A stretch of 64,000 nt of DNA, taken from NCBI RefSeq assembly GCF_020400825.1, contig NZ_JAINVH010000041.1, forward strand, positions 1-64,000, given 5' to 3'. The stretch comes from Streptomyces sp. HPF1205 (GTDB taxonomy: Bacteria > Actinomycetota > Actinomycetes > Streptomycetales > Streptomycetaceae). Position 1 is the stretch's first letter. Each line of letters opens with the position of its first letter. Under the pieces are notes generated by a model. The model made no database searches. It was not told the origin of the DNA and saw nothing but the letters and a program-made list of their open reading frames with translations. Positions 1 to 64,000 of this stretch are shown one piece after another. The position numbers and the translations under genes are program-made.

Positions 1-128
1 CCGCCGGCGACGACCAGGGGGACGGCGAGGGAGACCAACAGTCCGGCGAGCGCCGCCGCGGCCTTCGCGGGAGTTGCCCGGAGGCGCCCGAGGGCGCGTG
101 CTCGTCTGCGGACCGCGTCAGTGTTCAT
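1..128 (-). CDS. Exported or membrane protein, N-terminus only (truncated by window edge)
   Basis: The minus strand opens with ATG at 128 and stays open to the window edge, giving 42 residues. They begin MNTDAVRRR and continue through a basic stretch into a hydrophobic run of Ala, Leu and Val (about residues 23-41). This is the layout of a Sec signal peptide or first membrane anchor. The rest of the gene lies outside the window, so no function can be given. The start is my own reading; no strong ribosome site is visible. Confidence 0.55.
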   Translation of the reverse strand, partial: MNTDAVRRRARALGRLRATPAKAAAALAGLLVSLAVPLVVAG

Positions 129-225
129 GGTTGATCGACCTCCCGGTCGAGTCGGGTGTGGGGGGACACGTGCTGTGGAGCGAGGAGGAGCGGGCGGGCC
201 CGGGGACGGGCGTCCTCGGGCCCGG

Positions 226-276
226 CACCGTACGGGTGCCCGCCGGACTCAGGGTTCGGCGGGCACCCGTACGGTG
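226..276. terminator. Perfect 20-bp stem-loop terminator
   Basis: A 20-nt arm at 226-245 is perfectly complementary to 257-276 with an 11-nt loop. It lies 15 nt past the stop of the small minus-strand gene 291-473. It has no U-tract, as is usual for actinomycete terminators. Confidence 0.8.
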
Positions 277-290
277 GCCTGTGACGTGCG

Positions 291-473
291 TCAGGTGCGG
301 GCGGCGCCGTTCGGCGCGAAGCTCGTCGGCGACGAGTCGTCGCAGTTCCAAGTGCCCTGGACGGCAGGCGCGGAGGGCGGTGCGACGACGAGCGCGGTCG
401 CGGTGAACGCCGTCGGCCCCGCGACGAGTGAGGCGCCGAGCCGGCCTCGGGGCCGTCTGCGTGGGATGGGCAT
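291..473 (-). CDS. Small secreted hypothetical protein (60 aa)
   Basis: A 60-residue product. It has an Arg-rich N-terminus (MPIPRRRPRGR), a hydrophobic Ala/Val core and a possible cleavage site after PSAPA near residue 37. That would leave a mature peptide of about 23 residues with a single Cys. A perfect hairpin terminator follows directly, which supports a real transcription-unit end. The Shine-Dalgarno sequence is weak and the start could lie further upstream. No family is recognised. Confidence 0.5.
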   Translation of the reverse strand: MPIPRRRPRGRLGASLVAGPTAFTATALVVAPPSAPAVQGTWNCDDSSPTSFAPNGAART

Positions 474-850
474 GGGTAACTGCCTTTCGGTGTGGGGGGA
501 GGGTCCGCCGTCAGCCGCGGGTGGTTCTGTTCGAGGCGGACGGGGCCGGGCGCGTGTGGCCGCCGTCCCCCGCCCCCCGGAACCCGGACGAGACCTTGCC
601 ACTCGGCGGGACGCTGCTGTCGTGGACGGACCCGGAGGCAGTCCTGAGGGCGCTCGTGTTCGAGCCGGACGGATTGGCGCCCGCGGCCGGAGTGCCGGTT
701 CCGGCGCGTGGATCCGCGGGACCGGGGACCGCGGTGCCGACGGCGCCGCTCCTCGTGCCGGGGCCGGTCGTTGCGGAACGGATGTGCCCGGCCGGCGCCG
801 CGGCCTTCGCGACGGCGGCAGCCACGGCATCGAGCCGTAACCGGTGTTGA
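428..850 (+). CDS. Hypothetical protein or gene remnant
   Basis: From GTG 428 this frame encodes 140 residues with strong third-position G/C from about 520 onward (for example FEADGAGRVWPPSP and LLSWTDPEAVLRALVFEPDG). That looks like real coding sequence, but the first 30 codons overlap the small minus-strand gene and look non-coding. The true start may be the GTG near 527. No ribosome site or family is recognised. It could be a decayed fragment. Confidence 0.3.
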   Translation: MRRRAGLGAVCVGWAWVTAFRCGGRVRRQPRVVLFEADGAGRVWPPSPAPRNPDETLPLGGTLLSWTDPEAVLRALVFEPDGLAPAAGVPVPARGSAGPGTAVPTAPLLVPGPVVAERMCPAGAAAFATAAATASSRNRC

Positions 851-1203
851 GCGGACATCCGCGGCCCTCCAGGATGTGTCGACGCGTCATGCTGATGGGG
901 CAGCACGACCAACACATGGGATGTCGTTGTAGCACACGGTCGCCACGGGGGGCTAGAGGCGCGTTGTCAGCGCTCACATCATCGAGGGGTGTCCGGGAAT
1001 CGTGGGATCACGACCGGCGGGGGCGCCCATAAGGGGCTCGTCCGACCGGACCGCCGCGTTCCCGGCGTGTTCCGCCACGCCCGTGGACGCCCTCATGGCG
1101 TACGTCGGCCGCCTTCCCGCCCTTCGTCCTCCGGCCGGACAGGCGCCGCGCGTCCGGCGGCCTGCTGGCGGCAGGTGATCCCCGCCTCCGCCGAGGCCGG
1201 AAT

Positions 1204-1217
1204 TGTGAACGCTCACA
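1204..1217. promoter_or_regulatory. LacI-type operator (imperfect palindrome)
   Basis: TGTGAACGCTCACA has perfect TGTGA/TCACA half-sites around a 4-bp core. It matches the palindromes at 34115-34128 and 54876-54893 in architecture. It lies 240 bp upstream of the DUF1028 gene, so its target is uncertain. Confidence 0.5.
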
Positions 1218-1290
1218 GGGGGTTTCGCGGGTTTCGCGGGTTTCGTGCGTTTCGTGGGTTCGGCGGGATCGCGGGTTCGTCGGGACCCGT
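1217..1290. repeat. GGGTTTCGC-type direct repeats
   Basis: Three exact or near-exact 9-bp units (GGGTTTCGC) pass into decayed copies (TGCGTTTCG, TGGGTTCGG, CGGGTTCGT). They directly abut the operator-like palindrome. Confidence 0.6.
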
Positions 1291-1455
1291 GGGTCCGGCG
1301 GGGCCGGGTGGCGCGCGTGCCGCCGGTCCGGTCCGGTGGCCGGCTCGGCCGAGTCCGGCTGGCCCCGCCGTACCCGCCGTACCCGGCGGATTCGCCGGCG
1401 GGGCGCGCGGGACGACTCCTGGCGCCGCCGTTGCCACGGTCCTACTGTCCTGTCC

Positions 1456-2268
1456 ATGACGTTCTCGATCGTGGCCAGGTCCGGCCCGGCCTTCGGTGTA
1501 GCGGTGGCGAGCAAGTTCCTGGCGGTCGGCGCCCTGGTGCCGGCCGCACGGGCCGGAGCCGGGGCCGTGGCCACCCAGGCGGCGGCGAACCTGCGCTACC
1601 GCCCGCAGGCGTTGGCGCTGCTGCGTACGGGCGTGCGGCCCGCGGACGCGGTGGCGGGTCTCGTGGCCGCGGACGGGGAACGCGCGTACCGGCAGGTGGG
1701 AATCGTCGGCCCCGAGGGCGACGGAGCGACCTACACGGGCGAGGAGTGCCTGGACTGGGCGGGCGGGACGGCCGGCGACGGCTACGCGATCCAGGGCAAC
1801 ATCCTCACCGGCCCCGAGGTGGTCGAGGCCATGGAGTCGGCCTGGCTGGCCTCCCGCGAGCAGGCGCTCGAACGGAAGCTGCTCGCCGTGCTGGCGGCGG
1901 GCGACAGCGCGGGCGGCGACCGGCGCGGCCGGCAGAGCGCGGCCCTGTACGTGGTGTCGGCGGGGGCGGGGTACGGCGGTGGCAGCGACGTCGCGTGCGA
2001 CCTGCGCGTGGACGACCATCCCGACCCCGTCGCGGAGCTCGGGCGCCTGCTGGACGTCCACGAGCTGCTGTTCGGCACGCCGGACCCGGACACCCTGCTG
2101 GAACTGTCGGGCGAACTGGCGGACGAGGTCCGCGGCCTCGTCGCCGAGCGCGGTTACGCCACGCTGGACATGTGGGCCGGCGTGGAGAACCTCGAGAACA
2201 GGCTGGTGCCGGGCAGGATCGACCCCGTGGTGCTGGCCCGCCTGCGCGAGGGAAGGACCGGCGAGTAG
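1456..2268 (+). CDS. DUF1028 family (Ntn-hydrolase-like) protein
   Basis: A 270-residue protein beginning MTFSIVARSG with the family features GVAVASKFLAVG and ATQAAANLRY. A glycine-rich YAIQGNILTG stretch lies mid-protein. DUF1028 proteins share the Ntn-hydrolase (proteasome-like) fold, and their substrate is largely uncharacterised. ATG 1456 is chosen because it gives the canonical N-terminus, where processed Thr/Ser nucleophiles of such folds lie. There is no clear Shine-Dalgarno. The C-terminal part (DPDTLLELSGELADEVRG) is a helical extension seen in longer members. It stands alone and is followed by a strong terminator. Confidence 0.85.
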   Translation: MTFSIVARSGPAFGVAVASKFLAVGALVPAARAGAGAVATQAAANLRYRPQALALLRTGVRPADAVAGLVAADGERAYRQVGIVGPEGDGATYTGEECLDWAGGTAGDGYAIQGNILTGPEVVEAMESAWLASREQALERKLLAVLAAGDSAGGDRRGRQSAALYVVSAGAGYGGGSDVACDLRVDDHPDPVAELGRLLDVHELLFGTPDPDTLLELSGELADEVRGLVAERGYATLDMWAGVENLENRLVPGRIDPVVLARLREGRTGE

Positions 2269-2598
2269 GCCCGGCGCCGTTGGCCGCTCGATCGGGCCGT
2301 CCGGCAGGTTCGGCCGGGTCCGCCGGTCGGTCGGGCCGGTGCTTCCGGCCCGACCGGCTTCGTCCGGCGCCCGCGTACACAGTGCCGTTCCGCGTCCGGC
2401 CCGCGACGCCGGGTGGTCTCGTCGTCGGAGGAATTGCGGGTCGCCTGCCGGTGGCGGAGCCTGGGAGGGTTCGCCGGTCCGGGACGGGTTCGGAACGTCC
2501 CGATGCCGGCCGGCACCCGGCGGCCGGCGAGGCGTGGCCCGGAAAGTCCCGCCGCTGCCGCACGCATGCCGCGCCGCCGCCTCCGAGGAGAAGCCGCC
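2269..2598. other. Intergenic region with terminator and inverted repeat
   Basis: Contains the DUF1028 terminator at 2328-2356 and an outer 6-bp inverted repeat, GGGACG...CGTCCC, at 2481-2501. The latter lies about 100 bp before the SDR gene and could be an operator. No gene is seen. Confidence 0.55.
2328..2356. terminator. Stem-loop terminator of the DUF1028 gene
   Basis: GGTCGGGCCGG (2329-2339) pairs perfectly with CCGGCCCGACC (2345-2355) around a 5-nt loop, with one more flanking pair. It lies 60 nt after the stop at 2268. Confidence 0.75.
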
Positions 2599-3378
2599 AT
2601 GGACACATCGCTCCGCGACAGGACCGCCATCGTGACGGGCGCGAGCAAAGGGATCGGGCTGGCGATCGTGACGGCCCTCGCACAGGCGGGAGCCACCGTC
2701 ATCGCCGGGTCCCGCACCTCCAGCCCCGAACTGGAGGCGCTGTCCGACGAAGGCGGGGTGACCTGGGTAGCCGCTGACCTCGGCCGCGCCGACGAGGCCG
2801 AGCGGCTCGTCGCGGCCGCCGGCGGCCGCCTGGACATCCTCGTCAACAACGTGGGCACGGCCCCCGCGCGCACCGGCGGCTTCCTCTCGGTCACCGACGC
2901 CGACTGGCAGCACACCCTCGGCCTCAACCTGCTCAGCGCCGTGCGCGTCACGCGCGCGGCGCTGCCACTGATGCTCGACGCGGGGACGGGGGCCATCGTG
3001 ACCGTCGCGTCCGTCAACGCCACCCTCCCCGACCCGCTGGTCATCGACTACAGCGCGGGCAAGGCCGCCCTCGTCGCCTTCTCCAAGGCCCTCTCCAAGG
3101 AGGTCGGACCCCGCGGCATCCGCGTGAACACCGTGAGCCCCGGCCCCGTGGAGACCGACCTGTGGCTGGGCGGGGAGGGCGTGGCCGCCACCGTCTCGAC
3201 CGCGGCCGGCATCTCACCCGACGACGTGGTGGCCCAGGCCGCCAAGAGCATTGTCACCGGCCGCTTCTCCAAGCCGCAGGAAGTCGCCGACCTGGTCCTG
3301 TTCCTTGCCGGCGACAGCGCGCGGAACATCACCGGCGCCGACATGCTCATCGACGGCGGCTTCATCCCCACCTGGTGA
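2599..3378 (+). CDS. SDR family NAD(P)-dependent oxidoreductase
   Basis: A classical short-chain dehydrogenase of 259 residues. It shows TGASKGIG for dinucleotide binding (about residues 12-19), NNVG, the catalytic Ser in TVASVNA, YSAGK as the YxxxK motif, and the C-terminal GADMLIDGGF signature. FabG/3-oxoacyl-reductase-like members and other alcohol dehydrogenases share this architecture, so the substrate is open. ATG 2599 follows GAGGAGAAG. The quinone-oxidoreductase gene follows after 76 nt on the same strand, suggesting a two-gene redox unit. Confidence 0.88.
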   Translation: MDTSLRDRTAIVTGASKGIGLAIVTALAQAGATVIAGSRTSSPELEALSDEGGVTWVAADLGRADEAERLVAAAGGRLDILVNNVGTAPARTGGFLSVTDADWQHTLGLNLLSAVRVTRAALPLMLDAGTGAIVTVASVNATLPDPLVIDYSAGKAALVAFSKALSKEVGPRGIRVNTVSPGPVETDLWLGGEGVAATVSTAAGISPDDVVAQAAKSIVTGRFSKPQEVADLVLFLAGDSARNITGADMLIDGGFIPTW

Positions 3379-3454
3379 GCGCCCGCCCCCGCGGCCGCGA
3401 GCGGAACGTCGCGGCGCTTCCCGTCCGGATTCACCTCACCGACGGAGGAATGCC

Positions 3455-4405
3455 ATGCGTGAGATGAACGCGGTACGCGCCCACCGCCGCGGCGGCCCGG
3501 AACAACTCGTCCACGAGAAGGCCCCGTGCCCGCGGCCCGGCCCCGGTGAGGTGCTCGTCGCCGTACGCGCCGCGTCGATCACGGCGGGCGAACTGGGCTG
3601 GGACGCCACCTGGACGGACAGCCTCGACGGCTCGGGGCGTGACCGTACGCCCATCATCCCCTCGCACGAGTTCTCGGGCGTCGTCGCCGCCCTCGGCGAC
3701 GACGTCACCGACTGGCAGGCGGGTGACGAGGTGTACGGGCTGATCCCCTTCACCATGGACGGCGCGGCCGCCGAGTACGCCGCCGTTCCCGCCGACGTCG
3801 TCGCGGCGAAGCCGGAGTCCCTGACCCACGACCAGGCCGCGGCCGTGCCGCTGGCGGCGCTCACCGCCTGGCAGGCTCTGGTCGACCACGGCCACCTGCG
3901 CCGCGGTCGGCGCGTACTCGTCCACGGCGGAGCGGGAGGCGTGGGCTCCTTCGTCGTCCAGATCGCCGCGGCACTGGGCGCCGAGGTGGCGGCGACAGCG
4001 GCCGGCCGCGATCTGGACTTCGTACGGTCCCTCGGAGCCGACATCGCCGTCGACTACGCGCACGACCGGTTCGAGGACCGCGTCCACGACGTCGACCTCG
4101 TCGTCGACCTGGTCGGGGGCCCCACCCTGGACCGCTCCTGGCAGGTGGTGCGCCCGGGGGGCACGGTGGTCGGCATCGCGGCGCCGCCCGACGCCGAGGA
4201 GGCCGCACGGCACGGCGCCCGCGGCGTCTTCTTCGTGGTCCGACCCGACCGGGCCGGACTCCGGTCCATCACCGACCTCGTGGAGCACGGCCGCCTGGCA
4301 CCGCCGATCGACCGCCTCCTGCCCCTGAGCCAGGCGCGCGCCGCCTACGAGGCGCTCGAACGGGAACACCGGCGCGGCAAGATCGTCCTCCAGGTGAGCG
4401 ACTGA
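3455..4405 (+). CDS. NADP-dependent, zinc-free quinone oxidoreductase (MDR family)
   Basis: A 316-residue medium-chain reductase. It has an N-terminal GroES-like domain (PGPGEVLVAVRAASITAGE), the substrate-side GLIPFTMDGAAAEYAAV segment and a Rossmann loop, VHGGAGGVGS. The Cys/His zinc ligands of alcohol dehydrogenases are absent, as in quinone reductases and enoyl reductases of this group. ATG 3455 follows GACGGAGGAA. It probably forms an operon with the SDR gene upstream. It ends convergently with the urease operon, 84 nt from the ureD stop. Confidence 0.87.
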   Translation: MREMNAVRAHRRGGPEQLVHEKAPCPRPGPGEVLVAVRAASITAGELGWDATWTDSLDGSGRDRTPIIPSHEFSGVVAALGDDVTDWQAGDEVYGLIPFTMDGAAAEYAAVPADVVAAKPESLTHDQAAAVPLAALTAWQALVDHGHLRRGRRVLVHGGAGGVGSFVVQIAAALGAEVAATAAGRDLDFVRSLGADIAVDYAHDRFEDRVHDVDLVVDLVGGPTLDRSWQVVRPGGTVVGIAAPPDAEEAARHGARGVFFVVRPDRAGLRSITDLVEHGRLAPPIDRLLPLSQARAAYEALEREHRRGKIVLQVSD

Positions 4406-4489
4406 GCGGGCTTCCCCGGGTCCCCCGCCCCTGCCCCGCCCCTGCCCCGCCGCGGCCCCGCGCCGGCCGGGCGTTCCGGGCGGAAGCCG

Positions 4490-5386
4490 TCAGCGGGCCA
4501 CCGCCCCGGGGGTGACAGGGCCGCCGGCGGCTTCCGGGCGGGTCCCGGCGGCGCACGGGTCGGTGAACCGGTCGGCGGCCCGGTCCCCGGCCCGGTCGGC
4601 GGCCTGGTCGCGGGCGGCGAGGGCCGCGGTGAGCGCCTCGTCGAGGATCCGCCGCAGTCGCAGGCCGTCCGGGGCGACGGCGGTGACCAGCACGGCGGGC
4701 CCGGCGAGCGGGGTGAGGGCGGCCCGCGCGTCGCCGCTCCAGGTGCGCGGCGCGGCCGGTGCGTGCGCGAACGCCGGATCGGCCAGCAGCAGTTGCCCCA
4801 CCGCCCGGTGGCCGCCGAGCGTGCCTGCCACGCCCGGAACGCCGGGCCCGAAGGACAGTTCCTGGTCGAGCAGCGGCCGGCCGCCGTGATGGACGGTGAG
4901 CCGGGAGGTGAGCCTGCCGGGCTCCTCCGCGTGGCGGCCCAGGATCTGTTCCTCGCGCAGCAGCAGCCGTGCGGTGGGCGCGAGGTCCACCCGGGTGGTC
5001 GTCCGCAGGTCGCTGCCCTCGGCGCAGATGAGCGGTTCCGGCAGCCAGTGCAGCGTCCCTGCGTCGGCCACCGCCAGACGCACGTCGTACACGGCCCGCT
5101 CGCCGTGCGGTCCGGGCAGCGCCACGGTGGCCGCCGACGCGCCGACGACCAGCCGGGCCCCCGGGCCGACCTCGCCCTCGACGGTCAGCCGGTCCCCGCC
5201 CAGCGGCGCGCTCATCGCGCCGACCACGGTGATCCCGGCTGCGTCCGGCACGCCGTGCACGGGGGTGCGGCGCAGGGCCAGCGGACCGCTGCCCGCGAGC
5301 AGCGGCAGTACGGTGCCGCCGCCAGGGCCCGCCGCCGCCCGGAACCGGGCGGCGGCGCACACCCCGGCTGCCGGGCCGGCGCTCAC
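4490..5386 (-). CDS. ureD: Urease accessory protein UreD
   Basis: A 298-residue UreD/UreH-type chaperone that joins UreF and UreG to load nickel into apo-urease. Recognisable family segments are [32 protein letters not shown] and [17 protein letters not shown]. The GTG at 5386 overlaps the ureG stop by GTGA, indicating translational coupling, and is preferred over an upstream in-frame ATG inside ureG. The C-terminus is Asp/Ala-rich and low in complexity ([15 protein letters not shown]). It is the last gene of the ure operon. Confidence 0.9.
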
Positions 5387-6066
5387 GCCGTCACCGGCCG
5401 CCAAGCGGCGAGCCGCTGCCCGATCCACGCCGCCACCGGCTCGACGCCGCCCTCGCGGGCCACCGCGGTGAACACCACCGGCAGCGCGCCGCGCTGCGCC
5501 GCCGCGTCCCGCGCCATCCGCTCCAGGTCGGCCCCGACGTGGGGCGCCAGGTCGGTCTTGTTCACCACGAGCAGGTCGGACGTGGTGACGCCGGGACCGC
5601 CCTTGCGCGGGATGTCGTCGCCGCCGGCGACGTCGATGACAAAGATCTGCGCGTCCACCAGGCCACGGGAGAACGTCGCCGTGAGGTTGTCGCCGCCGGA
5701 CTCCACCAGCACCAGGTCCAGCGGGCCCGCCGCCGCCTCCAGCTCCTCGACGGCTTCGAGGTTCGCCGAGATGTCGTCACGGATCGCGGTGTGCGGGCAG
5801 GCGCCGGTCTCCACCGCCACGATCCGCTCCGCGGGCAGGACGGCCGCCCGCAGCAGGAAGTCGGCGTCCTCACGGGTGTAGATGTCGTTGGTCACGACGC
5901 CGATCGCCAGCTCGTCGCGCAGCCTGCGGCACAGCGCGGCGACCGTCGCCGTCTTCCCCGATCCCACCGGCCCGCCCAGCCCCACTCTCAGGGCCCGGGA
6001 ACCGGCGGAGGCGGCGGCGGAGAAGGTGTACCGCTCGGGATACGTCTCCGGGTGGTCCAGGTGCAT
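5383..6066 (-). CDS. ureG: Urease accessory GTPase UreG
   Basis: A 227-residue SIMIBI GTPase that couples GTP hydrolysis to Ni2+ delivery. It has the P-loop [10 protein letters not shown], the CPH metal-binding motif in [26 protein letters not shown], and the base-specificity motif VVNKTDLA. The N-terminus ([15 protein letters not shown]) has only two histidines, so it lacks the His-rich tail of some homologues. It is coupled to ureD by a GTGA overlap and lies 52 nt after ureF. Confidence 0.95.
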
Positions 6067-6118
6067 GGTCGGCTCCGATCGTGGACGTGTCCGGCCGGCC
6101 GTCGGCCGTCCGCTGTTT

Positions 6119-6991
6119 TCAGGACGCGAACAGGCGCACCGGCCAGGCGGCGTGCTGCTCGGCGGCGATGTCGAGCAGGGGCGAGGAGGCTGCCGGGAGG
6201 ACGCCCGGGCCCTCCGCCGCCGCGCGCCGGGCGGCGCGGGCCGCCGCGGCCGCGACCTCGTCGATCTCCGGGGCCAGGCGGGCCTGCACGGCGGCGGCCC
6301 GGAAGGGGTCCAGCCCGAGCAGGCGCACGGCCGCGGCCGCGGGGCCGCCGACCGACTCGTAGGCCGCCGCATAGGCGGCGTCCAACGGGCCGAGCCCGGC
6401 GGCAAGGGCGGCGACCCCGAGGACGACCGGCTGGTGTGCGCCCCGCGGGAAGGCCGCGGCCAGAGCGTCCAGCCCGGGGTGCGGCCACACCGCCCGCGCG
6501 GCCCTCAGCAGCTGCCGGCCGAGCCGGCGGGAGACCGTACGCAGCGCCGCCGACGGCGTACGGGCGTCGGCGGCCGCGTCCAGGGCGGCGGCCCAACTGG
6601 TGCCTGTGCCCGCATCCATGGCGGCGGCCCAACCGGTGTCTGCGGCCGCATCCATGGTGGCGGTCCGACCCGGGACTGTGCCCGCATCCATGGCGGCGGT
6701 TCGGCCCGGGTCTGCGGCCGCATCCATTGCGGCGGTTCGGCCCGGGTCTGCGGCCGTGTCCGTGCGGGCCGGCCCGTACGCGGCCGTCGCCGCCGCCGCG
6801 AGGGCCGCGGTGACCAGGCCGGTGGTGTGGAGCCGGCCGCGGCAGAAGGCGGCGAGCGTGGCCGCGTCCCGGATCCGGCCGTCGGTGACCGCCGCCTCGG
6901 CACCGCCGGAGTGCGCGTGCCCCCCGGCGGGGAAGCGACCGTCGGTCAGGAGCAGCAGCGCGGCCCGGCCGCCGCCGGCACCGCCGCTCAC
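6119..6991 (-). CDS. ureF: Urease accessory protein UreF with internal tandem repeat
   Basis: UreF activates UreG and bridges it to urease. The conserved core is present: [21 protein letters not shown] at the N-terminus and [17 protein letters not shown] to the C-terminus. GTG 6991 is chosen because CGAGGAGGAACG precedes it. The 290-residue length exceeds the usual 225-230 because residues about 80-139 are five copies of a 12-residue unit (consensus [12 protein letters not shown]). Those copies sit in the loop before the conserved [10 protein letters not shown] helix. Removing them would restore family length, so the frame and function are probably intact. Confidence 0.9.
6576..6755. repeat. 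Five 36-bp tandem repeats inside ureF
   Basis: Five in-frame 36-bp units begin at 6576, 6612, 6648, 6684 and 6720. They start with GCGTCCAGG or GCATCCATGG-like sequence. The last two units differ at only one position, while earlier ones have diverged more, which fits stepwise duplication. Confidence 0.9.
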
Positions 6992-7028
6992 CGTTCCTCC
7001 TCGTGGCCGGGCATCGGCTCCCACCGGC

Positions 7029-8750
7029 CTAGAAGAGGAAGTACCGCTGGGTCATCGGCAGTTCGGCCGCCGGGGCGGGTTCGACCACCTCGCCGTCGAT
7101 CCGCACCGTGAAGGTGTCCGGGTCCACGTCCACCCGCGGCATCGCGTCGTTCTCCCGCATGTCGTGCTTGCGCACCGCCCGGGTGGAGCGGATCGCGGCG
7201 AACCGCTTGCCGAGTCCGAGACGCTCGGGCAGACCGTCCTCGACCGCCGCCTGAGTGACGAAGTTGACGGAGTTCGCGGCGGGGGCGGCGCCGACACCGC
7301 CGAACATGGGGCGCGGCAATACGGGTTGCGGGGTCGGGATGGACGCGTTGGCGTCGCCCATCTGCGCGTACGCGATCTGCCCGCCCTTGATGACCAGTTC
7401 CGGCTTGACCCCGAAGAAGGCCGGGTCCCACAGCACGAGGTCGGCGAGCTTGCCCGCTTCGACCGAGCCGATCTCGGCGTCGAGGCCCTGGGCGATCGCG
7501 GGGTTGATGGTGTACTTGGCGACGTAGCGGCGGGCGCGGAGGTTGTCGGCACGGCCGTCCCCGGGAAGCGGGCCGCGCCTGCGCTTCATGACGTGCGCGG
7601 TCTGCCAGGTGCGCAGCGCGATCTCGCCGATCCTGCCCATGGCCTGGGAGTCGGAGCTGATGATGCTGATCGCCCCGAGGTCGTGCAGGACGTCCTCGGC
7701 GGCGATGGTCGAGGGCCGGATGCGGGACTCGGCGAAGGCGAGGTCCTCGGGCACCGCCGGGTTGAGGTGGTGGCAGACCATCAGCATGTCGAGGTGCTCC
7801 TCGACGGTGTTGACGGTGTGCGGCCGGGTGGGGTTGGTGGAGGACGGCAGGACGTGCGGCTGGGAGACGACGGTGATGATGTCCGGCGCGTGCCCGCCGC
7901 CCGCGCCCTCGGTGTGGTACGCGTGGATCCCGCGACCGGCGATCGCGGCCAGGGTGTCCTCGACGAATCCGGCCTCGTTGAGCGTGTCGGTGTGGATGGC
8001 GAGCTGGGCGCCGCTGTCCTCGCAGACCCGCAGGCACGCGTCGATGGCGGCGGGGGTGGCCCCCCAGTCCTCGTGGATCTTGAAGCCGACCGCTCCGGCC
8101 CGCAACTGGGCGTGCATCGCGGCCTGGTTGACGGTGTTGCCCTTGCCGAGCAGCCCCACGTTGACCGGGTACGCCTCCAAGGCGGCGAACATTCGCGCCA
8201 GGTGCCAGGCACCGGGGGTGATCGTGGTGGCCTTGGTGCCCTCGGCGGGGCCGGTGCCGCCGCCGATGACGGTGGTGACGCCGCTGGACAGCGCCTGGTG
8301 CATCAGCGTCGGCGAGATGAAGTGCACGTGCGCGTCCACGGTGCCCGCGGTGAGGATCCTGCCGTTGCCCGCGACGACCTCGGTGTCGGGGCCGATGACC
8401 AGGCCGGGATGGACCCCGTCCATGGTGTCGGGGTTGCCGGCCTTGCCCAGCGCGGTGATCCTGCCGTCGCGGATGCCGACGTCGGCCTTGACCACTCCCC
8501 AGTGGTCGAGGACCACCGCCCCCGTGATCACGGTGTCGGGGGCGCCCTCGGCCCGGGTGGTCCTGGCCTGCCCCATGGACTCGCGGATCACCTTGCCGCC
8601 GCCGAACACGGCCTCGTCCCCGGCCAGGCCCGGCCCGCCGGCGAGGTCGCGTTCGACCTCCACGAGCAGGTCGGTGTCGGCGAGCCGGATCCGGTCGCCG
8701 GTGGTGGGCCCGAACAGGTCGCCGTATACGGACCGGGGAAGCTCAGGCAT
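7029..8750 (-). CDS. ureC: Urease alpha subunit (catalytic)
   Basis: A 573-residue nickel urease catalytic chain (urea to ammonia and carbamate). Visible active-site elements are HVH at about 141-143 and the carbamylated lysine in GFKIHEDWG (K224). [11 protein letters not shown] and [15 protein letters not shown] supply further Ni-ligand histidines. The mobile flap [21 protein letters not shown] holds Cys326/His327. ATG 8750 overlaps ureB by 8 bp. A 37-nt gap separates it from ureF. Confidence 0.97.
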
Positions 8751-9072
8751 CGGGCGCCCCGCTCGTGTCGAGGGCGCCCGCCGTCTCGCCGCGCAGTCCG
8801 GCCACCACGCGCAGGCCGCCGATCGGGACCAGTTCGACCTCGGCGGGGATGCCGGGCTCGAAGCGGACGGCGGTGCCGGCGGCGATGTTGAGCCGCTTGC
8901 CGCGGGCGGCGGCGCGGTCGAAGCGCAGCCCCGGGTTGGCCTCCGCGAAGTGGTAGTGCGAGCCGACCTGCACGGGGCGGTCGGCGGCGTTGAGCACGGT
9001 CAGGCGGGTGACAGGACGGCCGGCGTTGAAGGGCACCGGCTCGTCGGCGGGCAGGATCTCTCCCGGGATCAC
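8743..9072 (-). CDS. ureB: Urease beta subunit
   Basis: A 109-residue structural subunit with the typical [15 protein letters not shown] start, [18 protein letters not shown] and [15 protein letters not shown]. It starts at GTG 9072, 12 nt after ureA, and overlaps ureC by 8 bp. Beta is a separate gene and not fused to gamma, as is normal for actinomycete urease. Confidence 0.96.
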
Positions 9073-9084
9073 GGTCGCCGCCTC

Positions 9085-9393
9085 TCAGACGATCGGCTGG
9101 TGGACGGTGACGAGCTTGGTGCCGTCGGGGAACGTCGCCTCGACCTGCACGTCGCGCACCATCTCGGGGACGCCGTCCATGACGTCGCCGCGGGACAGGA
9201 CGGTGCGGCCGGAGACCATGAGCTCGGCGACGGTCCTGCCGTCCCGGGCGCCCTCCAGGACGTGCGCGGTGATCAGCGCGACCGCCTCGGGGTGGTTGAG
9301 CCGCAGCCCGCGCTCGCGCCGCCGCCGTGCCACGTCGGCGGCGACATGGACGAGCAGCCGCTCCTGCTCGTGGGGAGTCAATCGCACGGCCAC
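9085..9393 (-). CDS. ureA: Urease gamma subunit
   Basis: A 102-residue gamma subunit and first gene of the ure operon. It has [43 protein letters not shown] and the end motif [21 protein letters not shown] GlnR-like box lies 47-83 bp upstream. Confidence 0.96.
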
Positions 9394-9439
9394 ACCTCAC
9401 CGTCGTCAGGGCCAGGACCCGGCACAGACCGAGCAGGTT

Positions 9440-9476
9440 AGTTCGGCGGCGTTACGGACGCGTTAACCCCTGTTAC
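9440..9476 (-). promoter_or_regulatory. Putative GlnR box upstream of ureA
   Basis: Read on the minus strand: GTAAC-N6-TAACG-N5-GTAAC-N6-GAACT. This resembles the actinomycete GlnR pattern of GTnAC/GAAAC boxes about 6 nt apart. Urease promoters are known GlnR targets in Streptomyces. The second spacing is one base short and the GAAAC boxes are imperfect. Confidence 0.5.
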
Positions 9477-9628
9477 GGACAGTGTTCCCGTCGTGCCGTC
9501 GTGCCGTCGTGCCGGGAGTGCCGGGCCCCGGCCCCCGCGAGTCGACGAGCGCGGCCGCGAGACCGATCGGAGACGCGGGGGACCAGGACACCCGGTCGTC
9601 GCGCGGGACGTCCCCGCGCGGGCCCGCG

Positions 9629-10858
9629 TCAAAAGGCGCCGAGGCCGTCCGGGGTGCCGTTGCCCGTGGGGCCGTCGTAGCCGGGGCCCGCGGCGCACTG
9701 GTAGTCGCCGCCGCAGTCCGTGCCGGCGGCGTTCGTGCCGGTGGTCACGTCGGTCAGGCCCGCGGTGACGCCGTAGAGCGGGGAGGCGTCGGCGAAACGG
9801 GCCGGGTGTCCGGCCAGCGCGATCACGGCGGCGAGCATCGGTGACGACGCGCTGGTCCCGCCCACCACGGCCCAGCCGCCGCCGTCACCGCCGGCCGCGT
9901 CGGTGTTGTAGACCGCCAGTCCGGTCTCGGGGTCGGCGTCCATGGAGACGTCGGCCGTCATCCGGCCCGGGCAGTTGGCGTCGTGCTGCCAGCCCGGCTT
10001 GTCCACCCAGGCCGAGCAGCCGCTGCCCGCTCCATTCCACGCGCTCTCCGACCAGCCGCGGGCCGAGCCGGGGTCCTTGGTGAGCGTCGTGCCGCCGACC
10101 GCGATCACGCTCCGGTAGGCGGCCGGGACACTGGGAATGCCGTAACCCGCGTCCCCGGAGGACGCGACGACGGCGACGCCGGGGTGCGTGTAGTCGGCGG
10201 CGAACGCCGCGTTCTCCTTGCTCTCGTCGGCCGCGTAGCTGTTGGAGATCTCGGTGGCGCCCAGCTTCGCCGCAGTGTCGACACTCGCCGCGAAGTCGGC
10301 GCCCGATGCCTTGTCGGCCTCCACCAGCAGCAAGTGGCACTGCGGGCACAGCGCGGAGGCGGCGTCCAGGTCCAGGGCGGTCTCCGTCGCCCACCCCTCG
10401 TCCGGCGGGAGCGCGCCGCCGTCCCCGCGCTCGTCCGCCGTGCGGAAGCAGCCGTCGGCCGAGGTGCAGGCGGGCAGGCCGAACGTCGTGCGGTAGACGG
10501 CCAGATCGGCCTCCGCGTCCGGGTCGTCGCCCGCCTCGACCACGGCGATGGTCTGGCCCGCCCCGCCGGTCGCGGGCAGGCCGTAGGCGGCGCGCAGGTC
10601 GGCCGGCCCGTACCCGGGCGGCAGCGCTGCCCGCGCCGCCGTCCCGGCGAGGGGCCCGCGTACCCCCAGGCCGGCGCGCAGGTCGGTGCGGATCCGCGCC
10701 AGGCAGCGGGCGAAGCCCGGCTCGGCCGGCCCGCACACGTCACGGACGTTGGACGGGCGGTGCGGTGCGGCGGCGGTGGCCCCGGTGGGAACCGCCGCCA
10801 GGGCGGCGGTCGCGGTCGCGGCGGCCACGGCGTTCGCGATCCGGCGTGCGGACGTCAT
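9629..10858 (-). CDS. Secreted S53 family (sedolisin) serine peptidase
   Basis: 409 residues with an N-terminal signal peptide (about residues 1-30). Catalytic residues of sedolisins are visible: Glu159 and Asp163 in ATETALDLDAA, the oxyanion Asp in SSGDAGYG and the Ser in GGTSASSP (about S336). A C-terminal calcium loop, YDGPTGNGTP, is present. The pro-region is only about 50 residues, much shorter than the usual 150-200-residue pro-kumamolisin domain. ATG 10858 overlaps the upstream gene stop by ATGA, so the two are translationally coupled. The upstream protein may act as partner or foldase. Confidence 0.9.
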   Translation of the reverse strand: MTSARRIANAVAAATATAALAAVPTGATAAAPHRPSNVRDVCGPAEPGFARCLARIRTDLRAGLGVRGPLAGTAARAALPPGYGPADLRAAYGLPATGGAGQTIAVVEAGDDPDAEADLAVYRTTFGLPACTSADGCFRTADERGDGGALPPDEGWATETALDLDAASALCPQCHLLLVEADKASGADFAASVDTAAKLGATEISNSYAADESKENAAFAADYTHPGVAVVASSGDAGYGIPSVPAAYRSVIAVGGTTLTKDPGSARGWSESAWNGAGSGCSAWVDKPGWQHDANCPGRMTADVSMDADPETGLAVYNTDAAGGDGGGWAVVGGTSASSPMLAAVIALAGHPARFADASPLYGVTAGLTDVTTGTNAAGTDCGGDYQCAAGPGYDGPTGNGTPDGLGAF

Positions 10859-13065
10859 CGGCTGCTCCCTGCGGCGATGGTGTAGGCGTCGGTGACCGTC
10901 TGGGTGAGGGATCCGCCGGCCGCGTCCGTCGCGCCGATCTTCAGCGAGGGGGCGGTGGTCCCGCTGTTCTTCCAGGTGGCGTGGTACGTGCCGCCGGTCC
11001 CGGCGAGCGTGGCCGGCTGCCAGGTGGCGCCGCCGTCGAAGGAGACCGACACCGCGGCCGAGGTGATGGCGGCCCGCGAGCCCTGGCCGTCGTACGACAG
11101 GTGTCCCACGGTGAGGTCCATGGTCTGGTCGCTCAGCGCGCTGGTGCCGGACTGGTCGGTGTCCAGGCGGTAGTTCACGGTGAGGGCGGGCATGATCCGG
11201 CAGGACGTCTCCGGGCACGGCACGTCCGCCGGCAGGGCGAGTGCCGGGTCGGCCGGCCCGGGGTCGCGGAACGCGAGGTCGGTGTGCGTCCGGGTGGACT
11301 GGCTCGCGCCCGTGCCGGTGAGATCGGTGTCGAAGACCGCGCGGTAGGTGGTGGCGCTGTCGGTTGCGGGCACCTGCGCGCCGAGGACGTCGGGCTGGTC
11401 GGCGACCTTCGTGCCGTTCTGGTAGAGCGCGAAATTGGTGTGGCCCGCCTCGCTGCCGATGTGGTCGGGCTCGCTGTCGCCGGTCGGGAACCAGAGGCTG
11501 AAGCTGCCGCCGCCGGCGCACGCGGTGCAGGTGCGCAACTGCTGGTCGTGGTGGGCGCCCAGGCCCGGGGCCAGCGGGCCGTGGGCCCAGTCGATCCGCC
11601 GGGTGGAGCCGGCGGCGAAGACCTGGATGTCGGATTCGAACGTGGTGGCCCGCGGCGTCAGGTCGCTGTAGACCCACTGGCCGCCGTCGGCCGTGCCCAC
11701 GTATTCGGTACGGGTGCCCGGCATGGGCGAGTGGCCGGAGTCGACGGCGGGCTCCAGGACGGCCTCGCCGACCGCCTCCACCGCCCTGGTGTAGTCGTTC
11801 ACGGGCAGGGCGAAGAAGGCGCCGGTGGAGGTGCCGGCCGGGTCCGCGGAGAAGTGGTGCTCGACGGTGGCCAGTTGGCCCTGCAGCACGTCGAAGGACT
11901 GGTTCGCGGGGACGTCGTCGGAGCCGAACGCCACGTCGTAGCGGTACGCCCCGCCGGCCGGCGCGGCGCCGCCCCACTGGACGACGTAGCGCGAACCGTC
12001 CGCCGCCGCCTGCTGCGCGTTGACGTACACGTCCTCGCTCGCCGGGTCGCCGACCTGGACGCTGTCGAAGGACACCTGGCCGGTCGGGCCCTTGCGGAAC
12101 CAGGTGAGTTTCAGGAGGTCCGCCGTGGCGGGCCGCGGTGTGGTGACGGTGACGCGCCGGTCGGCGGCGCTCTCGTCGGCGGCCACGGTGGTGGTGTCGG
12201 CGCCGGCGTCCACCGTCGTGGTGAGCGCCACTTCGCGGAAGGCGGTCTCGTCGCCCTTCGCGTCCCGGTCGACGAAAGCCGTGTAGACCGCGTAATGCCC
12301 CTCGGGCACCTGGACGTCGCCCTCGCCGCCGTCCACCGGGACCGCCGCACCGAAACGGCCGACGTCGTCGGTGTTCAGCACGATGCTCCCCATGGGGGTT
12401 TCGGCGGGCGCTCCGGCGAGGCCCGTGGCCTTGATGCGGAGCGTGTGCAGCGGGAAGTCCGGGCGGACCGGGGCCTTCGGCGCGGCGGCGCCGGCCGGCC
12501 GCAGGGAGCGCAGGGTCCTCGGCAGGTCCCGCCCGCGCACCGCCCTGGCGAACTCGGCGTACGACGCAGGGGTGAGGAATCCGGTGGCGGTGGAGCCGCT
12601 GACGGACGTGAGCCGCACGCCGGGCGGCGCGGGGGCGGGCGTCCCCGCGGCGGAGGACCAGGTGAGGCGGACGCGGCCGTCGGCGGTGCCCTGCCGGGCC
12701 AGGGCGGTGAGGTCGAACAGCGACAGATCGAGCTGCCGGCCGACCTCGGGCATGACGTCGGCCGGGACGGCGTACCTGTCGCCGTCCCCGACGCCGAAGG
12801 ACAGCAGCGCGCCGTGCGCCCCGCCGGGCAGCACCCGGTAGGCGAGGACCCGCCCGCCCGCCATGTCCACCCGCACCCGCCGGCCGTCGACCAGGGTGAC
12901 GGTTCTCGACACCGGCGCGGCCACCGGCCGGACCGTGGACGGGGCCGCCTGCCGCGCGTGCGGTACGGCCGCGGTGGCGGGCCGGCCGGCCAATGGCGCC
13001 GCGGTGACCAGCGCGGCCGAGACCGCGAGCACCGAGGCCGTGCGGCCGCCTCTCGATATGGTCAT
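10855..13065 (-). CDS. Secreted S8-peptidase-like protein lacking the catalytic domain
   Basis: 736 residues with a signal peptide (MTISRGGRTAS, Ala-rich core). The N-terminal part (VTLVDGRRVRVDMAGGRVLA, YAVPADVMPEVG, LDLSLFDLTALA) resembles the propeptide of large Streptomyces S8 peptidases. The part from HTLRIKATGLAG onward (IVLNTDDVGRF, VQVPEGHYAVY, SVSFDGGATWQ) resembles their C-terminal accessory region. I see no Asp/His/Ser subtilisin motifs between them. ATG 13065 is chosen for its signal-peptide fit. It is coupled by a 4-bp overlap to the S53 peptidase. Its role is unknown; inhibitor, chaperone or substrate-binding partner are possible. Confidence 0.8.
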   Translation of the reverse strand: MTISRGGRTASVLAVSAALVTAAPLAGRPATAAVPHARQAAPSTVRPVAAPVSRTVTLVDGRRVRVDMAGGRVLAYRVLPGGAHGALLSFGVGDGDRYAVPADVMPEVGRQLDLSLFDLTALARQGTADGRVRLTWSSAAGTPAPAPPGVRLTSVSGSTATGFLTPASYAEFARAVRGRDLPRTLRSLRPAGAAAPKAPVRPDFPLHTLRIKATGLAGAPAETPMGSIVLNTDDVGRFGAAVPVDGGEGDVQVPEGHYAVYTAFVDRDAKGDETAFREVALTTTVDAGADTTTVAADESAADRRVTVTTPRPATADLLKLTWFRKGPTGQVSFDSVQVGDPASEDVYVNAQQAAADGSRYVVQWGGAAPAGGAYRYDVAFGSDDVPANQSFDVLQGQLATVEHHFSADPAGTSTGAFFALPVNDYTRAVEAVGEAVLEPAVDSGHSPMPGTRTEYVGTADGGQWVYSDLTPRATTFESDIQVFAAGSTRRIDWAHGPLAPGLGAHHDQQLRTCTACAGGGSFSLWFPTGDSEPDHIGSEAGHTNFALYQNGTKVADQPDVLGAQVPATDSATTYRAVFDTDLTGTGASQSTRTHTDLAFRDPGPADPALALPADVPCPETSCRIMPALTVNYRLDTDQSGTSALSDQTMDLTVGHLSYDGQGSRAAITSAAVSVSFDGGATWQPATLAGTGGTYHATWKNSGTTAPSLKIGATDAAGGSLTQTVTDAYTIAAGSSR

Positions 13066-13214
13066 GTCTTCCTCCGTGGGGATATCCGTGGGGGGATACC
13101 TGGCGCCCGCACCCACGCCGGACGCCAACTCGTCGCGATCCCGCGGAGATTACTGTGACACATGTTACGTCTGAGGCAACCAGGCGTAACCGGCCGCGAG
13201 TTGTGCCGCAGAGG

Positions 13215-14531
13215 TCACCCTTGCGCCTCGGACGGCCTCGCGGCACTCGCGGCCGGCACGTCCTCGACCACGGGCGGCACCTCGGGAAGCGGGTCGCCGT
13301 CGTCCGCGACGCCGCCGTCGAGCCGGTCCCACAGGCGCAGCAGAGGCGTGGCCATCACGGTGGTGACCACCGCCACCATCACCAGCACGGTGAACATCGA
13401 CGGGGACACGATCCCCTCGGACAGGCCGACGTTGATCGCGACGAGCTGCATGAGCCCGCGGGCGTTCATCAGCGTCCCGATCCGCAGCGCCACCGCGTTC
13501 GACTGGCCGCCCAGCCGGGCGGCCGCCCAGCACCCCCCGAACTTCCCGACCACGGCGGCGAGGGTGCATCCCGCCGCGAACAGCAGCAGGGCCGGGTCGC
13601 CGAGCAGACCGGTGTCGGTGTTCAGGCCCGAGTAGGTGAAGAACAAGGGCAGCAGCAGCACCCGGCTCAAGGGCGCGGTCGCCTCCACCGCCTGGTCGAT
13701 GCGCGGCGACCGGGGGAAGGCCGCGCCCAGGCTGAACGCGCCGAACACCGCGTACAGACCGACCCGGTCGGTGTACCAGGCGGCCAGGCACAGCACCAGG
13801 AGCAGGGCCAGCATGAGCTGCTCGGGGGCGAGGCGGTCGGCGGCCCGCAGCGCCGGCCCGCGCCAGCGCACCAGCGCGGTCAGTGCCACGACAAGCCCGG
13901 CGGCGCCCGCGACGGCCAGGAGCACCGTCCCGGCGCTGCCGCGCGCGACACTCACCACGCCGGCCAGCATGATCCAGGCGGCCACGTCGTCGAGCGCGCC
14001 GGCCCCCAGCGAGACCGTGCCGAAGGTGGTGCCGGTCAGCCGGTTCTCGGTGATGATCCGGGCGAGCATGGGGAACGCGGTGATGGCCAGGGTGACACCG
14101 ACGAACATCACGGTCACGTGGCGGGACACCCCGGGGGGCGAGGTGTCCACCGAGCCGTGCGCGGCCCAGGTCAGGGCCGCGCCCAGGGCGAGCGGGGCGG
14201 CGATGCCCACGGCGGAGATCGACGCGGCCGAACGGGCCATCGCACCTATCCGGTCGAGCCGGAACTCGTACCCGGACTGGAACATGAACAGCGTCAGGCC
14301 GAGCTGCCCCGCGACGTACAGCACCGGGCGCAGGGCGGTGGGGAAGAGGTGGTCCTCGACGGACGGCAGCAGCAGCCCGAGCACCGACGGGCCGAGCAGC
14401 ACGCCGGCGATCATCTCGGCGACGACAGGGGGCTGGCCGAGCGGCCGCAGGAGCGCGGTGACGGCCCGGCAGACGAGCAGGATGACGGTGGCGGCCAGTA
14501 GGAAGGCTGTACCCAGTTCGGTCGTGGACAT
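13215..14531 (-). CDS. CPA2-type cation/proton antiporter
   Basis: 438 residues and about 12 hydrophobic segments of the Na+/H+ exchanger fold. Recognisable parts are PVVAEMIAGVLLGPS, LFMFQSGYEF, AITAFPMLARII and the ion-binding Asp pair in GALDDVAAW. MNARGLMQLVAINVG also matches antibiotic-cluster and KefB-like antiporters. The C-terminus is a short acidic tail. ATG 14531 is chosen, with AAGGG upstream; another ATG lies 18 nt before it. It follows the P450 gene by 134 nt on the same strand and may be the last gene of that operon. Confidence 0.87.
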   Translation of the reverse strand: MSTTELGTAFLLAATVILLVCRAVTALLRPLGQPPVVAEMIAGVLLGPSVLGLLLPSVEDHLFPTALRPVLYVAGQLGLTLFMFQSGYEFRLDRIGAMARSAASISAVGIAAPLALGAALTWAAHGSVDTSPPGVSRHVTVMFVGVTLAITAFPMLARIITENRLTGTTFGTVSLGAGALDDVAAWIMLAGVVSVARGSAGTVLLAVAGAAGLVVALTALVRWRGPALRAADRLAPEQLMLALLLVLCLAAWYTDRVGLYAVFGAFSLGAAFPRSPRIDQAVEATAPLSRVLLLPLFFTYSGLNTDTGLLGDPALLLFAAGCTLAAVVGKFGGCWAAARLGGQSNAVALRIGTLMNARGLMQLVAINVGLSEGIVSPSMFTVLVMVAVVTTVMATPLLRLWDRLDGGVADDGDPLPEVPPVVEDVPAASAARPSEAQG

Positions 14532-14665
14532 GGGAGGCAGGCCCTTCAACGGGGTGGCCCGCGGCGAAGCGGTGTACGGCCCGCGGCGGGCCCGGTGGGG
14601 GGATGGCGGTGCGCGGTACGTGCGGTGCGGGGTGATGAGCCGTCAACGGCGGGGGTGAGGGGCCG

Positions 14666-16120
14666 TCAGCGGCCGCGGTAGGGGCAGCCGCCCGGCGCCG
14701 GGCCCCGGCCCCGCGGGTCGGGCCGCGCTTCGGGTGCGAGCGCGTCCAGCGGGCGGCCCTGGGTGTCGTGTGCGGCGAACCAGGTCCGGGCCGGCCGCAG
14801 CCGCCGCGCGTGGAGCACCATCACGGTGCCCAGCACGAGCTGGAGCAGGCTGCGGCCGACGTCCTCCCAGCGGTCGCGTATCCGCATGCCCGCGAGGACC
14901 GCGGTCGTACGGCGGCGCGGCAGGGGCCGGTCCCTTGCGACCAGCAGGCACGGAGCGCGGTGCGGGATGGGGCGGGTGTGGGAGACGGACGAGTGGAGGG
15001 TGAAGCGGCGCAGCACCTCGCGGGTGACGGCCCGCATCACCAGGGGGGCCAGCCGCCAGGCCGGGCACGGCCGGTTGGCGGCGACACCGAACGGGATGTG
15101 GTGGGCGTCCTTGGCGGACAGCAGCTCCCAGCGGTCCGGGTCGAAGACCTCCGGGTGGTCGTAGCCGGTGGCGTGATAGGCGGGGTAGTCGAAGCACAGC
15201 ACGGTGCCCGCCGGGTAGCCGACGCCGTCGCCGAGGTCGATGTCGGCGCTGGTGATCCGGTGCGCGATGCCGAACAGCGGGTACATGCGCAGCGTCTCGT
15301 TCATGACGTTGCCCAGGTAGCGGTCGTCGTCGGGGCGCGCGGCCACGCGCCGCTGCACGTCCTGGTGCTGGGCGAGCGCCAGCAGCAGGTGGGCCATGGC
15401 CTCGGACATCTGCACCACGGCCGTGTTGAAGAAGGTGCCCTGGAGGTAGTGGGCGCGCTCCAGCGGGGTGGCCAGTTCGGCGGGAAGGGCGTGCGGGACC
15501 TCGCCCGCGGCCAGTTTCCCCAGCAGGAACGCGGTGAGCCGCTCACGGCGGCGCATGTGCCGCAGCCGCGTGTTCTTCAGGGAGTCGACCACGTCCTCGG
15601 CGTTGGCGACGATCAGCGCGCGGGCGTGCGGCGGGCAGGGCCCGCGGAACACCAGCTCGTAGAAGAACTCCGCCCACACCGGCATCATCAGGTCGCGCAG
15701 CCGCAGCAGCGCGGCGCCGCCGGTCACCCGCTCGTCGAGCACGCGCGCGGCGCAGCGGGCGGCCGCCGCCGACAGGTCCGCGCTGCGTCCGGCCAGGACG
15801 GCCGCGGTGGTCCGGGCCACCGCCTCGTAGCGGGGGCCGGGCTCCAGGTGCTCCTGGTGCACCTCCGGTCCGGGGGAGAGCCAGTACCAGAACAGGTCCG
15901 ACAGTCCGGCGCCCTTGCTGCGGCCGTCGGCGGCCGGGTGCGCGTACAACTCGGCGAACCGTTCCGGCCCGACCGGCCCGCCCGGCACGGTGACGCCCTC
16001 GGGGCCGTTGACCTTCTCGAACACCTTTCCGCGCAGCGTGATGAGCGCCTTGGGCAGCCAGTACGGGCTGGACAGCGCGCCCGCGGCGGCGACGGCCCCT
16101 GCCAGGCCGCGTGGACTCAC
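14666..16120 (-). CDS. Atypical cytochrome P450
   Basis: 484 residues. It has the K-helix ExxR in NETLR (E275/R278), a PERF-like FDPDRW, and the heme loop PFGVAANRPCPAWRLA with Cys352 as thiolate ligand. The I-helix (about 226-245, GTFFNTAVVQMSE) lacks the usual acid-alcohol pair for O2 activation. An N-terminal WLPKALITLRGKVFEKVNG region and an Arg-rich tail of about 85 residues beyond the heme domain are unusual. GTG 16120 overlaps the FMN oxidase stop by GTGA. The chemistry is unknown; peroxide use or a non-oxygenase reaction is possible. Confidence 0.85.
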   Translation of the reverse strand: MSPRGLAGAVAAAGALSSPYWLPKALITLRGKVFEKVNGPEGVTVPGGPVGPERFAELYAHPAADGRSKGAGLSDLFWYWLSPGPEVHQEHLEPGPRYEAVARTTAAVLAGRSADLSAAAARCAARVLDERVTGGAALLRLRDLMMPVWAEFFYELVFRGPCPPHARALIVANAEDVVDSLKNTRLRHMRRRERLTAFLLGKLAAGEVPHALPAELATPLERAHYLQGTFFNTAVVQMSEAMAHLLLALAQHQDVQRRVAARPDDDRYLGNVMNETLRMYPLFGIAHRITSADIDLGDGVGYPAGTVLCFDYPAYHATGYDHPEVFDPDRWELLSAKDAHHIPFGVAANRPCPAWRLAPLVMRAVTREVLRRFTLHSSVSHTRPIPHRAPCLLVARDRPLPRRRTTAVLAGMRIRDRWEDVGRSLLQLVLGTVMVLHARRLRPARTWFAAHDTQGRPLDALAPEARPDPRGRGPAPGGCPYRGR

Positions 16121-17214
16121 CGGCACGGCACCCCCTTCGGGCCCCGGACGACCACCTGGTCGCGGCCGACGTCGGAGCAGTCGCGGGCGCCGCACAGCGT
16201 CAGGACGTGCGCGGTCTGGCCGGTGAGCTCGGCCAGCACCCTCGCCACCCCGGCCTCGCCCTCGGCGGCCAGCCCCCACAGCACCGGCCGGCCGACGCCC
16301 ACCGCGCGCGCGCCGAGCGCGAGGGCGGTCACCACGTCGGCACCGGAGCGCACCCCGCCGTCGAGCAGCACCGGGATCCGGCCGCCCACCGCCTCGGCGA
16401 CCGCCGGCAGCGCCTCCACGGCGGCCGGTGCCGCGTCGAGCTGCCGGCCGCCGTGATTGGACACGATCACACCGGCCACCCCCTCGTCGGCGGCCCGGCG
16501 GGCGTCCGCGGGATGCAGGACGCCCTTGAGCCAGACCGGCAGGCCGGTGGCCGCCCGCAGCCGGCGCAGATCGGCCCAGGACAGGGCCGGGCTCATCGCG
16601 ATCGGGAGGCGCTCGCCGGGGGCGGCGCCGGCCAGGCCGCGCATGTTCTCGGTGGCGTAGCCGGGCGGCAGGTCGTGGAAGCCGTTGCGGTCGTCGCGGG
16701 GGCGCCGGCCGAACGCGGGGGAGTCGGCGGTGACCACCAGGGCGGAGCAGCCGGCCCGCTCCGCCCTGGCCGCCAGCTCCCGCGTGACGCCGTGGCTCGG
16801 CTGCAGGTACATCTGGAACCACACCGCGGCGTCCGCGTCCACCTCACGGGCGGCCGCCGTGACGTCGGCCACGGCGGTGGTGGCCGCCATCGAGGTGATC
16901 AGTACGGTGCCGGCCGCCGCCGCGGCGCGGGCGGTGGCGCGCTCCCCGTCCGGGTGGGCGAGCCGGTGGAAGGCGGTGGGGGCGACGAGCACGGGCGGCG
17001 TCGAGGGGGCGCCGGGCAGCCGCACCGACAGGTCCGGCGGCCCGGCGCCGCGCAGCACCCGGGGGAGCAGCGCGAGCCGGGCGAAGGCGCGGACGTTCTC
17101 GGCCAGCGCCGTCTCCTCGCCGGCGCCGCCCTCGAAGTAGTCCCAGTGCACCGGGTCGAGCCGTGTCCTGGCCTTCTCACGCAGGTCGCCGAGGAGACCG
17201 GCGGACGCGGTCAC
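16117..17214 (-). CDS. FMN-dependent alpha-hydroxy acid oxidase/dehydrogenase
   Basis: A 365-residue TIM-barrel flavoprotein of the lactate/glycolate/mandelate oxidase family, which oxidises 2-hydroxy acids to 2-oxo acids. Family residues include Tyr26 in YFEGGAG, the QMYLQ Tyr136, Lys230 (VWLKGV), catalytic His254 and Arg257 in SNHGGRQLD, and DGGVRSGADVV. GTG 17214 overlaps the upstream FAD monooxygenase stop by GTGA, and its own stop overlaps the P450 start. The three genes are thus tightly coupled. The in-cluster substrate is probably a pathway intermediate (inference). Confidence 0.92.
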   Translation of the reverse strand: MTASAGLLGDLREKARTRLDPVHWDYFEGGAGEETALAENVRAFARLALLPRVLRGAGPPDLSVRLPGAPSTPPVLVAPTAFHRLAHPDGERATARAAAAAGTVLITSMAATTAVADVTAAAREVDADAAVWFQMYLQPSHGVTRELAARAERAGCSALVVTADSPAFGRRPRDDRNGFHDLPPGYATENMRGLAGAAPGERLPIAMSPALSWADLRRLRAATGLPVWLKGVLHPADARRAADEGVAGVIVSNHGGRQLDAAPAAVEALPAVAEAVGGRIPVLLDGGVRSGADVVTALALGARAVGVGRPVLWGLAAEGEAGVARVLAELTGQTAHVLTLCGARDCSDVGRDQVVVRGPKGVPCR

Positions 17215-18839
17215 GACGGGCTCGCGACGGCTGGCCGGCCGAGTCCCTGCCCGGACAGGAAGCGGACGAGCGGGGCACGGTGGACCTCCTCGCTGTCCCA
17301 CTCGTTCTCCAGGTTCTCCGTGATGTGGTGCTCCGCGGCGCACTTGCCGTCCTGCCACAGCCGGATCACCGGGTGCAGGTAGCGGCTGTCCAGCCCGCCG
17401 GTGTCCGTCTGCGCGCGGCGGTCGACGGAGATGTCGAACGGATTGACCTTGTCGTGGTCCGCGCCGTACTCCAGCGTCACCGTCAGATACCGGTCCACCG
17501 GCCCGAAGACCCCGTCCGCGACCGACCGGTGGAGGTGGTCGAGGGGGAGTTCCTCCAGGTACGCGGCGCCGGCGCCGGCCGGCCCGTCGGCCGCCGCGGG
17601 GGCGGGCAGGAGCACCGCGTCGCTCATGAAGCCGAACATCTGCCACAGCGCGGAGGTGCGGTTGACCCGCTCCAGCACCGCGTCGGCCACGGCCTCGGCG
17701 GTGACCGGCAGTTCCCGGCGCGGCCAGGCCACCTCCTCGTAGCGCTGCTCCATGATGCGGTGCAGCGCCCGCACCGCGTAGCGGAATCCGTGGATGAACC
17801 CGCTGGTGGACTTCTTGAAGTCGCGGGCCTGGGTGATCGTGCCGGCGAAGAACAGGTCGGGCACGTTGACCGACTCCCAGGAGTCCGTCTGGGCCGGGAA
17901 CCTGTCCTTGATCGTGAGCTCCGGGCGGCATTCCTCGTCGAACAGCGAGGCGTCGAAGCGGAAGCCGGTGGCCAGAATCACTCGGTCGTAGGGTATTTCC
18001 TTCACCACCTCGGCGACCCGTGCGAATTTCACCGCGACGAGGTACCTGCCGTCCGGGTCCGGCCTTCTGATCGACAGCACCTCGCCGTCCAGCAGGGCGT
18101 TCTGGGATTTGAGCTGGTAGGTATCCAGGAAGTTGTTGTTGACCGCCCGCAGGTGCCCGACGAAATGCGTCTGCCAGGCCAGCCGGAGCGACCCGGGGCC
18201 GACCATGTGAATGACCGCGGCGGTCTCGATGAGATTGTCCGCGGTCTCGAAGGCGGAATTGCCGCGGCCGATGACCAGGACCCGCAGGTCGGTGAAGTCC
18301 GCGGGATCGACCGACACCTCGGTGTACGACTCGGCCAGTTCCACCCCCTCGATCGGCGGGATGTACGGGCGGGTCACGCCGCTCGCCATGATCACGCGCC
18401 GTGCCCGCAGCACGGATCCGTCCTCGGCCTCGGCGACGAATTCCCCGCCCTCGGCAGGACGGCTGATGCGTGTGATGCGGGTGCGGTAGTGGATGCGCAA
18501 CCGGTGAGTGGCGGCGAAGTCCGCGAGGTAGCCGACGAAGTCGTCGGCAGGGGGGAAGTAGCGGGGGGTGACCGCGGTGAACAGCGGCCGGTTCTCCTCG
18601 GAAAGCAGCGAGTTCCAGTCGGTGCGCAGATTCAGTTCCGGGTCGTCCCAGCCGGTGTGCACCTTGTTGTTCGATATCATGGTGCGGTGCCGCGGATATC
18701 TCGTGAAGAAGGTGCCTGGGGCTTCTCCTGCCTCTACCACCAGATAGTTTCGGCCAGCCCGTTCCAGGAAGTATCCGGCCTGGAGTCCCGCGGGTCCAGC
18801 GCCTACTACTAAGTAATCCAAGAGTGCGTCGCCTGCCAT
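17211..18839 (-). CDS. FAD/NAD(P)-dependent monooxygenase (FOXRED2-like), TTA codon
   Basis: 542 residues with an FAD Rossmann motif GAGPAGLQAG (13-22), a second dinucleotide motif GRGNSAFETA (191-200) and ATGFRFD. This two-Rossmann layout is typical of group B flavin monooxygenases and FOXRED2-like enzymes. The first codons are AT-rich, and codon 10 is TTA (18810-18812), the leucine codon read only by the bldA tRNA in Streptomyces. It is the lead gene of the minus-strand operon and is divergent from the ligase gene. Substrate unknown; N- or C-hydroxylation are both possible. Confidence 0.88.
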   Translation of the reverse strand: MAGDALLDYLVVGAGPAGLQAGYFLERAGRNYLVVEAGEAPGTFFTRYPRHRTMISNNKVHTGWDDPELNLRTDWNSLLSEENRPLFTAVTPRYFPPADDFVGYLADFAATHRLRIHYRTRITRISRPAEGGEFVAEAEDGSVLRARRVIMASGVTRPYIPPIEGVELAESYTEVSVDPADFTDLRVLVIGRGNSAFETADNLIETAAVIHMVGPGSLRLAWQTHFVGHLRAVNNNFLDTYQLKSQNALLDGEVLSIRRPDPDGRYLVAVKFARVAEVVKEIPYDRVILATGFRFDASLFDEECRPELTIKDRFPAQTDSWESVNVPDLFFAGTITQARDFKKSTSGFIHGFRYAVRALHRIMEQRYEEVAWPRRELPVTAEAVADAVLERVNRTSALWQMFGFMSDAVLLPAPAAADGPAGAGAAYLEELPLDHLHRSVADGVFGPVDRYLTVTLEYGADHDKVNPFDISVDRRAQTDTGGLDSRYLHPVIRLWQDGKCAAEHHITENLENEWDSEEVHRAPLVRFLSGQGLGRPAVASPS

Positions 18840-19061
18840 GTTCCCTCCCAGTTTCCGATAGGGGTGCGCGACACCATAGTTTCGAGTTCAAGGAGTCCTC
18901 CAGATGTCGCCGATGTGATCCATATCACACCGCTGTGGTGATTGGATATCGCGCTGTGCGGATAACTCCGCCCTGACGCGGATCGAAATACCGGCCGTGC
19001 CGCCACGACCGCCGGGACGGCCTTGGCCGTCCACGGCCGCCCGCCCGGATCGGAGGGCCCG
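18840..19061. promoter_or_regulatory. Divergent promoter region between FAD monooxygenase and ligase
   Basis: A 222-bp AT-enriched intergenic region with start codons at both ends. It contains the CRP-like palindrome at 18914-18929. Both flanking genes have an early TTA codon. Confidence 0.7.
18914..18929. promoter_or_regulatory. CRP-like operator palindrome
   Basis: TGTGATCCATATCACA has exact TGTGA-N6-TCACA half-sites, the consensus arrangement of CRP/FNR-family regulators. Streptomyces Crp recognises closely related sites. It is positioned to act on both divergent promoters. Confidence 0.6.
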
Positions 19062-20654
19062 ATGAACCATCCCGTGCGACCGGTCTTTCCCCAGCCCCTG
19101 CTCGACGCGTTCGCCCGCGATCCGGACCGCCCGGCCTTCGAGTTCGGGTTACGCCCGGTCCCGCGCGGCGAGGTCCTGGAACTGGTCCGCCGCTGCGCCG
19201 CGGCGCTCGACGCGGCAGGCGCCGGCGCCGGCCGCGACCGGACCGGCGTGGCCGTCACCACCGCCGTCACCCCCACCGGTTTCGCCGCCCAGATCGCCGC
19301 GCACCTCCTCGGCTGCCGCGTCACGGGACTCAGGCCCGGCCTGACTCCCCGTCAACTGGACGACGTGCTCGCCCAGGGCGTCGACCTCGTGCTCGCCGAC
19401 GACACCACCCGCACCGAAGCACTGGCCGGTGCCGCGAAGGCGGCCGGCGCGCGGATCCTCGACGTCGAACGTGACCTGGCGGGCGGACCGCCCCCGGCCG
19501 GCGGCACGCCCGCCGCACCCCTGCCGGCCCCGCGCGGCCGACCCGGCGACATCGCCCTGATCACCCTGACCAGCGGCAGCACCGGCCGCCCCAAGGGCTG
19601 CGCCCAGACGTACCGCTCGCTGAGCGAGCACTGGTCCTGGCAGGAGCGCGAGCACTGGGGCGATGCCGCCCGCGAACTGGCCGCCGCCTACCGCAGGTTC
19701 CTGGTCTTCGGCACCCTGACCAGCGCGGTGATGCTGGAGCACCTGGCGCTGTGCCTGATCGGCGGCGGAACCGCCGTCATCCCCGACTCACCGGTGTCCT
19801 TCCCGTACACCTGGCGGCGGCACCGCGTCACCGCCTGCCTGTGCACCGTCCCGCGCCTCTACCAGGTGCTCGACACCCTGCGCGCCGAGGACGTCGACAC
19901 CAGCGACATGCGGGCGCTGCTGGTGGCCGGCTCGCCCCTGCCGCCGCACCGCCTCGCCGAGGCCGCCGAGCGCCTCGGCCCCGTCGTCCACCAGGGCTAC
20001 GGCCAGACCGAGACCGGCCTGCTCACCCTGCTCACCCCGCTGGACCAGCAGCGGTACGGCGAGCGCGTGCGCGACACCGTCGGCCGTCCGATGCCCGGTG
20101 TCGACATCGAGGTCCGCGACGGCGCGGGCCGCATGGTGCCCGCCGGCGCCCCCGGCGAGATATGGGTCCGCACGGCCGGCGCCATGTCCGGCTACTGGCA
20201 GGACCCGGAGCAGACCGCCGAGGTCCTCCAGGACGGGTGGATCAGGACCCGCGACCTGGGGACCCTCGACGCGGACGGATTCCTGCGGCTGGTGGGCCGC
20301 ACCCGCGACGTGATCTTCGTCAACGCCGTCCTGCACTACGCCGGTGCCATCGAGACCGCGCTGGCCGCCCACCCCGCCGTCGACCAGGCGTACGTCGTCG
20401 GCGCCCCGGACGAGCGCACCGGCGAGGCCGCGCACGCCTTCGTCGTGCCCGCCCGGCCCGGCCGCCTTCCCGACCCGGACGAGCTGCGTGCCCTCGTCCG
20501 CGCCGAACTCGGCGACGGGGCCGTGCCCGCCACCGTCACGGTCGTGGACGGCGTCCCGGTCGCTCCCAGCGGCAAACCCGACAAGAAGGCCCTCCTGGCA
20601 AGGATCCGCGGGGGCCACGGGGACGCGGGCGCCGGCCCGGAGCCGGTCGCCTGA
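19062..20654 (+). CDS. AMP-dependent acyl/aryl synthetase (ligase), TTA codon
   Basis: A 530-residue ANL-superfamily adenylating enzyme. It has the P-loop LTSGSTGRPKG (169-179), GYGQTETG, the hinge region LGTLDADGFLRLVGR and the A10 lysine in PSGKPDKK. The acceptor could be CoA or a carrier protein, but no carrier gene is nearby. ATG 19062 follows a GGAGG. Codon 30 is TTA (19149-19151), so translation is probably bldA-dependent. It is divergent from the FAD monooxygenase/FMN oxidase/P450 operon, suggesting substrate activation for one small pathway. Confidence 0.9.
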   Translation: MNHPVRPVFPQPLLDAFARDPDRPAFEFGLRPVPRGEVLELVRRCAAALDAAGAGAGRDRTGVAVTTAVTPTGFAAQIAAHLLGCRVTGLRPGLTPRQLDDVLAQGVDLVLADDTTRTEALAGAAKAAGARILDVERDLAGGPPPAGGTPAAPLPAPRGRPGDIALITLTSGSTGRPKGCAQTYRSLSEHWSWQEREHWGDAARELAAAYRRFLVFGTLTSAVMLEHLALCLIGGGTAVIPDSPVSFPYTWRRHRVTACLCTVPRLYQVLDTLRAEDVDTSDMRALLVAGSPLPPHRLAEAAERLGPVVHQGYGQTETGLLTLLTPLDQQRYGERVRDTVGRPMPGVDIEVRDGAGRMVPAGAPGEIWVRTAGAMSGYWQDPEQTAEVLQDGWIRTRDLGTLDADGFLRLVGRTRDVIFVNAVLHYAGAIETALAAHPAVDQAYVVGAPDERTGEAAHAFVVPARPGRLPDPDELRALVRAELGDGAVPATVTVVDGVPVAPSGKPDKKALLARIRGGHGDAGAGPEPVA

Positions 20655-21133
20655 CCGCGGGCGTGCGGCCCGCCGGCGCGCGGGCGAGCCGTCCGCCCGC
20701 CGGCGTGCGGGCCGTACGCCGTCCGTGAGGTGCCGGGCCCTCGTGTCGGCCCGCACGGGTGACCTCCGCCCAGCGCCGCTGTCCCGTCCGGCCGGACGCG
20801 GACGCGAACCCGGACGCGCGCCCGGACCCGGACGCGGACCCGGACGCGGACCCGGACGCGGACGCGGACCCGGACGCGGACGCGGACCCGGACGCGCGCC
20901 CGGACGACGTCGCCGGACCTACGTGGTGGCCGCGCACGCGGCTACGTGGTTGCACGGATGCCCGCGCCCCGCCGTGCTGGCTACGGTGATGCCGCTGGAG
21001 CGCTCGGGAAACCGCCGGCCTTCCGGGGGCGGCCGCGGCGCAGCGGTCCCGCCGGCCCGCCGCGTGCCCCGAGCCCCGCGTACCACGACACGTTTCCGGC
21101 CCGGCGTTCTCGCCCCGCGCCCTGGAGGGACCC
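20655..21133. other. Intergenic region with hexamer repeats
   Basis: No gene is supported in these 479 bp. The middle is a GGACSC hexamer repeat (20793-20909). A GAGCGCTC palindrome core at 20998-21005 lies about 130 bp before the glycoside hydrolase. Confidence 0.6.
20793..20909. repeat. GGACSC hexanucleotide tandem repeat
   Basis: About 19 imperfect 6-bp units (GGACGC or GGACCC, with a few CGCGCC interruptions). It is translatable as Asp-Pro/Asp-Ala repeats in one frame but shows no start or ribosome site. Confidence 0.8.
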
Positions 21134-22966
21134 ATGCGTCCACGCCCGTCAGCCCGCCGCTTCCCCCCGCCGGCCGCCGCCGCGTACACCGCCCTGCCGG
21201 CGGCGGCGCTGCTCGCCGCGCTGCTGGCCGTCCCCGCACCGAGCGCCGCCGCGTCCGGCGACGTGGTGAACAGCCACTGGATCGGCCTGGGATACAACCA
21301 GAACCCGCAGCCGCCCACCGGCACCACCTGGAACAGCGCCGACTGGGACCGCATGGTCTCCCGCACCGACTGGATCGAGCCGGGCCTGGTCCGGGTGAAC
21401 CTCAATCTGCCGTGGTTCTGGACCGGGGACGACTCCGGCGGCACCTACGACTTCACCAGCGACGCCTACCTCAACGCCGAGAAGGTGATCAGGCATTACG
21501 TGGACGAGGGCGTGCCGGTCGTCAGCGGCCTGTTCGGCGTGGGCACCCTGACGTACACCGCGCCCAACACCGCCGCCATCCAGGCGACCGTGGTCAAGCA
21601 CCTGCAGGACGACGGCGCCGCGCCCACGTACTGGGCCGGGATCAACGAACCCAACGTCGACAACGGCGTCAAGTCGTATTCCTACGCGGACTGGCAGACC
21701 GCGACCACCAATCTCGTCGCCGCCTTCGGCGCCGCGGGCGTGGACCCCGGGCGTACCGCCGTGTCGGGCGCGGACACCGCGGAGGCGGGCGTCTCGGCCT
21801 ACCTGGGCGACCTGGGACACCAGACCGCGCCGGCCTGCCGGAGTTCGTGCGACTCGTCCCTGGTGTGGAAGGCCGCGGGACTGAGCACCTTCACCACGCG
21901 GGTGTTCGCCGCCGACGGGGGCGACAGCGCCGTGACCTTCCAGACCTCGCCCGACGGGGTGACCTGGCGCGACCTCACGGTGGCCGCGCCGACGCCCGTG
22001 CCCACCGTCACCGGCAAGAACGGCGGCGGCATGTGGGAGTACACCTACACCGCCTCGGGCATCACGAACGCCAAGTACCTGCGCCTGTCGGTGGCCTCCT
22101 CGCCCTACGAGCACTCCGTCGGCTCCATGGACCTGACGGGCACCGGCACCGCCGTCAGCGACCCGCTCGACGACCTGACGCGCACCCAGACCGCGCTGGA
22201 CACCGGCACATGGTCGAGCGGCGTCGACTGGTGGCTGCGCTCGGCGCGCAGCGGCCTGGTGTCCGCGAGCGACGCCCACTTCTACAGCCAGGAGCTCTAC
22301 GGAGCCGCGCCCGATTACGTCGAGCCCGTGCTGGCCGAGGCGGTGTCGCAGATACGGGCGGCCGCTCCCGGCGCCCCCGTCCTGCTCTCCGAGACCGGGA
22401 TGAAGGCCCTGGAGGACGCCGACGGGAACAAGGACTACGACTTCGCGCTCGACACGGTGCAGCCGCTGCGCATGGCCGACCTCGCCGTGCAGGAGGCCCG
22501 TGCCGGCGTGGACGGCGCCGCGGCCTGGTGCCTGGACGGCTACCCGGCGGGCTGGTGCGGCATGTGGGGGCGCGGCGACGACGACCCCGGTACGGTGTCG
22601 GCGCACTCGACGGCGCTGCGGCCGTGGTTCTACACGTGGAGCCTGATGAGCCGTGGCCTGCCCGGCGGGTCGGTCGTCCACGCCCCGGCCGAACCGGCGG
22701 GCGTCCGGGTGCTGGCCGCGCAACTGCCCACCGGCGGATGGACCTTCGTCCTGGTCAACCGCACCGGCACCGCGCAGAGCGTGCGGCTCACCGAGCCGAC
22801 CGGGACGATCGCCCTCGCCAAGTACGTCTACTCCAGCGGCTCCCGGCCTGCCACCGACGCCGACGGCTTCCCGGTCCCGGTCGGCACGCTGACCGCCGAC
22901 TTCACCGGCGGCCACAACCTGACCGTCGGCGGCGACAGCGTCGCGGTGTTCACCACCAGCCCGTGA
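21134..22966 (+). CDS. Secreted clan GH-A glycoside hydrolase with inserted beta-sandwich
   Basis: 610 residues with a signal peptide (about 1-40). The TIM barrel starts at HWIGLGYNQNPQ. Acid/base Glu172 lies in WAGINEPNVD and nucleophile Glu420 in VLLSETGMK, as expected for clan GH-A. Between them, residues about 228-340 form an extra Ser/Thr-rich beta-sandwich-like block (FTTRVFAADGGDSAV, YLRLSVASSPYEHS) resembling an F5/8-type C domain. A C-terminal beta domain (VRVLAAQLPTGGWTFVLVNR) follows. The exact GH family is uncertain (GH5, GH30 or GH39-like). ATG 21134 follows GGAGGG. Confidence 0.8.
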   Translation: MRPRPSARRFPPPAAAAYTALPAAALLAALLAVPAPSAAASGDVVNSHWIGLGYNQNPQPPTGTTWNSADWDRMVSRTDWIEPGLVRVNLNLPWFWTGDDSGGTYDFTSDAYLNAEKVIRHYVDEGVPVVSGLFGVGTLTYTAPNTAAIQATVVKHLQDDGAAPTYWAGINEPNVDNGVKSYSYADWQTATTNLVAAFGAAGVDPGRTAVSGADTAEAGVSAYLGDLGHQTAPACRSSCDSSLVWKAAGLSTFTTRVFAADGGDSAVTFQTSPDGVTWRDLTVAAPTPVPTVTGKNGGGMWEYTYTASGITNAKYLRLSVASSPYEHSVGSMDLTGTGTAVSDPLDDLTRTQTALDTGTWSSGVDWWLRSARSGLVSASDAHFYSQELYGAAPDYVEPVLAEAVSQIRAAAPGAPVLLSETGMKALEDADGNKDYDFALDTVQPLRMADLAVQEARAGVDGAAAWCLDGYPAGWCGMWGRGDDDPGTVSAHSTALRPWFYTWSLMSRGLPGGSVVHAPAEPAGVRVLAAQLPTGGWTFVLVNRTGTAQSVRLTEPTGTIALAKYVYSSGSRPATDADGFPVPVGTLTADFTGGHNLTVGGDSVAVFTTSP

Positions 22967-22972
22967 GGCGAG

Positions 22973-23065
22973 CCCGGGTCCGGGACCGGGTCCGGGACCG
23001 TGTTCCGGGACCGGGTCCGGGACCGTGTTCCGGGACCGGGTCCGGGACCGTGTTCCAGGTCCGGG
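22973..23065. repeat. 25-bp tandem repeats after the glycoside hydrolase
   Basis: About 3.5 copies of a GTGTTCCGGGACCGGGTCCG-type 25-bp unit. Each copy contains the mini-hairpin GGTCC/GGACC, so the array may also act as a terminator between the convergent genes. Confidence 0.75.
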
Positions 23066-23122
23066 TTCCGGGTCCCGGGCCGGTCGCGGCCCGGCCCGGC
23101 GTTCGAGCCGGCTCGCCCCAGG

Positions 23123-26100
23123 TCACGCGCCCCTCGGCGGCCGGGCCCCGTCCTGCCCGCCCCCGCCGCCCGTCCGGCCCCCGCCCTCGGGCTCGGCAGG
23201 CGGAGCGAACAACCGGTGCGGGGGGCCGGCCGCGGCCTCGCGGACCATGAAGCCGGCGAGGGCCGAACGGGACGGCAGGGCGGTCTTGCGGTAGATCGCG
23301 GACAGGTGCGTCTCGACCGTCCGGTGGCTGACCCGCAACTCGGCGGCCACGGCCTGGTTGCTCAGCCCCTCCGCCACCAGCCGGGCGACCTGCAGTTCAC
23401 GCGCCGTCAAGGCGGCGATCCGCGGCGGCGGCCCGGCCCCGGTGCCGGGCACGCCCGGGTCCAGCAGCTCCGCCATGTCGACCAGCAGCCGCGCCCCGCC
23501 CTCTTCGGCCAGGCGCCGGCCCCGGCGCCACATCACGGCCGCGCCCGCCCAGTCGCCGTCCGCCTTGACCAGCGGCGCCGTCCGCAGCAAGGAATACGCC
23601 TCCCACAGGGCGGCCCCGGAACGCGCGTACAGTCCGGCGGCCTCGCCGAAGAGCCGGGCGGCCGCCGCGGTGTCCCCGCGGCGTTCGGCGAGCACCCCCT
23701 CGGCGCGCAGGGCGGCCGCCCGCTGGCCCCGCAGCCCCAGCGAATCCGCCTCCGCCGCGGCCCGTGCCGCCCACCGGGTGGCCTCGGCGGTGTCGCCGAC
23801 CGCCAGCGCCGCGTTGGTGAGCGTCTCCAACTGGGCCGGGCGGATGGTGGGCTGGAGCCGCTCCAGGCCCGGGCCGCCACCGGCCCGCAGCAGCGTCTCC
23901 CGGGCGCGGTGCGGGTCGCCCGCGACGTGCACCGTCTGGGCCAGCATGCACCGGGCCAGGGACGCCCACCAGACACTGCCGGGGCCCGCGGCGGCCACGG
24001 CCTCCTCGGCGGTGGCCACCGCCTCCCGGTCCCCCAGCGGCCGCGCCAGCAGCAGCACCAGCGCCTTGAGCGACAGCACGAACGCCAGCAGGTCGCCGCT
24101 GCCGAGGGCCCGCGCGATCGACTCGGCCTCCCGCGCGGACTCCAGTGCCGACGGCAGCCGGCAGGTGTTCAGCCGTACCAGCGCCCGGCTCGTCAGCAGG
24201 TGCGGCAGGACATGCAGCCGGCCGCCGCGGCGGGCGACGGCGATACCCCGGTCCGCGTGCCGCTCGGCATCGGCGTAGCGTTCGAGCAGGGTCTCCGACC
24301 AGGCCAGCCACACCAGCGACTCGCACAGGTCGGTGAGGCGCGGGTCGGTCAGCCCGTCGGCCAGCGCCGCCGCCGCGTCCGCGAACCGGCCGGCCGCCTC
24401 GATCCGGCCCTCGTACGCCTCGCCCAGCGCGGCCAGCGCGAGCGCGGCGGCCTCGTCCGTGGCGTCGCCCTGGCAGCGGGCGAGGCGCACGGTCCGCGCC
24501 ACGTCGTCGCGCACCTGGGCGTACGAGCCGGTCAGCAGGGCCGACATGCCCAGCGCCAGCCCGAGGGACACCGCCTGGCGGGGCGGCGGCGCGGGCCGGT
24601 GGGACAGCTCCCGGCGCAGCAGGGCGGTGGCCTCGGGAGAATGGCCCAAGTGCCGTTCCATGGCCGCGCACAGTGCCACGGCGTCCGCCCGCAGCAGGGC
24701 GTCCTCCGCGCCCGGCGCGCCGATCAGCGCGTGCAGCAGGTCGCGGCTGCCGCGCAGGTCGCCGCCGACGCCCAGGGCCCTGGCGCGCGCGAGGGTCAGT
24801 TCGCCGCGCCGCCGCGTGTACGAGGACGTGTCGGGCATCAGCCGCAGGACGACCCCGAGCAGGTGGGCGGCGGTGGCGGGCGCGGTGGGAGCGAACCGGT
24901 CCGCCGCCTCGACGAGCACCTCGGCCGCCACGGAATCCCAGCCGGTGAGCGACTTCTCGACGTGGTGGGCCCGTTCGGTGGCCGGAGCCCCGCCCCGCGC
25001 CAGCTCGCCCGCCGCGCGGCGGTGCGTCCGTGCCCGGCGCCCGGCCGGCATGCTCTCGTACACCAGCGCCCGCAGCAGCGGGTGGCGCAGCGTCCAGCGG
25101 CCCCCGGAGCCGGCCCGCAGCAGGTCACGCCGTGCCAGCTCCGCGGTGCACGCCTCGACGACGGCGGGGGAGACGCCGGTCGCCGGCGCCAGCATGCCGT
25201 CCGTCGCGTGGTCGCCGAGCACGGCCACCGCCTCGGCGATCAGGCGCTGCGTCCCGGTCAGCGGGGCGAGCTCGTCCAGGAACAGCGCCCGCAGGGCGGC
25301 GGGGACGCCTTCGGCGAGGGCGCCGCCCGCGGCGCCGCCGCGCGGGCGTGACCCGTGCCGGTAGGCGTGCAGCAGGGACAGCAGGCACAAGGGGTTGCCC
25401 TCGCTGGCGGCGTACAGCTCCCTGGCGTCGGCGGACGGGATGTCGGCGGCCCACGCCGCGATCGACTCCCGTTCCGGCAGCGGCCGCAGTGCCAGGGCCA
25501 GCACCGTGCCGATGCCGGCGCCACGGGCGAGCGCGGTGCTCAGCCGGGCGGGCGTCTGCCGGTCGCGGCGGGCGACGGCCACCAGCACCCGCCCGGCGAC
25601 CGGATGCCGGATCAGGTGGTCCAGGAGCTCCAGCGCCGCCGGATCCGCCCAGTGCAGGTCGTCCAGCGCCAGGACGAGACCGTCCTCGCCGAGCCGCGCC
25701 AGCAGCGCCGCGCAGGCGCGGTGCACGGCGAAGCGGTCCGCGCCGGGCGCCGCCGCGTCCGGGACGCCCCGCAGCAGGGGGGCCGCCGCGGCCAGGGCCG
25801 GGTCGTCGTCCGGCCACGCGGGGTCCGGGGCGGCGGCGGGCGCGTCGGCGAGGGCGTCGGCGAAGACCCGGAAGGGAAAGTGCCGTTCGTACTCCGTGGC
25901 CCGCCCGCACAGCACGGTCAGGCCCCGCTTCCTGGCCCGCGCGCACAGTTCGGTCAGCAGCCGGGTCTTGCCGCCGCCGGCCTCCCCGGTGATGTCGACG
26001 ACCGAGGGAGAGCCGTCCTGCCCGAGGGCGTCGAGCACGGCGTCAAGGCGCCGCAACTCCTCGGACCTGCCCACCAGCGCGACCGTGCCCCCCTCCAGCG

Positions 26101-26143
26101 TCCCCGCCCCGGGCGCCTCCCGGTCCGCGGCGCTTGCTCTCAC
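23123..26143 (-). CDS. LAL-type LuxR family transcriptional regulator with AAA/STAND ATPase
   Basis: About 1006 residues. The N-terminus has VGRSEELRRLD and the Walker A GEAGGGKT (53-60). Walker B is in LVLALDDLHWAD. A long helical-repeat (TPR/MalT-like) middle follows. The C-terminal LuxR helix-turn-helix is LTARELQVARLVAEGLSNQA...VSHRTVETHLSAIYRK. Such regulators (MalT, PikD types) bind an inducer and ATP, then activate sugar-use or antibiotic genes. GTG 26143 is a plausible start, but the real one may be a few codons in. Neighbours are a hydrolase gene and a secreted protein; the target is not evident. Confidence 0.88.
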   Translation of the reverse strand: MRASAADREAPGAGTLEGGTVALVGRSEELRRLDAVLDALGQDGSPSVVDITGEAGGGKTRLLTELCARARKRGLTVLCGRATEYERHFPFRVFADALADAPAAAPDPAWPDDDPALAAAAPLLRGVPDAAAPGADRFAVHRACAALLARLGEDGLVLALDDLHWADPAALELLDHLIRHPVAGRVLVAVARRDRQTPARLSTALARGAGIGTVLALALRPLPERESIAAWAADIPSADARELYAASEGNPLCLLSLLHAYRHGSRPRGGAAGGALAEGVPAALRALFLDELAPLTGTQRLIAEAVAVLGDHATDGMLAPATGVSPAVVEACTAELARRDLLRAGSGGRWTLRHPLLRALVYESMPAGRRARTHRRAAGELARGGAPATERAHHVEKSLTGWDSVAAEVLVEAADRFAPTAPATAAHLLGVVLRLMPDTSSYTRRRGELTLARARALGVGGDLRGSRDLLHALIGAPGAEDALLRADAVALCAAMERHLGHSPEATALLRRELSHRPAPPPRQAVSLGLALGMSALLTGSYAQVRDDVARTVRLARCQGDATDEAAALALAALGEAYEGRIEAAGRFADAAAALADGLTDPRLTDLCESLVWLAWSETLLERYADAERHADRGIAVARRGGRLHVLPHLLTSRALVRLNTCRLPSALESAREAESIARALGSGDLLAFVLSLKALVLLLARPLGDREAVATAEEAVAAAGPGSVWWASLARCMLAQTVHVAGDPHRARETLLRAGGGPGLERLQPTIRPAQLETLTNAALAVGDTAEATRWAARAAAEADSLGLRGQRAAALRAEGVLAERRGDTAAAARLFGEAAGLYARSGAALWEAYSLLRTAPLVKADGDWAGAAVMWRRGRRLAEEGGARLLVDMAELLDPGVPGTGAGPPPRIAALTARELQVARLVAEGLSNQAVAAELRVSHRTVETHLSAIYRKTALPSRSALAGFMVREAAAGPPHRLFAPPAEPEGGGRTGGGGGQDGARPPRGA

Positions 26144-26161
26144 GGCGGTCCGCGGGCCGTG

Positions 26162-26656
26162 TCAGGCGACGGGCGGGGCGGTGTAGACGACGGCTTTTCC
26201 GCAGTAGCTCGGCGGCAGGGTCATGACCGGGTCGCGGCAGACCTGCACGACGACGTGGTCGATGCTGCCGGTGCGGGCCGCGCCCAGGACGAAGGCGAAG
26301 CTCACGGTGGCGTCGTCGACGGTCTCGGAGGCGCGGTCGACGGCGGTGGCGCCGCTGTACGCGGTGAAGGTGACGGTGCTGGAGTAGCCGTCGTCGCGGC
26401 AGGTGAACGCCGGTCCTGTGGACAGGGGGAGGTCGGTGAGCCGGCCGGAGACCTCGACACCGGACACGGGAAGGGGAGAGGTGGTGGGGCCGTAGGTCCA
26501 GCCGAGGGTGCCGCTGGTGGTGCCGTAGTGGCAGGAGTCGCCGGAGTCGGCGGCGAACGGCTGGTCGATGGTGGCCGCCTGCGCGGCCTGGGGGAAGGCG
26601 AGGACGGCGGCGGCCGCGGCGGCCGGGAGTGCGAGGAGAAGGCGCGTGGGGGGCAT
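26162..26656 (-). CDS. Secreted hypothetical protein with four cysteines
   Basis: 164 residues. The signal peptide MPPTRLLLALPAAAAAAVLA ends near residue 28 (AQA-ATI). The mature part is about 136 residues, beta-rich, with four Cys (DSCHYG, FTCRDD, VQVCRDP, SYCGKA), probably two disulfides. ATG 26656 follows GGAAGGGAAGC. It lies just upstream of the LAL regulator on the same strand with an 18-nt gap, so the two may be co-transcribed. No family is recognised. Confidence 0.7.
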   Translation of the reverse strand: MPPTRLLLALPAAAAAAVLAFPQAAQAATIDQPFAADSGDSCHYGTTSGTLGWTYGPTTSPLPVSGVEVSGRLTDLPLSTGPAFTCRDDGYSSTVTFTAYSGATAVDRASETVDDATVSFAFVLGAARTGSIDHVVVQVCRDPVMTLPPSYCGKAVVYTAPPVA

Positions 26657-27299
26657 GTGGTGCTTCCCTTCCTGACTGGCCCTGGGGTCGGCGTGTTCGC
26701 GTCGGGAGGTGCATCGATACTTCACCGTCGCCGCCCGCGCGGTGTCAACGAGCGCGGCCCGGCGCCATCGAACTGCCGGTCCGCTGCCGGGGCTTCGGGT
26801 CCCCGCCGGGCCGGAGCCCGGACCGCCGCGTGCGGCCGACGGCGCTCACTGGCAGCCCGTCACCGGCGGCCCGTCAACGGTCTCGTCACCGGTCTCGTCG
26901 CCGAAGGCCCGTCACGGACGGCGCGTCCGCCTCCGGCCGGCCGCAACTTTCGGCGGCCGGCCCGCCCTCCGCCACCCCGCCGCCGTGGACCCCTCCCCGC
27001 CGTCCCCGCGTCCACCTGCGAGAACGCGGGACGACCACCGGGGAGGACGCGTCTTTCCGGCGGCGAGTTCTCCGCCAAAGCCGGATATCCCGACCAAGAG
27101 ATGATTTCCGGTGACAGGCAATCGGATTTTGCAAACCCATGGGAAAACGGATCGTTGACCATGCATCTTGACGATCCTTAGCTTGGCGAACGGTCCGGCC
27201 CCACAGGGCAGGACCGGGACGGTCCCACCCCGACTTTCCCATCGTTCCCCCCACGGCACCGCACGGGCCCCGTATTCATTCTGGAACTCGGAGAATGCT
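26657..27299. other. Long intergenic region before the GH8 gene
   Basis: 643 bp without a convincing gene. G+C falls clearly over about 27060-27190, where the GH8 promoter probably lies. No LacI- or CebR-type palindrome was found. Confidence 0.55.
27155..27183 (+). promoter_or_regulatory. Possible sigma-70-type promoter for the GH8 gene
   Basis: TTGACC at 27155-27160, a 17-nt spacer and TTAGCT at 27178-27183 lie in an AT-rich patch about 115 bp upstream of the GTG start. The -10 element is a poor match. Confidence 0.35.
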
Positions 27300-28667
27300 G
27301 TGAAAAAGCTGGCAAAGCTCGGTGTGGCACTGCTCTCGGCGGCCGCGCTGCTGACCTCGGCGTCGCAGACCGCGCTGGCCGCCGGAAGAGCGGGCGACGG
27401 CGCGGGCGGCGGCGCGGCCCGCGGCGGCGGGCCGTCGCGGACGACCGGCGGCAACCCCGGGGGAGCCCTCCGTACCGGCGTGTACCCCGACCTGTTCGCC
27501 AGGGCCGGTTACTCGCGCCCGGCGATCGACGCACGCGTCCAGGCCGCGTATCAGCAGCTCTTCCACGGCGCCCCGGGCACCCAGGCCAACCGCTACGACG
27601 GACAGTCGATCTACTACCGGCTGACACCCGACATGGCGTACGTCGAGGACATCGGCAACCAGGACGTGCGCACCGAGGGCATGGGCTACGCGATGATGAT
27701 CGCGGTGCAGCTCGGCCACAAGCAGGAGTTCGACGCCCTGTGGAACTTCGCCAAGACCAAGATGCAACTGACAAGCGGCCCCGAGCAGTACTTCTTCGCC
27801 TGGCACACGGACACCACCGGCAAGGTGCTGAGCACCGGTGTGGCCCCCGACGGCGACCAGTGGATAGCGGCGGCGCTGTACTTCGCGTCCAACCGCTGGG
27901 GCGACGGCGCCGGGATCTACGACTACGGCACCGAGTCGGAGCAGATCCTGCACGCGATGTGGCACGAGTCCGACCACGGCGGTGTCGACATGTTCACCCG
28001 CACCGATTACCTGCCGCTGTTCACACCGCCGGCCACGTTCCTGAATTTCACCGACCCCTCCTACTGCCTGCCCGCCTTCTACCGGATGTTCGCGCTGGCC
28101 GACCCCTCCGACAAGGACCTGTGGGACAAGGCGTACACGGCGGGCGAGAACCTGCTGCAGAAGGCCGCGGACCCGGCGACGGGACTGGTGCCCGATTACG
28201 CGAATTTCGACGGCACGCCGTACCTGAACTCCTCCGAGACCCCGACGGACAACGCCTACGACCACAACTTCCAGGAGGACGCCTGGCGGGCCGTGGCCAA
28301 CGTCAACGTCGACGCGGCCTGGACCGGCGTGCAGCCGTGGCAGACCCGCTGGTCCGACACCTTGGAGAAGTTCTTCGAGGGCCAGGGCGTCAGCACCTAC
28401 GTCAGCCGCTACCACCTCGACGGCACTCCGCTGACCTCCGGCCAGAACACCTATGAGCCGGCGCACGCCCAGGGACTGGTGGCCATGAACTCCACCTCGG
28501 CCGTCTCGGCGACCGACAAGGACAAGAAGGCCTTCGTCCGGGACTTCTGGAACACCCCGGTCCCCTCCGGCCAGGCCCGTTACTACGACGGGATGCTCTA
28601 CATGCTCGGCATGCTCTACGACAGCGGCAACTTCCGCATGTGGCTGCCGCGCTCCCACCACGACTGA
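27300..28667 (+). CDS. Secreted GH8 reducing-end xylose-releasing exo-oligoxylanase-like enzyme
   Basis: 455 residues from GTG 27300 (VKKLAKLGVALLSAAALL signal peptide, then a Gly/Ala/Arg-rich spacer to about 55). The GH8 (alpha/alpha)6 barrel shows general acid Glu126 in DVRTEGMGYAMMIAVQLG, PDGDQW at about 183-188 and EDAWRAVANVNVD. The C-terminal FWNTPVPSGQARYYDGMLYM is characteristic of Rex enzymes (EC 3.2.1.156), which trim xylo-oligosaccharides from the reducing end. Known Rex proteins are often intracellular, whereas this one looks exported. A bidirectional terminator follows. Confidence 0.85.
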   Translation: MKKLAKLGVALLSAAALLTSASQTALAAGRAGDGAGGGAARGGGPSRTTGGNPGGALRTGVYPDLFARAGYSRPAIDARVQAAYQQLFHGAPGTQANRYDGQSIYYRLTPDMAYVEDIGNQDVRTEGMGYAMMIAVQLGHKQEFDALWNFAKTKMQLTSGPEQYFFAWHTDTTGKVLSTGVAPDGDQWIAAALYFASNRWGDGAGIYDYGTESEQILHAMWHESDHGGVDMFTRTDYLPLFTPPATFLNFTDPSYCLPAFYRMFALADPSDKDLWDKAYTAGENLLQKAADPATGLVPDYANFDGTPYLNSSETPTDNAYDHNFQEDAWRAVANVNVDAAWTGVQPWQTRWSDTLEKFFEGQGVSTYVSRYHLDGTPLTSGQNTYEPAHAQGLVAMNSTSAVSATDKDKKAFVRDFWNTPVPSGQARYYDGMLYMLGMLYDSGNFRMWLPRSHHD

Positions 28668-28689
28668 GTACCCGCCCACCCCTCGGCCC

Positions 28690-28728
28690 GGTGTGTGCGG
28701 GCGGCCGCACCGGCCGCCCGCACACACC
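28690..28728. terminator. Bidirectional 17-bp stem-loop terminator
   Basis: GGTGTGTGCGGGCGGCC (28690-28706) pairs perfectly with 28712-28728 around a 5-nt loop. It lies between the convergent GH8 and NACHT-like genes. Confidence 0.85.
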
Positions 28729-28751
28729 TTGCCGTCGCACGACGACCGCGG

Positions 28752-31700
28752 TCACCGGCCGGACCGCGAGCGGTGGGGCCCGGCCGTGTCCGGCTCGGCG
28801 TCGCGCGCCCGGCGGCCCATCTGCTCCCAGAACCGCCGCATCCGCGAGACCGGGACGCCGTGCTGCCACCGCGCCTCGCGCCTGAACCTGGCACGCATCC
28901 ACGCGTACGGCTGCCAGCGTTTGAGGAGCTCGCCCTGGCGCAGGCAGAACACCTCGGTGAACTCGTAGCGCAGCGGCGGCGTCTTGGCGGGGTAGGGGCA
29001 CATCCGCAGCCGGCAGTCGTCGGTGCAGTAGTCGCCCGGCTGCACGTCGAGCTCCACCGCCCTGACGGGATGCAGCCGGGTCCGGTCCCGGCTCAGGCAG
29101 GACGGCAGGCGGGACCACTCGTGCTTGCCGCTCTCGTACAGCGCCATCAAGTCGGAGGGCCGGTAGTCGCGTTCCGACAGCATCACCAGCAGCAGCACGT
29201 CGGCCAGGAGCTGCTGCGCGGCGGGATCGAGCGAACTCCAGCCCGTGGACGGGGGGATCCACAGGTTGTGCGCGCGCTGCTCACCGGGCGAGCTGACCTC
29301 CGTGCCGACCTCGGAGGCCACGCTGACCTCGTCGATCCACAAGAAGCGCTCGGGGCGGCGGGTCTGCAGCGCGCGGACGGCCAGCCGCCCGGCCGCCTCC
29401 ACCAGGGGGTGCTCCGGGCCCGGCTCGTCGGACGCGAGCCATTCACCGACCAGGGCGCGCGGATTCGCGCCATGGCCGCGGATCGGCCGGTCCTCGCTCA
29501 CGTCGTCGGGGAGTTCCCACAGCGTCAGCGCCTGCAGCAGCGTGAGCCGGGTGTACCAGAAGTCACTTTCCCGCAGCAGGATCCGGGCCTGCTTGACCAG
29601 GAACTTCCGCGCCTCGCGGTTGTCCGTCCCCACTCCCGTGCGCTTGTTGGCCGCGAACTTCATGCCCTTGGCCAGGGCCAGCCCCACGGCCCACCGCTCG
29701 CCCCGGCCGTGCACGCCCGGGTGCGGCGCCTGCGCGCCCCACGGGTCGTGGAAACCGGGCGGCGAGGGCTGCGCGGGCGCCGCGTGGCGGGTGACGTCCC
29801 GCACCCAGTGCTCCAGGTCCGCGCTGGGGCTGCCGCGATGACGGGTCAGCGGAGCGGAGACGACCAGCATCGGCAGCACCCAGGCCCGCAGCGTCGTCGC
29901 CCACCACCGCTCCCGCTCCCCGAGGGTCTCCCGCGCCGACCGCCAGCGCTCCTCGAAGGCCAGTTTCCGCTCCAGCACGCGCTGCCGGGCCCGGCGCTCG
30001 CGTTCGCTCCCGTCCGCGCTCACCAGCGGCTCGCCGTCCCGCGCGGCCTCGCCGGGACGGGCGGGCGCCGGCGAACCGTCCCAGGGCGTGCCCAGTTGCG
30101 GGTACACGTCGCGGTACGCGGCATCGTGGCCGGCGCCGATCTCCTGCGCGATGACCAGGCGTACCTGCTCGTCCGGCTCCTGCCTGCCGATCTCGAAGAG
30201 TTCCAGGTAGGCCGGCCGGCCGCAGTGCTCCTCGGCCAGCCGGCGGGCCACGGCCCCGCACTGCTGCGCCAGGGCCACCTTGGCCTCCCGCAGCCGCGCC
30301 CGGTCGTCGCCGCGTGAGAGCTGCGGCCAGTTGCCGCGGATCTCCCGGACGAGTTCCTCGTGCGCGGGGCCGAGGTCGGCGCTGTCGATGTCGACGGCCG
30401 CCCCGTAGGCGTCCAGCGCCCGCATCCGAGGGCTGCCGCGGTCGTCGAGCGTCCGGTCCACGACGTGCGAGCCGTCGCCGGACACGCGCCGGGCCCGCTC
30501 GTGCTGACCCTCCAGCCGCTCGGCCTCCTCCGCCTCCTTCAGCAGATCGCGGGCCTCCTGCCGCAGCAGTTCGCGGACCGTGACGACCGGGCACGGCGCC
30601 GACGGCTCCTCGTCGTCGCACAGGCACTGGCCGTCCAGCGAGCGGGAGTACAGGGTGAGGGCGATCAGCATTTCCCGTCCTCCGTCGTGCAGCCCCCGCG
30701 CGAGGTGGCCGGTGTCCTCCCGTACGGCAGGCAGGAGCCCGGTGCCGCCCGCCGCCGTCCGCCCCGGACCTCGCCGGGGGCGCCGCGCCCGCCCGGCCGC
30801 CGGTTCCCCACCGGGGGTCCGGGCCGTCGCACGCACCCACATCCCCCACTGCACCTCGAGGACGGGCGGCCCGCCCGCGGACGGTGCGAGGACCCGGTGC
30901 AGCAGGCGGGAGCCGAGGTAGGCCTGCATGATGCTGTGCTGGAAGTGGATGCCCTCCCCCTGCTCGCGCACCAGTCCCATCCGCACCCCCCAGGTGGCGG
31001 CGAGCCGGACGTCCATCCGCGGGCCCCGCGGGCGCTGCGCGCCGCGACCGCCCGGGGACGAAGGCCCCGGCCGCCTTCCCGCGGCTCCGGAAGGACCGGC
31101 CGGCCTGCCGCCCCATCCGGTGGCGGCGACCGCGGCCACGGCGCCGCCCGGCGGGGCGAACGGCGGGGCGAACGGCCCGCGCTGGTCCCCGTCGGCCTCG
31201 GGCGGCGGCCGCAGCCGGTCGACGGCGCCGTCCAGGGCGCGGACCACGCGGTCCGTCCACTCCTCGTCCGGCTGGCGCCAGGGCGTGCCGTCGGCGTCGT
31301 CCCCGCCGTCCCCCGCACCGACCTGGACCGGTCCCTGCTCCCCGACGGAAGGGTCGAGCGCCCGCAGCGGCACGTACGCGCTGTCGGCGGCCAGGCCAAG
31401 GCAGGCCAGGGCGGACAGGTACTCCACCGCCGCCAGCCGCGTGTCCTGGTCGATCGGGAGCTCAGGACTGATCACACCGTCGACCAGGGCGTCCAGCCAT
31501 GCTTCGAGCAGGTCGGCCCGCAGCGCCCACGTGTCCTGCGACAGCGGGTCGGCCGCCACGCCGGGCCGCCACAGCGGCTCCAGCCGGCCCTTGTGGTGCA
31601 GGTCGCGGGTGATCTGCAGATACAGCGGCGATTCCGCGACGCGGGCGACCTCCACGATCCGGTCGAGCAGCACCGGGTCGGACCGCCAGATCCCCGCCTC

Positions 31701-32714
31701 CCGCACGTAGCGCAGCGCGACCTCGTCGCTCAGCGGCTCCAGGTCGGTGATGGCCGCCTCCATCGCCCTCAGCGGGCCGTGCGGGCGCGAGGCGATCACC
31801 AGGGGAAGCCCCTGCTCGCCGGCCAGGCGGATCGCCTCCCGGATCATGGTGTCGCGCTGACCGGTGACCCTCTTCCCGCTCAGCGCCTCCTCAAGGCCGT
31901 CGGCGAGCACCACGATCTTGTCCGAGCGGGCCCTCAGCCAGCGCCAGGACCGGTCGAGTTCCGCGTCGGTGAGCACCTTGCCCTGCACGAGCGTACGGAA
32001 GCGCTGCCGGGCGAGCTCGCAGAAGTCGAGGTGGTCCGTGGCGTCCCGCAACTGGACGGGAACCGGGATCGCGCCGTGCGCGGCCAGGAGTTCGGCGAGC
32101 CGGACCATGAGCGCGGTCTTCCCGGCCCCGACCCGGCCGACGACCACGTGCGGGCGCCGCGCCTCCCGGTCGCGCAGGTTGTTCATGATCGCGTGGCAGA
32201 GCTGGTCCCGTCCCACCACCTCGTCCAGCAGCCGGCCCGCGGTCTGGACGTACCGCTTGGCGTCGCCGCGCATCCGCCGGGCGTAGTGCCGGCGCACGAT
32301 GAACATGCGGGCGACCAGGAACGTCGCGGTGCCGATGGCCAGCGTGACGACGGGCATGACCAGGGTGCTGCCCGTGGTGCAGGCGCCCGGGTACTTGGTG
32401 CACGGAACACCGAACGGCTTCCCCTTGAGCGACGAGCCCGGCGAGAAGGCGTGGATCCAGACGTCCCAGAAACCCCATGCCAGGAAGGCGAGCATCACCA
32501 GCGCCATGCCGGCCAGCACCAGCCAGGTCCACCACGGGTTGTACCAGTGCCGCGGCCTCACCACACCGCGGTGCAGCAGCCAGCGGCGGCGTACGGCCCA
32601 GAACGCGGCGACGAACGGCCGGCGCAGGTGCGCCCACCCTTCCCGGAACAGCCCGCCCTCCGCCGGACCGGTGACGACCTCGGACTTGCGTGGCTGGGGT
32701 GAGCGCTGGTCCAT
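28752..32714 (-). CDS. Large membrane STAND NTPase (NACHT-like) of unknown role
   Basis: About 1320 residues from ATG 32714. Two membrane segments (about 62-88 and 117-139) flank a short external loop with two Cys (C105, C112). The cytosolic NTPase has Walker A GRVGAGKTA (193-201), Walker B KIVVLADGLEEAL (266-278) and a sensor-like PLVIASRPHG. A Pro/Gly-rich low-complexity stretch follows, then a long helical region. Cys clusters include CLCDDEEPSAPC and, near the C-terminus, YCTDDCRLRMC with a later EVFCLRQ, possibly metal-binding. NACHT-type STAND proteins act as signal-dependent switches, and some bacterial ones are antiphage. No adjacent defence gene is seen. Confidence 0.75.
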   Translation of the reverse strand: MDQRSPQPRKSEVVTGPAEGGLFREGWAHLRRPFVAAFWAVRRRWLLHRGVVRPRHWYNPWWTWLVLAGMALVMLAFLAWGFWDVWIHAFSPGSSLKGKPFGVPCTKYPGACTTGSTLVMPVVTLAIGTATFLVARMFIVRRHYARRMRGDAKRYVQTAGRLLDEVVGRDQLCHAIMNNLRDREARRPHVVVGRVGAGKTALMVRLAELLAAHGAIPVPVQLRDATDHLDFCELARQRFRTLVQGKVLTDAELDRSWRWLRARSDKIVVLADGLEEALSGKRVTGQRDTMIREAIRLAGEQGLPLVIASRPHGPLRAMEAAITDLEPLSDEVALRYVREAGIWRSDPVLLDRIVEVARVAESPLYLQITRDLHHKGRLEPLWRPGVAADPLSQDTWALRADLLEAWLDALVDGVISPELPIDQDTRLAAVEYLSALACLGLAADSAYVPLRALDPSVGEQGPVQVGAGDGGDDADGTPWRQPDEEWTDRVVRALDGAVDRLRPPPEADGDQRGPFAPPFAPPGGAVAAVAATGWGGRPAGPSGAAGRRPGPSSPGGRGAQRPRGPRMDVRLAATWGVRMGLVREQGEGIHFQHSIMQAYLGSRLLHRVLAPSAGGPPVLEVQWGMWVRATARTPGGEPAAGRARRPRRGPGRTAAGGTGLLPAVREDTGHLARGLHDGGREMLIALTLYSRSLDGQCLCDDEEPSAPCPVVTVRELLRQEARDLLKEAEEAERLEGQHERARRVSGDGSHVVDRTLDDRGSPRMRALDAYGAAVDIDSADLGPAHEELVREIRGNWPQLSRGDDRARLREAKVALAQQCGAVARRLAEEHCGRPAYLELFEIGRQEPDEQVRLVIAQEIGAGHDAAYRDVYPQLGTPWDGSPAPARPGEAARDGEPLVSADGSERERRARQRVLERKLAFEERWRSARETLGERERWWATTLRAWVLPMLVVSAPLTRHRGSPSADLEHWVRDVTRHAAPAQPSPPGFHDPWGAQAPHPGVHGRGERWAVGLALAKGMKFAANKRTGVGTDNREARKFLVKQARILLRESDFWYTRLTLLQALTLWELPDDVSEDRPIRGHGANPRALVGEWLASDEPGPEHPLVEAAGRLAVRALQTRRPERFLWIDEVSVASEVGTEVSSPGEQRAHNLWIPPSTGWSSLDPAAQQLLADVLLLVMLSERDYRPSDLMALYESGKHEWSRLPSCLSRDRTRLHPVRAVELDVQPGDYCTDDCRLRMCPYPAKTPPLRYEFTEVFCLRQGELLKRWQPYAWMRARFRREARWQHGVPVSRMRRFWEQMGRRARDAEPDTAGPHRSRSGR

Positions 32715-32856
32715 GGCGGCGGAACTCCGTACCTGCGACGAACCGTGTCCTTCCACCAGGAAAACAGCACAGTTCACCGCCCGCCACCCGGGCCCCGGGC
32801 CGTCCCCGGGCCGCCCGCCGGCCGGGTCCGCCCCGGGGCGGGCGCCCGTCAGCGCG

Positions 32857-33972
32857 TCATGGCGTCCACCTGATGTTCGGGTTGATGTGACCGGTCCAGT
32901 TGAAGACGGCCATGTTGTCCCAGCCGTCCCCGCTGCCGTTGATGTCGGCCGGGTCCCAGCCGTTGCCGGGGACCGCGTACCAGGTGGGCTCCCAGTAGAA
33001 GACACCGATGGCGCCGGCGCCGCGGGCGGTGTTCTGCACGGCGGTGAACTCGTCGGCCTGGCCCTGCCAGGTGAGCGGGTAGCCCGAGCAGCCCGAGGTC
33101 ACCGAGTTGGCGGTGCCGTCGGCGTCCGCGGCGGTGAAGGGGTAAGCGGTCTCGGCGAGGATGACGTCCTTGCCGTACCGGGACCTCATGTCGGAGACGA
33201 CCCCCGCCATGTTCGACAGGGTGCCGTGCCACATGCAGTAGTACGACAGGCCGGTGATGTCCCAGTTGACGCCCTTGGCCCTGATGCCGTCGTAGAACCA
33301 GCGGGCGTGCGCGTCGCTGTCGGCGTCCGCGGTGTGGATGATCACCTTCGTGTCGCCGCTGCACGCCTTGGTGGCGTTGTAGCCGGCCTTGAGGAGCAGG
33401 CTGAGGTTGGTGAAGTCGTTGTTGACCACCTTGCCGTCGTTCCACAGCATGCCGGTGTTGATCTCGTTGCCGATCTGCACGCTGTCCGGAGTGGTGCCCT
33501 GGGCCTTGAGGCCGGCGCACACGTCGTACGTGTAGTTGTAGACGTCGCTCTGCAACTGGCTGATGCCGTGGCTCGACCAGGCCGCGGGCTTGTACTGCTT
33601 GCCCGGGTCGGCCCAGGTGTCGGAGTAGTGGAAGTCGACCAGCAGCTTCAGGCCCCTGGCCTTCACCGCCTTCGCGTACTGCAGCACCTTGGCCTTGTTG
33701 TTGTAGCCGCTGGCCGGGTCGTTCCAGATCCGCAGCCGCACGTAGTTCACGCCGGCGTCCTTCAGGATGTCGAGCGGGTCCCTGGCGGTGCCGTTCGTGT
33801 CGTAGTACTTGGCGCCCAGGTCCAGCGCCCGCTGCGTGGTCGACATGTCGGCGCCGCGCATGCTGAGCGAGTTCGCGGCGTGCGCGCTCGTGGGCGTGGT
33901 CAGCACGGACGCCGGCAGGGCGACGGCCGCCAGGAGTACGGCTGTCCTCACTCCGCGTAGGGGTTGGTACAT
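32857..33972 (-). CDS. Secreted GH53 endo-beta-1,4-galactanase
   Basis: 371 residues with a signal peptide (about 1-33, cleavage near AHAANS). The TIM barrel begins RGADMS and includes YVRLRIWNDP, LLVDFHYSDTWADPGKQ and IGNEIN with acid/base Glu170. The nucleophile is Glu274 in ILAETAYPFT, and GVFYWEPTW follows. It hydrolyses arabinogalactan type I and pectic galactan. A perfect lac-operator-like palindrome lies about 140 bp upstream, suggesting LacI-family repression. It ends about 140 nt before the NACHT-like gene start on the same strand. Confidence 0.95.
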   Translation of the reverse strand: MYQPLRGVRTAVLLAAVALPASVLTTPTSAHAANSLSMRGADMSTTQRALDLGAKYYDTNGTARDPLDILKDAGVNYVRLRIWNDPASGYNNKAKVLQYAKAVKARGLKLLVDFHYSDTWADPGKQYKPAAWSSHGISQLQSDVYNYTYDVCAGLKAQGTTPDSVQIGNEINTGMLWNDGKVVNNDFTNLSLLLKAGYNATKACSGDTKVIIHTADADSDAHARWFYDGIRAKGVNWDITGLSYYCMWHGTLSNMAGVVSDMRSRYGKDVILAETAYPFTAADADGTANSVTSGCSGYPLTWQGQADEFTAVQNTARGAGAIGVFYWEPTWYAVPGNGWDPADINGSGDGWDNMAVFNWTGHINPNIRWTP

Positions 33973-34353
33973 CGCTGCTCCGATCTCGGTGGGGGGACGG
34001 TGGCGCGCGAGATGTGCTCAGGAACTGCGTGAAGCCCTTCACCCACGCCCGTCCGGCCCGCCCCGCCGGCCGAACGGGCGCGCGCTGCGATCGCCGCGTC
34101 GCCCCGACCGCGGTTGTGAACGTTCACAGAAGCGGTCGTGCGGCAGCCCGGAACGCTTGCCGGCGGGCGTGAGGTGCATCACGCAGCTTCGTGACCGGCC
34201 ACCCGCCTGTCAACAGGCGGTCGCCGATCCCGGGCCGGCGAGTCGCGGCTGTTTGAGGAGCGCGAGGCGCGGCGCGATGCTGGGAGTAGTGCCCTGACGT
34301 GTGCCGGACGCGTCGTGCGCGACGGCCGGCCGAGGACGAGCGTGGGAAGCCCG
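33973..34353. other. Divergent intergenic region with LacI-type operator
   Basis: 381 bp between the GH53 gene and the phosphatase gene. The only distinct signal seen is the palindrome at 34115-34128. Confidence 0.6.
34115..34128. promoter_or_regulatory. LacI-type operator upstream of GH53 gene
   Basis: TGTGAACGTTCACA is a perfect 14-bp palindrome with TGTGA/TCACA half-sites around a 4-bp core, typical of LacI/GalR-family operators. It is 143 bp upstream of the GH53 start. Confidence 0.7.
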
Positions 34354-36780
34354 ATGGGAGCCGAGTCCATGACAACCGGGTGGGCGGGGGAGGCGGGCGT
34401 GCCCGGGGACTTCGCGGTCGTCATCGACGCCCAGGGGCTGATCATGGCGTGGAGCGAGGGGGCCCGGCGCCTGCTCGGCTACCGGCCGGAGGACGTCCTG
34501 GGCCGGGAAGCCGCCGACCTGCTCGCGGCAGAGCTCCCGCGCGCGGCGCGGCGGCACGTGGCGGCCGGGAAGGCGTGCACGAGCGAGGTGGCCCTGCGGC
34601 ACCGGGACGAGAGCCGCGTCGTGGTACGGCTGCGGGCCGTGCCGCTCGCGCACGCGCCGTCGGGTACCTCGTGGCTCGTCACGGGCACGCACGTGTCGTA
34701 CCCGAGCGGGCCGTCGGACGTGGCGGCGGCGCGGCTGTGGGACCGGACCCTCGCGCAGCTCCCGCTGCCCGTGGCGGTGTACGACCGGGACGCCCTGTTC
34801 GTGTCGTGCAACGAGATGATGTGCCGCCTGATGGGCAGGACCGAGGACGAGATGAAGGGCCTGCCGCTGAGGGAGATCGAGCCGGGCTGGCCGTACGAGG
34901 AGTACGACCGGCTGCAGCGGGAGGTGCTGCGGACCGGCGAGGGGCTGTTCCGGGAGCTCTACCGCAAGGGCCCCGGCAGCACCCGCGAGCAGGCCGTGTC
35001 GGTGTTCCTGTCCCCGCTGAAGGACGAGTCCGGCGCCGTGCGGGGGCTGTCGGCCATGGCGGTCGACACCACCGAGCAGTACTGGGCGCGGCGCCGCCTC
35101 GTCCTGCTCAACGACGCGAGCGTCCGCATCGGCACGAGCCTCGGCATCATCAGGACCGCCGAGGAACTGGCGGAGGTGTCGGTGACCGGCCTCGCCGACT
35201 TCGTCGCCGTCGACCTGCTGGAACCCGTGGCGGACGGGGGCGAGCCGGAACCCGTCAGGAGCACCGGGGACGTCGTCTTCCGCCGCGCCGCCCAGCGCTC
35301 GGTGCTGCCGGGCTGCCCCGAGTCCGTGGTCCCGGTGGGCGGTACGGACGTGTATCCCTCGGGCTCCCTGCCGGTCCAGGTGCTGATCAGCGGCCGCGGC
35401 ACCCGCCACCGCACCGGAGAGCCGCCCCTGCGGGAGTGGGTGCGCGCCTCCCGCGCCCGCGACGAGTCCTTGCGCCGGCACATGATCCACTCGGTGATGA
35501 TGGTGCCGCTGCGTGCCCGCGGGGTCACCCTCGGGCTGGTGCACTTCCTGCGCCACCGCACATCGGCCTACTTCAGCCGGGACGACGTGCTGCTCGCCGA
35601 GGAGATCGTGGCGAGGGCGGCGGTCAGCGTCGACAACGCCCGCCGCTACACCAAGGAGCGCCGTACCGCCCTCGCCCTCCAGCGCAGTCTGCTGCCCGAA
35701 CGGCTGCCCCGGGTCGCCGCGCTCGACGTCGCCTACCGCTACCTTCCGGCGGGCTCGGGCAACGACGTCGGCGGGGACTGGTTCGACGTGATCCCGCTGT
35801 CGGGAGCGCGGGTCGCCCTCGTGGTGGGCGACGTGGTCGGCCACGGGATCCGCGCCTCGGCCACCATGGGCCGCCTGCGCAGCGCGGTGCGGGCCCTCGC
35901 GGACGTCGACCTGCCGCCCGACGAACTGCTCACCCACCTGGACGACCTCGTCCTGCGCCTGGACCGCGAGGAAGGACCCGACGTGCGGGACCGGGCCGAG
36001 GACGCGTCGGGGGAAGTGGGGGCGACGTGCATGTACGCGGTGTACGACCCGGTGTCGCGCCGGTGCTCCGTGGCCCGTGCCGGACATCCCCCGCCCGTCG
36101 TGGCCGGCCCCGACGGCAGCGTGCGGCTGCTGGACCTGCCGGCCGGTCCGCCCCTGGGCCTGGGCGGCCTGCCCTTCGAGTCCGCCGAGACCGTGCTGCC
36201 CGAGGGAAGCCTCCTCGCCCTCTACACCGACGGTCTGGTCGAGTCCGCGGACCGGGACATCGACGTCGGCCTCGACCTGCTGCGGGAGGCGATGCTCGGC
36301 GCGAGCGCCACGCTGGACGAGTCCTGCGACCACATCCTGCGCAAGGTCCTCCCCGAGCAGCCCACGGACGACATCGTCCTCATCCTGGCCCGTACCCGTG
36401 CCCTCGACGCCGACCACGTCGGCGCCTGGCACCTCCCGCTGGACCCCGCGGCCGTCGCCGGAGCACGCCGGACGGCGGGCGAACAGGTGGCGGACTGGGG
36501 ACTGGCCGAACAGGCCTTCTCCGCCGAGCTGATCGTCAGCGAACTCGTGACCAACGCGATCCGCTACGGCGACGCCCCCCTCCAGTTGCGGCTCATCCGC
36601 GACAAGACCCTCATCTGCGAGGTGTCGGACGGCAGCAGCACGGCGCCGCACCTGCGGCGCGCCCGCACCTTCGACGAGGGAGGGCGCGGACTGCTGCTCG
36701 TCGCCCAGATCGCGGAGCGGTGGGGCACCCGCCAGACCCCGACGGGCAAGACGATCTGGGCCGAACTGCCCCTGCGATGA
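34354..36780 (+). CDS. PAS-PAS-GAF-SpoIIE phosphatase with C-terminal anti-sigma-type kinase domain
   Basis: About 808 residues. A PAS domain (about 17-110, VVIDAQGLIMAWSEGA) is followed by a second PAS (about 130-250, LPVAVYDRDALFVSCNEMM) and a GAF domain (about 260-440). The PP2C/SpoIIE domain follows (GGDWFDVIPL, VGDVVGHGI, LYTDGLVE, TDDIVLILAR). The C-terminal RsbW-like ATPase has LIVSELVTNAIRYG and EGGRGLLLV. Such RsbU-like proteins dephosphorylate anti-anti-sigma factors to switch stress or developmental sigma factors. ATG 34369 has a better-spaced ribosome site and is an alternative start. No anti-sigma partner is adjacent. Confidence 0.9.
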   Translation: MGAESMTTGWAGEAGVPGDFAVVIDAQGLIMAWSEGARRLLGYRPEDVLGREAADLLAAELPRAARRHVAAGKACTSEVALRHRDESRVVVRLRAVPLAHAPSGTSWLVTGTHVSYPSGPSDVAAARLWDRTLAQLPLPVAVYDRDALFVSCNEMMCRLMGRTEDEMKGLPLREIEPGWPYEEYDRLQREVLRTGEGLFRELYRKGPGSTREQAVSVFLSPLKDESGAVRGLSAMAVDTTEQYWARRRLVLLNDASVRIGTSLGIIRTAEELAEVSVTGLADFVAVDLLEPVADGGEPEPVRSTGDVVFRRAAQRSVLPGCPESVVPVGGTDVYPSGSLPVQVLISGRGTRHRTGEPPLREWVRASRARDESLRRHMIHSVMMVPLRARGVTLGLVHFLRHRTSAYFSRDDVLLAEEIVARAAVSVDNARRYTKERRTALALQRSLLPERLPRVAALDVAYRYLPAGSGNDVGGDWFDVIPLSGARVALVVGDVVGHGIRASATMGRLRSAVRALADVDLPPDELLTHLDDLVLRLDREEGPDVRDRAEDASGEVGATCMYAVYDPVSRRCSVARAGHPPPVVAGPDGSVRLLDLPAGPPLGLGGLPFESAETVLPEGSLLALYTDGLVESADRDIDVGLDLLREAMLGASATLDESCDHILRKVLPEQPTDDIVLILARTRALDADHVGAWHLPLDPAAVAGARRTAGEQVADWGLAEQAFSAELIVSELVTNAIRYGDAPLQLRLIRDKTLICEVSDGSSTAPHLRRARTFDEGGRGLLLVAQIAERWGTRQTPTGKTIWAELPLR

Positions 36781-36884
36781 CGGTGGGCGGCGGCTCCCGC
36801 GGTGCCCGGCCGCCTTCGGGCCGCCCGCCACCCGCCGCTCGCCGCACGCCGGCCGCTGTCCGCCACCCGTTGTCCGTCGCTCTT

Positions 36885-36900
36885 GCCGCCCGGGGGCGGC
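36885..36900. terminator. Short GC stem-loop between convergent genes
   Basis: GCCGCC (36885-36890), a CGGG loop and GGCGGC (36895-36900) lie between the stops of the phosphatase and flavin reductase genes. Confidence 0.4.
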
Positions 36901-36912
36901 GGCCGCGTCCGA

Positions 36913-37704
36913 TCAGCGGTGCTCGGGGTTGTCCGCGCCGCTACGGCAGCCGGCGTCCCACGCGGTGCGCTGGTTGCCGTGCGCGGGGATGCCGCCGGCG
37001 TCCTTGAGCATGCGGGCGAGGTGGAGGAGGTTCCAGGTCATGAAGGTGGTGTTGCGGTTGGTGAACTCGTTGTCCGGGCCGCCCGAGCCCGGGTCGAGGT
37101 AGGACGGCCCGGGACCGGCCGCGCCGATCCACCCTGCGTCGGCCTGCGGCGGGATCGTGTAGCCGAGGTGCTGGAGGCTGTAGAGGACATTCATGGCGCA
37201 GTGCTTGACGCCGTCCTCGTTGCCGGTGATCAGGCAGCCGCCGACCCGCCCGTAGTAGGCGTACTGGCCGCAGTCGTTGAGGAGGCTGGAGCAGGCGTAG
37301 AGCCTTTCGATGACCCGTTTGGTCACCGAGGCGTTGTCGCCCAGCCAGATGGGGCCCGCCACGACCAGGATGTCCGCGGCCATGACCTGCCGGTACAACG
37401 CGGGCCAGGCGTCGGTCCGCCAGCCGTGCTCGGTCATGTCCGGCCACACGCCGGTGGCGATGTCCAGGTCGACGGCCCGTACGACGTCGACGGCCACGCC
37501 CCGCTCCCGCATGATGCCGGCGCTGCGGTCGACCAGGCCCTGGGTGTGGCTGAGCGCGGGACTCCTCTTCAGGGTGCAGTTGACGTACAGGGCCCGCAGG
37601 TCGTCGTAGCGGGCCGGCGGCGTGTCGGGGTCGGCGGGCGCGGCGGTCAAGGGGGCCTCCCGGGTCGAGGCGCGTCGCGGGGTAGGGCACGGGCCTGCGG
37701 TCAT
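36913..37704 (-). CDS. NADPH-dependent FMN reductase / flavodoxin-fold protein
   Basis: 263 residues. An N-terminal extension of about 36 residues precedes the flavodoxin fold (LRALYVNCTLKRSPALSHTQGL). The FMN phosphate-binding loop follows the first strand, and GPIWLGDNASVTKRVIERL is the typical second motif. GGCLITGNEDGVKHCAMNVLYSLQHLGY completes the core. Members reduce quinones, azo compounds or free FMN. The start may lie further in than ATG 37704, which has no strong ribosome site. It is not obviously in an operon. Confidence 0.82.
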   Translation of the reverse strand: MTAGPCPTPRRASTREAPLTAAPADPDTPPARYDDLRALYVNCTLKRSPALSHTQGLVDRSAGIMRERGVAVDVVRAVDLDIATGVWPDMTEHGWRTDAWPALYRQVMAADILVVAGPIWLGDNASVTKRVIERLYACSSLLNDCGQYAYYGRVGGCLITGNEDGVKHCAMNVLYSLQHLGYTIPPQADAGWIGAAGPGPSYLDPGSGGPDNEFTNRNTTFMTWNLLHLARMLKDAGGIPAHGNQRTAWDAGCRSGADNPEHR

Positions 37705-37838
37705 CGTGCGCGACGGCGCTCCCGCCGGATCGGCGGTGGCGCCGCGGCCCGCCGAAGATCACTCCGTCGGCGGTGCCGCGCCGCGGCCGTCCGCGCGCAC
37801 GCGGCCCGGCCCGCCGTGCACCGGCCCCTCCCGGCCGG

Positions 37839-39320
37839 CTACGGCTGGGCCAGGATGTCGCTGATCCGGTGGGCGTACAGGATCCGGCCGCAGGGGGTGG
37901 CGCTCTTGGCGTCGCAGGAGGAGTCCTCGGTGTCGGCGCGGTGCTCGGTGAGGGACCACAGCAGTTGCGGGCCGCCGGTGGCCTGTCCGTGCTCGACGTA
38001 CATGTCCTCGGCGCCGACGGCGGTGCGCAGCTCGGAGCCGGCCACCGCGAGGGTGCCGTCGGTGCCGACGGCCGCGCGCCACAGGCTGGCGTCGCTGTAG
38101 CGATGGCTCTGGTTGAGGTACCAGTGGCCGTCGTAGCGCGCCGCGCCCTGGATCTGCTTCTCGGGCAGGTCCCAGACGCCGGCCGGCGAGACGACGCCGC
38201 CGTCGGCCGACAGGCTGCCGTCGGTGTCGTCGATGGGCAGGGCGCCGATGCGGCCGTTGCCGGTGTGGGTGGCGTCGGTGGTGCAGTACTCGCCCATGAC
38301 GAGCTGGTGCGGGCTGCTGCTGCGGTCGATCGACAGGTACGACGCCTTCGGCGCGCCGCTCGCCGCGCAGGTGCCCGCGGAGGTGTTGGACTGGGCGGCG
38401 ACGAAGTCGTACGACGCGGTCTGCGGCAGGACGTACCGGTAGCCGTAGGAGTACCAGACGTTGTTCTGCCGGCCCATCTGGCTGCCGTCCTGCACGTCGC
38501 TGGTCAGCCCGTCCGGGGTGGGGTCGTCGGTGGCGGGGTTCTGGTCCGGGTCCAGGTCGAGGATGTCGCGCAGGTCGAAGACGCGCAGCCCGTGCAGGGT
38601 GTCGGCGACGTAGAGCCGGTACTTGTACCAGGCCATGCCGCCCGCGTGGATGTCGATCGGCTGGTACGAGATGTGGCCGTAGGAGTTGTAGAACGGGTAG
38701 GCCAGCAGGACGTGGCGGTACTTCCCGGTGTCCGGGTCGAGCACGGACAGCCGCACGCCCTTCTCGTAGCAGGCGTTGGAACCCGCCGACGGGCAGTAGG
38801 TGTTGTCGTCGTACCAGGAGACGACGACGGGACGCTTGGTGCCCCAGTACTCGTCGGCCTGGGCGTCGGACACGCCGGTGACGGCCTGCGGGATCCACTC
38901 CTTGCCGACCGCGTCGCCGCTGTCCCAGCACCACTTGACGGCTGGCGGCAGGGGCGCGATGCCACCGTCACCGGTGCCGAACGGGTCCGTGGCGCACGCG
39001 GAGCCGCTCGTCGCGGTCCTGTTGGCCTGGTCCATCAGGTTCTGCACGCCCTGCGTCGGCAGGGCGGCGAGGAGGTCGTTCACCCGCCCGCTCAGGTCGG
39101 TGCCGGCCTTGAGGCGGAAATCGGAGGCGGTGACCGCCGGGGCGGCCGCAGCGGCCGTCACGGCGCCCGAGCGTGCCGCGGGCGGTACGGAGTCGGGTAC
39201 GGAGGCAGGGCCGGCCGCCGCCCTCGCCGGCGCGGCCAGCGCCGTCGCCGACAGCAGCGCCGCGGCGAGCAGCACGGCCCGGCGGATCCGGCGGGCTCCG
39301 GTCACGTGCGGAGCTTTCAT
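37839..39320 (-). CDS. Secreted hypothetical protein, propeller-like repeats
   Basis: 493 residues from ATG 39320, preceded by GGAGAGG. The signal peptide runs to about residue 35, followed by an Ala-rich spacer. The mature part has regularly spaced aromatic beta-strand segments (VRLSVLDPDTGKYRHVLLAYPF, MAWYKYRLYVADTLHGLRVFDL, NNVWYSYGYRYVLPQ, YDGHWYLNQSHRY), suggesting a beta-propeller. Six or more Cys occur in the exported part. This type is widespread in streptomycetes without assigned function. Palindromes lie 65-140 bp upstream. Confidence 0.72.
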   Translation of the reverse strand: MKAPHVTGARRIRRAVLLAAALLSATALAAPARAAAGPASVPDSVPPAARSGAVTAAAAAPAVTASDFRLKAGTDLSGRVNDLLAALPTQGVQNLMDQANRTATSGSACATDPFGTGDGGIAPLPPAVKWCWDSGDAVGKEWIPQAVTGVSDAQADEYWGTKRPVVVSWYDDNTYCPSAGSNACYEKGVRLSVLDPDTGKYRHVLLAYPFYNSYGHISYQPIDIHAGGMAWYKYRLYVADTLHGLRVFDLRDILDLDPDQNPATDDPTPDGLTSDVQDGSQMGRQNNVWYSYGYRYVLPQTASYDFVAAQSNTSAGTCAASGAPKASYLSIDRSSSPHQLVMGEYCTTDATHTGNGRIGALPIDDTDGSLSADGGVVSPAGVWDLPEKQIQGAARYDGHWYLNQSHRYSDASLWRAAVGTDGTLAVAGSELRTAVGAEDMYVEHGQATGGPQLLWSLTEHRADTEDSSCDAKSATPCGRILYAHRISDILAQP

Positions 39321-39625
39321 CGCTGACCTCTCCGTTCCGGCCGCTCGGGCGGCCCGCGGCGTCAAGGCCCGCGTACACGGTCCGACGGGCATGCCCGGAC
39401 CGAGCGGGACCGTGCTTCACCCGTCGCCGACCATCCTGCCATCCCAAGGCATGGCCATGCCATGAACTCGGTGAACTCCAGCCCCTCCCGCCCCGGATCC
39501 AGCCCCGGGTCGCGGCCGGGACGGGACGTCGGGCGGGCCCCGCCCCGGAGCGTCCGCGGATCCCCACCGGTGACCCCCAGCGCCGCGGCGACCCGCGGGC
39601 CGCGCGAGGGCCCGGTGCGGGCGTC
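39321..39625. other. Intergenic region with two palindromes
   Basis: 305 bp. Perfect palindromes CGGGCATGCCCG (39386-39397) and GGCATGGCCATGCC (39448-39461) lie upstream of the secreted-protein gene. They could be operators or secondary-structure elements. No gene is seen. Confidence 0.5.
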
Positions 39626-40078
39626 TCAGCCCGTCGCCTGCTTCACCAGCGCGGCGATCCGGGCCTCCACGTCCGGTGTCACCTCGGTCAGGGCGAACCC
39701 CGTCGCCCACATCGAGCCGTCGTCCAGGTGAGCCTGGTCGCTGAAGCCGAGCGTGGCGTAGCGGGTCTTGAACTTCTCCGCGCTCTGGAAGAAGCAGACG
39801 ACCTTGCCGTCCCGCGCGTAGGCGGGCATCCCGTACCAGAGTTTCGGCGCGAGCCCCGGCGCGCTCGCCGTGACGACGGCGTGGATCCGCTCGGCCATGG
39901 CCCGGTCCGACGGCTGCATCCCGGCGATCTTCGCGAGCACGTCCTGTTCCGCCTCCGCCGCCTTGTCCGCGCGCGAGCCGCGGCGCGCGGCCTTGCGCAT
40001 CCCCTGGGCGTGCTCCTTCATCGCGGCGCGTTCCTCGGCCGTGAACCCCTCGTACGAGCTGTCTTCGCTGCTGGTCAC
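39626..40078 (-). CDS. DUF1801 (YdhG-like) domain protein
   Basis: 150 residues. A charged N-terminal helix (FTAEERAAMKEHAQGMRKAARRG) is followed by the DUF1801 core: PKLWYGMPAYARDGKVVCFFQSAEKFKTRYATLGFSD. The family folds like the frataxin/YdhG group, and its activity is not established. GTG 40078 is preferred (VTSSEDSSYEGF), with GGGGGAAA upstream. It stands alone between two secreted-protein genes. Confidence 0.8.
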   Translation of the reverse strand: MTSSEDSSYEGFTAEERAAMKEHAQGMRKAARRGSRADKAAEAEQDVLAKIAGMQPSDRAMAERIHAVVTASAPGLAPKLWYGMPAYARDGKVVCFFQSAEKFKTRYATLGFSDQAHLDDGSMWATGFALTEVTPDVEARIAALVKQATG

Positions 40079-40186
40079 AGCAGGTTTCCCCCTTGACGAT
40101 CGTGAGATGTGCCTGTCGGGAGGGACCTTATCCCAGCCCACCGTCAGCGGACTCGAAGCGCCGTTCGACCGGGCGGGTCGGGGGTC

Positions 40187-40801
40187 TCAGCGGCGGGCGG
40201 TCGCGGTGATGCGGGCGTAGCCCAGGACGTGGCCGGACATGGTGAACGCGGTGACCGTCGGCGGAGTGTCGGCCGGCAGCCCCAGGCTGGGCAGGTCCAG
40301 CGCGTACACCGTGATCCGGTAGTGGTGCGCGATGTCGCCGGCCGGCGGGCAGGGGCCCAGGTAGCCCTTCGCTCCGGCGTCGTTGGTACCGGCCACCGCG
40401 CCCGCGGGCACACCCGTGGTGTCCAGGCCGGTGTCGGCCGCCGGGATGTCCCAGCTCACCCAGTGCCAGAAGCCGGCTCCGGTCGGCGCGTCCGGGTCGA
40501 ACATGGTGACGGCGTAGCTGCGGGTGCCGGCCGGGGCGCCGTGCCATGACAGGCGCACCTGCTGGTTGCCGCCCGTGCAGCCGAAGGCGTTCGCCCAGGC
40601 GGTGGCCGGGAAGGAGCCTCCGTCGCGCACGTCGGGGCTGGTGACGGCGAACCGCGCGGCGCCTTCCGGGATGCCCGCGCGGATCCGCGTGTGGCCGTAA
40701 GCGGGCTGATGGGGGGTCACGCCGTGGGCCGCGACGGTCCCGCCGGTGATGACGGCCGCGGTGGCCGCGACGGCGGCGCCGATGCGATGGGCGGTCCTCA
40801 T
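40187..40801 (-). CDS. Secreted YbhB/YbcL (PEBP, Raf-kinase-inhibitor-like) protein
   Basis: 204 residues with a signal peptide (MRTAHRIGAAVAATAAVITGG). PEBP family segments are VRLSWHGAPAGTRSYAVTMFDPDAPTGAGFWHWVSWDIPA and YLGPCPPAGDIAHHYRITVYALD. These build the conserved anion-binding pocket (DPDAP and GxCPP). The biological ligand in bacteria is unknown. It is divergent from an MmyB-type XRE regulator across a 139-bp region holding a clear inverted repeat, so it is probably that regulator's target. Confidence 0.88.
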   Translation of the reverse strand: MRTAHRIGAAVAATAAVITGGTVAAHGVTPHQPAYGHTRIRAGIPEGAARFAVTSPDVRDGGSFPATAWANAFGCTGGNQQVRLSWHGAPAGTRSYAVTMFDPDAPTGAGFWHWVSWDIPAADTGLDTTGVPAGAVAGTNDAGAKGYLGPCPPAGDIAHHYRITVYALDLPSLGLPADTPPTVTAFTMSGHVLGYARITATARR

Positions 40802-40875
40802 GTCGTCCTCCTGCTTCCGTGTGTGTGCTCCCCACGATCGGGCGAGGCGGGCGGGGCGAGGAAGGCTGTACGGAA

Positions 40876-40896
40876 CCTGGCATCGGCAGTGCCAGG
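40876..40896. promoter_or_regulatory. Inverted-repeat operator between YbhB gene and XRE regulator
   Basis: CCTGGCA (40876-40882), a 7-nt spacer and TGCCAGG (40890-40896) form a perfect 7-bp inverted repeat in the divergent region. It is the likely binding site of the adjacent regulator. Confidence 0.6.
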
Positions 40897-40940
40897 CTGC
40901 CGGGTGGACGGCGGGTGGCGCGGCCGTGGAGCATGGGCTC

Positions 40941-41876
40941 GTGGCGGACGACCCGGGACAGCGGCGCGACGGCGCCGCGCCGCGGCACGCCGGCGGCGAG
41001 GGGCCCCGGCGGCCCGAACTGGCCCAGTTCCTCCGGGCGATGCGCGCCCGGATCGGCCCGCGGGAGGCGGGGCTCCCCGATGTCGGCCGCCGCCGGACAC
41101 CAGGACTGCGGCGGCAGGAGGTCGCCCAGCTCGCGGCGGTCAGCGTCGACTGGTACATCCGCCTGGAGCAGGGCAGGGTGGGCGTCCCGGGGACGGCGGT
41201 GCTGGACGCGGTCGCAGCGGCCCTGCGGCTGTCGCCGGCCGAGCGGCGGCACCTGTACCTGGTGGCCCGGGGCGAGGCACCGCCGGTCGCCTACACCCCC
41301 GCGCCGGTCACCGCGTCGCTGCGCACCCTGCTGGACGGCATGCCGGTGTGGCCCGCCTACGTGGTCGACTTCCGCACGGACGTCCTGGCCCGCAACGCCG
41401 CCGCGGCCGCGCTGTTCGGGGAGGACTTCGGCACGGGACGGGCGGCCAACGCCTCGCGCCTGCTGTTCGACCCGTCCTCGGCCCTGCGCGCCGCGCAACT
41501 GGACTGGGAGCGGATCGCCCGCGAGGCGGTGGGAAACCTGCGGGCCAACCACGCCCGCCATCGCGACGACCCCGGGATGTCCGCACTCGTCGCCGAACTG
41601 CGCCTGCTGAGCCCGCAGTTCGGGATCTGGTGGGACGACCACACCATCGGCACCCGCAGCCACGGCACGAAACGGCTGCGCCACCCGAGCGCCGGAGAAC
41701 TGACGGTCCGTTACGACGTCCTGGCCACCTGCGACGGCTCCGAGCAGTACCTGCTCGCCCTGACGCCCGCCGATCCCGCGACCGAACGCGCCCTGCGCCG
41801 CCTTGTCACGGACCGCGACGAGCGGCTCGGGGCACCCAACGTGCACGCGATCGGCCCCCGGGCGAGCGGCCTGTGA
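40941..41876 (+). CDS. XRE family regulator with MmyB-like ligand-binding domain
   Basis: 311 residues from GTG 40941. The HTH is residues about 30-90 (ELAQFLRAMRARIG, TPGLRRQEVAQLAAVSVDWYIRLEQGR). The C-terminal MLTR_LBD follows from PPVAYTPAPVTASLRTLLDG, with WPAYVVDFRTDVLARNAAA and PQFGIWWDDHTIGTRSHGTKR. Such regulators usually repress a divergently transcribed gene, here the YbhB-like protein. GTG 40926 is an alternative start. Confidence 0.88.
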   Translation: MADDPGQRRDGAAPRHAGGEGPRRPELAQFLRAMRARIGPREAGLPDVGRRRTPGLRRQEVAQLAAVSVDWYIRLEQGRVGVPGTAVLDAVAAALRLSPAERRHLYLVARGEAPPVAYTPAPVTASLRTLLDGMPVWPAYVVDFRTDVLARNAAAAALFGEDFGTGRAANASRLLFDPSSALRAAQLDWERIAREAVGNLRANHARHRDDPGMSALVAELRLLSPQFGIWWDDHTIGTRSHGTKRLRHPSAGELTVRYDVLATCDGSEQYLLALTPADPATERALRRLVTDRDERLGAPNVHAIGPRASGL

Positions 41877-42027
41877 CGCGGTGACGCGGTGACGCGAGGG
41901 CTCCGGGGCCCGGTGACACGGTGACGCGAGGGCGGCTCAGGACCTCGGGCGTCGGTGACGCGCTGACCGGTGACGCGCTGACCGGTGACGCGCTGACCGG
42001 TCACGCGCTGACCGGTCACGCGGTGGC
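41873..42027. repeat. GTGACGCG / 15-bp tandem repeats
   Basis: Several GTGACGCG units (from 41873) pass into five 15-bp units CGGTGACGCGCTGAC (41953-42027); the last two have GGTCACGC. The array follows the XRE regulator stop, and GGTGACG/GGTCACG units could pair with each other. Confidence 0.8.
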
Positions 42028-42215
42028 CGGGCGCCGCCGGTGCCCCGCGCACGCCGCCCGTTCCGCCGGCTCGGCCTCCTCGGCGGACCCGACCTCGCGG
42101 GTGAGGGGTACGCCGGGCATGGCCGGCCGCCCGCCGGGCGCGCGGGGCCGGGACAGCGGCGCCCGGAACCGTAAACCGGTTGCCGGGCCGCGGGTGTCCT
42201 CGATCGAATGCCCCC
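42028..42215. other. Intergenic remainder before the methyltransferase
   Basis: With the repeat array, this completes a 339-bp gene-free stretch. No further signal is seen apart from a GC-rich leader. Confidence 0.5.
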
Positions 42216-43001
42216 ATGATTGGTGGAGACGGTGGAGACGGTGGAGACGGCCGTGCGGACCATGTGGCGCGGAACCGCCGTTACTGGGACGAGCAGGCAT
42301 CCGCGTGGCACGGGCCGCTCGCCCGCGATCATTGGTCCCAGCGGGAGCCGCGGTGGGGGCTGTGGGCCACCCCTGAGTCGCGGGTCTCCATGCTCCCCGA
42401 GGGCGTGGCCGGGATGCGCGCCGTCGAACTGGGCTGCGGCACGGCCTACGTCTCCGCCTGGCTGGCCAGGGCCGGGGCCCGCCCGGTCGGGATCGACCTG
42501 TCGCGCGAGCAGCTCGCGACCGCCCGCGCGATGCAGGCGGAGTTCGGCATCGGCTTCCCCCTCGTACTGGGCAGCGCCGAGGAGGTGCCCCACCGCGACA
42601 ACACCTTCGACCTGGCGATCAGCGAGTACGGCGCCTCGTTGTGGTGCGACCCCCACCGCTGGATCCCGGAGGCGGCCCGGCTCCTCGTCCCCGGCGGCCA
42701 CCTCGTCTTCCTGCGCCGCTCACCGCTCTACGCCCTGTGCGCGCGGCCGGAGGGGCCGGCGTCCGCCGCCCTTTCCCGCGGACAGTTCGGCCTGGAGCGG
42801 CTGGACTGGGGCGGCCGCGTGGAGTTCGTCCTGCCGCACGGCGAGATGCTGCGCGTGCTGCGCTCCTCCGGCTTCGTCGTCGACGACCTGATCGAGATCC
42901 AGGCGCCGCGGGTCGCGCCCCGGGACTACGCGGAGGTTCCCGCGGACTGGGCCCGCCGGTGGCCCAGCGAGGAGATCTGGAAGGCCCGGCTGGCCGGCTG
43001 A
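42216..43001 (+). CDS. Class I SAM-dependent methyltransferase
   Basis: 261 residues. Motif I is VELGCGTAYVSAWLARAGA, followed by an acidic ribose-binding VGIDLS, GSAEEVPHRDNTFDLAIS and the post-motif LLVPGGHLVFLRRSPLY. It resembles UbiE/Methyltransf_11 small-molecule enzymes; the substrate is unknown. The chosen ATG 42216 gives an N-terminal MIGGDGGDGGDG run encoded by GGTGGAGAC repeats. That run looks like low-complexity leader, so the true start may be nearer DHVARNRRYWDEQA. Convergent with the VOC gene. Confidence 0.85.
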   Translation: MIGGDGGDGGDGRADHVARNRRYWDEQASAWHGPLARDHWSQREPRWGLWATPESRVSMLPEGVAGMRAVELGCGTAYVSAWLARAGARPVGIDLSREQLATARAMQAEFGIGFPLVLGSAEEVPHRDNTFDLAISEYGASLWCDPHRWIPEAARLLVPGGHLVFLRRSPLYALCARPEGPASAALSRGQFGLERLDWGGRVEFVLPHGEMLRVLRSSGFVVDDLIEIQAPRVAPRDYAEVPADWARRWPSEEIWKARLAG

Positions 43002-43030
43002 GGGCCGGCCGTCCCGGCGGCGGGCCGGGC

Positions 43031-43076
43031 GCACGGGCGTGGGCGGGCCGGCCGTACCGCCGAAACCCGCCCGTGC
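43031..43076. terminator. Stem-loop between methyltransferase and VOC genes
   Basis: GCACGGGCG (43031-43039) pairs with CGCCCGTGC (43068-43076) around a 28-nt loop, between convergent stops. Confidence 0.45.
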
Positions 43077-43092
43077 CGTCAGCAGCCGCGGA

Positions 43093-43869
43093 TCACACCG
43101 GGGGAGCAGGGGGCGCGGCGGCGTCCGGCAAGGACGGGGCGAGGACGCAGAACTCGTGGCCGTCCGGATCGGTGAGGCACGTCCACGGCACGTCGCCCTG
43201 GCCGAGATCGAGGTCGGCGGCGCCCAGGGCCCGCAGCCGGGCCACCTCCGCCGCCTTGTCGTCACCGGGGTACGGGAGCAGGTCGAGATGGAGGCGGTCC
43301 GGCACGGTCTTCACACCGGGAACGCGGAGGAATTCCAGGTACGGGCCGGTGCCCCCGGCCGAGCGCAGCACCGCGTGATCGCCGGTCACCTCCAGCAGGG
43401 TCCAGTCCAGTGCCGCGTCCCAGAACCGGGCCATGGCCCGGGGATCCGCGCAGTCGACCACCACCGCGGCGATCGGCCCGGTGTCCCGGTAGACCTCCCT
43501 GGGCTCCAGCACGCAGAACTCGTTGCCCTCCGGGTCGGCGAGGACCGTCCACGGCACGTCGCCCTGGCCCACGTCGGCGGGCCTCGCCCCCAGGGCCCTC
43601 AGGCGCGCGACCAGCTCCTCCTGGTGCGCCGCCGAGGTGGTGGCGAGGTCGAGGTGCACCCGGTTCTTCACCGCCGTCTTGGCCTCCGGGACGGGCACGA
43701 CGTCGATGCCGACGGCGACCGGGTCCGGCCAGACCAGGCCCCCGGCGGGCCCGACGTAGGTGGTCACGCCGGGGCTGTAGGCGCACCAGCCGAGCGCCCG
43801 CGCCCAGAACCGGCCGACCGCCGCGGCGTCGACAGCCTTGATGTTCACCTGGACGGGTCGCAGCGCCAT
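43093..43869 (-). CDS. Tandem VOC (glyoxalase-like) domain protein
   Basis: 258 residues made of two VOC modules (about 1-125 and 130-245). Each ends in near-identical segments: LGARPADVGQGDVPWTVLADPEGNEFCVL and LGAADLDLGQGDVPWTCLTDPDGHEFCVL. The fold supports metal-dependent lyases and dioxygenases as well as resistance proteins that bind drugs; metal ligands are not clear here. ATG 43869 is chosen. It lies 26 nt after the uracil-DNA glycosylase gene on the same strand. Confidence 0.87.
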   Translation of the reverse strand: MALRPVQVNIKAVDAAAVGRFWARALGWCAYSPGVTTYVGPAGGLVWPDPVAVGIDVVPVPEAKTAVKNRVHLDLATTSAAHQEELVARLRALGARPADVGQGDVPWTVLADPEGNEFCVLEPREVYRDTGPIAAVVVDCADPRAMARFWDAALDWTLLEVTGDHAVLRSAGGTGPYLEFLRVPGVKTVPDRLHLDLLPYPGDDKAAEVARLRALGAADLDLGQGDVPWTCLTDPDGHEFCVLAPSLPDAAAPPAPPV

Positions 43870-43895
43870 GCCGATGATCCTACGGGCGGCGGGTG

Positions 43896-44756
43896 TCAGG
43901 TGGCCGGTCCGCCGTCGTGCGGCCGCGCCGGGAGCCCGTCGGGGCCGGGGAGGCCGGGGAGGCCGGCGAGGTCCGTGGGGCCGGCGAGCCCGGCGAGGTC
44001 CGCGCCGCGGCGCAGCACGTCGCGGAGCATGGCGGGGGTCAAGGTGCGGGTCGCCATGTTGCGGTGGCTGGGGTGGTAGCTGCCGACCAGGTGCAGCGGG
44101 CCCCGGCCGGCGCGGTCGTGGAGCGCGACCTCGGCTCCGTGGCCGAAGACCGGGCGCGGCCGGGGCACCGCCCACCCGGCGGCGGCCAGCACCGGCAGCA
44201 GCGCCTGCCACGCGAAGGCGCCGAGCACCACGACCGCCTGGAGGGTGGGCCGCAGCAGGTCCAGTTCGCGGGCCAGCCAGGGCCGGCAGGTGTCCCGTTC
44301 GGCGGTGGTGGGCCGGTTGCCGGGCGGGGCGCAGTGGACCGGCATCGTGATCCGCACCCCGCGCAGTTCCATCCCGTCGTCCCGGTCGGTGGCGGTCGGC
44401 CGGGAGGCCAGCGCGATCCCGTACAGGGCCGCGAACAGCGCGTCGCCCGAGGGGTCGCCGGTGAAGACGCGTCCGGTGCGGTTCCCGCCGTGCGCGGCCG
44501 GCGCCAGGCCGACGATCACCAGTGGCGCGTCCGGCGGGCCGAAACCGGGCACGGGACGCGCCCAGTAGTCCCAGTCCATGAACGCCCGGCGCTTGACCCG
44601 CCCGGTCTCCTCCCGCCAGTCCACCAGCCGCGGGCACGCCCGGCAGCCGGCCAGCACCGTGTCCAGTTCGCCGAGGTCCCCCGCCCGCGCGGCCTCCCGC
44701 GCGGGGAACCGCGAGGACGCGGGCGGGGTGCGTCCACCGGGCACTGCCTGCTCCAC
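43896..44756 (-). CDS. Type 5 uracil-DNA glycosylase (UdgB-like)
   Basis: 286 residues. It removes uracil and some other deaminated bases from DNA. An N-terminal CRACPRLVDWREE and an internal HCAPPGNRPTTAERDTCRPWL supply four Cys for a [4Fe-4S] cluster. The active-site loop is GLAPAAHGGNRTGRVFTGDPSG, lacking the Asp/Asn of other families as in type 5 enzymes. GSYHPSHRN is the second motif. GTG 44756 follows GGAAGAGGAGC. The C-terminus is a Leu/Pro/Gly repeat (LAGLAGPTDLAGLPGLPGP). Confidence 0.9.
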   Translation of the reverse strand: MEQAVPGGRTPPASSRFPAREAARAGDLGELDTVLAGCRACPRLVDWREETGRVKRRAFMDWDYWARPVPGFGPPDAPLVIVGLAPAAHGGNRTGRVFTGDPSGDALFAALYGIALASRPTATDRDDGMELRGVRITMPVHCAPPGNRPTTAERDTCRPWLARELDLLRPTLQAVVVLGAFAWQALLPVLAAAGWAVPRPRPVFGHGAEVALHDRAGRGPLHLVGSYHPSHRNMATRTLTPAMLRDVLRRGADLAGLAGPTDLAGLPGLPGPDGLPARPHDGGPAT

Positions 44757-44988
44757 CGTGCTCCTCTTCCGCACGCCGTGGCGTGCCTCGCCGCCCGACC
44801 CGGCCGCGCCCGCGGTGACCGGCCCCGCGTGATCCCGGCGGTCCCGGGCGCCTCGACCGGTCCGCATGGCCCGGCCCCGGGCCGGCCCGATAAAATGGCC
44901 GGGTCCAGACCATCCGCTCCGCGCCGGCGGTACGGAGCCGCCCACCCGCCGCGGCCGGGGCGGCCGACCGATCGGGAAGGGCGTCGCC

Positions 44989-45360
44989 ATGACCGGACGG
45001 ATCACCTGTCGCCGAGTCTACGAGGAGACCTCCTCCCGCGAGGGCAGGCGCGTACTCGTCGACCGGGTCTGGCCCCGCGGCATGCGCAAGGAGGACGCGC
45101 ACCTGGACGAATGGCTGCGTGACGTGGCCCCGTCGAGCGAGCTGCGCAAGTGGTACGGCCACGAGCCCGGCCGCTTCACCGAGTTCCGCCGCCGCTACCT
45201 GGCCGAACTGCGCGACGCCGACCACCGCGAAGCGGCCGACCGCCTGCGCGAGCTGGCCGCGCACGACAAGCTCACGCTCCTGACCGCCACCAAGGACGTG
45301 GACCACAGCCAGACCGCCGTCCTCGCCGCATGGCTGACCGGGCAGCACGGGAAAGGGTGA
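44989..45360 (+). CDS. DUF488 domain protein
   Basis: 123 residues with the family pattern RRVYEETSSREGRRVLVDRVWPRG, LDEWLRDVAPSSELRKWYGHEP and the end LTLLTATKDVDHSQTAVLAAWL. DUF488 proteins are small and widespread with no firm biochemical role. ATG 44989 follows GGGAAGGG. It is divergent from the uracil-DNA glycosylase gene. Confidence 0.9.
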   Translation: MTGRITCRRVYEETSSREGRRVLVDRVWPRGMRKEDAHLDEWLRDVAPSSELRKWYGHEPGRFTEFRRRYLAELRDADHREAADRLRELAAHDKLTLLTATKDVDHSQTAVLAAWLTGQHGKG

Positions 45361-45371
45361 CGGGCACCTGC

Positions 45372-45406
45372 GGACGCCCCGGTCACCGACCATGGCGCGG
45401 GCGTCC
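45372..45406. terminator. Stem-loop between DUF488 and XRE genes
   Basis: GGACGCCC (45372-45379) pairs with GGGCGTCC (45399-45406) around a 19-nt loop, between convergent stops. Confidence 0.5.
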
Positions 45407-45436
45407 TGGCCGCGGCGACGGGACGGCACACGTTCG

Positions 45437-46309
45437 TCAGGGGGTCCTTTCGGCCGGGTCGTTCGCCTGCCCGGCGTGCGCCGCGCCGGCGGACTCGGTG
45501 TGCGAGAGCGCGGCGAGGAGCCGCAGCTTCTCGTCGCTGTCGCTGCCCTTGTCGGGGTAGTAGACCACCAGGAGGACGTCGTCGACGGGGAGCTTGTCCC
45601 GGTGGAGGCGCAGGTCACCGACGACGGGGTGGTGGACCGTGGCCGTGCCTCCGTCCAGACCGCGGACGTCGTGGCGGGCCCACAGCGTGCGGAACCGCTC
45701 ACTGGACAGCGCGAGTTCCCCGACGAGCTCGACGAAGCGGGGATTGTCCGTGTCGTCGCCGACAGTGGTGCGCAGGGCGGCGACGAGATCGGCCGTGGCT
45801 TTCGTCCAGTCCTGCTGGAAGGCTTGTTCCTCGGGATCGAGGAGGACGGAACGCAGCCGGTTCCGACCCGGCCGCAGCTGGGGGTTCAGCGCGACGGCCA
45901 TGGGGTTGGAGGCCAGGACGTCGAACGCACGCCCTTCGACGAACGCCGGGATCTGAAGGTGGGCGAGCAACTCGTGCACCCGCGCCGGTACGTGCTCGGG
46001 CCGCTTGCGGCGCGGCGCCCTGGGGCGTGCCGACGCGAGACCGAGCAGATACGTCCGCTCGATCTCGTCGAGCCGCAGGACGCGTGCGAGTGATTCGAGG
46101 ACCTGAGGTGAGGGGTTCTTGTCACGTCCCCGTTCCAGGCGCAGGTAGTAGTCGGGGCTGATTCCGGCGAGCAGGGCCACCTCCTCACGGCGCAGGCCGG
46201 GCACGCGGCGGGTCCCGCCGGGCGGCAGTCCCGCCTGAGCCGGGGAGACCAGCTCGCGCCGGGCGCGCAGGTAGCTGCCGAGCCGGTTGCCGGATTCCTC
46301 GTCGTTCAT
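45437..46309 (-). CDS. XRE family regulator with MmyB-like ligand-binding domain
   Basis: 290 residues. The HTH (about 8-75) reads GNRLGSYLRARRELVSP, VPGLRREEVALLAGISPDYYLRLERGRDKNPSPQVLESLARVL. The MLTR_LBD covers about 105-275 (HVPARVHELLAHLQIPAFVEGRAFDVLASNPMAVALNP). It is divergent from an SDR gene with a 185-bp promoter region, the standard arrangement in which this regulator type represses the neighbouring dehydrogenase until a ligand binds. Confidence 0.9.
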   Translation of the reverse strand: MNDEESGNRLGSYLRARRELVSPAQAGLPPGGTRRVPGLRREEVALLAGISPDYYLRLERGRDKNPSPQVLESLARVLRLDEIERTYLLGLASARPRAPRRKRPEHVPARVHELLAHLQIPAFVEGRAFDVLASNPMAVALNPQLRPGRNRLRSVLLDPEEQAFQQDWTKATADLVAALRTTVGDDTDNPRFVELVGELALSSERFRTLWARHDVRGLDGGTATVHHPVVGDLRLHRDKLPVDDVLLVVYYPDKGSDSDEKLRLLAALSHTESAGAAHAGQANDPAERTP

Positions 46310-46347
46310 GCCAACACCGTAATGCGGTGCGGGTGCCTCAGCGGGGG

Positions 46348-46364
46348 CCCTGTCAGGACCAGGG
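46348..46364. promoter_or_regulatory. Possible operator of the XRE/SDR pair
   Basis: CCCTG-N7-CAGGG in the divergent region, with the same N7 spacing as the operator-like repeat at 40876-40896 beside the other MmyB-type regulator. Confidence 0.4.
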
Positions 46365-46494
46365 AAGACGGGGGCTCTGCCACACCCGGCGGATCCCGTC
46401 AAGACTGCGGTGGCACGTGAGACAGACAGTGGACATCGCTGTCCGCGCCGCGGGCCCGCACGCTCTCGGCGCGCTGAACCGAAGGGAAGATCTG

Positions 46495-47256
46495 ATGGAC
46501 CTCTCCAACCGCACCGTCTTCGTCGTCGGCGGGACCTCGGGCATCGGGCGGGAGCTGGCCCGGCGGTTCGCGGCGGCGGGCAGCACGGTCGCCGTCGGCG
46601 GCCGCAACCCGGAGGCGCTCTCGGAACTCGCCGGGGAAGGGTTCGGCGCGTTCGGCATCGACGTCACGGACAGCGCTTCCGTCGCGTCCGCCCGCGACGC
46701 CGTGCTCGCCCGGTACCCCGGGCTGGACACGGTGGTGACGATGTCGGGAGTCATGCTCCTGGAGGACCTGCGCGACCCAGCACACTTCGAGGTGGCGGAG
46801 ACGACGATCGACACCAACCTGGTCGGCACCGTCCGGGTCGTCGACGCCTTCACCCCGCACCTGGTCCAGCGGGGCGCCGGCACCTTCGTCACGGTCACCT
46901 CCGGCATCGCCTTCCTGCCGTTCCCGCCCATGCCCAGCTACGCCGCCTCGAAGGCCGCGGTGCACGCCTACTCCGAGGCGCTGCGCGCGCAGCTCGACGG
47001 CACCGGTGTCGGCGTCGTCGAGCTCGTTCCCCCGGCGGTCGCCACAGCGGGCCAGGAGAAGGTGAACCCGCACGCACTGCCGCTCCACGACTTCGCCACC
47101 GAGGTCATGCACCTGCTCGCGCAGGACCCCACCCCCCACGAGATCCTCGTGAAGGGCGTCCTCATGCACCGCTGGGCCGAACGCGACGGCACCTACGACG
47201 ACCTCGTCGCGCAGCGCTCCCGGGCCCTGACCATGCTCCCCGGTCGCGAAGGCTGA
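46495..47256 (+). CDS. SDR family oxidoreductase (DltE-like)
   Basis: 253 residues with GGTSGIGRELARRF for the cofactor, FGIDVTD, TVTSGIAFLPFPPMPSYAASKAA including the catalytic Ser and YxxxK, and VVELVPPAVAT. The substrate site is typical of DltE-like dehydrogenases. ATG 46495 follows GAAGGGAAG. It is presumably controlled by the divergent XRE regulator. Confidence 0.9.
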   Translation: MDLSNRTVFVVGGTSGIGRELARRFAAAGSTVAVGGRNPEALSELAGEGFGAFGIDVTDSASVASARDAVLARYPGLDTVVTMSGVMLLEDLRDPAHFEVAETTIDTNLVGTVRVVDAFTPHLVQRGAGTFVTVTSGIAFLPFPPMPSYAASKAAVHAYSEALRAQLDGTGVGVVELVPPAVATAGQEKVNPHALPLHDFATEVMHLLAQDPTPHEILVKGVLMHRWAERDGTYDDLVAQRSRALTMLPGREG

Positions 47257-47272
47257 CAGCCTCCCCCCGGAT

Positions 47273-47290
47273 CGCCGGCCTCCTCCGGCG
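47273..47290. terminator. Stem-loop between SDR and CDF genes
   Basis: CGCCGG, a 6-nt loop and CCGGCG lie 17 nt after the SDR stop. Confidence 0.45.
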
Positions 47291-47364
47291 CACGGGCCCG
47301 TCCGTACGATGGAACCGCCCTCGGGCCGGGGCGCGGTCGCCCGCTCGGGTCGCCGGGCCGTGGG

Positions 47365-48399
47365 TCAGTGCCGGTGCGGGCCGCGGTGGTGGACCGGGCC
47401 GTGGGCGTCCTCGCCGTGCGGCTCCTCGGTGTCGGCGGGCGGACGGCTGGTGATCTGCAGCAGTTCCGCGTCGTCGTTCTGGCCGAGGTGGTCGACCTGC
47501 AGTGTGGCGTGGGTGATGTCGTACGTCGCGCGCAACTGCCGCTGCAGGGTCCGGCGCACGGCGTGGCAGTCGCCGCCGGGCACGACCAGGACGTGTGCGG
47601 ACAGGGCCACCTGGCCCGAGGTGATCTGCCAGATGTGCAGGTCGTGGATCTCGGCGACCTGATCGGTGGCGGCGAGGCGGTCGCCGACGGCGTCGGGGTC
47701 CATCCCGGCCGGGGCGGCTTCCAGGAAGATCCGGCCGGCGTCGCGGACCAGGCCGGTGCCGGCCTTGACCATCAGGACCACCACGACCAGGGAGGCGATG
47801 GCGTCGGCGCGGCTGAAGCCGGTGGTCACCATGACCACGCCCGCGATGACGGTGGCGACGAAGGCGAACAGGTCGGTGAGGATGTGCTGGAAGGCGCCCT
47901 CGACGTTCAACGAGGTGCGGTTGGCCTTCGACAGCGCCCACGTCGCACCCAGATTGACCGCCACGCCGACCAGCGCGGTGGCGAGCACCAGCCCGCCGGC
48001 GACCTCGGGCGGGCTGACCAGGCGGCGGACGGCCTCGTAGACCAGCCATGCCGACAGCACCAGCAGCGTGATGCCGTTGGCCTGCGCCGACAGGATCTCC
48101 GCCCGCTTCAGGCCGTACGTGTAGTCCCCGCGGGGCGGGCGGGCCGCCAGCCGCATCGCCACCAGCGCCAGCACGATCGAGGCGGCGTCGGTGAGCATGT
48201 GCGCGGCGTCCGAGAGCAGCGCCAGGGAGTGCGCGAGGAACCCGGCCGCGACCTCCCCCGCCATGAACGCCGTGATCAAGGCGAGCGCGATGACCAGCCA
48301 GCGCCGGTCCGCGTCGGCGGCGACGCCGTGGGAGTGCCCGGCGTGCCCGCCGCCGTGCCCGTGGCCGTGCGCGCCGTCCAGGTCGTGCTGCTCGCTCAT
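47365..48399 (-). CDS. Cation diffusion facilitator (Zn/Co/Cd efflux)
   Basis: 344 residues and six membrane segments. The His-rich N-terminus (GHGHGGGHAGHSHG) and C-terminus (PVHHRGPHRH) are typical. The transport-site HD/DH motifs are SDAAHMLTDAAS in TM2 and AFQHILTDLFAF in TM5. The cytoplasmic domain has IHDLHIWQITSGQVALSAHV. It exports divalent metal against protons. It is divergent from a short exported protein; an AT-rich palindrome in the shared region could be the metal sensor's site. Confidence 0.93.
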   Translation of the reverse strand: MSEQHDLDGAHGHGHGGGHAGHSHGVAADADRRWLVIALALITAFMAGEVAAGFLAHSLALLSDAAHMLTDAASIVLALVAMRLAARPPRGDYTYGLKRAEILSAQANGITLLVLSAWLVYEAVRRLVSPPEVAGGLVLATALVGVAVNLGATWALSKANRTSLNVEGAFQHILTDLFAFVATVIAGVVMVTTGFSRADAIASLVVVVLMVKAGTGLVRDAGRIFLEAAPAGMDPDAVGDRLAATDQVAEIHDLHIWQITSGQVALSAHVLVVPGGDCHAVRRTLQRQLRATYDITHATLQVDHLGQNDDAELLQITSRPPADTEEPHGEDAHGPVHHRGPHRH

Positions 48400-48735
48400 G
48401 ACGTCCTTCGTCCGCTCGGTGGGGGTACGGCTGCCGCCAGCCAACCGCACGGGTGCCCCGACCGCCAAAGCCTGCAGTGAAGACCGTTGTCATACCCGCG
48501 CCCGCGAGGCGGGAGGGGCGACTGGACGGCGGGGCGGGCCCGCCGACGCGCCACCGTCTCACCGCCGCAACGCCGTCGGCGCGCGCGGGACGAACCGCGG
48601 GGGAGCCGTTGCGAGGCGTCAAGTCCGGGCCGCCGCCGGTGCCATATATCGCTGATATAGGTGAATTCTGACAAATGCAAGGATATGGCGGCCGTGGCAG
48701 GGGATTTCCTGGGCATGACGCCGGAGGGAGGGGCC
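48400..48735. other. Divergent intergenic region with AT-rich palindrome
   Basis: 336 bp between the CDF gene and the small exported-protein gene, with a marked AT-rich patch at about 48640-48690. No gene is supported. Confidence 0.55.
48645..48659. promoter_or_regulatory. AT-rich operator palindrome
   Basis: TATATCGCTGATATA is a perfect 6-bp inverted repeat around GCT. AT-rich palindromes of this type are bound by ArsR/SmtB-like metal sensors. It lies 77 bp upstream of the small exported-protein gene. Confidence 0.5.
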
Positions 48736-49149
48736 ATGGCGTACACCAGCGGCGGCCGGCGTCCGAGCCGTCGGCGCACGGGTCGGGCCGTCCTGCTCGT
48801 GGCGATGATCGTCCTGCTGCACGCCCTGTCCACCGCCGGCCTGCGCTACGCCGCACTGCCCGACGGCGACCGCCCCCACCAGGCCCTCACGCTCCCGCAC
48901 CCCGCGGACCGCGTCCCGCCGCGGCTCGGCCTCCCCCCGGAGGGCGAGGGTCACCACTCCCATCCGGCCGAGGGGCCGTGCGCGGCCGCGGCCGTCCACG
49001 TGCAGACCGCCGCGACCGGCACCGCGTGCGCCCTGACCGCCCCGGCCGCCTGGGGCGGCACCGGGACGGACACCGCCGCCACCCACGCCTCACCCGCGGC
49101 GCCCGGCTCCGCCCTCACGTCCTTCCACGGCACCGTCCTGCGCTGCTGA
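48736..49149 (+). CDS. Small exported or membrane-anchored hypothetical protein
   Basis: 137 residues from ATG 48736, directly after GGAGGGAGGGG. A twin-Arg-like basic start (GGRRPSRRRTGR) leads into one hydrophobic segment (AVLLVAMIVLLHALSTAGL). The rest is Pro/His/Ala-rich with three Cys (GPCAAA, TACALT, C-terminal LRC). No family is recognised. The His content (GHHSHPAEGP) and the neighbouring metal exporter suggest a metal link (inference). Confidence 0.55.
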   Translation: MAYTSGGRRPSRRRTGRAVLLVAMIVLLHALSTAGLRYAALPDGDRPHQALTLPHPADRVPPRLGLPPEGEGHHSHPAEGPCAAAAVHVQTAATGTACALTAPAAWGGTGTDTAATHASPAAPGSALTSFHGTVLRC

Positions 49150-49258
49150 CGGGGCCCGGCCGCCCCCCGCCACCGACTCGTCCGCACGACGCGGAACGAC
49201 GGCGGGGACGCGGCCGCCGCAGCCCCCATCACCCCGCCTCGCGCAGGAAGGACCCGTC

Positions 49259-49522
49259 GTGCCCAGCGACCCCTACCGGGCCGTTGCCGCGCTCGTGCGC
49301 GCCGAAGCAGCCCGCAGCAACTCCGTCCCGCTGACCCCGCGCCTCCCGCACCAGTCCACCGTTCCCCCCGACGGCACGCACGAGCAGGCCCAGGGGCACA
49401 CGCGACCCGACGCCGAGGAGGACAAGGCGCCGCCGGTCCCACGCAACGGGCCACGACGGTACGGGCGGCTGCGCGCGGCGCTGGCCGCGCTGCTGCGCGA
49501 CGCGAGCAGGCGGCGCACGTAA
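49259..49522 (+). CDS. Small hypothetical protein (87 aa)
   Basis: Starts at GTG 49259 after AGGAAGGACCC. The middle is hydrophilic and Pro/Thr-rich, and an Arg/Leu amphipathic C-terminus follows (RYGRLRAALAALLRDASRRR). It lies 109 nt after the small exported-protein gene on the same strand. No family is recognised; it may not be expressed. Confidence 0.4.
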   Translation: MPSDPYRAVAALVRAEAARSNSVPLTPRLPHQSTVPPDGTHEQAQGHTRPDAEEDKAPPVPRNGPRRYGRLRAALAALLRDASRRRT

Positions 49523-49627
49523 CGGCCCCGCTCGCCCCGGGCCGGGCTCGCCCCGCGCGGCGGCATACGGATGCGGCGGCGGGCAGGGCGGCCATTGTGT
49601 TCGGAGCTTTCAGGGCGCCCGGCCCGG

Positions 49628-49963
49628 TCAGTGGCGGCGGGGCGCGTACATGATCACGGCCATGCCCGCCAGGCAGATCGCGGCGCCGATCAGGTCGAAG
49701 CGGTCGGGGCGGTAGCCGTCGGCGACCCGGCCCCAGGCGAGGGAGCCGGCCACGAAGACCCCGCCGTAGGCGGCGAGGACGCGGCCGAAGTCGGCGTCGG
49801 GCTGCAGCGTGGCGACGAACCCGTACACGCCGAGCGCGACCACGCCGGCACCGATCCAGAGCCACCCGCGGTGCTCGCGCACGCCCTGCCAGACCAGCCA
49901 CGCGCCACCGATCTCGAACAGGGCGGCGACGACGAACAGGGCGGCGGAACGCGCGACGGTCAT
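49628..49963 (-). CDS. YnfA / UPF0060 family membrane protein
   Basis: 111 residues with four hydrophobic segments. Family motifs are [49 protein letters not shown] and [17 protein letters not shown]. YnfA proteins resemble small multidrug resistance transporters, and a transport role is inferred from that. ATG 49963 is chosen. Confidence 0.93.
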
Positions 49964-50169
49964 GGCCCGGGAGCCTACCGGCGGCCAGGGGGCGCGATCA
50001 CGAGCGGGCCGCCGCTCGCCGTACGACAGCACGCCCCCTCGCCCACACGGGCAGGTGCCGCGGGGGGAAGGTGCGACGCGCCCGAGCCACCGGCTGACGG
50101 GGACGAGCGCGCCCCCGCGGTCATTTCCGGCAGCGGCGGCCGGCCACGACGGACGCCTCCGTTCCGGCA

Positions 50170-50228
50170 AGGCCGCAGCGGCCCGCGGTGGCCCGCGGCG
50201 GCGCGCGGTGGCCCGCGGTGGCCCGCGC
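50170..50228. repeat. GCCCGCGGTG-type direct repeats
   Basis: Five to six 10-bp units (GGCCCGCGGT, one variant GGCGCGCGGT) lie in the gap between the YnfA gene and the end of the MFS gene. Confidence 0.65.
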
Positions 50229-50252
50229 AAAGCAGCGCCCGTTCGGGGGCCG

Positions 50253-51509
50253 TCACCGAGGCGCGGCGTCCGGTACCGGTTCCGCGTCGGGCGCGCTGTC
50301 CCGCGGGGACCGTATGGCCGAGGTCAGGAGCGCGGCGACGCCCAGGAGGACGGCGACCGAGGTCATGGCCCGCAGGACGGTCAGGTGGTCGGCGAGGAGG
50401 CCGACGGAGGGCGGTCCGGCGAGGAAGGCGCAGTATCCGACGGAGGCGATGACGCTCACCCGGCCGGCGGCGTACCGGGGCTCGTCGGCGCCCGCGCTCA
50501 TGCCGACGGGGAAGCCGAGCGAGGTGCCGAGGCCCCACAGGACCACTCCGGCGAACGCCAGGGGGGTCGCCGGGGCGAGGACGAACAGCAGCGAGCCTGC
50601 GATCCCGAGAACGGCCAGCGCGCGCAGAACGGGGACGCGGCCGTGCCGGTCGAGCAGCGCGGGCCCGAACCAGCGCCCGAGGGTCATCGCGGACAGGAAC
50701 ACGGCGAACGCGAGGGTTCCGGTCACGGCCGCCGTGCCGTAGCCGTCGATGGTGGCGATGCCGACCCAGTCGTTGCCGGTTCCCTCGGCGAAGGCGAAGG
50801 TGAGGACGAACAGGCCGATCAGCAGCGTGCGGGGTTCGCGCCAGGCGGCCAGCGGGCCGCGCGCGGCGGCCCCGCCGTGCTCCTCCGGTGCCCCCGCGTC
50901 GTCCCCCGCGTCGTCGCGCAGGAACATGCCGGTCCCCCAGGGCACGACGACCGCGACCACCACCGCGACGAACAGCAGGTGCGCGGTGACCGGTATGTGG
51001 GCCGCGACCAGGGCCGCGCCGGTGAGGGCCCCCGCGACGGTGCCCAGGCTGAAGCCGGCGTGGAAGCGGGACATGACGGAGCGGCCGAGACGACGCTCGA
51101 CCACCGCCGCGTGGACGTTCATCGCCACGTCCCAAGCGCCGTTGGCGAAGCCGAGGAGGAACAGTCCGGCCACGACCGGGGCGAGACCGCCGAGGTACCC
51201 GAGGGCCACGGTGGTCAGGCTCACGGCCATGAGCGCGGCCATGGCGGTGACGGTGCGCCTGGAACCGAGTCGGTCGACCACCGGCCCGGCGAGCGGGAGG
51301 GCGACGAGCGAGCCGGCGGCGATGGCGAGAAGCACGAGACCGAGGCGCGCCGGGGACAGATGGAGGTGGTCGCGGACCTGTGGGATGCGCGAAGCCCAGC
51401 CGGCGAACGCGAAGCCGGAGCCGGCGAAGGCGATGTACGTGGCCATGGTGGCGCGGCGCAGGCCCCGCGGCGAAGGGACCGCCGTGGCGACGGCGGGGGC
51501 GGACGACAT
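50253..51509 (-). CDS. MFS transporter
   Basis: 418 residues and 12 predicted membrane segments (for example [22 protein letters not shown] and [20 protein letters not shown]). The LDRHGR loop is of MFS type. [16 protein letters not shown] resembles the FucP/sugar-like or YbjJ-type MFS branch rather than drug exporters. AGGAG precedes ATG 51509. A C-terminal acidic tail ([11 protein letters not shown]) is present. No regulator is adjacent. Confidence 0.88.
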
Positions 51510-51926
51510 AGGCGCGATCTCCTGGCGGCTGGACGGCTGGCTGCAACCGTACCCACGTCGCCCTCCCGCCCGGCCCTCCGGGCGTCGCCGTTCTCCAGCC
51601 GCACGCGCCGCCCCAAGGCGCGCTCCGACCCGTCGAGTCGATCGATGCGCCCGCGCACCGGACGCCCTCTCGAAGGGGGGAGCGCGTCGCCCCGTGACAG
51701 CCGCCGCCCGGGCCCCCGGCACGCGCGGGCACCACCGGCCAGGCCGCGCCCGGCCGGTGGTCGACTCCCGCCGGAGCCCGGAGCCCGGAGCCCGGAGCCC
51801 GGAGCCCGGAGCCCGGAGCCCGGAGCCCGGAGCCCGGAGCCCGGAGCCCGGAGCCCGGAGCCCGGAGCCCGGAGCCCGGAGCCCGGAGCCCGGAGCCCGG
51901 ACGGAGGTGCCCGGCGGGCGGACGCC
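51510..51926. other. Intergenic region dominated by heptamer repeat
   Basis: 417 bp without a convincing gene. The right-hand third is the GGAGCCC array. Confidence 0.6.
51773..51900. repeat. GGAGCCC heptanucleotide tandem repeat (~18 copies)
   Basis: 128 bp of perfect 7-bp units without interruption, ending 27 bp after the stop (minus strand) of the secreted hypothetical gene. A 7-bp period shifts frame with each copy. Confidence 0.95.
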
Positions 51927-52367
51927 CTACCCGGCCACGCGGTCGAACGCGCCGTTCGCGACGGAACCGGGGTCGGTCTGCAGCAGGTCGATCTTCCTGC
52001 CCCCGTCGACGACCGCGATCACGTAGTGGGCGACGACACCGGTGCTCCGCACCGCCGTCAGGGTGCCGGTGCAGTCGGCGGCCAGCGTGTAGGTGTCGTT
52101 GGCGGTGAACGTGGTCACCTCCGACCTGTTCGCCAAGGTGACCTTGATGCCGGTGGCGGTGCCGTCGCCGTGGAAGACCGTCATCGACTGGAGGTTGAAC
52201 GGCCCGGTGTTGGAGGTGCCCATGATGTTGCCGGCGTAGGCGCCGCGCAGGGTCGCCACCGAGCATCTCTCGTGCACAGGGGCGGCGTGGGCGGGGGAGG
52301 TGGCGGTCAGGACGGTGGTGGCGATCATGGCGCCTGTGGCGGCGGTGACCGCGAGTTTGTTGATCAT
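51927..52367 (-). CDS. Secreted hypothetical protein
   Basis: 146 residues. The signal peptide MINKLAVTAATGAMIATTVL ends near residue 28 (AHA-APV). The mature part has two Cys (ERCSVA, ADCTGT) and alternating beta strands (NIMGTSNTGPFNLQSMTVFHGDGTA, IAVVDGGRKIDLLQTDP). Similar small secreted proteins of unknown role are common in actinomycetes. The GGAGCCC array begins 27 bp after its stop. Confidence 0.75.
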   Translation of the reverse strand: MINKLAVTAATGAMIATTVLTATSPAHAAPVHERCSVATLRGAYAGNIMGTSNTGPFNLQSMTVFHGDGTATGIKVTLANRSEVTTFTANDTYTLAADCTGTLTAVRSTGVVAHYVIAVVDGGRKIDLLQTDPGSVANGAFDRVAG

Positions 52368-52430
52368 GACGTCCGAAACGAGCGACCGGCGGCGAGGTCA
52401 CCTTCGGTGCCGCCATCCGGGCGGCCCGCC

Positions 52431-52919
52431 TTACTCCAGGGGGCCGGGCGGGGCGTCGGGGACGGCCGTGCGCAGCGTGGACAGGAGGTCGAGGAGGGTG
52501 GCGCGCTGGGCCGGTGTGAGGGCCGAGGTCGCCGTGGCCAGGGCCGCCCGGTCGATCTCCTCGGCTTTCGCGTGGACCGTGCGGCCCACCGGGGTGAGCG
52601 TCAGCAGGAAGGCGCGGCGATCGGTGGGGTGCCGGACCCGCTCGACCAGGCCCTCCCGCTCCAGCGCGTCGACCAGGGAGGTGACGGTACGCGGGGCGAT
52701 GCCCAGCGCCTCGCCGAGGTCGCGCATGCGCAGCGGCTCGGTGGTCGTGGCCAGCGCCCGCAGCAGCCGCAGACGGGACACGGACAGGCCGTGGCAGCGC
52801 AGTTGGGCGTCGACGTACGTGCGCAGCCGCACCGTCGTACGGAAAAGGTCGTCGACCAGGACGTCACTGCTGCGGGTCTCCACCACGGTGTTCCGCCTCA
52901 CTCCCTCTACGAGCTCCAC
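52431..52919 (-). CDS. MarR family transcriptional regulator
   Basis: 162 residues. The winged HTH covers about 50-120: LRLLRALATTTEPLRMRDLGEALGIAPRTVTSLVDALEREGLVERVRHPTDRRAFLLTLTPVG. It is divergent from an MFS exporter with a palindrome 14 bp in front of its start codon. The standard model is repression of both genes until a drug-like ligand binds. Confidence 0.93.
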   Translation of the reverse strand: MELVEGVRRNTVVETRSSDVLVDDLFRTTVRLRTYVDAQLRCHGLSVSRLRLLRALATTTEPLRMRDLGEALGIAPRTVTSLVDALEREGLVERVRHPTDRRAFLLTLTPVGRTVHAKAEEIDRAALATATSALTPAQRATLLDLLSTLRTAVPDAPPGPLE

Positions 52920-52932
52920 CTGTTGTGCGTCG

Positions 52933-52945
52933 ACTCATAGTGAGT
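52933..52945. promoter_or_regulatory. MarR-type operator
   Basis: ACTCATAGTGAGT is a perfect 5-bp inverted repeat around TAG. A second GACTCA half-site follows (52947-52952). It sits between the marR-like gene and the MFS gene. Confidence 0.6.
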
Positions 52946-53029
52946 AGACTCAGCATATCGGCTGTGCGCCGACCCAACCGTATGTCCGCCGACCGCCGCG
53001 GACCGCCCCGGGCCCGGGGAAGGAGCAGC

Positions 53030-54508
53030 ATGCCCGGCCGCCGCCTCGATCAGCGCCTGGTCGTACCCGTCATGTTCGTCGCCACGTTCTTCCTCGTGGT
53101 GCTGGACGGTGCGATCACCACCGTCGCGCTGCCGTCCATCGCCCGCCAGTTCGGCGTGTCGGCGGCCGGCAGCGACAGCGTCGCCGTGGTGTACCCGGTG
53201 TGCGTGGGCATCTCCATCCCGCTGTCCGGCTGGCTCGGCGACCGCTTCGGCGGCAAGCCGGTGCTGATCGGCGCGATGGGGCTGTTCACCGCGGCGTCCG
53301 TGCTCTGCGGGACCGCGGACGGCCTCGGCCGACTCGTCCTCTACCGGGGCCTGCAGGGCCTGGCCGGGGGGCTGCTCATGCCGGTGGCCGGCGCGATGCT
53401 CTTCCGCACGTTCACGCCGGCCGAGCGGGTGCGGGCCTCGCGCGTCATGACCATCCCGCAGCAGGCCGCGCCGGCCATCGCGCCCATGCTCGGCGGCGTG
53501 CTCGTCGACGACCTCTCCTGGCGCTGGGTCTTCTACGTCAACCTTCCCCTCGGCGTTGCCACCTGCCTCTTCGGCCTGCTCTTCCTCGACAACCCCCGCC
53601 ATCCGGCACCCGGCAGGCTCGACGTGCCCGGCCTCCTGCTGTCCGCCGGGGCGATGTCGCTGCTGATGTACGGGGTGTGCGAGGGCGCCCGGCAGGGCTG
53701 GTCGTCCCCGGCGATCGCCGGCAGCCTCGCCGCCGCGGCCGTACTGGTGGCGGCGACCATCGTCGTCGAACTGCGCACTCCCGCCCCGGCCTTGCGGCTG
53801 CGGCTGTTCAAGGACGCCGTTTTCAGGGACACCAAGGTGATCGGCCTGATAGGCGTGGTGCCGTTCATGGGCGCGATGTACGCGGCCCCGCTGTTCATCC
53901 AGGAGGCCCAGGGCGGGTCCGCCCTGCGCTCCGGCACCAGCACCTTCACCGAGGCCATCGGCGTGGCCCTGACCGTGCAGGTAGTGGCGCGGCTGTACGA
54001 CAGGGTCGGCCCGCGGTTGATCATCGCCGGCGGACTGCTGTTCGTCACGGTCGTGCTGGGGTGCATGACGAACGTGGACGCCGGTACGGGGGCGTGGGAC
54101 ATGCGGCTCTACATGTTCCTGCTGGGGCTCGGCATGGGCGCGGTGTTCATGCCGCTCACGGTGGCCTCGGTCAGCACGGTCGGCAAGGAGGACATGGGCC
54201 AGGCGACCACCCTCGGCGGCGTGGTGTTCCAGCTCACCACGGCACTGGCGCCCGCTTTGGTGGCGTCCCTGCTCATCGCCGGCACCCCGCACGGCCTGCG
54301 CACCGCGCCGCCCTCCACGTACCGGACCGTCTACCTGGTCCTCGCCGTGATGTGCGCGGCGGCCACGCTCTTCACGCTCAAGCTGGAGGACGCGCCGGCC
54401 CGCGGCAATCCGCCCCGGCCCCGGAGCCCGCGTGCGCCGCGCGTCCCGCGTCTGCCGCGCCGCAGGCGAGCGGGGGCGGCGGCCGAGGCGAGTGGACCGC
54501 GAGGCTGA
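53030..54508 (+). CDS. DHA2-family MFS drug exporter
   Basis: 492 residues and about 14 hydrophobic segments. Typical DHA2 motifs are LDGAITTVALPSIARQFGVS in TM1, GWLGDRFGGKPVLI (motif A) and YRGLQGLAGGLLMPVAGAML. WRWVFYVNLPLG and PALRLRLFKDAVFR are also present. A basic Pro/Arg-rich C-terminal tail follows. ATG 53030 follows AAGGAG. It is probably controlled by the divergent MarR protein. Confidence 0.92.
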   Translation: MPGRRLDQRLVVPVMFVATFFLVVLDGAITTVALPSIARQFGVSAAGSDSVAVVYPVCVGISIPLSGWLGDRFGGKPVLIGAMGLFTAASVLCGTADGLGRLVLYRGLQGLAGGLLMPVAGAMLFRTFTPAERVRASRVMTIPQQAAPAIAPMLGGVLVDDLSWRWVFYVNLPLGVATCLFGLLFLDNPRHPAPGRLDVPGLLLSAGAMSLLMYGVCEGARQGWSSPAIAGSLAAAAVLVAATIVVELRTPAPALRLRLFKDAVFRDTKVIGLIGVVPFMGAMYAAPLFIQEAQGGSALRSGTSTFTEAIGVALTVQVVARLYDRVGPRLIIAGGLLFVTVVLGCMTNVDAGTGAWDMRLYMFLLGLGMGAVFMPLTVASVSTVGKEDMGQATTLGGVVFQLTTALAPALVASLLIAGTPHGLRTAPPSTYRTVYLVLAVMCAAATLFTLKLEDAPARGNPPRPRSPRAPRVPRLPRRRRAGAAAEASGPRG

Positions 54509-54875
54509 GGCTCGTGGCGCGGCGCTCGCCCTGCCGTACACATTCCGCGGCCCGGCGCATCCGTAAGCCCATTTTCGGTGGAACGGCCCTGACCGGGGTG
54601 CCGGCACCCTGCGGCACACGACTGCCCGGACCGCCGGGTCGTCCGGGTGCGGGGAGTAGGCCGGTCCCCCGTGACCTGCGGCTACGGAAGCGTGGACGGG
54701 GCACGCCCGGCGCGTGGCCGGCGACCCGGGCGATGGAGCGGTGCGGTGCCGGACCGCGGAACCGTGCAGCACCCTTGAGTTGGGCCCCGCCATGTGTCAG
54801 TCTCATGCCACCTGCCGCCTGGTGTACAGGGGGCACGTGTGCCATTCATCTCCATGCGATCCCCCCACGGCGAGG

Positions 54876-54893
54876 GTTGTGAGCGCTCACAAC
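54876..54893. promoter_or_regulatory. Perfect 18-bp LacI-type operator
   Basis: GTTGTGAGCGCTCACAAC is a perfect palindrome. Its inner 16 bp equal the core of the idealised lac operator. It is 669 bp upstream of the GH54 arabinofuranosidase start and close to a possible leader ORF. Confidence 0.75.
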
Positions 54894-54920
54894 GACGCGA
54901 CCCTCATGCAGGAGTGCCTC

Positions 54921-54986
54921 ATGACCACAGCAGTGCGTCCCCCCTCCGCTGCCCGCGTCCGCGGACCAGGAGCGCGCGTCACCTGA
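54921..54986 (+). CDS. Possible 21-residue leader peptide
   Basis: ATG 54921 is preceded by AGGAGTGCC and encodes MTTAVRPPSAARVRGPGARVT before a TGA. It sits immediately downstream of the LacI-type operator. It could be a leader, or the start of a gene whose body was lost. Confidence 0.25.
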   Translation: MTTAVRPPSAARVRGPGARVT

Positions 54987-55561
54987 CGGTGGGATCCGAC
55001 CACGGCCATCGCCCGTAGGGCCCGCCCGCCCGTACGCATGGCCCTCCCGCCGACCGTCGCGCCGACGTCCCGTCGACCGCGCTCGCCGACGGCGGCACCC
55101 GCGCACCGCGCCGATGGCGCGCGGGTGTCCTGACCCCGGGCACGGCGCCGAATGTCCGGGCGCCCAACGCGGCCGGTGTGCGGTGCGGTTCCTCGTGTAC
55201 GCCCCGGCCGGTGGGCCGCGGACGACGGTCGCCATCCGCTGCGTGGATGCCTCAAGGGATACGGACGGCCACACCACAGGCCCCCGTCGCCCGTCCGGAC
55301 GGCATCGGCGGCTGAACGGCGGCGGCTCGACGACGGGGGGCGGGGCGATCGCGCCCGGAACCGTGTGCCGGCGGCCGTGCCGGCGCCGCCGGCACTCGGT
55401 TCCGGACGGGGTCCGCCGCGCCCGGTCCGGCCAGGAGCGGACGCGCGGTTCTCCGGCTGAACCACCAGCAGCCGCCCGCCGGTCCGGTGTCCCGGCGGGC
55501 GGACCTGCCCACACGCGCTTCAACGCGAGCACCACAACCCCGCGACCGAAGGAGAACACTC

Positions 55562-57421
55562 ATGCATGACCGTACGTATCCCTCGTCCGCCGGCCTGCGC
55601 CGGGTCAGACCGCTCGCCGTGCTCCTCCTGGTCCTGGCGATGGCGGCGGCCGTGTTCGGCGGCCGGGCCGCCGCGAGCGGCCCCGCCACGAACACGGCCG
55701 CCGCCCACCCCGCGGCCGCGGCGGCTTCCTCGTTGCCCTGCGACATCTACGCGGCGGGGGGCACGCCCTGCATCGCGGCGCACTCCACGACCCGCGCGCT
55801 GTTCGCGGCGTACAGCGGGCCGCTGTACCAGGTCCAGCGCTCCTCCGACCACAGCTACAAGGACATCGGCCTGCTGTCGGCGGGCGGTTACGCGGACGGG
55901 GCCTCGCAGGTCTCGTTCTGCTCGGGCACCACGTGCACGATCACCAAGATCTACGACCAGACCAGCAAGCACAACGACCTGCCGATCTCCTCGGGCGGTC
56001 TGTGGAAGGGCCCCGGTCCCAACGGGTCGGACATCGGCGCCAACGCCTCGGCGCTGCCCATCACCGCGGCCGGTCACCAGGTCTACGGCGTGAAGGTGAC
56101 CTCGGGCGTCGGCTACCGGGTCGACCACGCCGCCGGAGCGCCCACCGGTTCGCAGCCCGAGGGCATCTACATGGTGACCTCGTCCAACCTCACCAATCAG
56201 TGGTGCTGCTTCGACTACGGCAGCGGTGAGAACTCGCACACCGACACCGGCAACGCCACCATGAACGCCATCTACTGGGGCAACGCCTGCTGGTTCGGCG
56301 GCTGCGTCGGCACCGGCCCCTGGGTCGAGGCCGACCTGGAGAACGGCATGTACCACACCGGCACCGGCTCCAACAAGGACCCCAACAACCAGGGCGTCCA
56401 CTACCCGTTCGTCAGCGCCTGGGAGAAGAACAACGGGACGAGCAACTTCACGCTGAAGTACGGCAACGCCGCCAGCGGGAGTCTGACCACGACCTACTCC
56501 GGTGCGCTGCCCAAGGGATACTCGCCGATGAAGACCGACAGCTCGCTGCTGCTGGGCACCGGCGGCGACAACAGCAACTCCGACCAGGGCGAGTTCTTCG
56601 AGGGCGCCATCACCGCCGGCTACCCCACCGACGCCACCGAGAACGCCGTGCAGGCCGCGATCACCGCCGCCGGCTACGGCTCGACCACCGGCCCCAACAC
56701 GATCTCGGTGACCAACCCCGGCACCCAGAGCGCGACCACGGGCACCGCGATCGCCGGCCTCCAGATCCAGGCCACCGACTCGGCCTCCGGCCAGACCCTG
56801 ACCTACTCGGCCAGCGGACTGCCCGCGGGCCTGTCGATCAGCTCCTCCGGCCAGATCACCGGCACCCCGACGACCGCGGGAACCTACTCGGTGATCGTGA
56901 CCGCCACCGACTCCACAGGGGCGACGGGCACCGCGTCGTTCACCTGGAACGTCAGCGGGAGCACGACGACAGGTGGCACGACGACCGGGGGTACCACCAC
57001 TGGCGGTACGACTACCGGGGGTACCACCACCGGGGGTACCACCACCGGGGGTACGACCACCGGCGGCACCACGACCGGAGGCACGACCACCGGGGGCACG
57101 GGCGGCGGCACCTGCCACGTCGCCTACACCAGGACCAGTGAGTGGCCGGGGGGCTTCACGGCCGACGTCACCGTCAGCAACACCGGCACCGCCGCCGTCA
57201 ACGGCTGGTCCGTCGGGTTCTCGATGCCGGGCGACCAGAAGATCACCAACGGGTGGAACGCCACCGTCACCCAGTCGGGCCAGGCCGTCACCGCCGTGAA
57301 CATGAGCTACAACAGCACCATCGCCGCGGGCGGCAGCACCTCCTTCGGGTTCCAGGGCACCTTCACCTCGAACGACGCCTCGCCCACCGCGTTCACGCTC
57401 AACGGCGCCGCGTGCAGCTGA
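55562..57421 (+). CDS. Secreted GH54 alpha-L-arabinofuranosidase with Ig-like domain and CBM2
   Basis: 619 residues. A signal peptide (to about 38) precedes the GH54 catalytic domain (about 57-375). The candidate nucleophile Glu260 is in WVEADLENGMY and acid/base Asp336 in GTGGDNSNSDQG. The vicinal Cys215-Cys216 pair matches the unusual vicinal disulfide of this family. A putative Ig-like (He_PIG) domain follows (about 378-465, LTYSASGLPAGLSISSSGQITGTP), then a TTTGG repeat linker and a C-terminal cellulose-binding CBM2 (CHVAYTRTSEWPGGFTADV). AGGAG precedes ATG 55562. It removes arabinose from arabinoxylan and arabinan; the CBM2 anchors it to the wall. Confidence 0.93.
   Translation: MHDRTYPSSAGLRRVRPLAVLLLVLAMAAAVFGGRAAASGPATNTAAAHPAAAAASSLPCDIYAAGGTPCIAAHSTTRALFAAYSGPLYQVQRSSDHSYKDIGLLSAGGYADGASQVSFCSGTTCTITKIYDQTSKHNDLPISSGGLWKGPGPNGSDIGANASALPITAAGHQVYGVKVTSGVGYRVDHAAGAPTGSQPEGIYMVTSSNLTNQWCCFDYGSGENSHTDTGNATMNAIYWGNACWFGGCVGTGPWVEADLENGMYHTGTGSNKDPNNQGVHYPFVSAWEKNNGTSNFTLKYGNAASGSLTTTYSGALPKGYSPMKTDSSLLLGTGGDNSNSDQGEFFEGAITAGYPTDATENAVQAAITAAGYGSTTGPNTISVTNPGTQSATTGTAIAGLQIQATDSASGQTLTYSASGLPAGLSISSSGQITGTPTTAGTYSVIVTATDSTGATGTASFTWNVSGSTTTGGTTTGGTTTGGTTTGGTTTGGTTTGGTTTGGTTTGGTTTGGTGGGTCHVAYTRTSEWPGGFTADVTVSNTGTAAVNGWSVGFSMPGDQKITNGWNATVTQSGQAVTAVNMSYNSTIAAGGSTSFGFQGTFTSNDASPTAFTLNGAACS
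56964..57102 (+). repeat. 15-bp repeats encoding the TTTGG linker
   Basis: About nine units of GGTACCACCACCGGG-type sequence encode Thr-Thr-Thr-Gly-Gly. Third positions vary slightly between units, a sign of age and codon selection. Confidence 0.9.
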
Positions 57422-57489
57422 TGCACCAAGGCGCCCGCACGACCGGTGTGCCCGAAGTACCTGACCCGGGCACCGGACCGGTGCGGTAA

Positions 57490-57525
57490 CCGGGCGCGGA
57501 GACCGGCAACGGCCTCCGCGCCCGG
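57490..57525. terminator. Terminator of the GH54 gene
   Basis: CCGGGCGCGGAG (57490-57501) pairs perfectly with CTCCGCGCCCGG (57514-57525) around a 12-nt loop. It lies 69 nt past the stop. Confidence 0.75.
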
Positions 57526-57654
57526 CCGCTTGCCCGCGCGCCCGGGCTCCTTCCGCCGGGACGCCCGCCCGCGCGATAATCGGCAGCCACCCCGGCGACG
57601 CGCGCCGGGACCGGGGGCGGCGCCGGCCGCGGACGAGGCATGGAGGCGCCAGCG

Positions 57655-59091
57655 ATGAACGCCAGCGACGCGGGCCGCGCGTACCCGATCCGCTTACCCG
57701 GCGAAGGCGAGGGCCACCGGCTGCCCGGCCCCGCCGAGCGCGTGGCCGTCGCCTTCGAGGGCCCGGACGCGGGTGTCGAGCAGTTGACCTGGGGCCAGTG
57801 GTCCATCTGGGAGGCGATGTCGCGCCACGGCTCCTGGATGCCGCTGGGCGGTTCGAAGCCCCTGGAGGCCGGCGTGTCCCTCCGCGACGTCGCGGAGGAG
57901 CTGCGGTACCTGATGACCCGGTACCCGTCGATGCGCACCCGGCTGCGGTTCGACTCCGGGCCCGAGCCCGCGCAGGAGCTCTTCGGGTCGGGCGAGATCC
58001 ACCTGGAGGTCCACGACGCCGACGACGGTACGAAGCCCGGCGCATTGGCTGCCGCCGTCGAGGCGCACTACAAGCACGCGCCCCTCGACCTCGCCGGCGA
58101 CTGGCCGGTCCGCATGGCCGTGATCCGGCGGCACGGCGAGCTCACGCACATGGTCGCCGTCATGTGCCACCTGGTGACCGACGCCGCCGGCGCCCGGGTG
58201 ATGCTGCGCGAGGTGGCGGCCAGGACCACCGCGCCGCCCGTGGGCACGCAGCAGCTGGAGCAGGCCCGCTGGCAGCGCTCCGCCGGCCGGCGCCACGACG
58301 ACCGGGCGCTGCGTTACCACGAGAAGCTGCTGACCTCGATCGCGCCGCGCCGTCCCTCCGGCTCGGCGGACCCGCGCACTCCGCGGTACTGGAGCGCGGA
58401 ACTGCGCTCCCGGGCGCTGCGGCCCGCGGCCCAGGCCGTCGCGCGGCGCACCGGAGCCACGGCGTCCACCGTCCTGCTGACCCTGTACGCGGTCGCGCTC
58501 GCGCGTGTCACGGGCGTCCACCCGGTGGTGGTGCGGCCCCTGGTGGGCAACCGCTTCCGCCCGGGACTCGCGGACGTGGTGTGCATGCTCTCGCAACTGG
58601 GCCTGTGCGTACTCGACGTGGCCGACGCCACGGTCGACGAGGCGGTGGCCCGCACGCAGCGCGCCGCGCTGAGCGCGTACAAGTACGGGTACTACGACCC
58701 GCGGCGGCTCGCGGCACTGGTCGACCGGATCGCACGGGAACGCGGCCCCGGCTTCGACATCAGTTGCGTGTTCAATGACCGCCGCGACGAATCCCCCGGC
58801 GACCCGGCGGGCGACCCGGCGGGCGACCCGCTCACCGGGGACCGGTTGCGCGCCGCGCGCGACGGCAGCGAGTTCCGCTGGGCCGGCACGACCGACAGGC
58901 CGTCCGAGCGCCTGTTCCTGACCGTCGAGGAGGAACCGGAGGGCATCGTCCTCGGCTTCGCCGCGGACACGCACCACTTCCCCCCGGGCCGGTTCGAGAC
59001 GCTGCTGCGGGACATCGAGGACCTCGCCGTCGAGGCCGCCCTCGACCCCGCGGCGCCCACGGGTGTGACGCCGTCCGGCCGCGGGGCCTGA
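57655..59091 (+). CDS. Stand-alone condensation-domain protein, TTA codon
   Basis: 478 residues with the fold pattern of NRPS condensation domains: LTWGQWSIWEAM near the N-terminus and the active-site region MCHLVTDAAG (a variant of HHxxxDG keeping one His and the Asp). VVVRPLVGNRFRPGLADVVCMLSQLG and SCVFNDRR follow. No carrier or adenylation gene is adjacent, so it may use free acyl-CoA or amino donors, or work in trans. ATG 57655 follows GGAGG. Codon 14 is TTA (57694-57696), suggesting bldA-dependent expression. A GDPAGDPAGDP repeat lies near residue 383. Confidence 0.8.
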   Translation: MNASDAGRAYPIRLPGEGEGHRLPGPAERVAVAFEGPDAGVEQLTWGQWSIWEAMSRHGSWMPLGGSKPLEAGVSLRDVAEELRYLMTRYPSMRTRLRFDSGPEPAQELFGSGEIHLEVHDADDGTKPGALAAAVEAHYKHAPLDLAGDWPVRMAVIRRHGELTHMVAVMCHLVTDAAGARVMLREVAARTTAPPVGTQQLEQARWQRSAGRRHDDRALRYHEKLLTSIAPRRPSGSADPRTPRYWSAELRSRALRPAAQAVARRTGATASTVLLTLYAVALARVTGVHPVVVRPLVGNRFRPGLADVVCMLSQLGLCVLDVADATVDEAVARTQRAALSAYKYGYYDPRRLAALVDRIARERGPGFDISCVFNDRRDESPGDPAGDPAGDPLTGDRLRAARDGSEFRWAGTTDRPSERLFLTVEEEPEGIVLGFAADTHHFPPGRFETLLRDIEDLAVEAALDPAAPTGVTPSGRGA

Positions 59092-59150
59092 GCCGCTCCC
59101 GCGGCGCGTTCCCCGGCGGACGGGCCCGCACCGACGGGCCGCCCTGCGGC

Positions 59151-60524
59151 TCAGCGGAGGCCGGCCAGCACCTCGTTGAAGGCCTCCGTGGAGCTGGGGT
59201 GGGTCCATATGGAGTCGCGCAGCGTGCTCGCGCTCGTGCCGCCGCGCATCGCCAGCGCCACGGTGTTCACCAGTTCCTGCGCGTCCACCCCGAGGATCGC
59301 CGCGCCGAGGATCGCGTCGGTCTCCGCGTCCACCACGAACTTCATCATGCCCCGGGTCTCGCCGACGATCTTCGGGCGGGGCACCGCCATCATGTCCGCG
59401 ACCGCCTTGGCGGCCACGCGCACCGGCCGGCCGGCCGCGCGCGCCTCGGTCTCCGTCAGGCCCACCCGGGCAAGGGGCGGAGTCATGAAGAGCGTGTACG
59501 GGACCGCCACCCGGTCGGCCGTGGACCGCTTCCCCGTACCGCTGAGCTGATCGGCCACGATCCGGTAGTCGTCGAGGGAGATGTACGTGAACTGGGGTCC
59601 GCCGTTGACGTCGCCGACCGCGAAGATGTGCGGGCGGCTGGTGCGCAGGTGCTCGTCCACCTCGACGGCCCCGCGCGCGGTGGTGCGCACGCCCGCGGCC
59701 TCCAGCCGCAGCCCGTCCGTGTTCGGCGCGCGTCCGGTGGCGGCGAGGACCGCGTCCGCCGTGACGGTGGCCGCGACACCGTCGTGCTCGTAGTGCACGA
59801 CGGCCCCCTCGCCGGTGTCCTCGACACGGGTGGCGCGGGCCGAGGTGACGAAGGTGATGCCCTCGTCCTCCAGGATGCCGCGCACGGCCCGGGCGACGTC
59901 GTCGTCCTCGCGCGGCAGGACGCGCGCGGTGCTCTCCAGGACGGTGATCTCGGTTCCGTAGCGGCGCAGCATCGCCGCGAACTCCAGCCCCTGGTAGCCG
60001 GCGCCGAGGACGGTGAGCCGGCGCGGCAGGTCCGGCGAGGCGATGAGTTCAGTGCCGGTGACCAGGTGCGCGCTGTCGCGCAGGCCGGGGATCTCCGGGA
60101 CCACGGTCCTGGCACCCGTGTTGATCACGACGGTGTCCGCGGTGATCTCCAGCCGGTCGGCGCCGGCCACGACCTCCACCCGGTGGTCGTCCAGGAAGGC
60201 GGCGGTGCCGGTCACCACGGTCACGGAGTCGAGGGTGTCGAGCATACGGAAGTTGTTGTCACGCATGCCGGAGGTCAGCGCCGCGGTCGACGCCACGGAC
60301 TCGGCGTACCACGCGCGCGGATCCGCGCCGTCCGGCCGGGCGGAGGCCCGGTGGATGAGCGCCTTGGTGGGGACGCAGCCGATGTTGATGCAGGTGCCGC
60401 CGTACATCGCGGCGGACTGCTCCACCATCACCACGCGCCGCCCCGCACGGCCCATGGCCGCCGCGAGGGTCTTGCCCCCCTTGCCGAAGCCGATCACCAG
60501 CAGTTCCGCGTGCATTGATTCCAT
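59151..60524 (-). CDS. RclA-like FAD/NAD(P) disulfide oxidoreductase
   Basis: 457 residues. It has the redox pair Cys45-Cys50 in GGTCINIGCVPTK and the FAD loop GFGKGGKT. NTGARTVVPEIPG, GAGYQGLEFAAMLRRYG, FAVGDVNGGPQFTYISLDDYRIV and FMTPPLARVGLTE follow. The last two closely match E. coli RclA, a Cu(II) reductase that protects against hypochlorous acid. Mercuric reductase is less likely because the extra C-terminal Cys pair is absent. It is divergent from an RclR-like activator gene. Confidence 0.85.
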   Translation of the reverse strand: MESMHAELLVIGFGKGGKTLAAAMGRAGRRVVMVEQSAAMYGGTCINIGCVPTKALIHRASARPDGADPRAWYAESVASTAALTSGMRDNNFRMLDTLDSVTVVTGTAAFLDDHRVEVVAGADRLEITADTVVINTGARTVVPEIPGLRDSAHLVTGTELIASPDLPRRLTVLGAGYQGLEFAAMLRRYGTEITVLESTARVLPREDDDVARAVRGILEDEGITFVTSARATRVEDTGEGAVVHYEHDGVAATVTADAVLAATGRAPNTDGLRLEAAGVRTTARGAVEVDEHLRTSRPHIFAVGDVNGGPQFTYISLDDYRIVADQLSGTGKRSTADRVAVPYTLFMTPPLARVGLTETEARAAGRPVRVAAKAVADMMAVPRPKIVGETRGMMKFVVDAETDAILGAAILGVDAQELVNTVALAMRGGTSASTLRDSIWTHPSSTEAFNEVLAGLR

Positions 60525-60642
60525 ACGGCCATGATCCCCGCGACCGGCCGAGACTCCAAGGCGGAAAAGGATCAGTTATCGTCGAGATGGGCTCACGGGC
60601 CCGGGCTTGGGCCCGGGGCACGCGGGCGGGGAGGAGAGGGCC

Positions 60643-61563
60643 GTGGACGCGATCAGCACGCTCATCCGTATGGCCCGCCTGGAGGCCGGGGTGGACGTGC
60701 GCTGCCTGCTGGCGGGCGGCCACGTCCTGGACAACCCGCCCAGTCCGCCGGGCGAGGTGCCGTTCCACGTCCTGCTGGCCGGCCACTGCGTCGTGCGGAT
60801 CGGCGAGCGGGCCGTGGACCTGCGCGCGGGCGACGTGCTCGTACTGCCGAGCGCCGGGCGGCACAGCGTGCGGGTGCACGCGGACGCGCCCGCGGTGCCC
60901 GCCGAGCGGCACGAGGGCGCGTCGGTGGCCACGCTGCGCAGTCCGTCCGCTCCGGACGTGGACCTCTTCTGCGGCCGCTTCGCCTACCGGCCCGGCGCCG
61001 GGGAACTGCTGTTCGCCGGGCTGCCCGACGTCCTGCACGCGTCCTTCGGCACCGGCGCCGGATCGCCGTTGCGCCTGCTGGGGGAGCTGATGCGCAACGA
61101 GGCGGCGCTGGACGGCCCCGGAGCCGGAGCGCTGCTGGCCTCGCTCTGCGAGGCGCTGCTGGCACTCGTCCTGCGCGGCGACGGCGGCGGCTCACCGGCC
61201 GGGTCCGCTCCCGTGTGGACCGGGGCCGTCGACCCCGGCCTGCGGGCGGTCATCGACGCCGTCGTCCGCGAACCGGGGGAGCGGTGGACGATCGCCCGCC
61301 TGGCCGAGGTCGCCGGCGTCTCGCGCGCCACCCTGGTCCGCCACTTCTCCGCGGCCACCGGCATGGGAGTCGCCGACTTCCTCACCCGGACCCGGATGAC
61401 GGTGGCGGCCGACCTGCTGAGCACCACCCGGCGCAGCCTGGAGGACATCGCCGACAGTGTCGGCTACCGCTCGCCCTCCGCCTTCGGGCGGGCGTTCAGG
61501 ACCGTCACCGGCACCACTCCCGCCAGTTGGCGGCGCGCCGCGGCGACCACGCCAGGACGGTGA
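60643..61563 (+). CDS. AraC family regulator, RclR-like (cupin_6)
   Basis: 306 residues from GTG 60643, after GAGGAGAG. The N-terminal cupin_6 sensor (about 1-130) has Cys21 (DVRCLLAGG) and Cys110 (DLFCGRFAY). These correspond to the redox cysteines 21 and 89 of E. coli RclR. The C-terminal AraC HTH pair (about 205-300) includes WTIARLAEVAGVSRATLVRHF and DIADSVGYRSPSAFGRAF. It is probably the redox-sensing activator of the divergent rclA-like gene. Confidence 0.85.
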   Translation: MDAISTLIRMARLEAGVDVRCLLAGGHVLDNPPSPPGEVPFHVLLAGHCVVRIGERAVDLRAGDVLVLPSAGRHSVRVHADAPAVPAERHEGASVATLRSPSAPDVDLFCGRFAYRPGAGELLFAGLPDVLHASFGTGAGSPLRLLGELMRNEAALDGPGAGALLASLCEALLALVLRGDGGGSPAGSAPVWTGAVDPGLRAVIDAVVREPGERWTIARLAEVAGVSRATLVRHFSAATGMGVADFLTRTRMTVAADLLSTTRRSLEDIADSVGYRSPSAFGRAFRTVTGTTPASWRRAAATTPGR

Positions 61564-61702
61564 GCGGCCGGCCGGCCGCCGATCGCCGACCGCGGGCCGC
61601 GGGCCGGGAGGACGACAGCACGGACGCCGATGACGACTCGGCCGACCGGCTCTCCGCCGGGGTGGCGCGAGCCGGCGTCCGGGTGGGCGGCCACGGCGCT
61701 CA

Positions 61703-63256
61703 CTACTGGTGCAGGGCGTCGTCGGCGTCGTCGGAGACCTCGACGCCCAGGCCGAACAGCCGCTCCTCGCTCCACCACTGCGGTGTCTCGTCGACCACCG
61801 CGGTCAGCTCCAGCAGCGTCACCTCGTTGCGGCCGAGGACCAGGTCCACGTCGGCGCGCCCACCGGCGACCGGCACGCTCCGGTGCGAACGGCCGGGTTC
61901 CGCGGCCTCGCGCAGGGCGTCGAGCAGGCGGTCGCCGGGCGCCGCCGGCCGCCCCATCTCGCACCACGCGGCCCAGCAGTTCCCGGCGTCCTCGCTCACC
62001 CAGCGGCGGCGCGCGAAGGCGGTGCCGTCCGCCCCCGGGGCGCCGACGGGCAGGGACAGCCGCACGGTGTGGCCGTCGACCGGCTCGCCGCCGGCCGGGT
62101 CGGCCGGCGCCCAGGCCAGCACGGTGACGCGCCCGTCGCCGTGCCGCGTCACCAGGTGGTCCTCGCCCTTGGCGAGCACCTGCTCGCCCATGCCGGCCAT
62201 GAAGGCGTACAGGTGGTACGTCGGCTTCTTGATCTGACGGTGCGTCAGCAGGCCGAAGCCACCGTGGAACAGCGTGGTGGGGATGCCCACCTCCTCGAAG
62301 ACGTCGCTGAACGTCCAGTACGAGAAGGAGTCCGCGACGTCGCCGCCGTTCGCCAGCACCGGCGCGAGGTACGCCGCGTGGAACGCGGTGTCGTGGATCT
62401 GGTTGTCCGGCCGGTAGGAGGAGTTGAACTCGGTGATGTGGACCGGCAGCTCCGCGAGCCGCGTGCCCGCCAGCTCCCGCCGCGGGGCGGCGAACTGCTC
62501 CAGCAGCGCCGATGCCGGCCTGAGCGTCTGGTGTGTGCCGAACGGCACGTCCTGGACCGGGCCGGAGGAGTAGGCGTGCCGGCTCACGAAGTCGATCGGC
62601 AGGTCACGGGCCTCGACGAACTCGGCGAAGCGCTGGATCCACCCCTCCTTGTAACCGGGCGCCAGCGAGGGGCCCCCGACCTGGAGCTGCGCGTCGACCT
62701 CCTTGACGGCCAGCGAGGTCACCTCGTACAGGCGGTGGTACGCGTCCTGGCCGGCGGACCAGAACGGACGCAGGTTGGGCTCGTTCCACACCTCGATCGG
62801 CCACCGGCGCACCTGCTCGACGCCGTAGCGGTCGATCAGGTGCTTGATGACGGCGCGGACGAGGTCCGCCCACTCCTTCTCGTCGTGCGGCGGAGTGATG
62901 TTGCCCTTCCACCAGAACACGGTGTCGTCGCCGGAGGCGAGCCCGGACGGCATGAAGCCGAGTTCGAGGAAGGGCGCGATGCCCAACTCCAGGTAGGCGT
63001 CAACCACTTGGTCGACATACGTGAAGGAGTGCCGCACGCGCCGCTCGCCGGCGTACTCGTACGGCCGGTGGATGCCCATCGCGTCGCTGAGCAGGCCGTG
63101 CCCGCGGATGTACCGGAAGCCTATCTCCCGCTGCACGAGGCCGAGCGAGTCCTGGTAGTCACGCCGCAGCGCGAGGTCGAGCCGGCCGGTGCCGACGCAT
63201 TGGCGCCAGGCGTCGGAGAGGCGGGCTGTCGACTGTTCGGGAACGACGATCCGCAT
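61703..63256 (-). CDS. GH39 beta-xylosidase
   Basis: 517 residues without a signal peptide, so cytoplasmic. The clan GH-A barrel has acid/base Glu159 in WNEPNLRPFW and nucleophile Glu276 in HITEFNSSYRPDN. Other family segments are FRYIRGHGLLSD, YVDQVVDAYLELGIAPFLELGFMP and a C-terminal beta domain (VTVLAWAPAD). It cleaves short xylo-oligosaccharides to xylose. It is divergent from a sugar ABC transporter binding-protein gene, so imported oligosaccharides are the likely substrate. Confidence 0.94.
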   Translation of the reverse strand: MRIVVPEQSTARLSDAWRQCVGTGRLDLALRRDYQDSLGLVQREIGFRYIRGHGLLSDAMGIHRPYEYAGERRVRHSFTYVDQVVDAYLELGIAPFLELGFMPSGLASGDDTVFWWKGNITPPHDEKEWADLVRAVIKHLIDRYGVEQVRRWPIEVWNEPNLRPFWSAGQDAYHRLYEVTSLAVKEVDAQLQVGGPSLAPGYKEGWIQRFAEFVEARDLPIDFVSRHAYSSGPVQDVPFGTHQTLRPASALLEQFAAPRRELAGTRLAELPVHITEFNSSYRPDNQIHDTAFHAAYLAPVLANGGDVADSFSYWTFSDVFEEVGIPTTLFHGGFGLLTHRQIKKPTYHLYAFMAGMGEQVLAKGEDHLVTRHGDGRVTVLAWAPADPAGGEPVDGHTVRLSLPVGAPGADGTAFARRRWVSEDAGNCWAAWCEMGRPAAPGDRLLDALREAAEPGRSHRSVPVAGGRADVDLVLGRNEVTLLELTAVVDETPQWWSEERLFGLGVEVSDDADDALHQ

Positions 63257-63275
63257 GGTGGCGGTTCCTTTGCTG

Positions 63276-63309
63276 CGGTGCGGGGTGCGGGGTGCGGGGT
63301 GCGGGGTGT
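63276..63309. repeat. GGTGCGG heptamer repeats
   Basis: Four to five 7-bp units in the 5' leader of the GH39 gene. Confidence 0.75.
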
Positions 63310-63462
63310 GCGTGCGACGTGGTGCGCGTGCGGCTCGCCGGGGGCGGCGGGTGGATCAGGCGCGCTCTCGCTTGACGTGCTGCGCACCCTAGGGAGCGGG
63401 GCAAATCGGTGTCAAGGTGCCGGGCGCACCGCCTCCCGGCCCTCCGATCCTGTCAGTAACGA

Positions 63463-63469
63463 TTGCGCA
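63463..63469. promoter_or_regulatory. TTGCGCA element (upstream copy)
   Basis: ATTGCGCAT context. It shares its core with the element at 63548-63555. Confidence 0.3.
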
Positions 63470-63547
63470 TCTTGCGAAAACTTTGGGGTTGCCACCTGTT
63501 CATTTTCGGCTGTAGACATTGCCACAGCTTCGCCGATGGCCATTAAG

Positions 63548-63555
63548 TTGCGCAA
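63548..63555. promoter_or_regulatory. TTGCGCAA palindrome upstream of sugar-binding protein
   Basis: TTGCGCAA, within a near-palindromic 14-bp AAGTTGCGCAAATT. It overlaps the possible -10 region of the binding-protein promoter, a typical repressor position. Confidence 0.45.
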
Positions 63556-63601
63556 ATTATCCCCCGTTGGTTCACTCATGACAGATCAGGGAGTTTCCAC
63601 G

Positions 63602-64000
63602 ATGACGAGGAAAACTCGCAGCGCGACGGCTGTCGCGATCGGCCTGGGCATCGCGCTCGCCGCCACTGCCTGTGCCGGCGGCGGCAGCGACAACAGCAGC
63701 AAGGGTTCGTCCGGCGGGAAGGTCTCGTTCACCTTCTGGGAGAACGCGTCGCCCGGGCCCGGCGCGGACTACATGAAGGCCGCCGTGAAGGCGTACGAGG
63801 CGCTGCACCCGAACGTCACCATCAAGATGCAGTACGTCCAGAACGAGGACTTCGACGGCAAGCTGCAGACCGCGCTCAACTCGAACTCCGCGCCGGACGT
63901 CTTCCTGCAGCGCGGCGGCGGCAAGATGCAGGCCATGGTCGACGCCGGCCAGCTCCAGCCGCTGACCCTCACCGCCGCCGACCAGACGAACATCGGCACG
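63602..64000 (+). CDS. Sugar ABC transporter substrate-binding lipoprotein (partial, runs off window)
   Basis: 133 residues are visible and the gene continues past the edge. The lipobox is LAATAC with the lipidated Cys at about 24, after MTRKTRSATAVAIGLGIA. A Gly/Ser-rich spacer leads into VSFTFWENASPGPGADYMKAAVKAYEALHPNVTIKMQYV, typical of family 1 (CUT1) binding proteins for oligosaccharides. AGGGAG precedes ATG 63602. Permease genes are expected downstream. Divergence from GH39 suggests xylo-oligosaccharide import (inference). Confidence 0.9.
   Translation, partial: MTRKTRSATAVAIGLGIALAATACAGGGSDNSSKGSSGGKVSFTFWENASPGPGADYMKAAVKAYEALHPNVTIKMQYVQNEDFDGKLQTALNSNSAPDVFLQRGGGKMQAMVDAGQLQPLTLTAADQTNIGT

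Follow-up and report, generated by a model that had tools for sequence, protein, structure and literature searches.

A divergent block of five genes

The window, a 64,000-nucleotide stretch of DNA from Streptomyces sp. HPF1205 (contig NZ_JAINVH010000041.1), contains a compact set of five genes flanking a palindromic site. Genes and strands were verified from the open reading frames, the sequence itself and Pfam matches:

13215..14531, minus strand: CPA2-type cation:proton antiporter (Na_H_Exchanger; Pfam PF00999, 2.6e-49)
14666..16120, minus strand: atypical cytochrome P450 (Pfam p450, 1.1e-16, residues 227-389 only)
16117..17214, minus strand: FMN-dependent 2-hydroxy-acid oxidase (HAO; FMN_dh, 4.5e-115)
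17211..18839, minus strand: FAD/NAD(P) oxidoreductase (FMO; Pyr_redox_3, 1.4e-47), TTA at codon 10
18914..18929, no strand: CRP-type palindrome TGTGATCCATATCACA in the divergent promoter region, within the ligase-FMO gap
19062..20654, plus strand: adenylating ligase (ANL) with an ATG start (AMP-binding, 6.1e-54, plus AMP-binding_C), TTA at codon 30

The antiporter, P450, HAO and FMO genes are divergent from the ligase gene. The FMO/HAO and HAO/P450 junctions are 4-base GTGA overlaps, and the antiporter start (for which an ATG was chosen) lies 134 bases past the P450 stop. The layout is that of the original prediction, which had described a GTGA-joined redox trio, a divergent ligase and an antiporter beyond the P450.

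The block is conserved as a unit

We compared the block with 80 related loci, the best 80 of 187 relatives and a set biased to near relatives, in which 12 loci end early at contig ends. HAO and P450 were each found in 79 of the 80, a ligase in 74 and an antiporter (one of two types) in 63, the ligase and antiporter counts each pooling two protein types; one locus (L099) lacked HAO and six lacked a nearby ligase. The homologues are therefore co-located elsewhere, as the original prediction required. A class-level sample of 296 genomes, including the window's own and scored on the best 4-5 candidates per genome, contained the P450 in 12 genomes, with FMO at most 1.2 kb away in all 12; gene order differed in two loci of this sample (L113 and L116). 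Within the genus, 20 of 35 genomes had a near full-length FMO, a patchy distribution. The cluster family recurs in many soil actinobacteria, and record titles and family labels place it in several actinobacterial families. A close relative also occurs in an 11.85-Mb Nonomuraea record found among plasmid records, where the matching region carries no annotation.

Pairwise distances of the five proteins correlated across 42 complete loci (r = 0.38-0.87), and for each of the 10 pairs none of 999 permutations reached as high a value. Only 4 of the 36 other window ORFs matched any of the 80 loci (in 1, 1, 1 and 2 loci), a comparison restricted to at most ~10 kb of flank per locus, such that distant genes could not appear. 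Because the flanks are not common to related loci, we place the cluster edges at 13215 and 20654. It is nearly certain that the five genes form a cluster conserved as a unit, and a chance neighbourhood was ruled out by recurrence in other genomes together with flanks that are not shared. Neither a described pathway with the same gene set nor a described product was found among the papers listed in literature searches with little coverage of subscription journals, in keeping with the claim that the pathway is undescribed; PMC11705231, the most frequent hit, named the subjects sought solely among its references.

Some related loci have a second architecture (type B), where the palindrome and the TTA codons give way to a two-component system and a gene resembling tyrosine ammonia-lyase. 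The best solved match of the lyase-like gene is 2o6y (4.1e-72), which we take to be a tyrosine ammonia-lyase, and its HL and NQDVV motifs align. This gene was found in 7 of the 296 class genomes, and 6 of these 7 belong to the 12 P450-bearing genomes (hypergeometric P = 7e-9, uncorrected for relatedness). Most of the 35 lyase loci have one ligase for both parts; two genomes (G048 and G175) carry the lyase module apart from the core, with a second ligase (L114, L115, L121 and L122). We regard the lyase-like module as part of a wider cluster family. A close copy of the type-B lyase elsewhere in the window's genome was considered and rejected, the two PF00221 proteins there being only 33-36% identical.

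Control elements in the divergent promoter region

Control by bldA had been proposed from TTA codons near the start of both lead genes, and both codons were verified (FMO codon 10 and ligase codon 30, the latter becoming codon 43 if a TTG at 19023 starts the ligase). Within the window, TTA occurs in 3 of 38 genes (FMO, ligase and a gene at 57640) called by a crude gene caller that overlooked the P450 and HAO genes, neither of which has a TTA. Across the 80 loci, FMO carries TTA in 13, always at or before codon 35 and at five positions (4, 10, 19, 24 and 35); these counts include related strains, making the five positions the safer figure, and omit in-frame TTA upstream of the aligned start. 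All 13 loci are from Streptomycetaceae by record title. In 852 neighbouring genes, 12 of 53 TTA codons fell within the first 40 codons. The recurrence of early TTA makes bldA control of FMO plausible, although 67 of the 80 loci have no TTA in FMO. The ligase TTA is not conserved: none of the 74 other ligase-bearing loci showed one at codon 30.

Of 35 ligase-FMO gaps, 30 match the palindrome at no fewer than 9 of its 12 positions and 17 at no fewer than 11, a level reached by 0 of 7,000 gaps simulated by first-order Markov resampling; in one locus (L033) two places tie at 9/12 and the script used the one out of line. Taken in the window alone the box is not significant: chance would give 0.46 occurrences of a looser pattern that tolerates one mismatch. 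Exact TGTGAYNNNNRTCACA sites number four in the 8.4-Mb genome, one of them in the ligase-FMO gap, and a sigma-70 and terminator scan of that gap found nothing. The pattern TGTGA-N6-TCACA is given as the mycobacterial Crp consensus in PMC7739888. The conserved upstream site is of the CRP-family type and CRP binding is predicted; the box probably also takes part in cluster control, beyond bldA. These elements are conserved enough for direct testing.

Catalytic features of the encoded proteins

Both ANL domains, large and small, are present in the ligase, and its A3 and A10 motifs are intact. Its best solved relatives are 6sq8/6h1b and 8pyy/8pyx/8ppp (9.9e-70 for 6sq8 and 2.7e-61 for 8pyy), which we take to be the amide bond synthetases McbA and ShABS; the molecule names on those entries are fatty acid CoA ligase and fatty-acyl-CoA synthase. 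Ala422 in the A8 region and Lys505 in A10 are invariant among 37 ligase sequences; all 37 have V-(N/D)-A in the A8 region, where the two entries presumed to be McbA and ShABS have V-E-A. Two other ANL proteins from these loci have Gly at the same place, and the argument from A8 Gly draws on these two local comparisons and on what is generally known of ANL enzymes. The best 25 of 104 NCBIfam matches, all below cut-off, are mostly CoA ligases. The AMP ligase of the original prediction belongs to the adenylating family, as Pfam indicates, and its solved relatives and A8 Ala refine the assignment: it appears closer to amide bond synthetases than to CoA ligases, although it may carry out CoA ligation.

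Two GxGxxG motifs are conserved in 41 FMO sequences, and the closest folds are YpdA/Bdr and bacterial flavin monooxygenases (Z 23.5-25.5), with no one family singled out by the flavoenzyme fold searches. Group-B flavin monooxygenases have the fingerprint FxGxxxHxxx(F/Y), which was absent ahead of the second GxGxxG in the aligned FMO sequences, and no Cys was found among the invariant residues of the alignment. The C-terminal signature may resemble that of eukaryotic FOXRED2 (ERFAD). Five distant homologues (42-45%) sit in other surroundings and are uninformative on this pathway. An anti-phage role was without support, as PADLOC returned one weak match, to FMO.

The modelled P450 (pLDDT 83.7) has the expected fold (best Z 27.8, rmsd 2.7 over 338 residues), with ExxR intact in 36 of 37 sequences and Cys352 and ANRPCPA invariant in all 37. 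It is unusual in having an extra haem-loop residue and a C-terminal helical extension. Ordinary P450 monooxygenases have an I-helix (A/G)Gx(D/E)T acid-alcohol pair and an FxxGxRxCxG loop. Here the I helix reads FNTAVVQ or FNTGVVQ in 35 of 37 sequences (FGTAVVQ and FTTAVVQ in the other two) and lacks the pair; the haem loop, FGVAANRPCPA, has one residue extra and Ala for the last Gly, such that both motifs depart from the ordinary pattern. The I-helix Arg-Pro pair, hallmark of CYP152 peroxygenases, was likewise absent from the conserved I-helix motif, and CYP152 structures tie with other P450s in the fold search, no one P450 family standing out.

The catalytic residues of HAO (D164, K230, H254 and R257) are invariant in 37 aligned sequences. 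The antiporter has a below-cut-off NCBIfam match to a CPA2 subfamily and weak resemblance to KefC, and its putative role is export or self-protection.

Proposed pathway and alternatives

The genes' co-location is conserved, the borders are sharp, control elements are shared and catalytic motifs are intact. On this basis we favour, tentatively and at slightly below an even chance, a single co-inherited specialised-metabolite cluster whose product would be a small acyl amide, made through the following chemistry. The substrates, steps and amide are inferred from the encoded enzymes. The P450 would hydroxylate a carboxylic acid, most simply beside the carboxyl, and HAO would oxidize the 2-hydroxy acid to a 2-oxo acid with release of H2O2. 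The ligase would adenylate the acid and couple it directly to an amine, forming an amide without CoA or a carrier protein, and the NAD(P)H-dependent FMO would oxygenate or reduce an intermediate. The product, probably a small oxidised amide, would be sent out by the antiporter, or the producer shielded by it. A CRP-family regulator acting at the box is the probable switch for transcription of the divergent pair, with FMO translation in some Streptomycetaceae probably also needing the TTA-reading tRNA. In type B, the two-component system would replace both controls, and the module of tyrosine ammonia-lyase, second FMO and ligase probably brings a different, p-coumaroyl-type acyl group.

A catabolic operon that hydroxylates and oxidises a carboxylic or aromatic acid and passes it as a CoA thioester to central metabolism, under CRP-type carbon control, would suit the box, the acyl-CoA ligases that head the NCBIfam matches and the nearness of HAO to lactate, glycolate and mandelate oxidases. 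We consider it rather unlikely: the tracked conserved genes include no beta-oxidation, hydratase or dehydrogenase gene, the ligase's best solved relatives are presumably amide bond synthetases and the ligase itself has Ala for Gly in the A8 region, TTA recurs near the FMO start, and the distribution is patchy for both FMO across the genus and P450 across the class. The two genomes that carry both parts unlinked, with a ligase each, would also fit a five-gene core making one compound and the lyase, second FMO and second ligase making another, merely adjacent in type B. The single ligase serving both parts in most lyase loci and the near restriction of the lyase to core-bearing genomes make two products unlikely. 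As for a redox-stress or detoxification module of flavoenzyme, P450, oxidase and KefC-like antiporter that makes no product, the likeness of the FMO fold to bacillithiol disulfide reductase and flavin monooxygenases and the weak KefC resemblance point that way; such a module is highly improbable, as it has no obvious place for a conserved adenylating ligase and a linked ammonia-lyase, and FMO has no invariant Cys.

Within the specialised-metabolite reading, the missing proton-relay residues and the lack of an adjoining redox-partner gene make H2O2 use by the P450 a candidate. The P450 would then hydroxylate the acid beside the carboxyl with H2O2, HAO would return H2O2 on forming the keto acid, and the carrier-free ligase would amidate the product, with no PKS, NRPS, CoA or carrier proteins. 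We consider a natural self-feeding pair of this kind distinctly doubtful; were the P450 peroxide-driven, it would be a natural example of the oxidase-P450 cascade sought in biocatalysis.

Comparison with known systems

HAO shares the FMN_dh family and catalytic residues with 4-hydroxymandelate, glycolate (GOX) and lactate oxidases, and differs from GOX in having Met or another residue at the Trp108 place, with Tyr or Phe at the Tyr24 place in its homologues (in GOX numbering). Residues 4-368 of FMO have the fold of the Stenotrophomonas-type flavin monooxygenase (4a9w) and YpdA/Bdr (rmsd 3.0-3.2, ~314 aligned), whereas its C-terminal stretch of ~150 residues is its own. Likeness to tyrosine ammonia-lyase is confined to the related type-B loci.

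At the level of the whole locus, the conserved block defines a compact cluster family without a PKS, NRPS or carrier gene. A comparable case is the SCO7467/7468 cluster, which reportedly includes a flavin monooxygenase. That cluster, for 5-dimethylallylindole-3-acetonitrile, is small and widely distributed in actinomycetes according to PMC3617294, but uses an indole prenyltransferase, none of which is among the genes tracked here. The ligase shares its ANL family, A8-region Ala and conserved A10 Lys with McbA (Marinactinospora, marinacarboline) and ShABS (Streptoalloteichus hindustanus), whereas the neighbouring genes differ and amide formation by the window's ligase is putative. PMC10804368 puts the sequences more than 50% identical to McbA at no more than a handful; should the ligase described here prove to make amides, this biocatalysis-relevant enzyme class would gain a divergent, well-sampled branch.

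Gene content and conservation of the cluster

Pfam assignments were clear for all five genes of the cluster, with the P450 model spanning residues 227-389 only. No NCBIfam cut-off was reached by any of the five among the matches listed (for the ligase, the best 25 of 104).

Genes of the cluster
17211-18839, minus strand: FAD/NAD(P) oxidoreductase (FMO), first in transcription order
16117-17214, minus strand: FMN 2-hydroxy-acid oxidase (HAO), second
14666-16120, minus strand: P450, third
13215-14531, minus strand: CPA2 antiporter, fourth
19062-20654, plus strand: ligase, divergent from the minus-strand genes

Two 4-base GTGA overlaps join FMO, HAO and P450, and 134 bases separate P450 from the antiporter. 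The original prediction had described these genes accurately, including their relative strands, the overlaps and the divergent ligase.

Its expectation that the set would be co-located elsewhere was borne out. Among 80 related loci (the best 80 of 187 relatives from a scan of named genomes), FMO was accompanied by HAO in 79, by P450 in 79 (the exception, L028, being truncated at the end of its contig), by a ligase in 74 and, in 63, by an antiporter belonging to either of two types. Because this set is anchored on FMO, we also ran FMO and P450, each alone, against an even sample of 296 genomes of the class. P450 was found in 12 genomes, with FMO no more than 1.2 kb away in all 12; FMO was found in 16, and the four without P450 were distant homologues (43-45% identity) in other surroundings. 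In the 42 loci with all five proteins, pairwise distances correlated for every protein pair (r 0.38-0.87), a level reached in 0 of 999 permutations, although shared organismal descent contributes. Thus, the five genes form one unit. Only 4 of the 36 other window ORFs matched any of the 80 loci, in one or two loci each; since the flanks barely match, the cluster borders coincide with the predicted coordinates, 13215-20654. Within the genus sample of 35 genomes (Actinacidiphila, the genus being judged from the closest relatives with names), FMO was present in 21, one copy being a broken remnant.

Several features were observed around these loci. At L021 (genome G022) the cluster has decayed to fragments of FMO, P450 and ligase, with a stop codon. 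In four genomes of one family (L108-L111), a distant FMO homologue (43-45%) at about 8.8-10.7 kb has neighbours that by eye resemble carboxylate-amine-ligase, AhpD-like and SnoaL-like genes, so that this family of flavoenzymes has a second setting that recurs. Mutually similar genes, sulfotransferase-like by eye, adjoin the cluster at L113 (6510-7172) and L099 (7620-8315). Upstream in the window (4490-9393) is what appears by eye to be a urease operon and its accessory genes, and none of its ORFs matched related loci. G+C-rich tandem repeats, with 30-base and 25-base periods across the two sites, occur downstream of the ligase (20792-20906) and after the gene next to it (22979-23072).

Two architectures share a core

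The loci showed two architectures. In type A, which includes the window, the ligase is divergent from an FMO heading the HAO-P450(-antiporter) run; a type-A ligase-FMO gap was present in 34 of 80 loci. In type B (35 of 80), the shared FMO-HAO-P450 core is surrounded by an aromatic ammonia-lyase-like gene, a second FMO (33 of 35), a ligase that is more divergent and a two-component system; the single locus lacking this system (L060) is truncated at its contig end. The lyase had its best solved match in 2o6y, presumably the Rhodobacter tyrosine ammonia-lyase, and its aligned HL and NQDVV motifs fit an enzyme of that activity.

Of the 296 class genomes, 7 carry the lyase, and 6 of those 7 also belong to the 12 that carry P450 (hypergeometric P 7e-9, uncorrected for relatedness). 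In two of these six, G048 and G175, the core retains its own ligase, and a lyase part with second FMO and ligase lies elsewhere in the genome (L114, L115, L121 and L122 being the loci of both parts); lyase part and core are therefore separable modules that keep company. Further loci, such as L099, L102 and L121-L125, combine the two-component system and core with no nearby lyase. A close copy of the type-B lyase was not found in the window's own genome.

Candidate control elements

The ligase-FMO gap contains a palindrome, TGTGATCCATATCACA (18914-18929), with the form of a CRP-type site; TGTGA-N6-TCACA is the consensus of mycobacterial Crp proteins according to PMC7739888. Although the box is not significant in the window alone (one match to this consensus with at most one mismatch versus 0.46 expected), it is significant across genomes. 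Scored against the 12 positions of TGTGAT-N4-ATCACA, 35 gaps (34 type-A loci and the window) gave a best match of at least 9 in 30 and of 11 or 12 in 17, whereas 5% of simulated gaps reached 9 and none of 7,000 reached 11. The five gaps without the box scored 7. All 16 sites with at least 11 matches in the 1.65 Mb of the 80 loci fall in the ligase-FMO gap. The box lies 85-111 bases upstream of the FMO match in 26 of 30 cases and is followed, mostly at fixed spacing, by a block near CTTTAA-N3-TCAAGTA-N2-GT. It was absent from 33 type-B lyase-FMO gaps (best score 8), and seven class-sample core loci with a two-component system (L121-L127) had no site with at least 10 matches. The window's genome contains four exact TGTGAYNNNNRTCACA sites and none of the reversed control pattern. 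In 27 of 33 type-B lyase-FMO gaps (for example, L056), a conserved element near TAGGC-N4-(G/A)ATCTCA lies 51-52 bases upstream of the FMO match and is perhaps the site of the response regulator.

Both lead genes have the TTA codons that the prediction described, FMO at codon 10 and the ligase at codon 30. The proposed bldA control was upheld in part. Early TTA codons occurred in 13 of 80 FMO homologues, none from a lyase-bearing locus, at aligned positions 4, 10, 19, 24 or 35; a count over the full aligned length gave 12 (one before the alignment start was missed), none past position 35. Such repeated gain fits bldA-type control in Streptomycetaceae. Against this, 67 of 80 loci have no TTA in FMO, and the ligase codon is shared by no other locus. 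Other genes of the loci contained TTA in 48 of 852 cases, with 12 of 53 codons within the first 40 versus 7 expected. The only other called window gene with TTA (57640-59091, codon 19) begins, by eye, like an NRPS condensation domain.

Enzymes, proposed product and known systems

In HAO the catalytic Lys, His, Arg and Asp are retained. FMO (model confidence moderate, pLDDT 77.8) resembles YpdA/Bdr and bacterial flavin monooxygenases in fold (Z 23.5-25.5 over about 314 residues), but the fingerprint of group-B flavin monooxygenases was not found in it and it carries an additional C-terminal stretch. Ordinary P450s have an I-helix proton-relay pair and a usual haem-loop motif. The cluster P450 has the P450 fold and an invariant Cys, but with FNTAVVQ in the I helix and FGVAANRPCPA as the haem loop it lacks both the usual pair and loop.

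In adenylating enzymes of the ligase's kind, Ala in place of Gly in the A8 region favours direct amidation over CoA transfer. The solved entries nearest to the ligase were 6sq8/6h1b and 8pyy/8pyx/8ppp, which we take to be McbA and ShABS (compare PMC10804368). All 37 aligned ligases read V-(N/D)-A in this region, at a place where Gly stands in two further ANL proteins from the same loci. McbA and ShABS have Ala, as does the window ligase, which favours, without proving, direct amidation by the latter.

What we observe is the set of genes, their motifs and the control sites; all reactions are inferred. The product is most likely a small acyl amide: P450 would hydroxylate, HAO would then oxidize and the ligase would amidate, with a flavin step by FMO at some point in the pathway. 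A description of this gene set was not found in openly licensed literature among the matches listed. We regard the window cluster as a specialised-metabolite cluster whose set of enzymes is unusual. Among the papers listed, the closest published idea is a small tryptophan-derived cluster (PMC3617294), which uses other enzymes.
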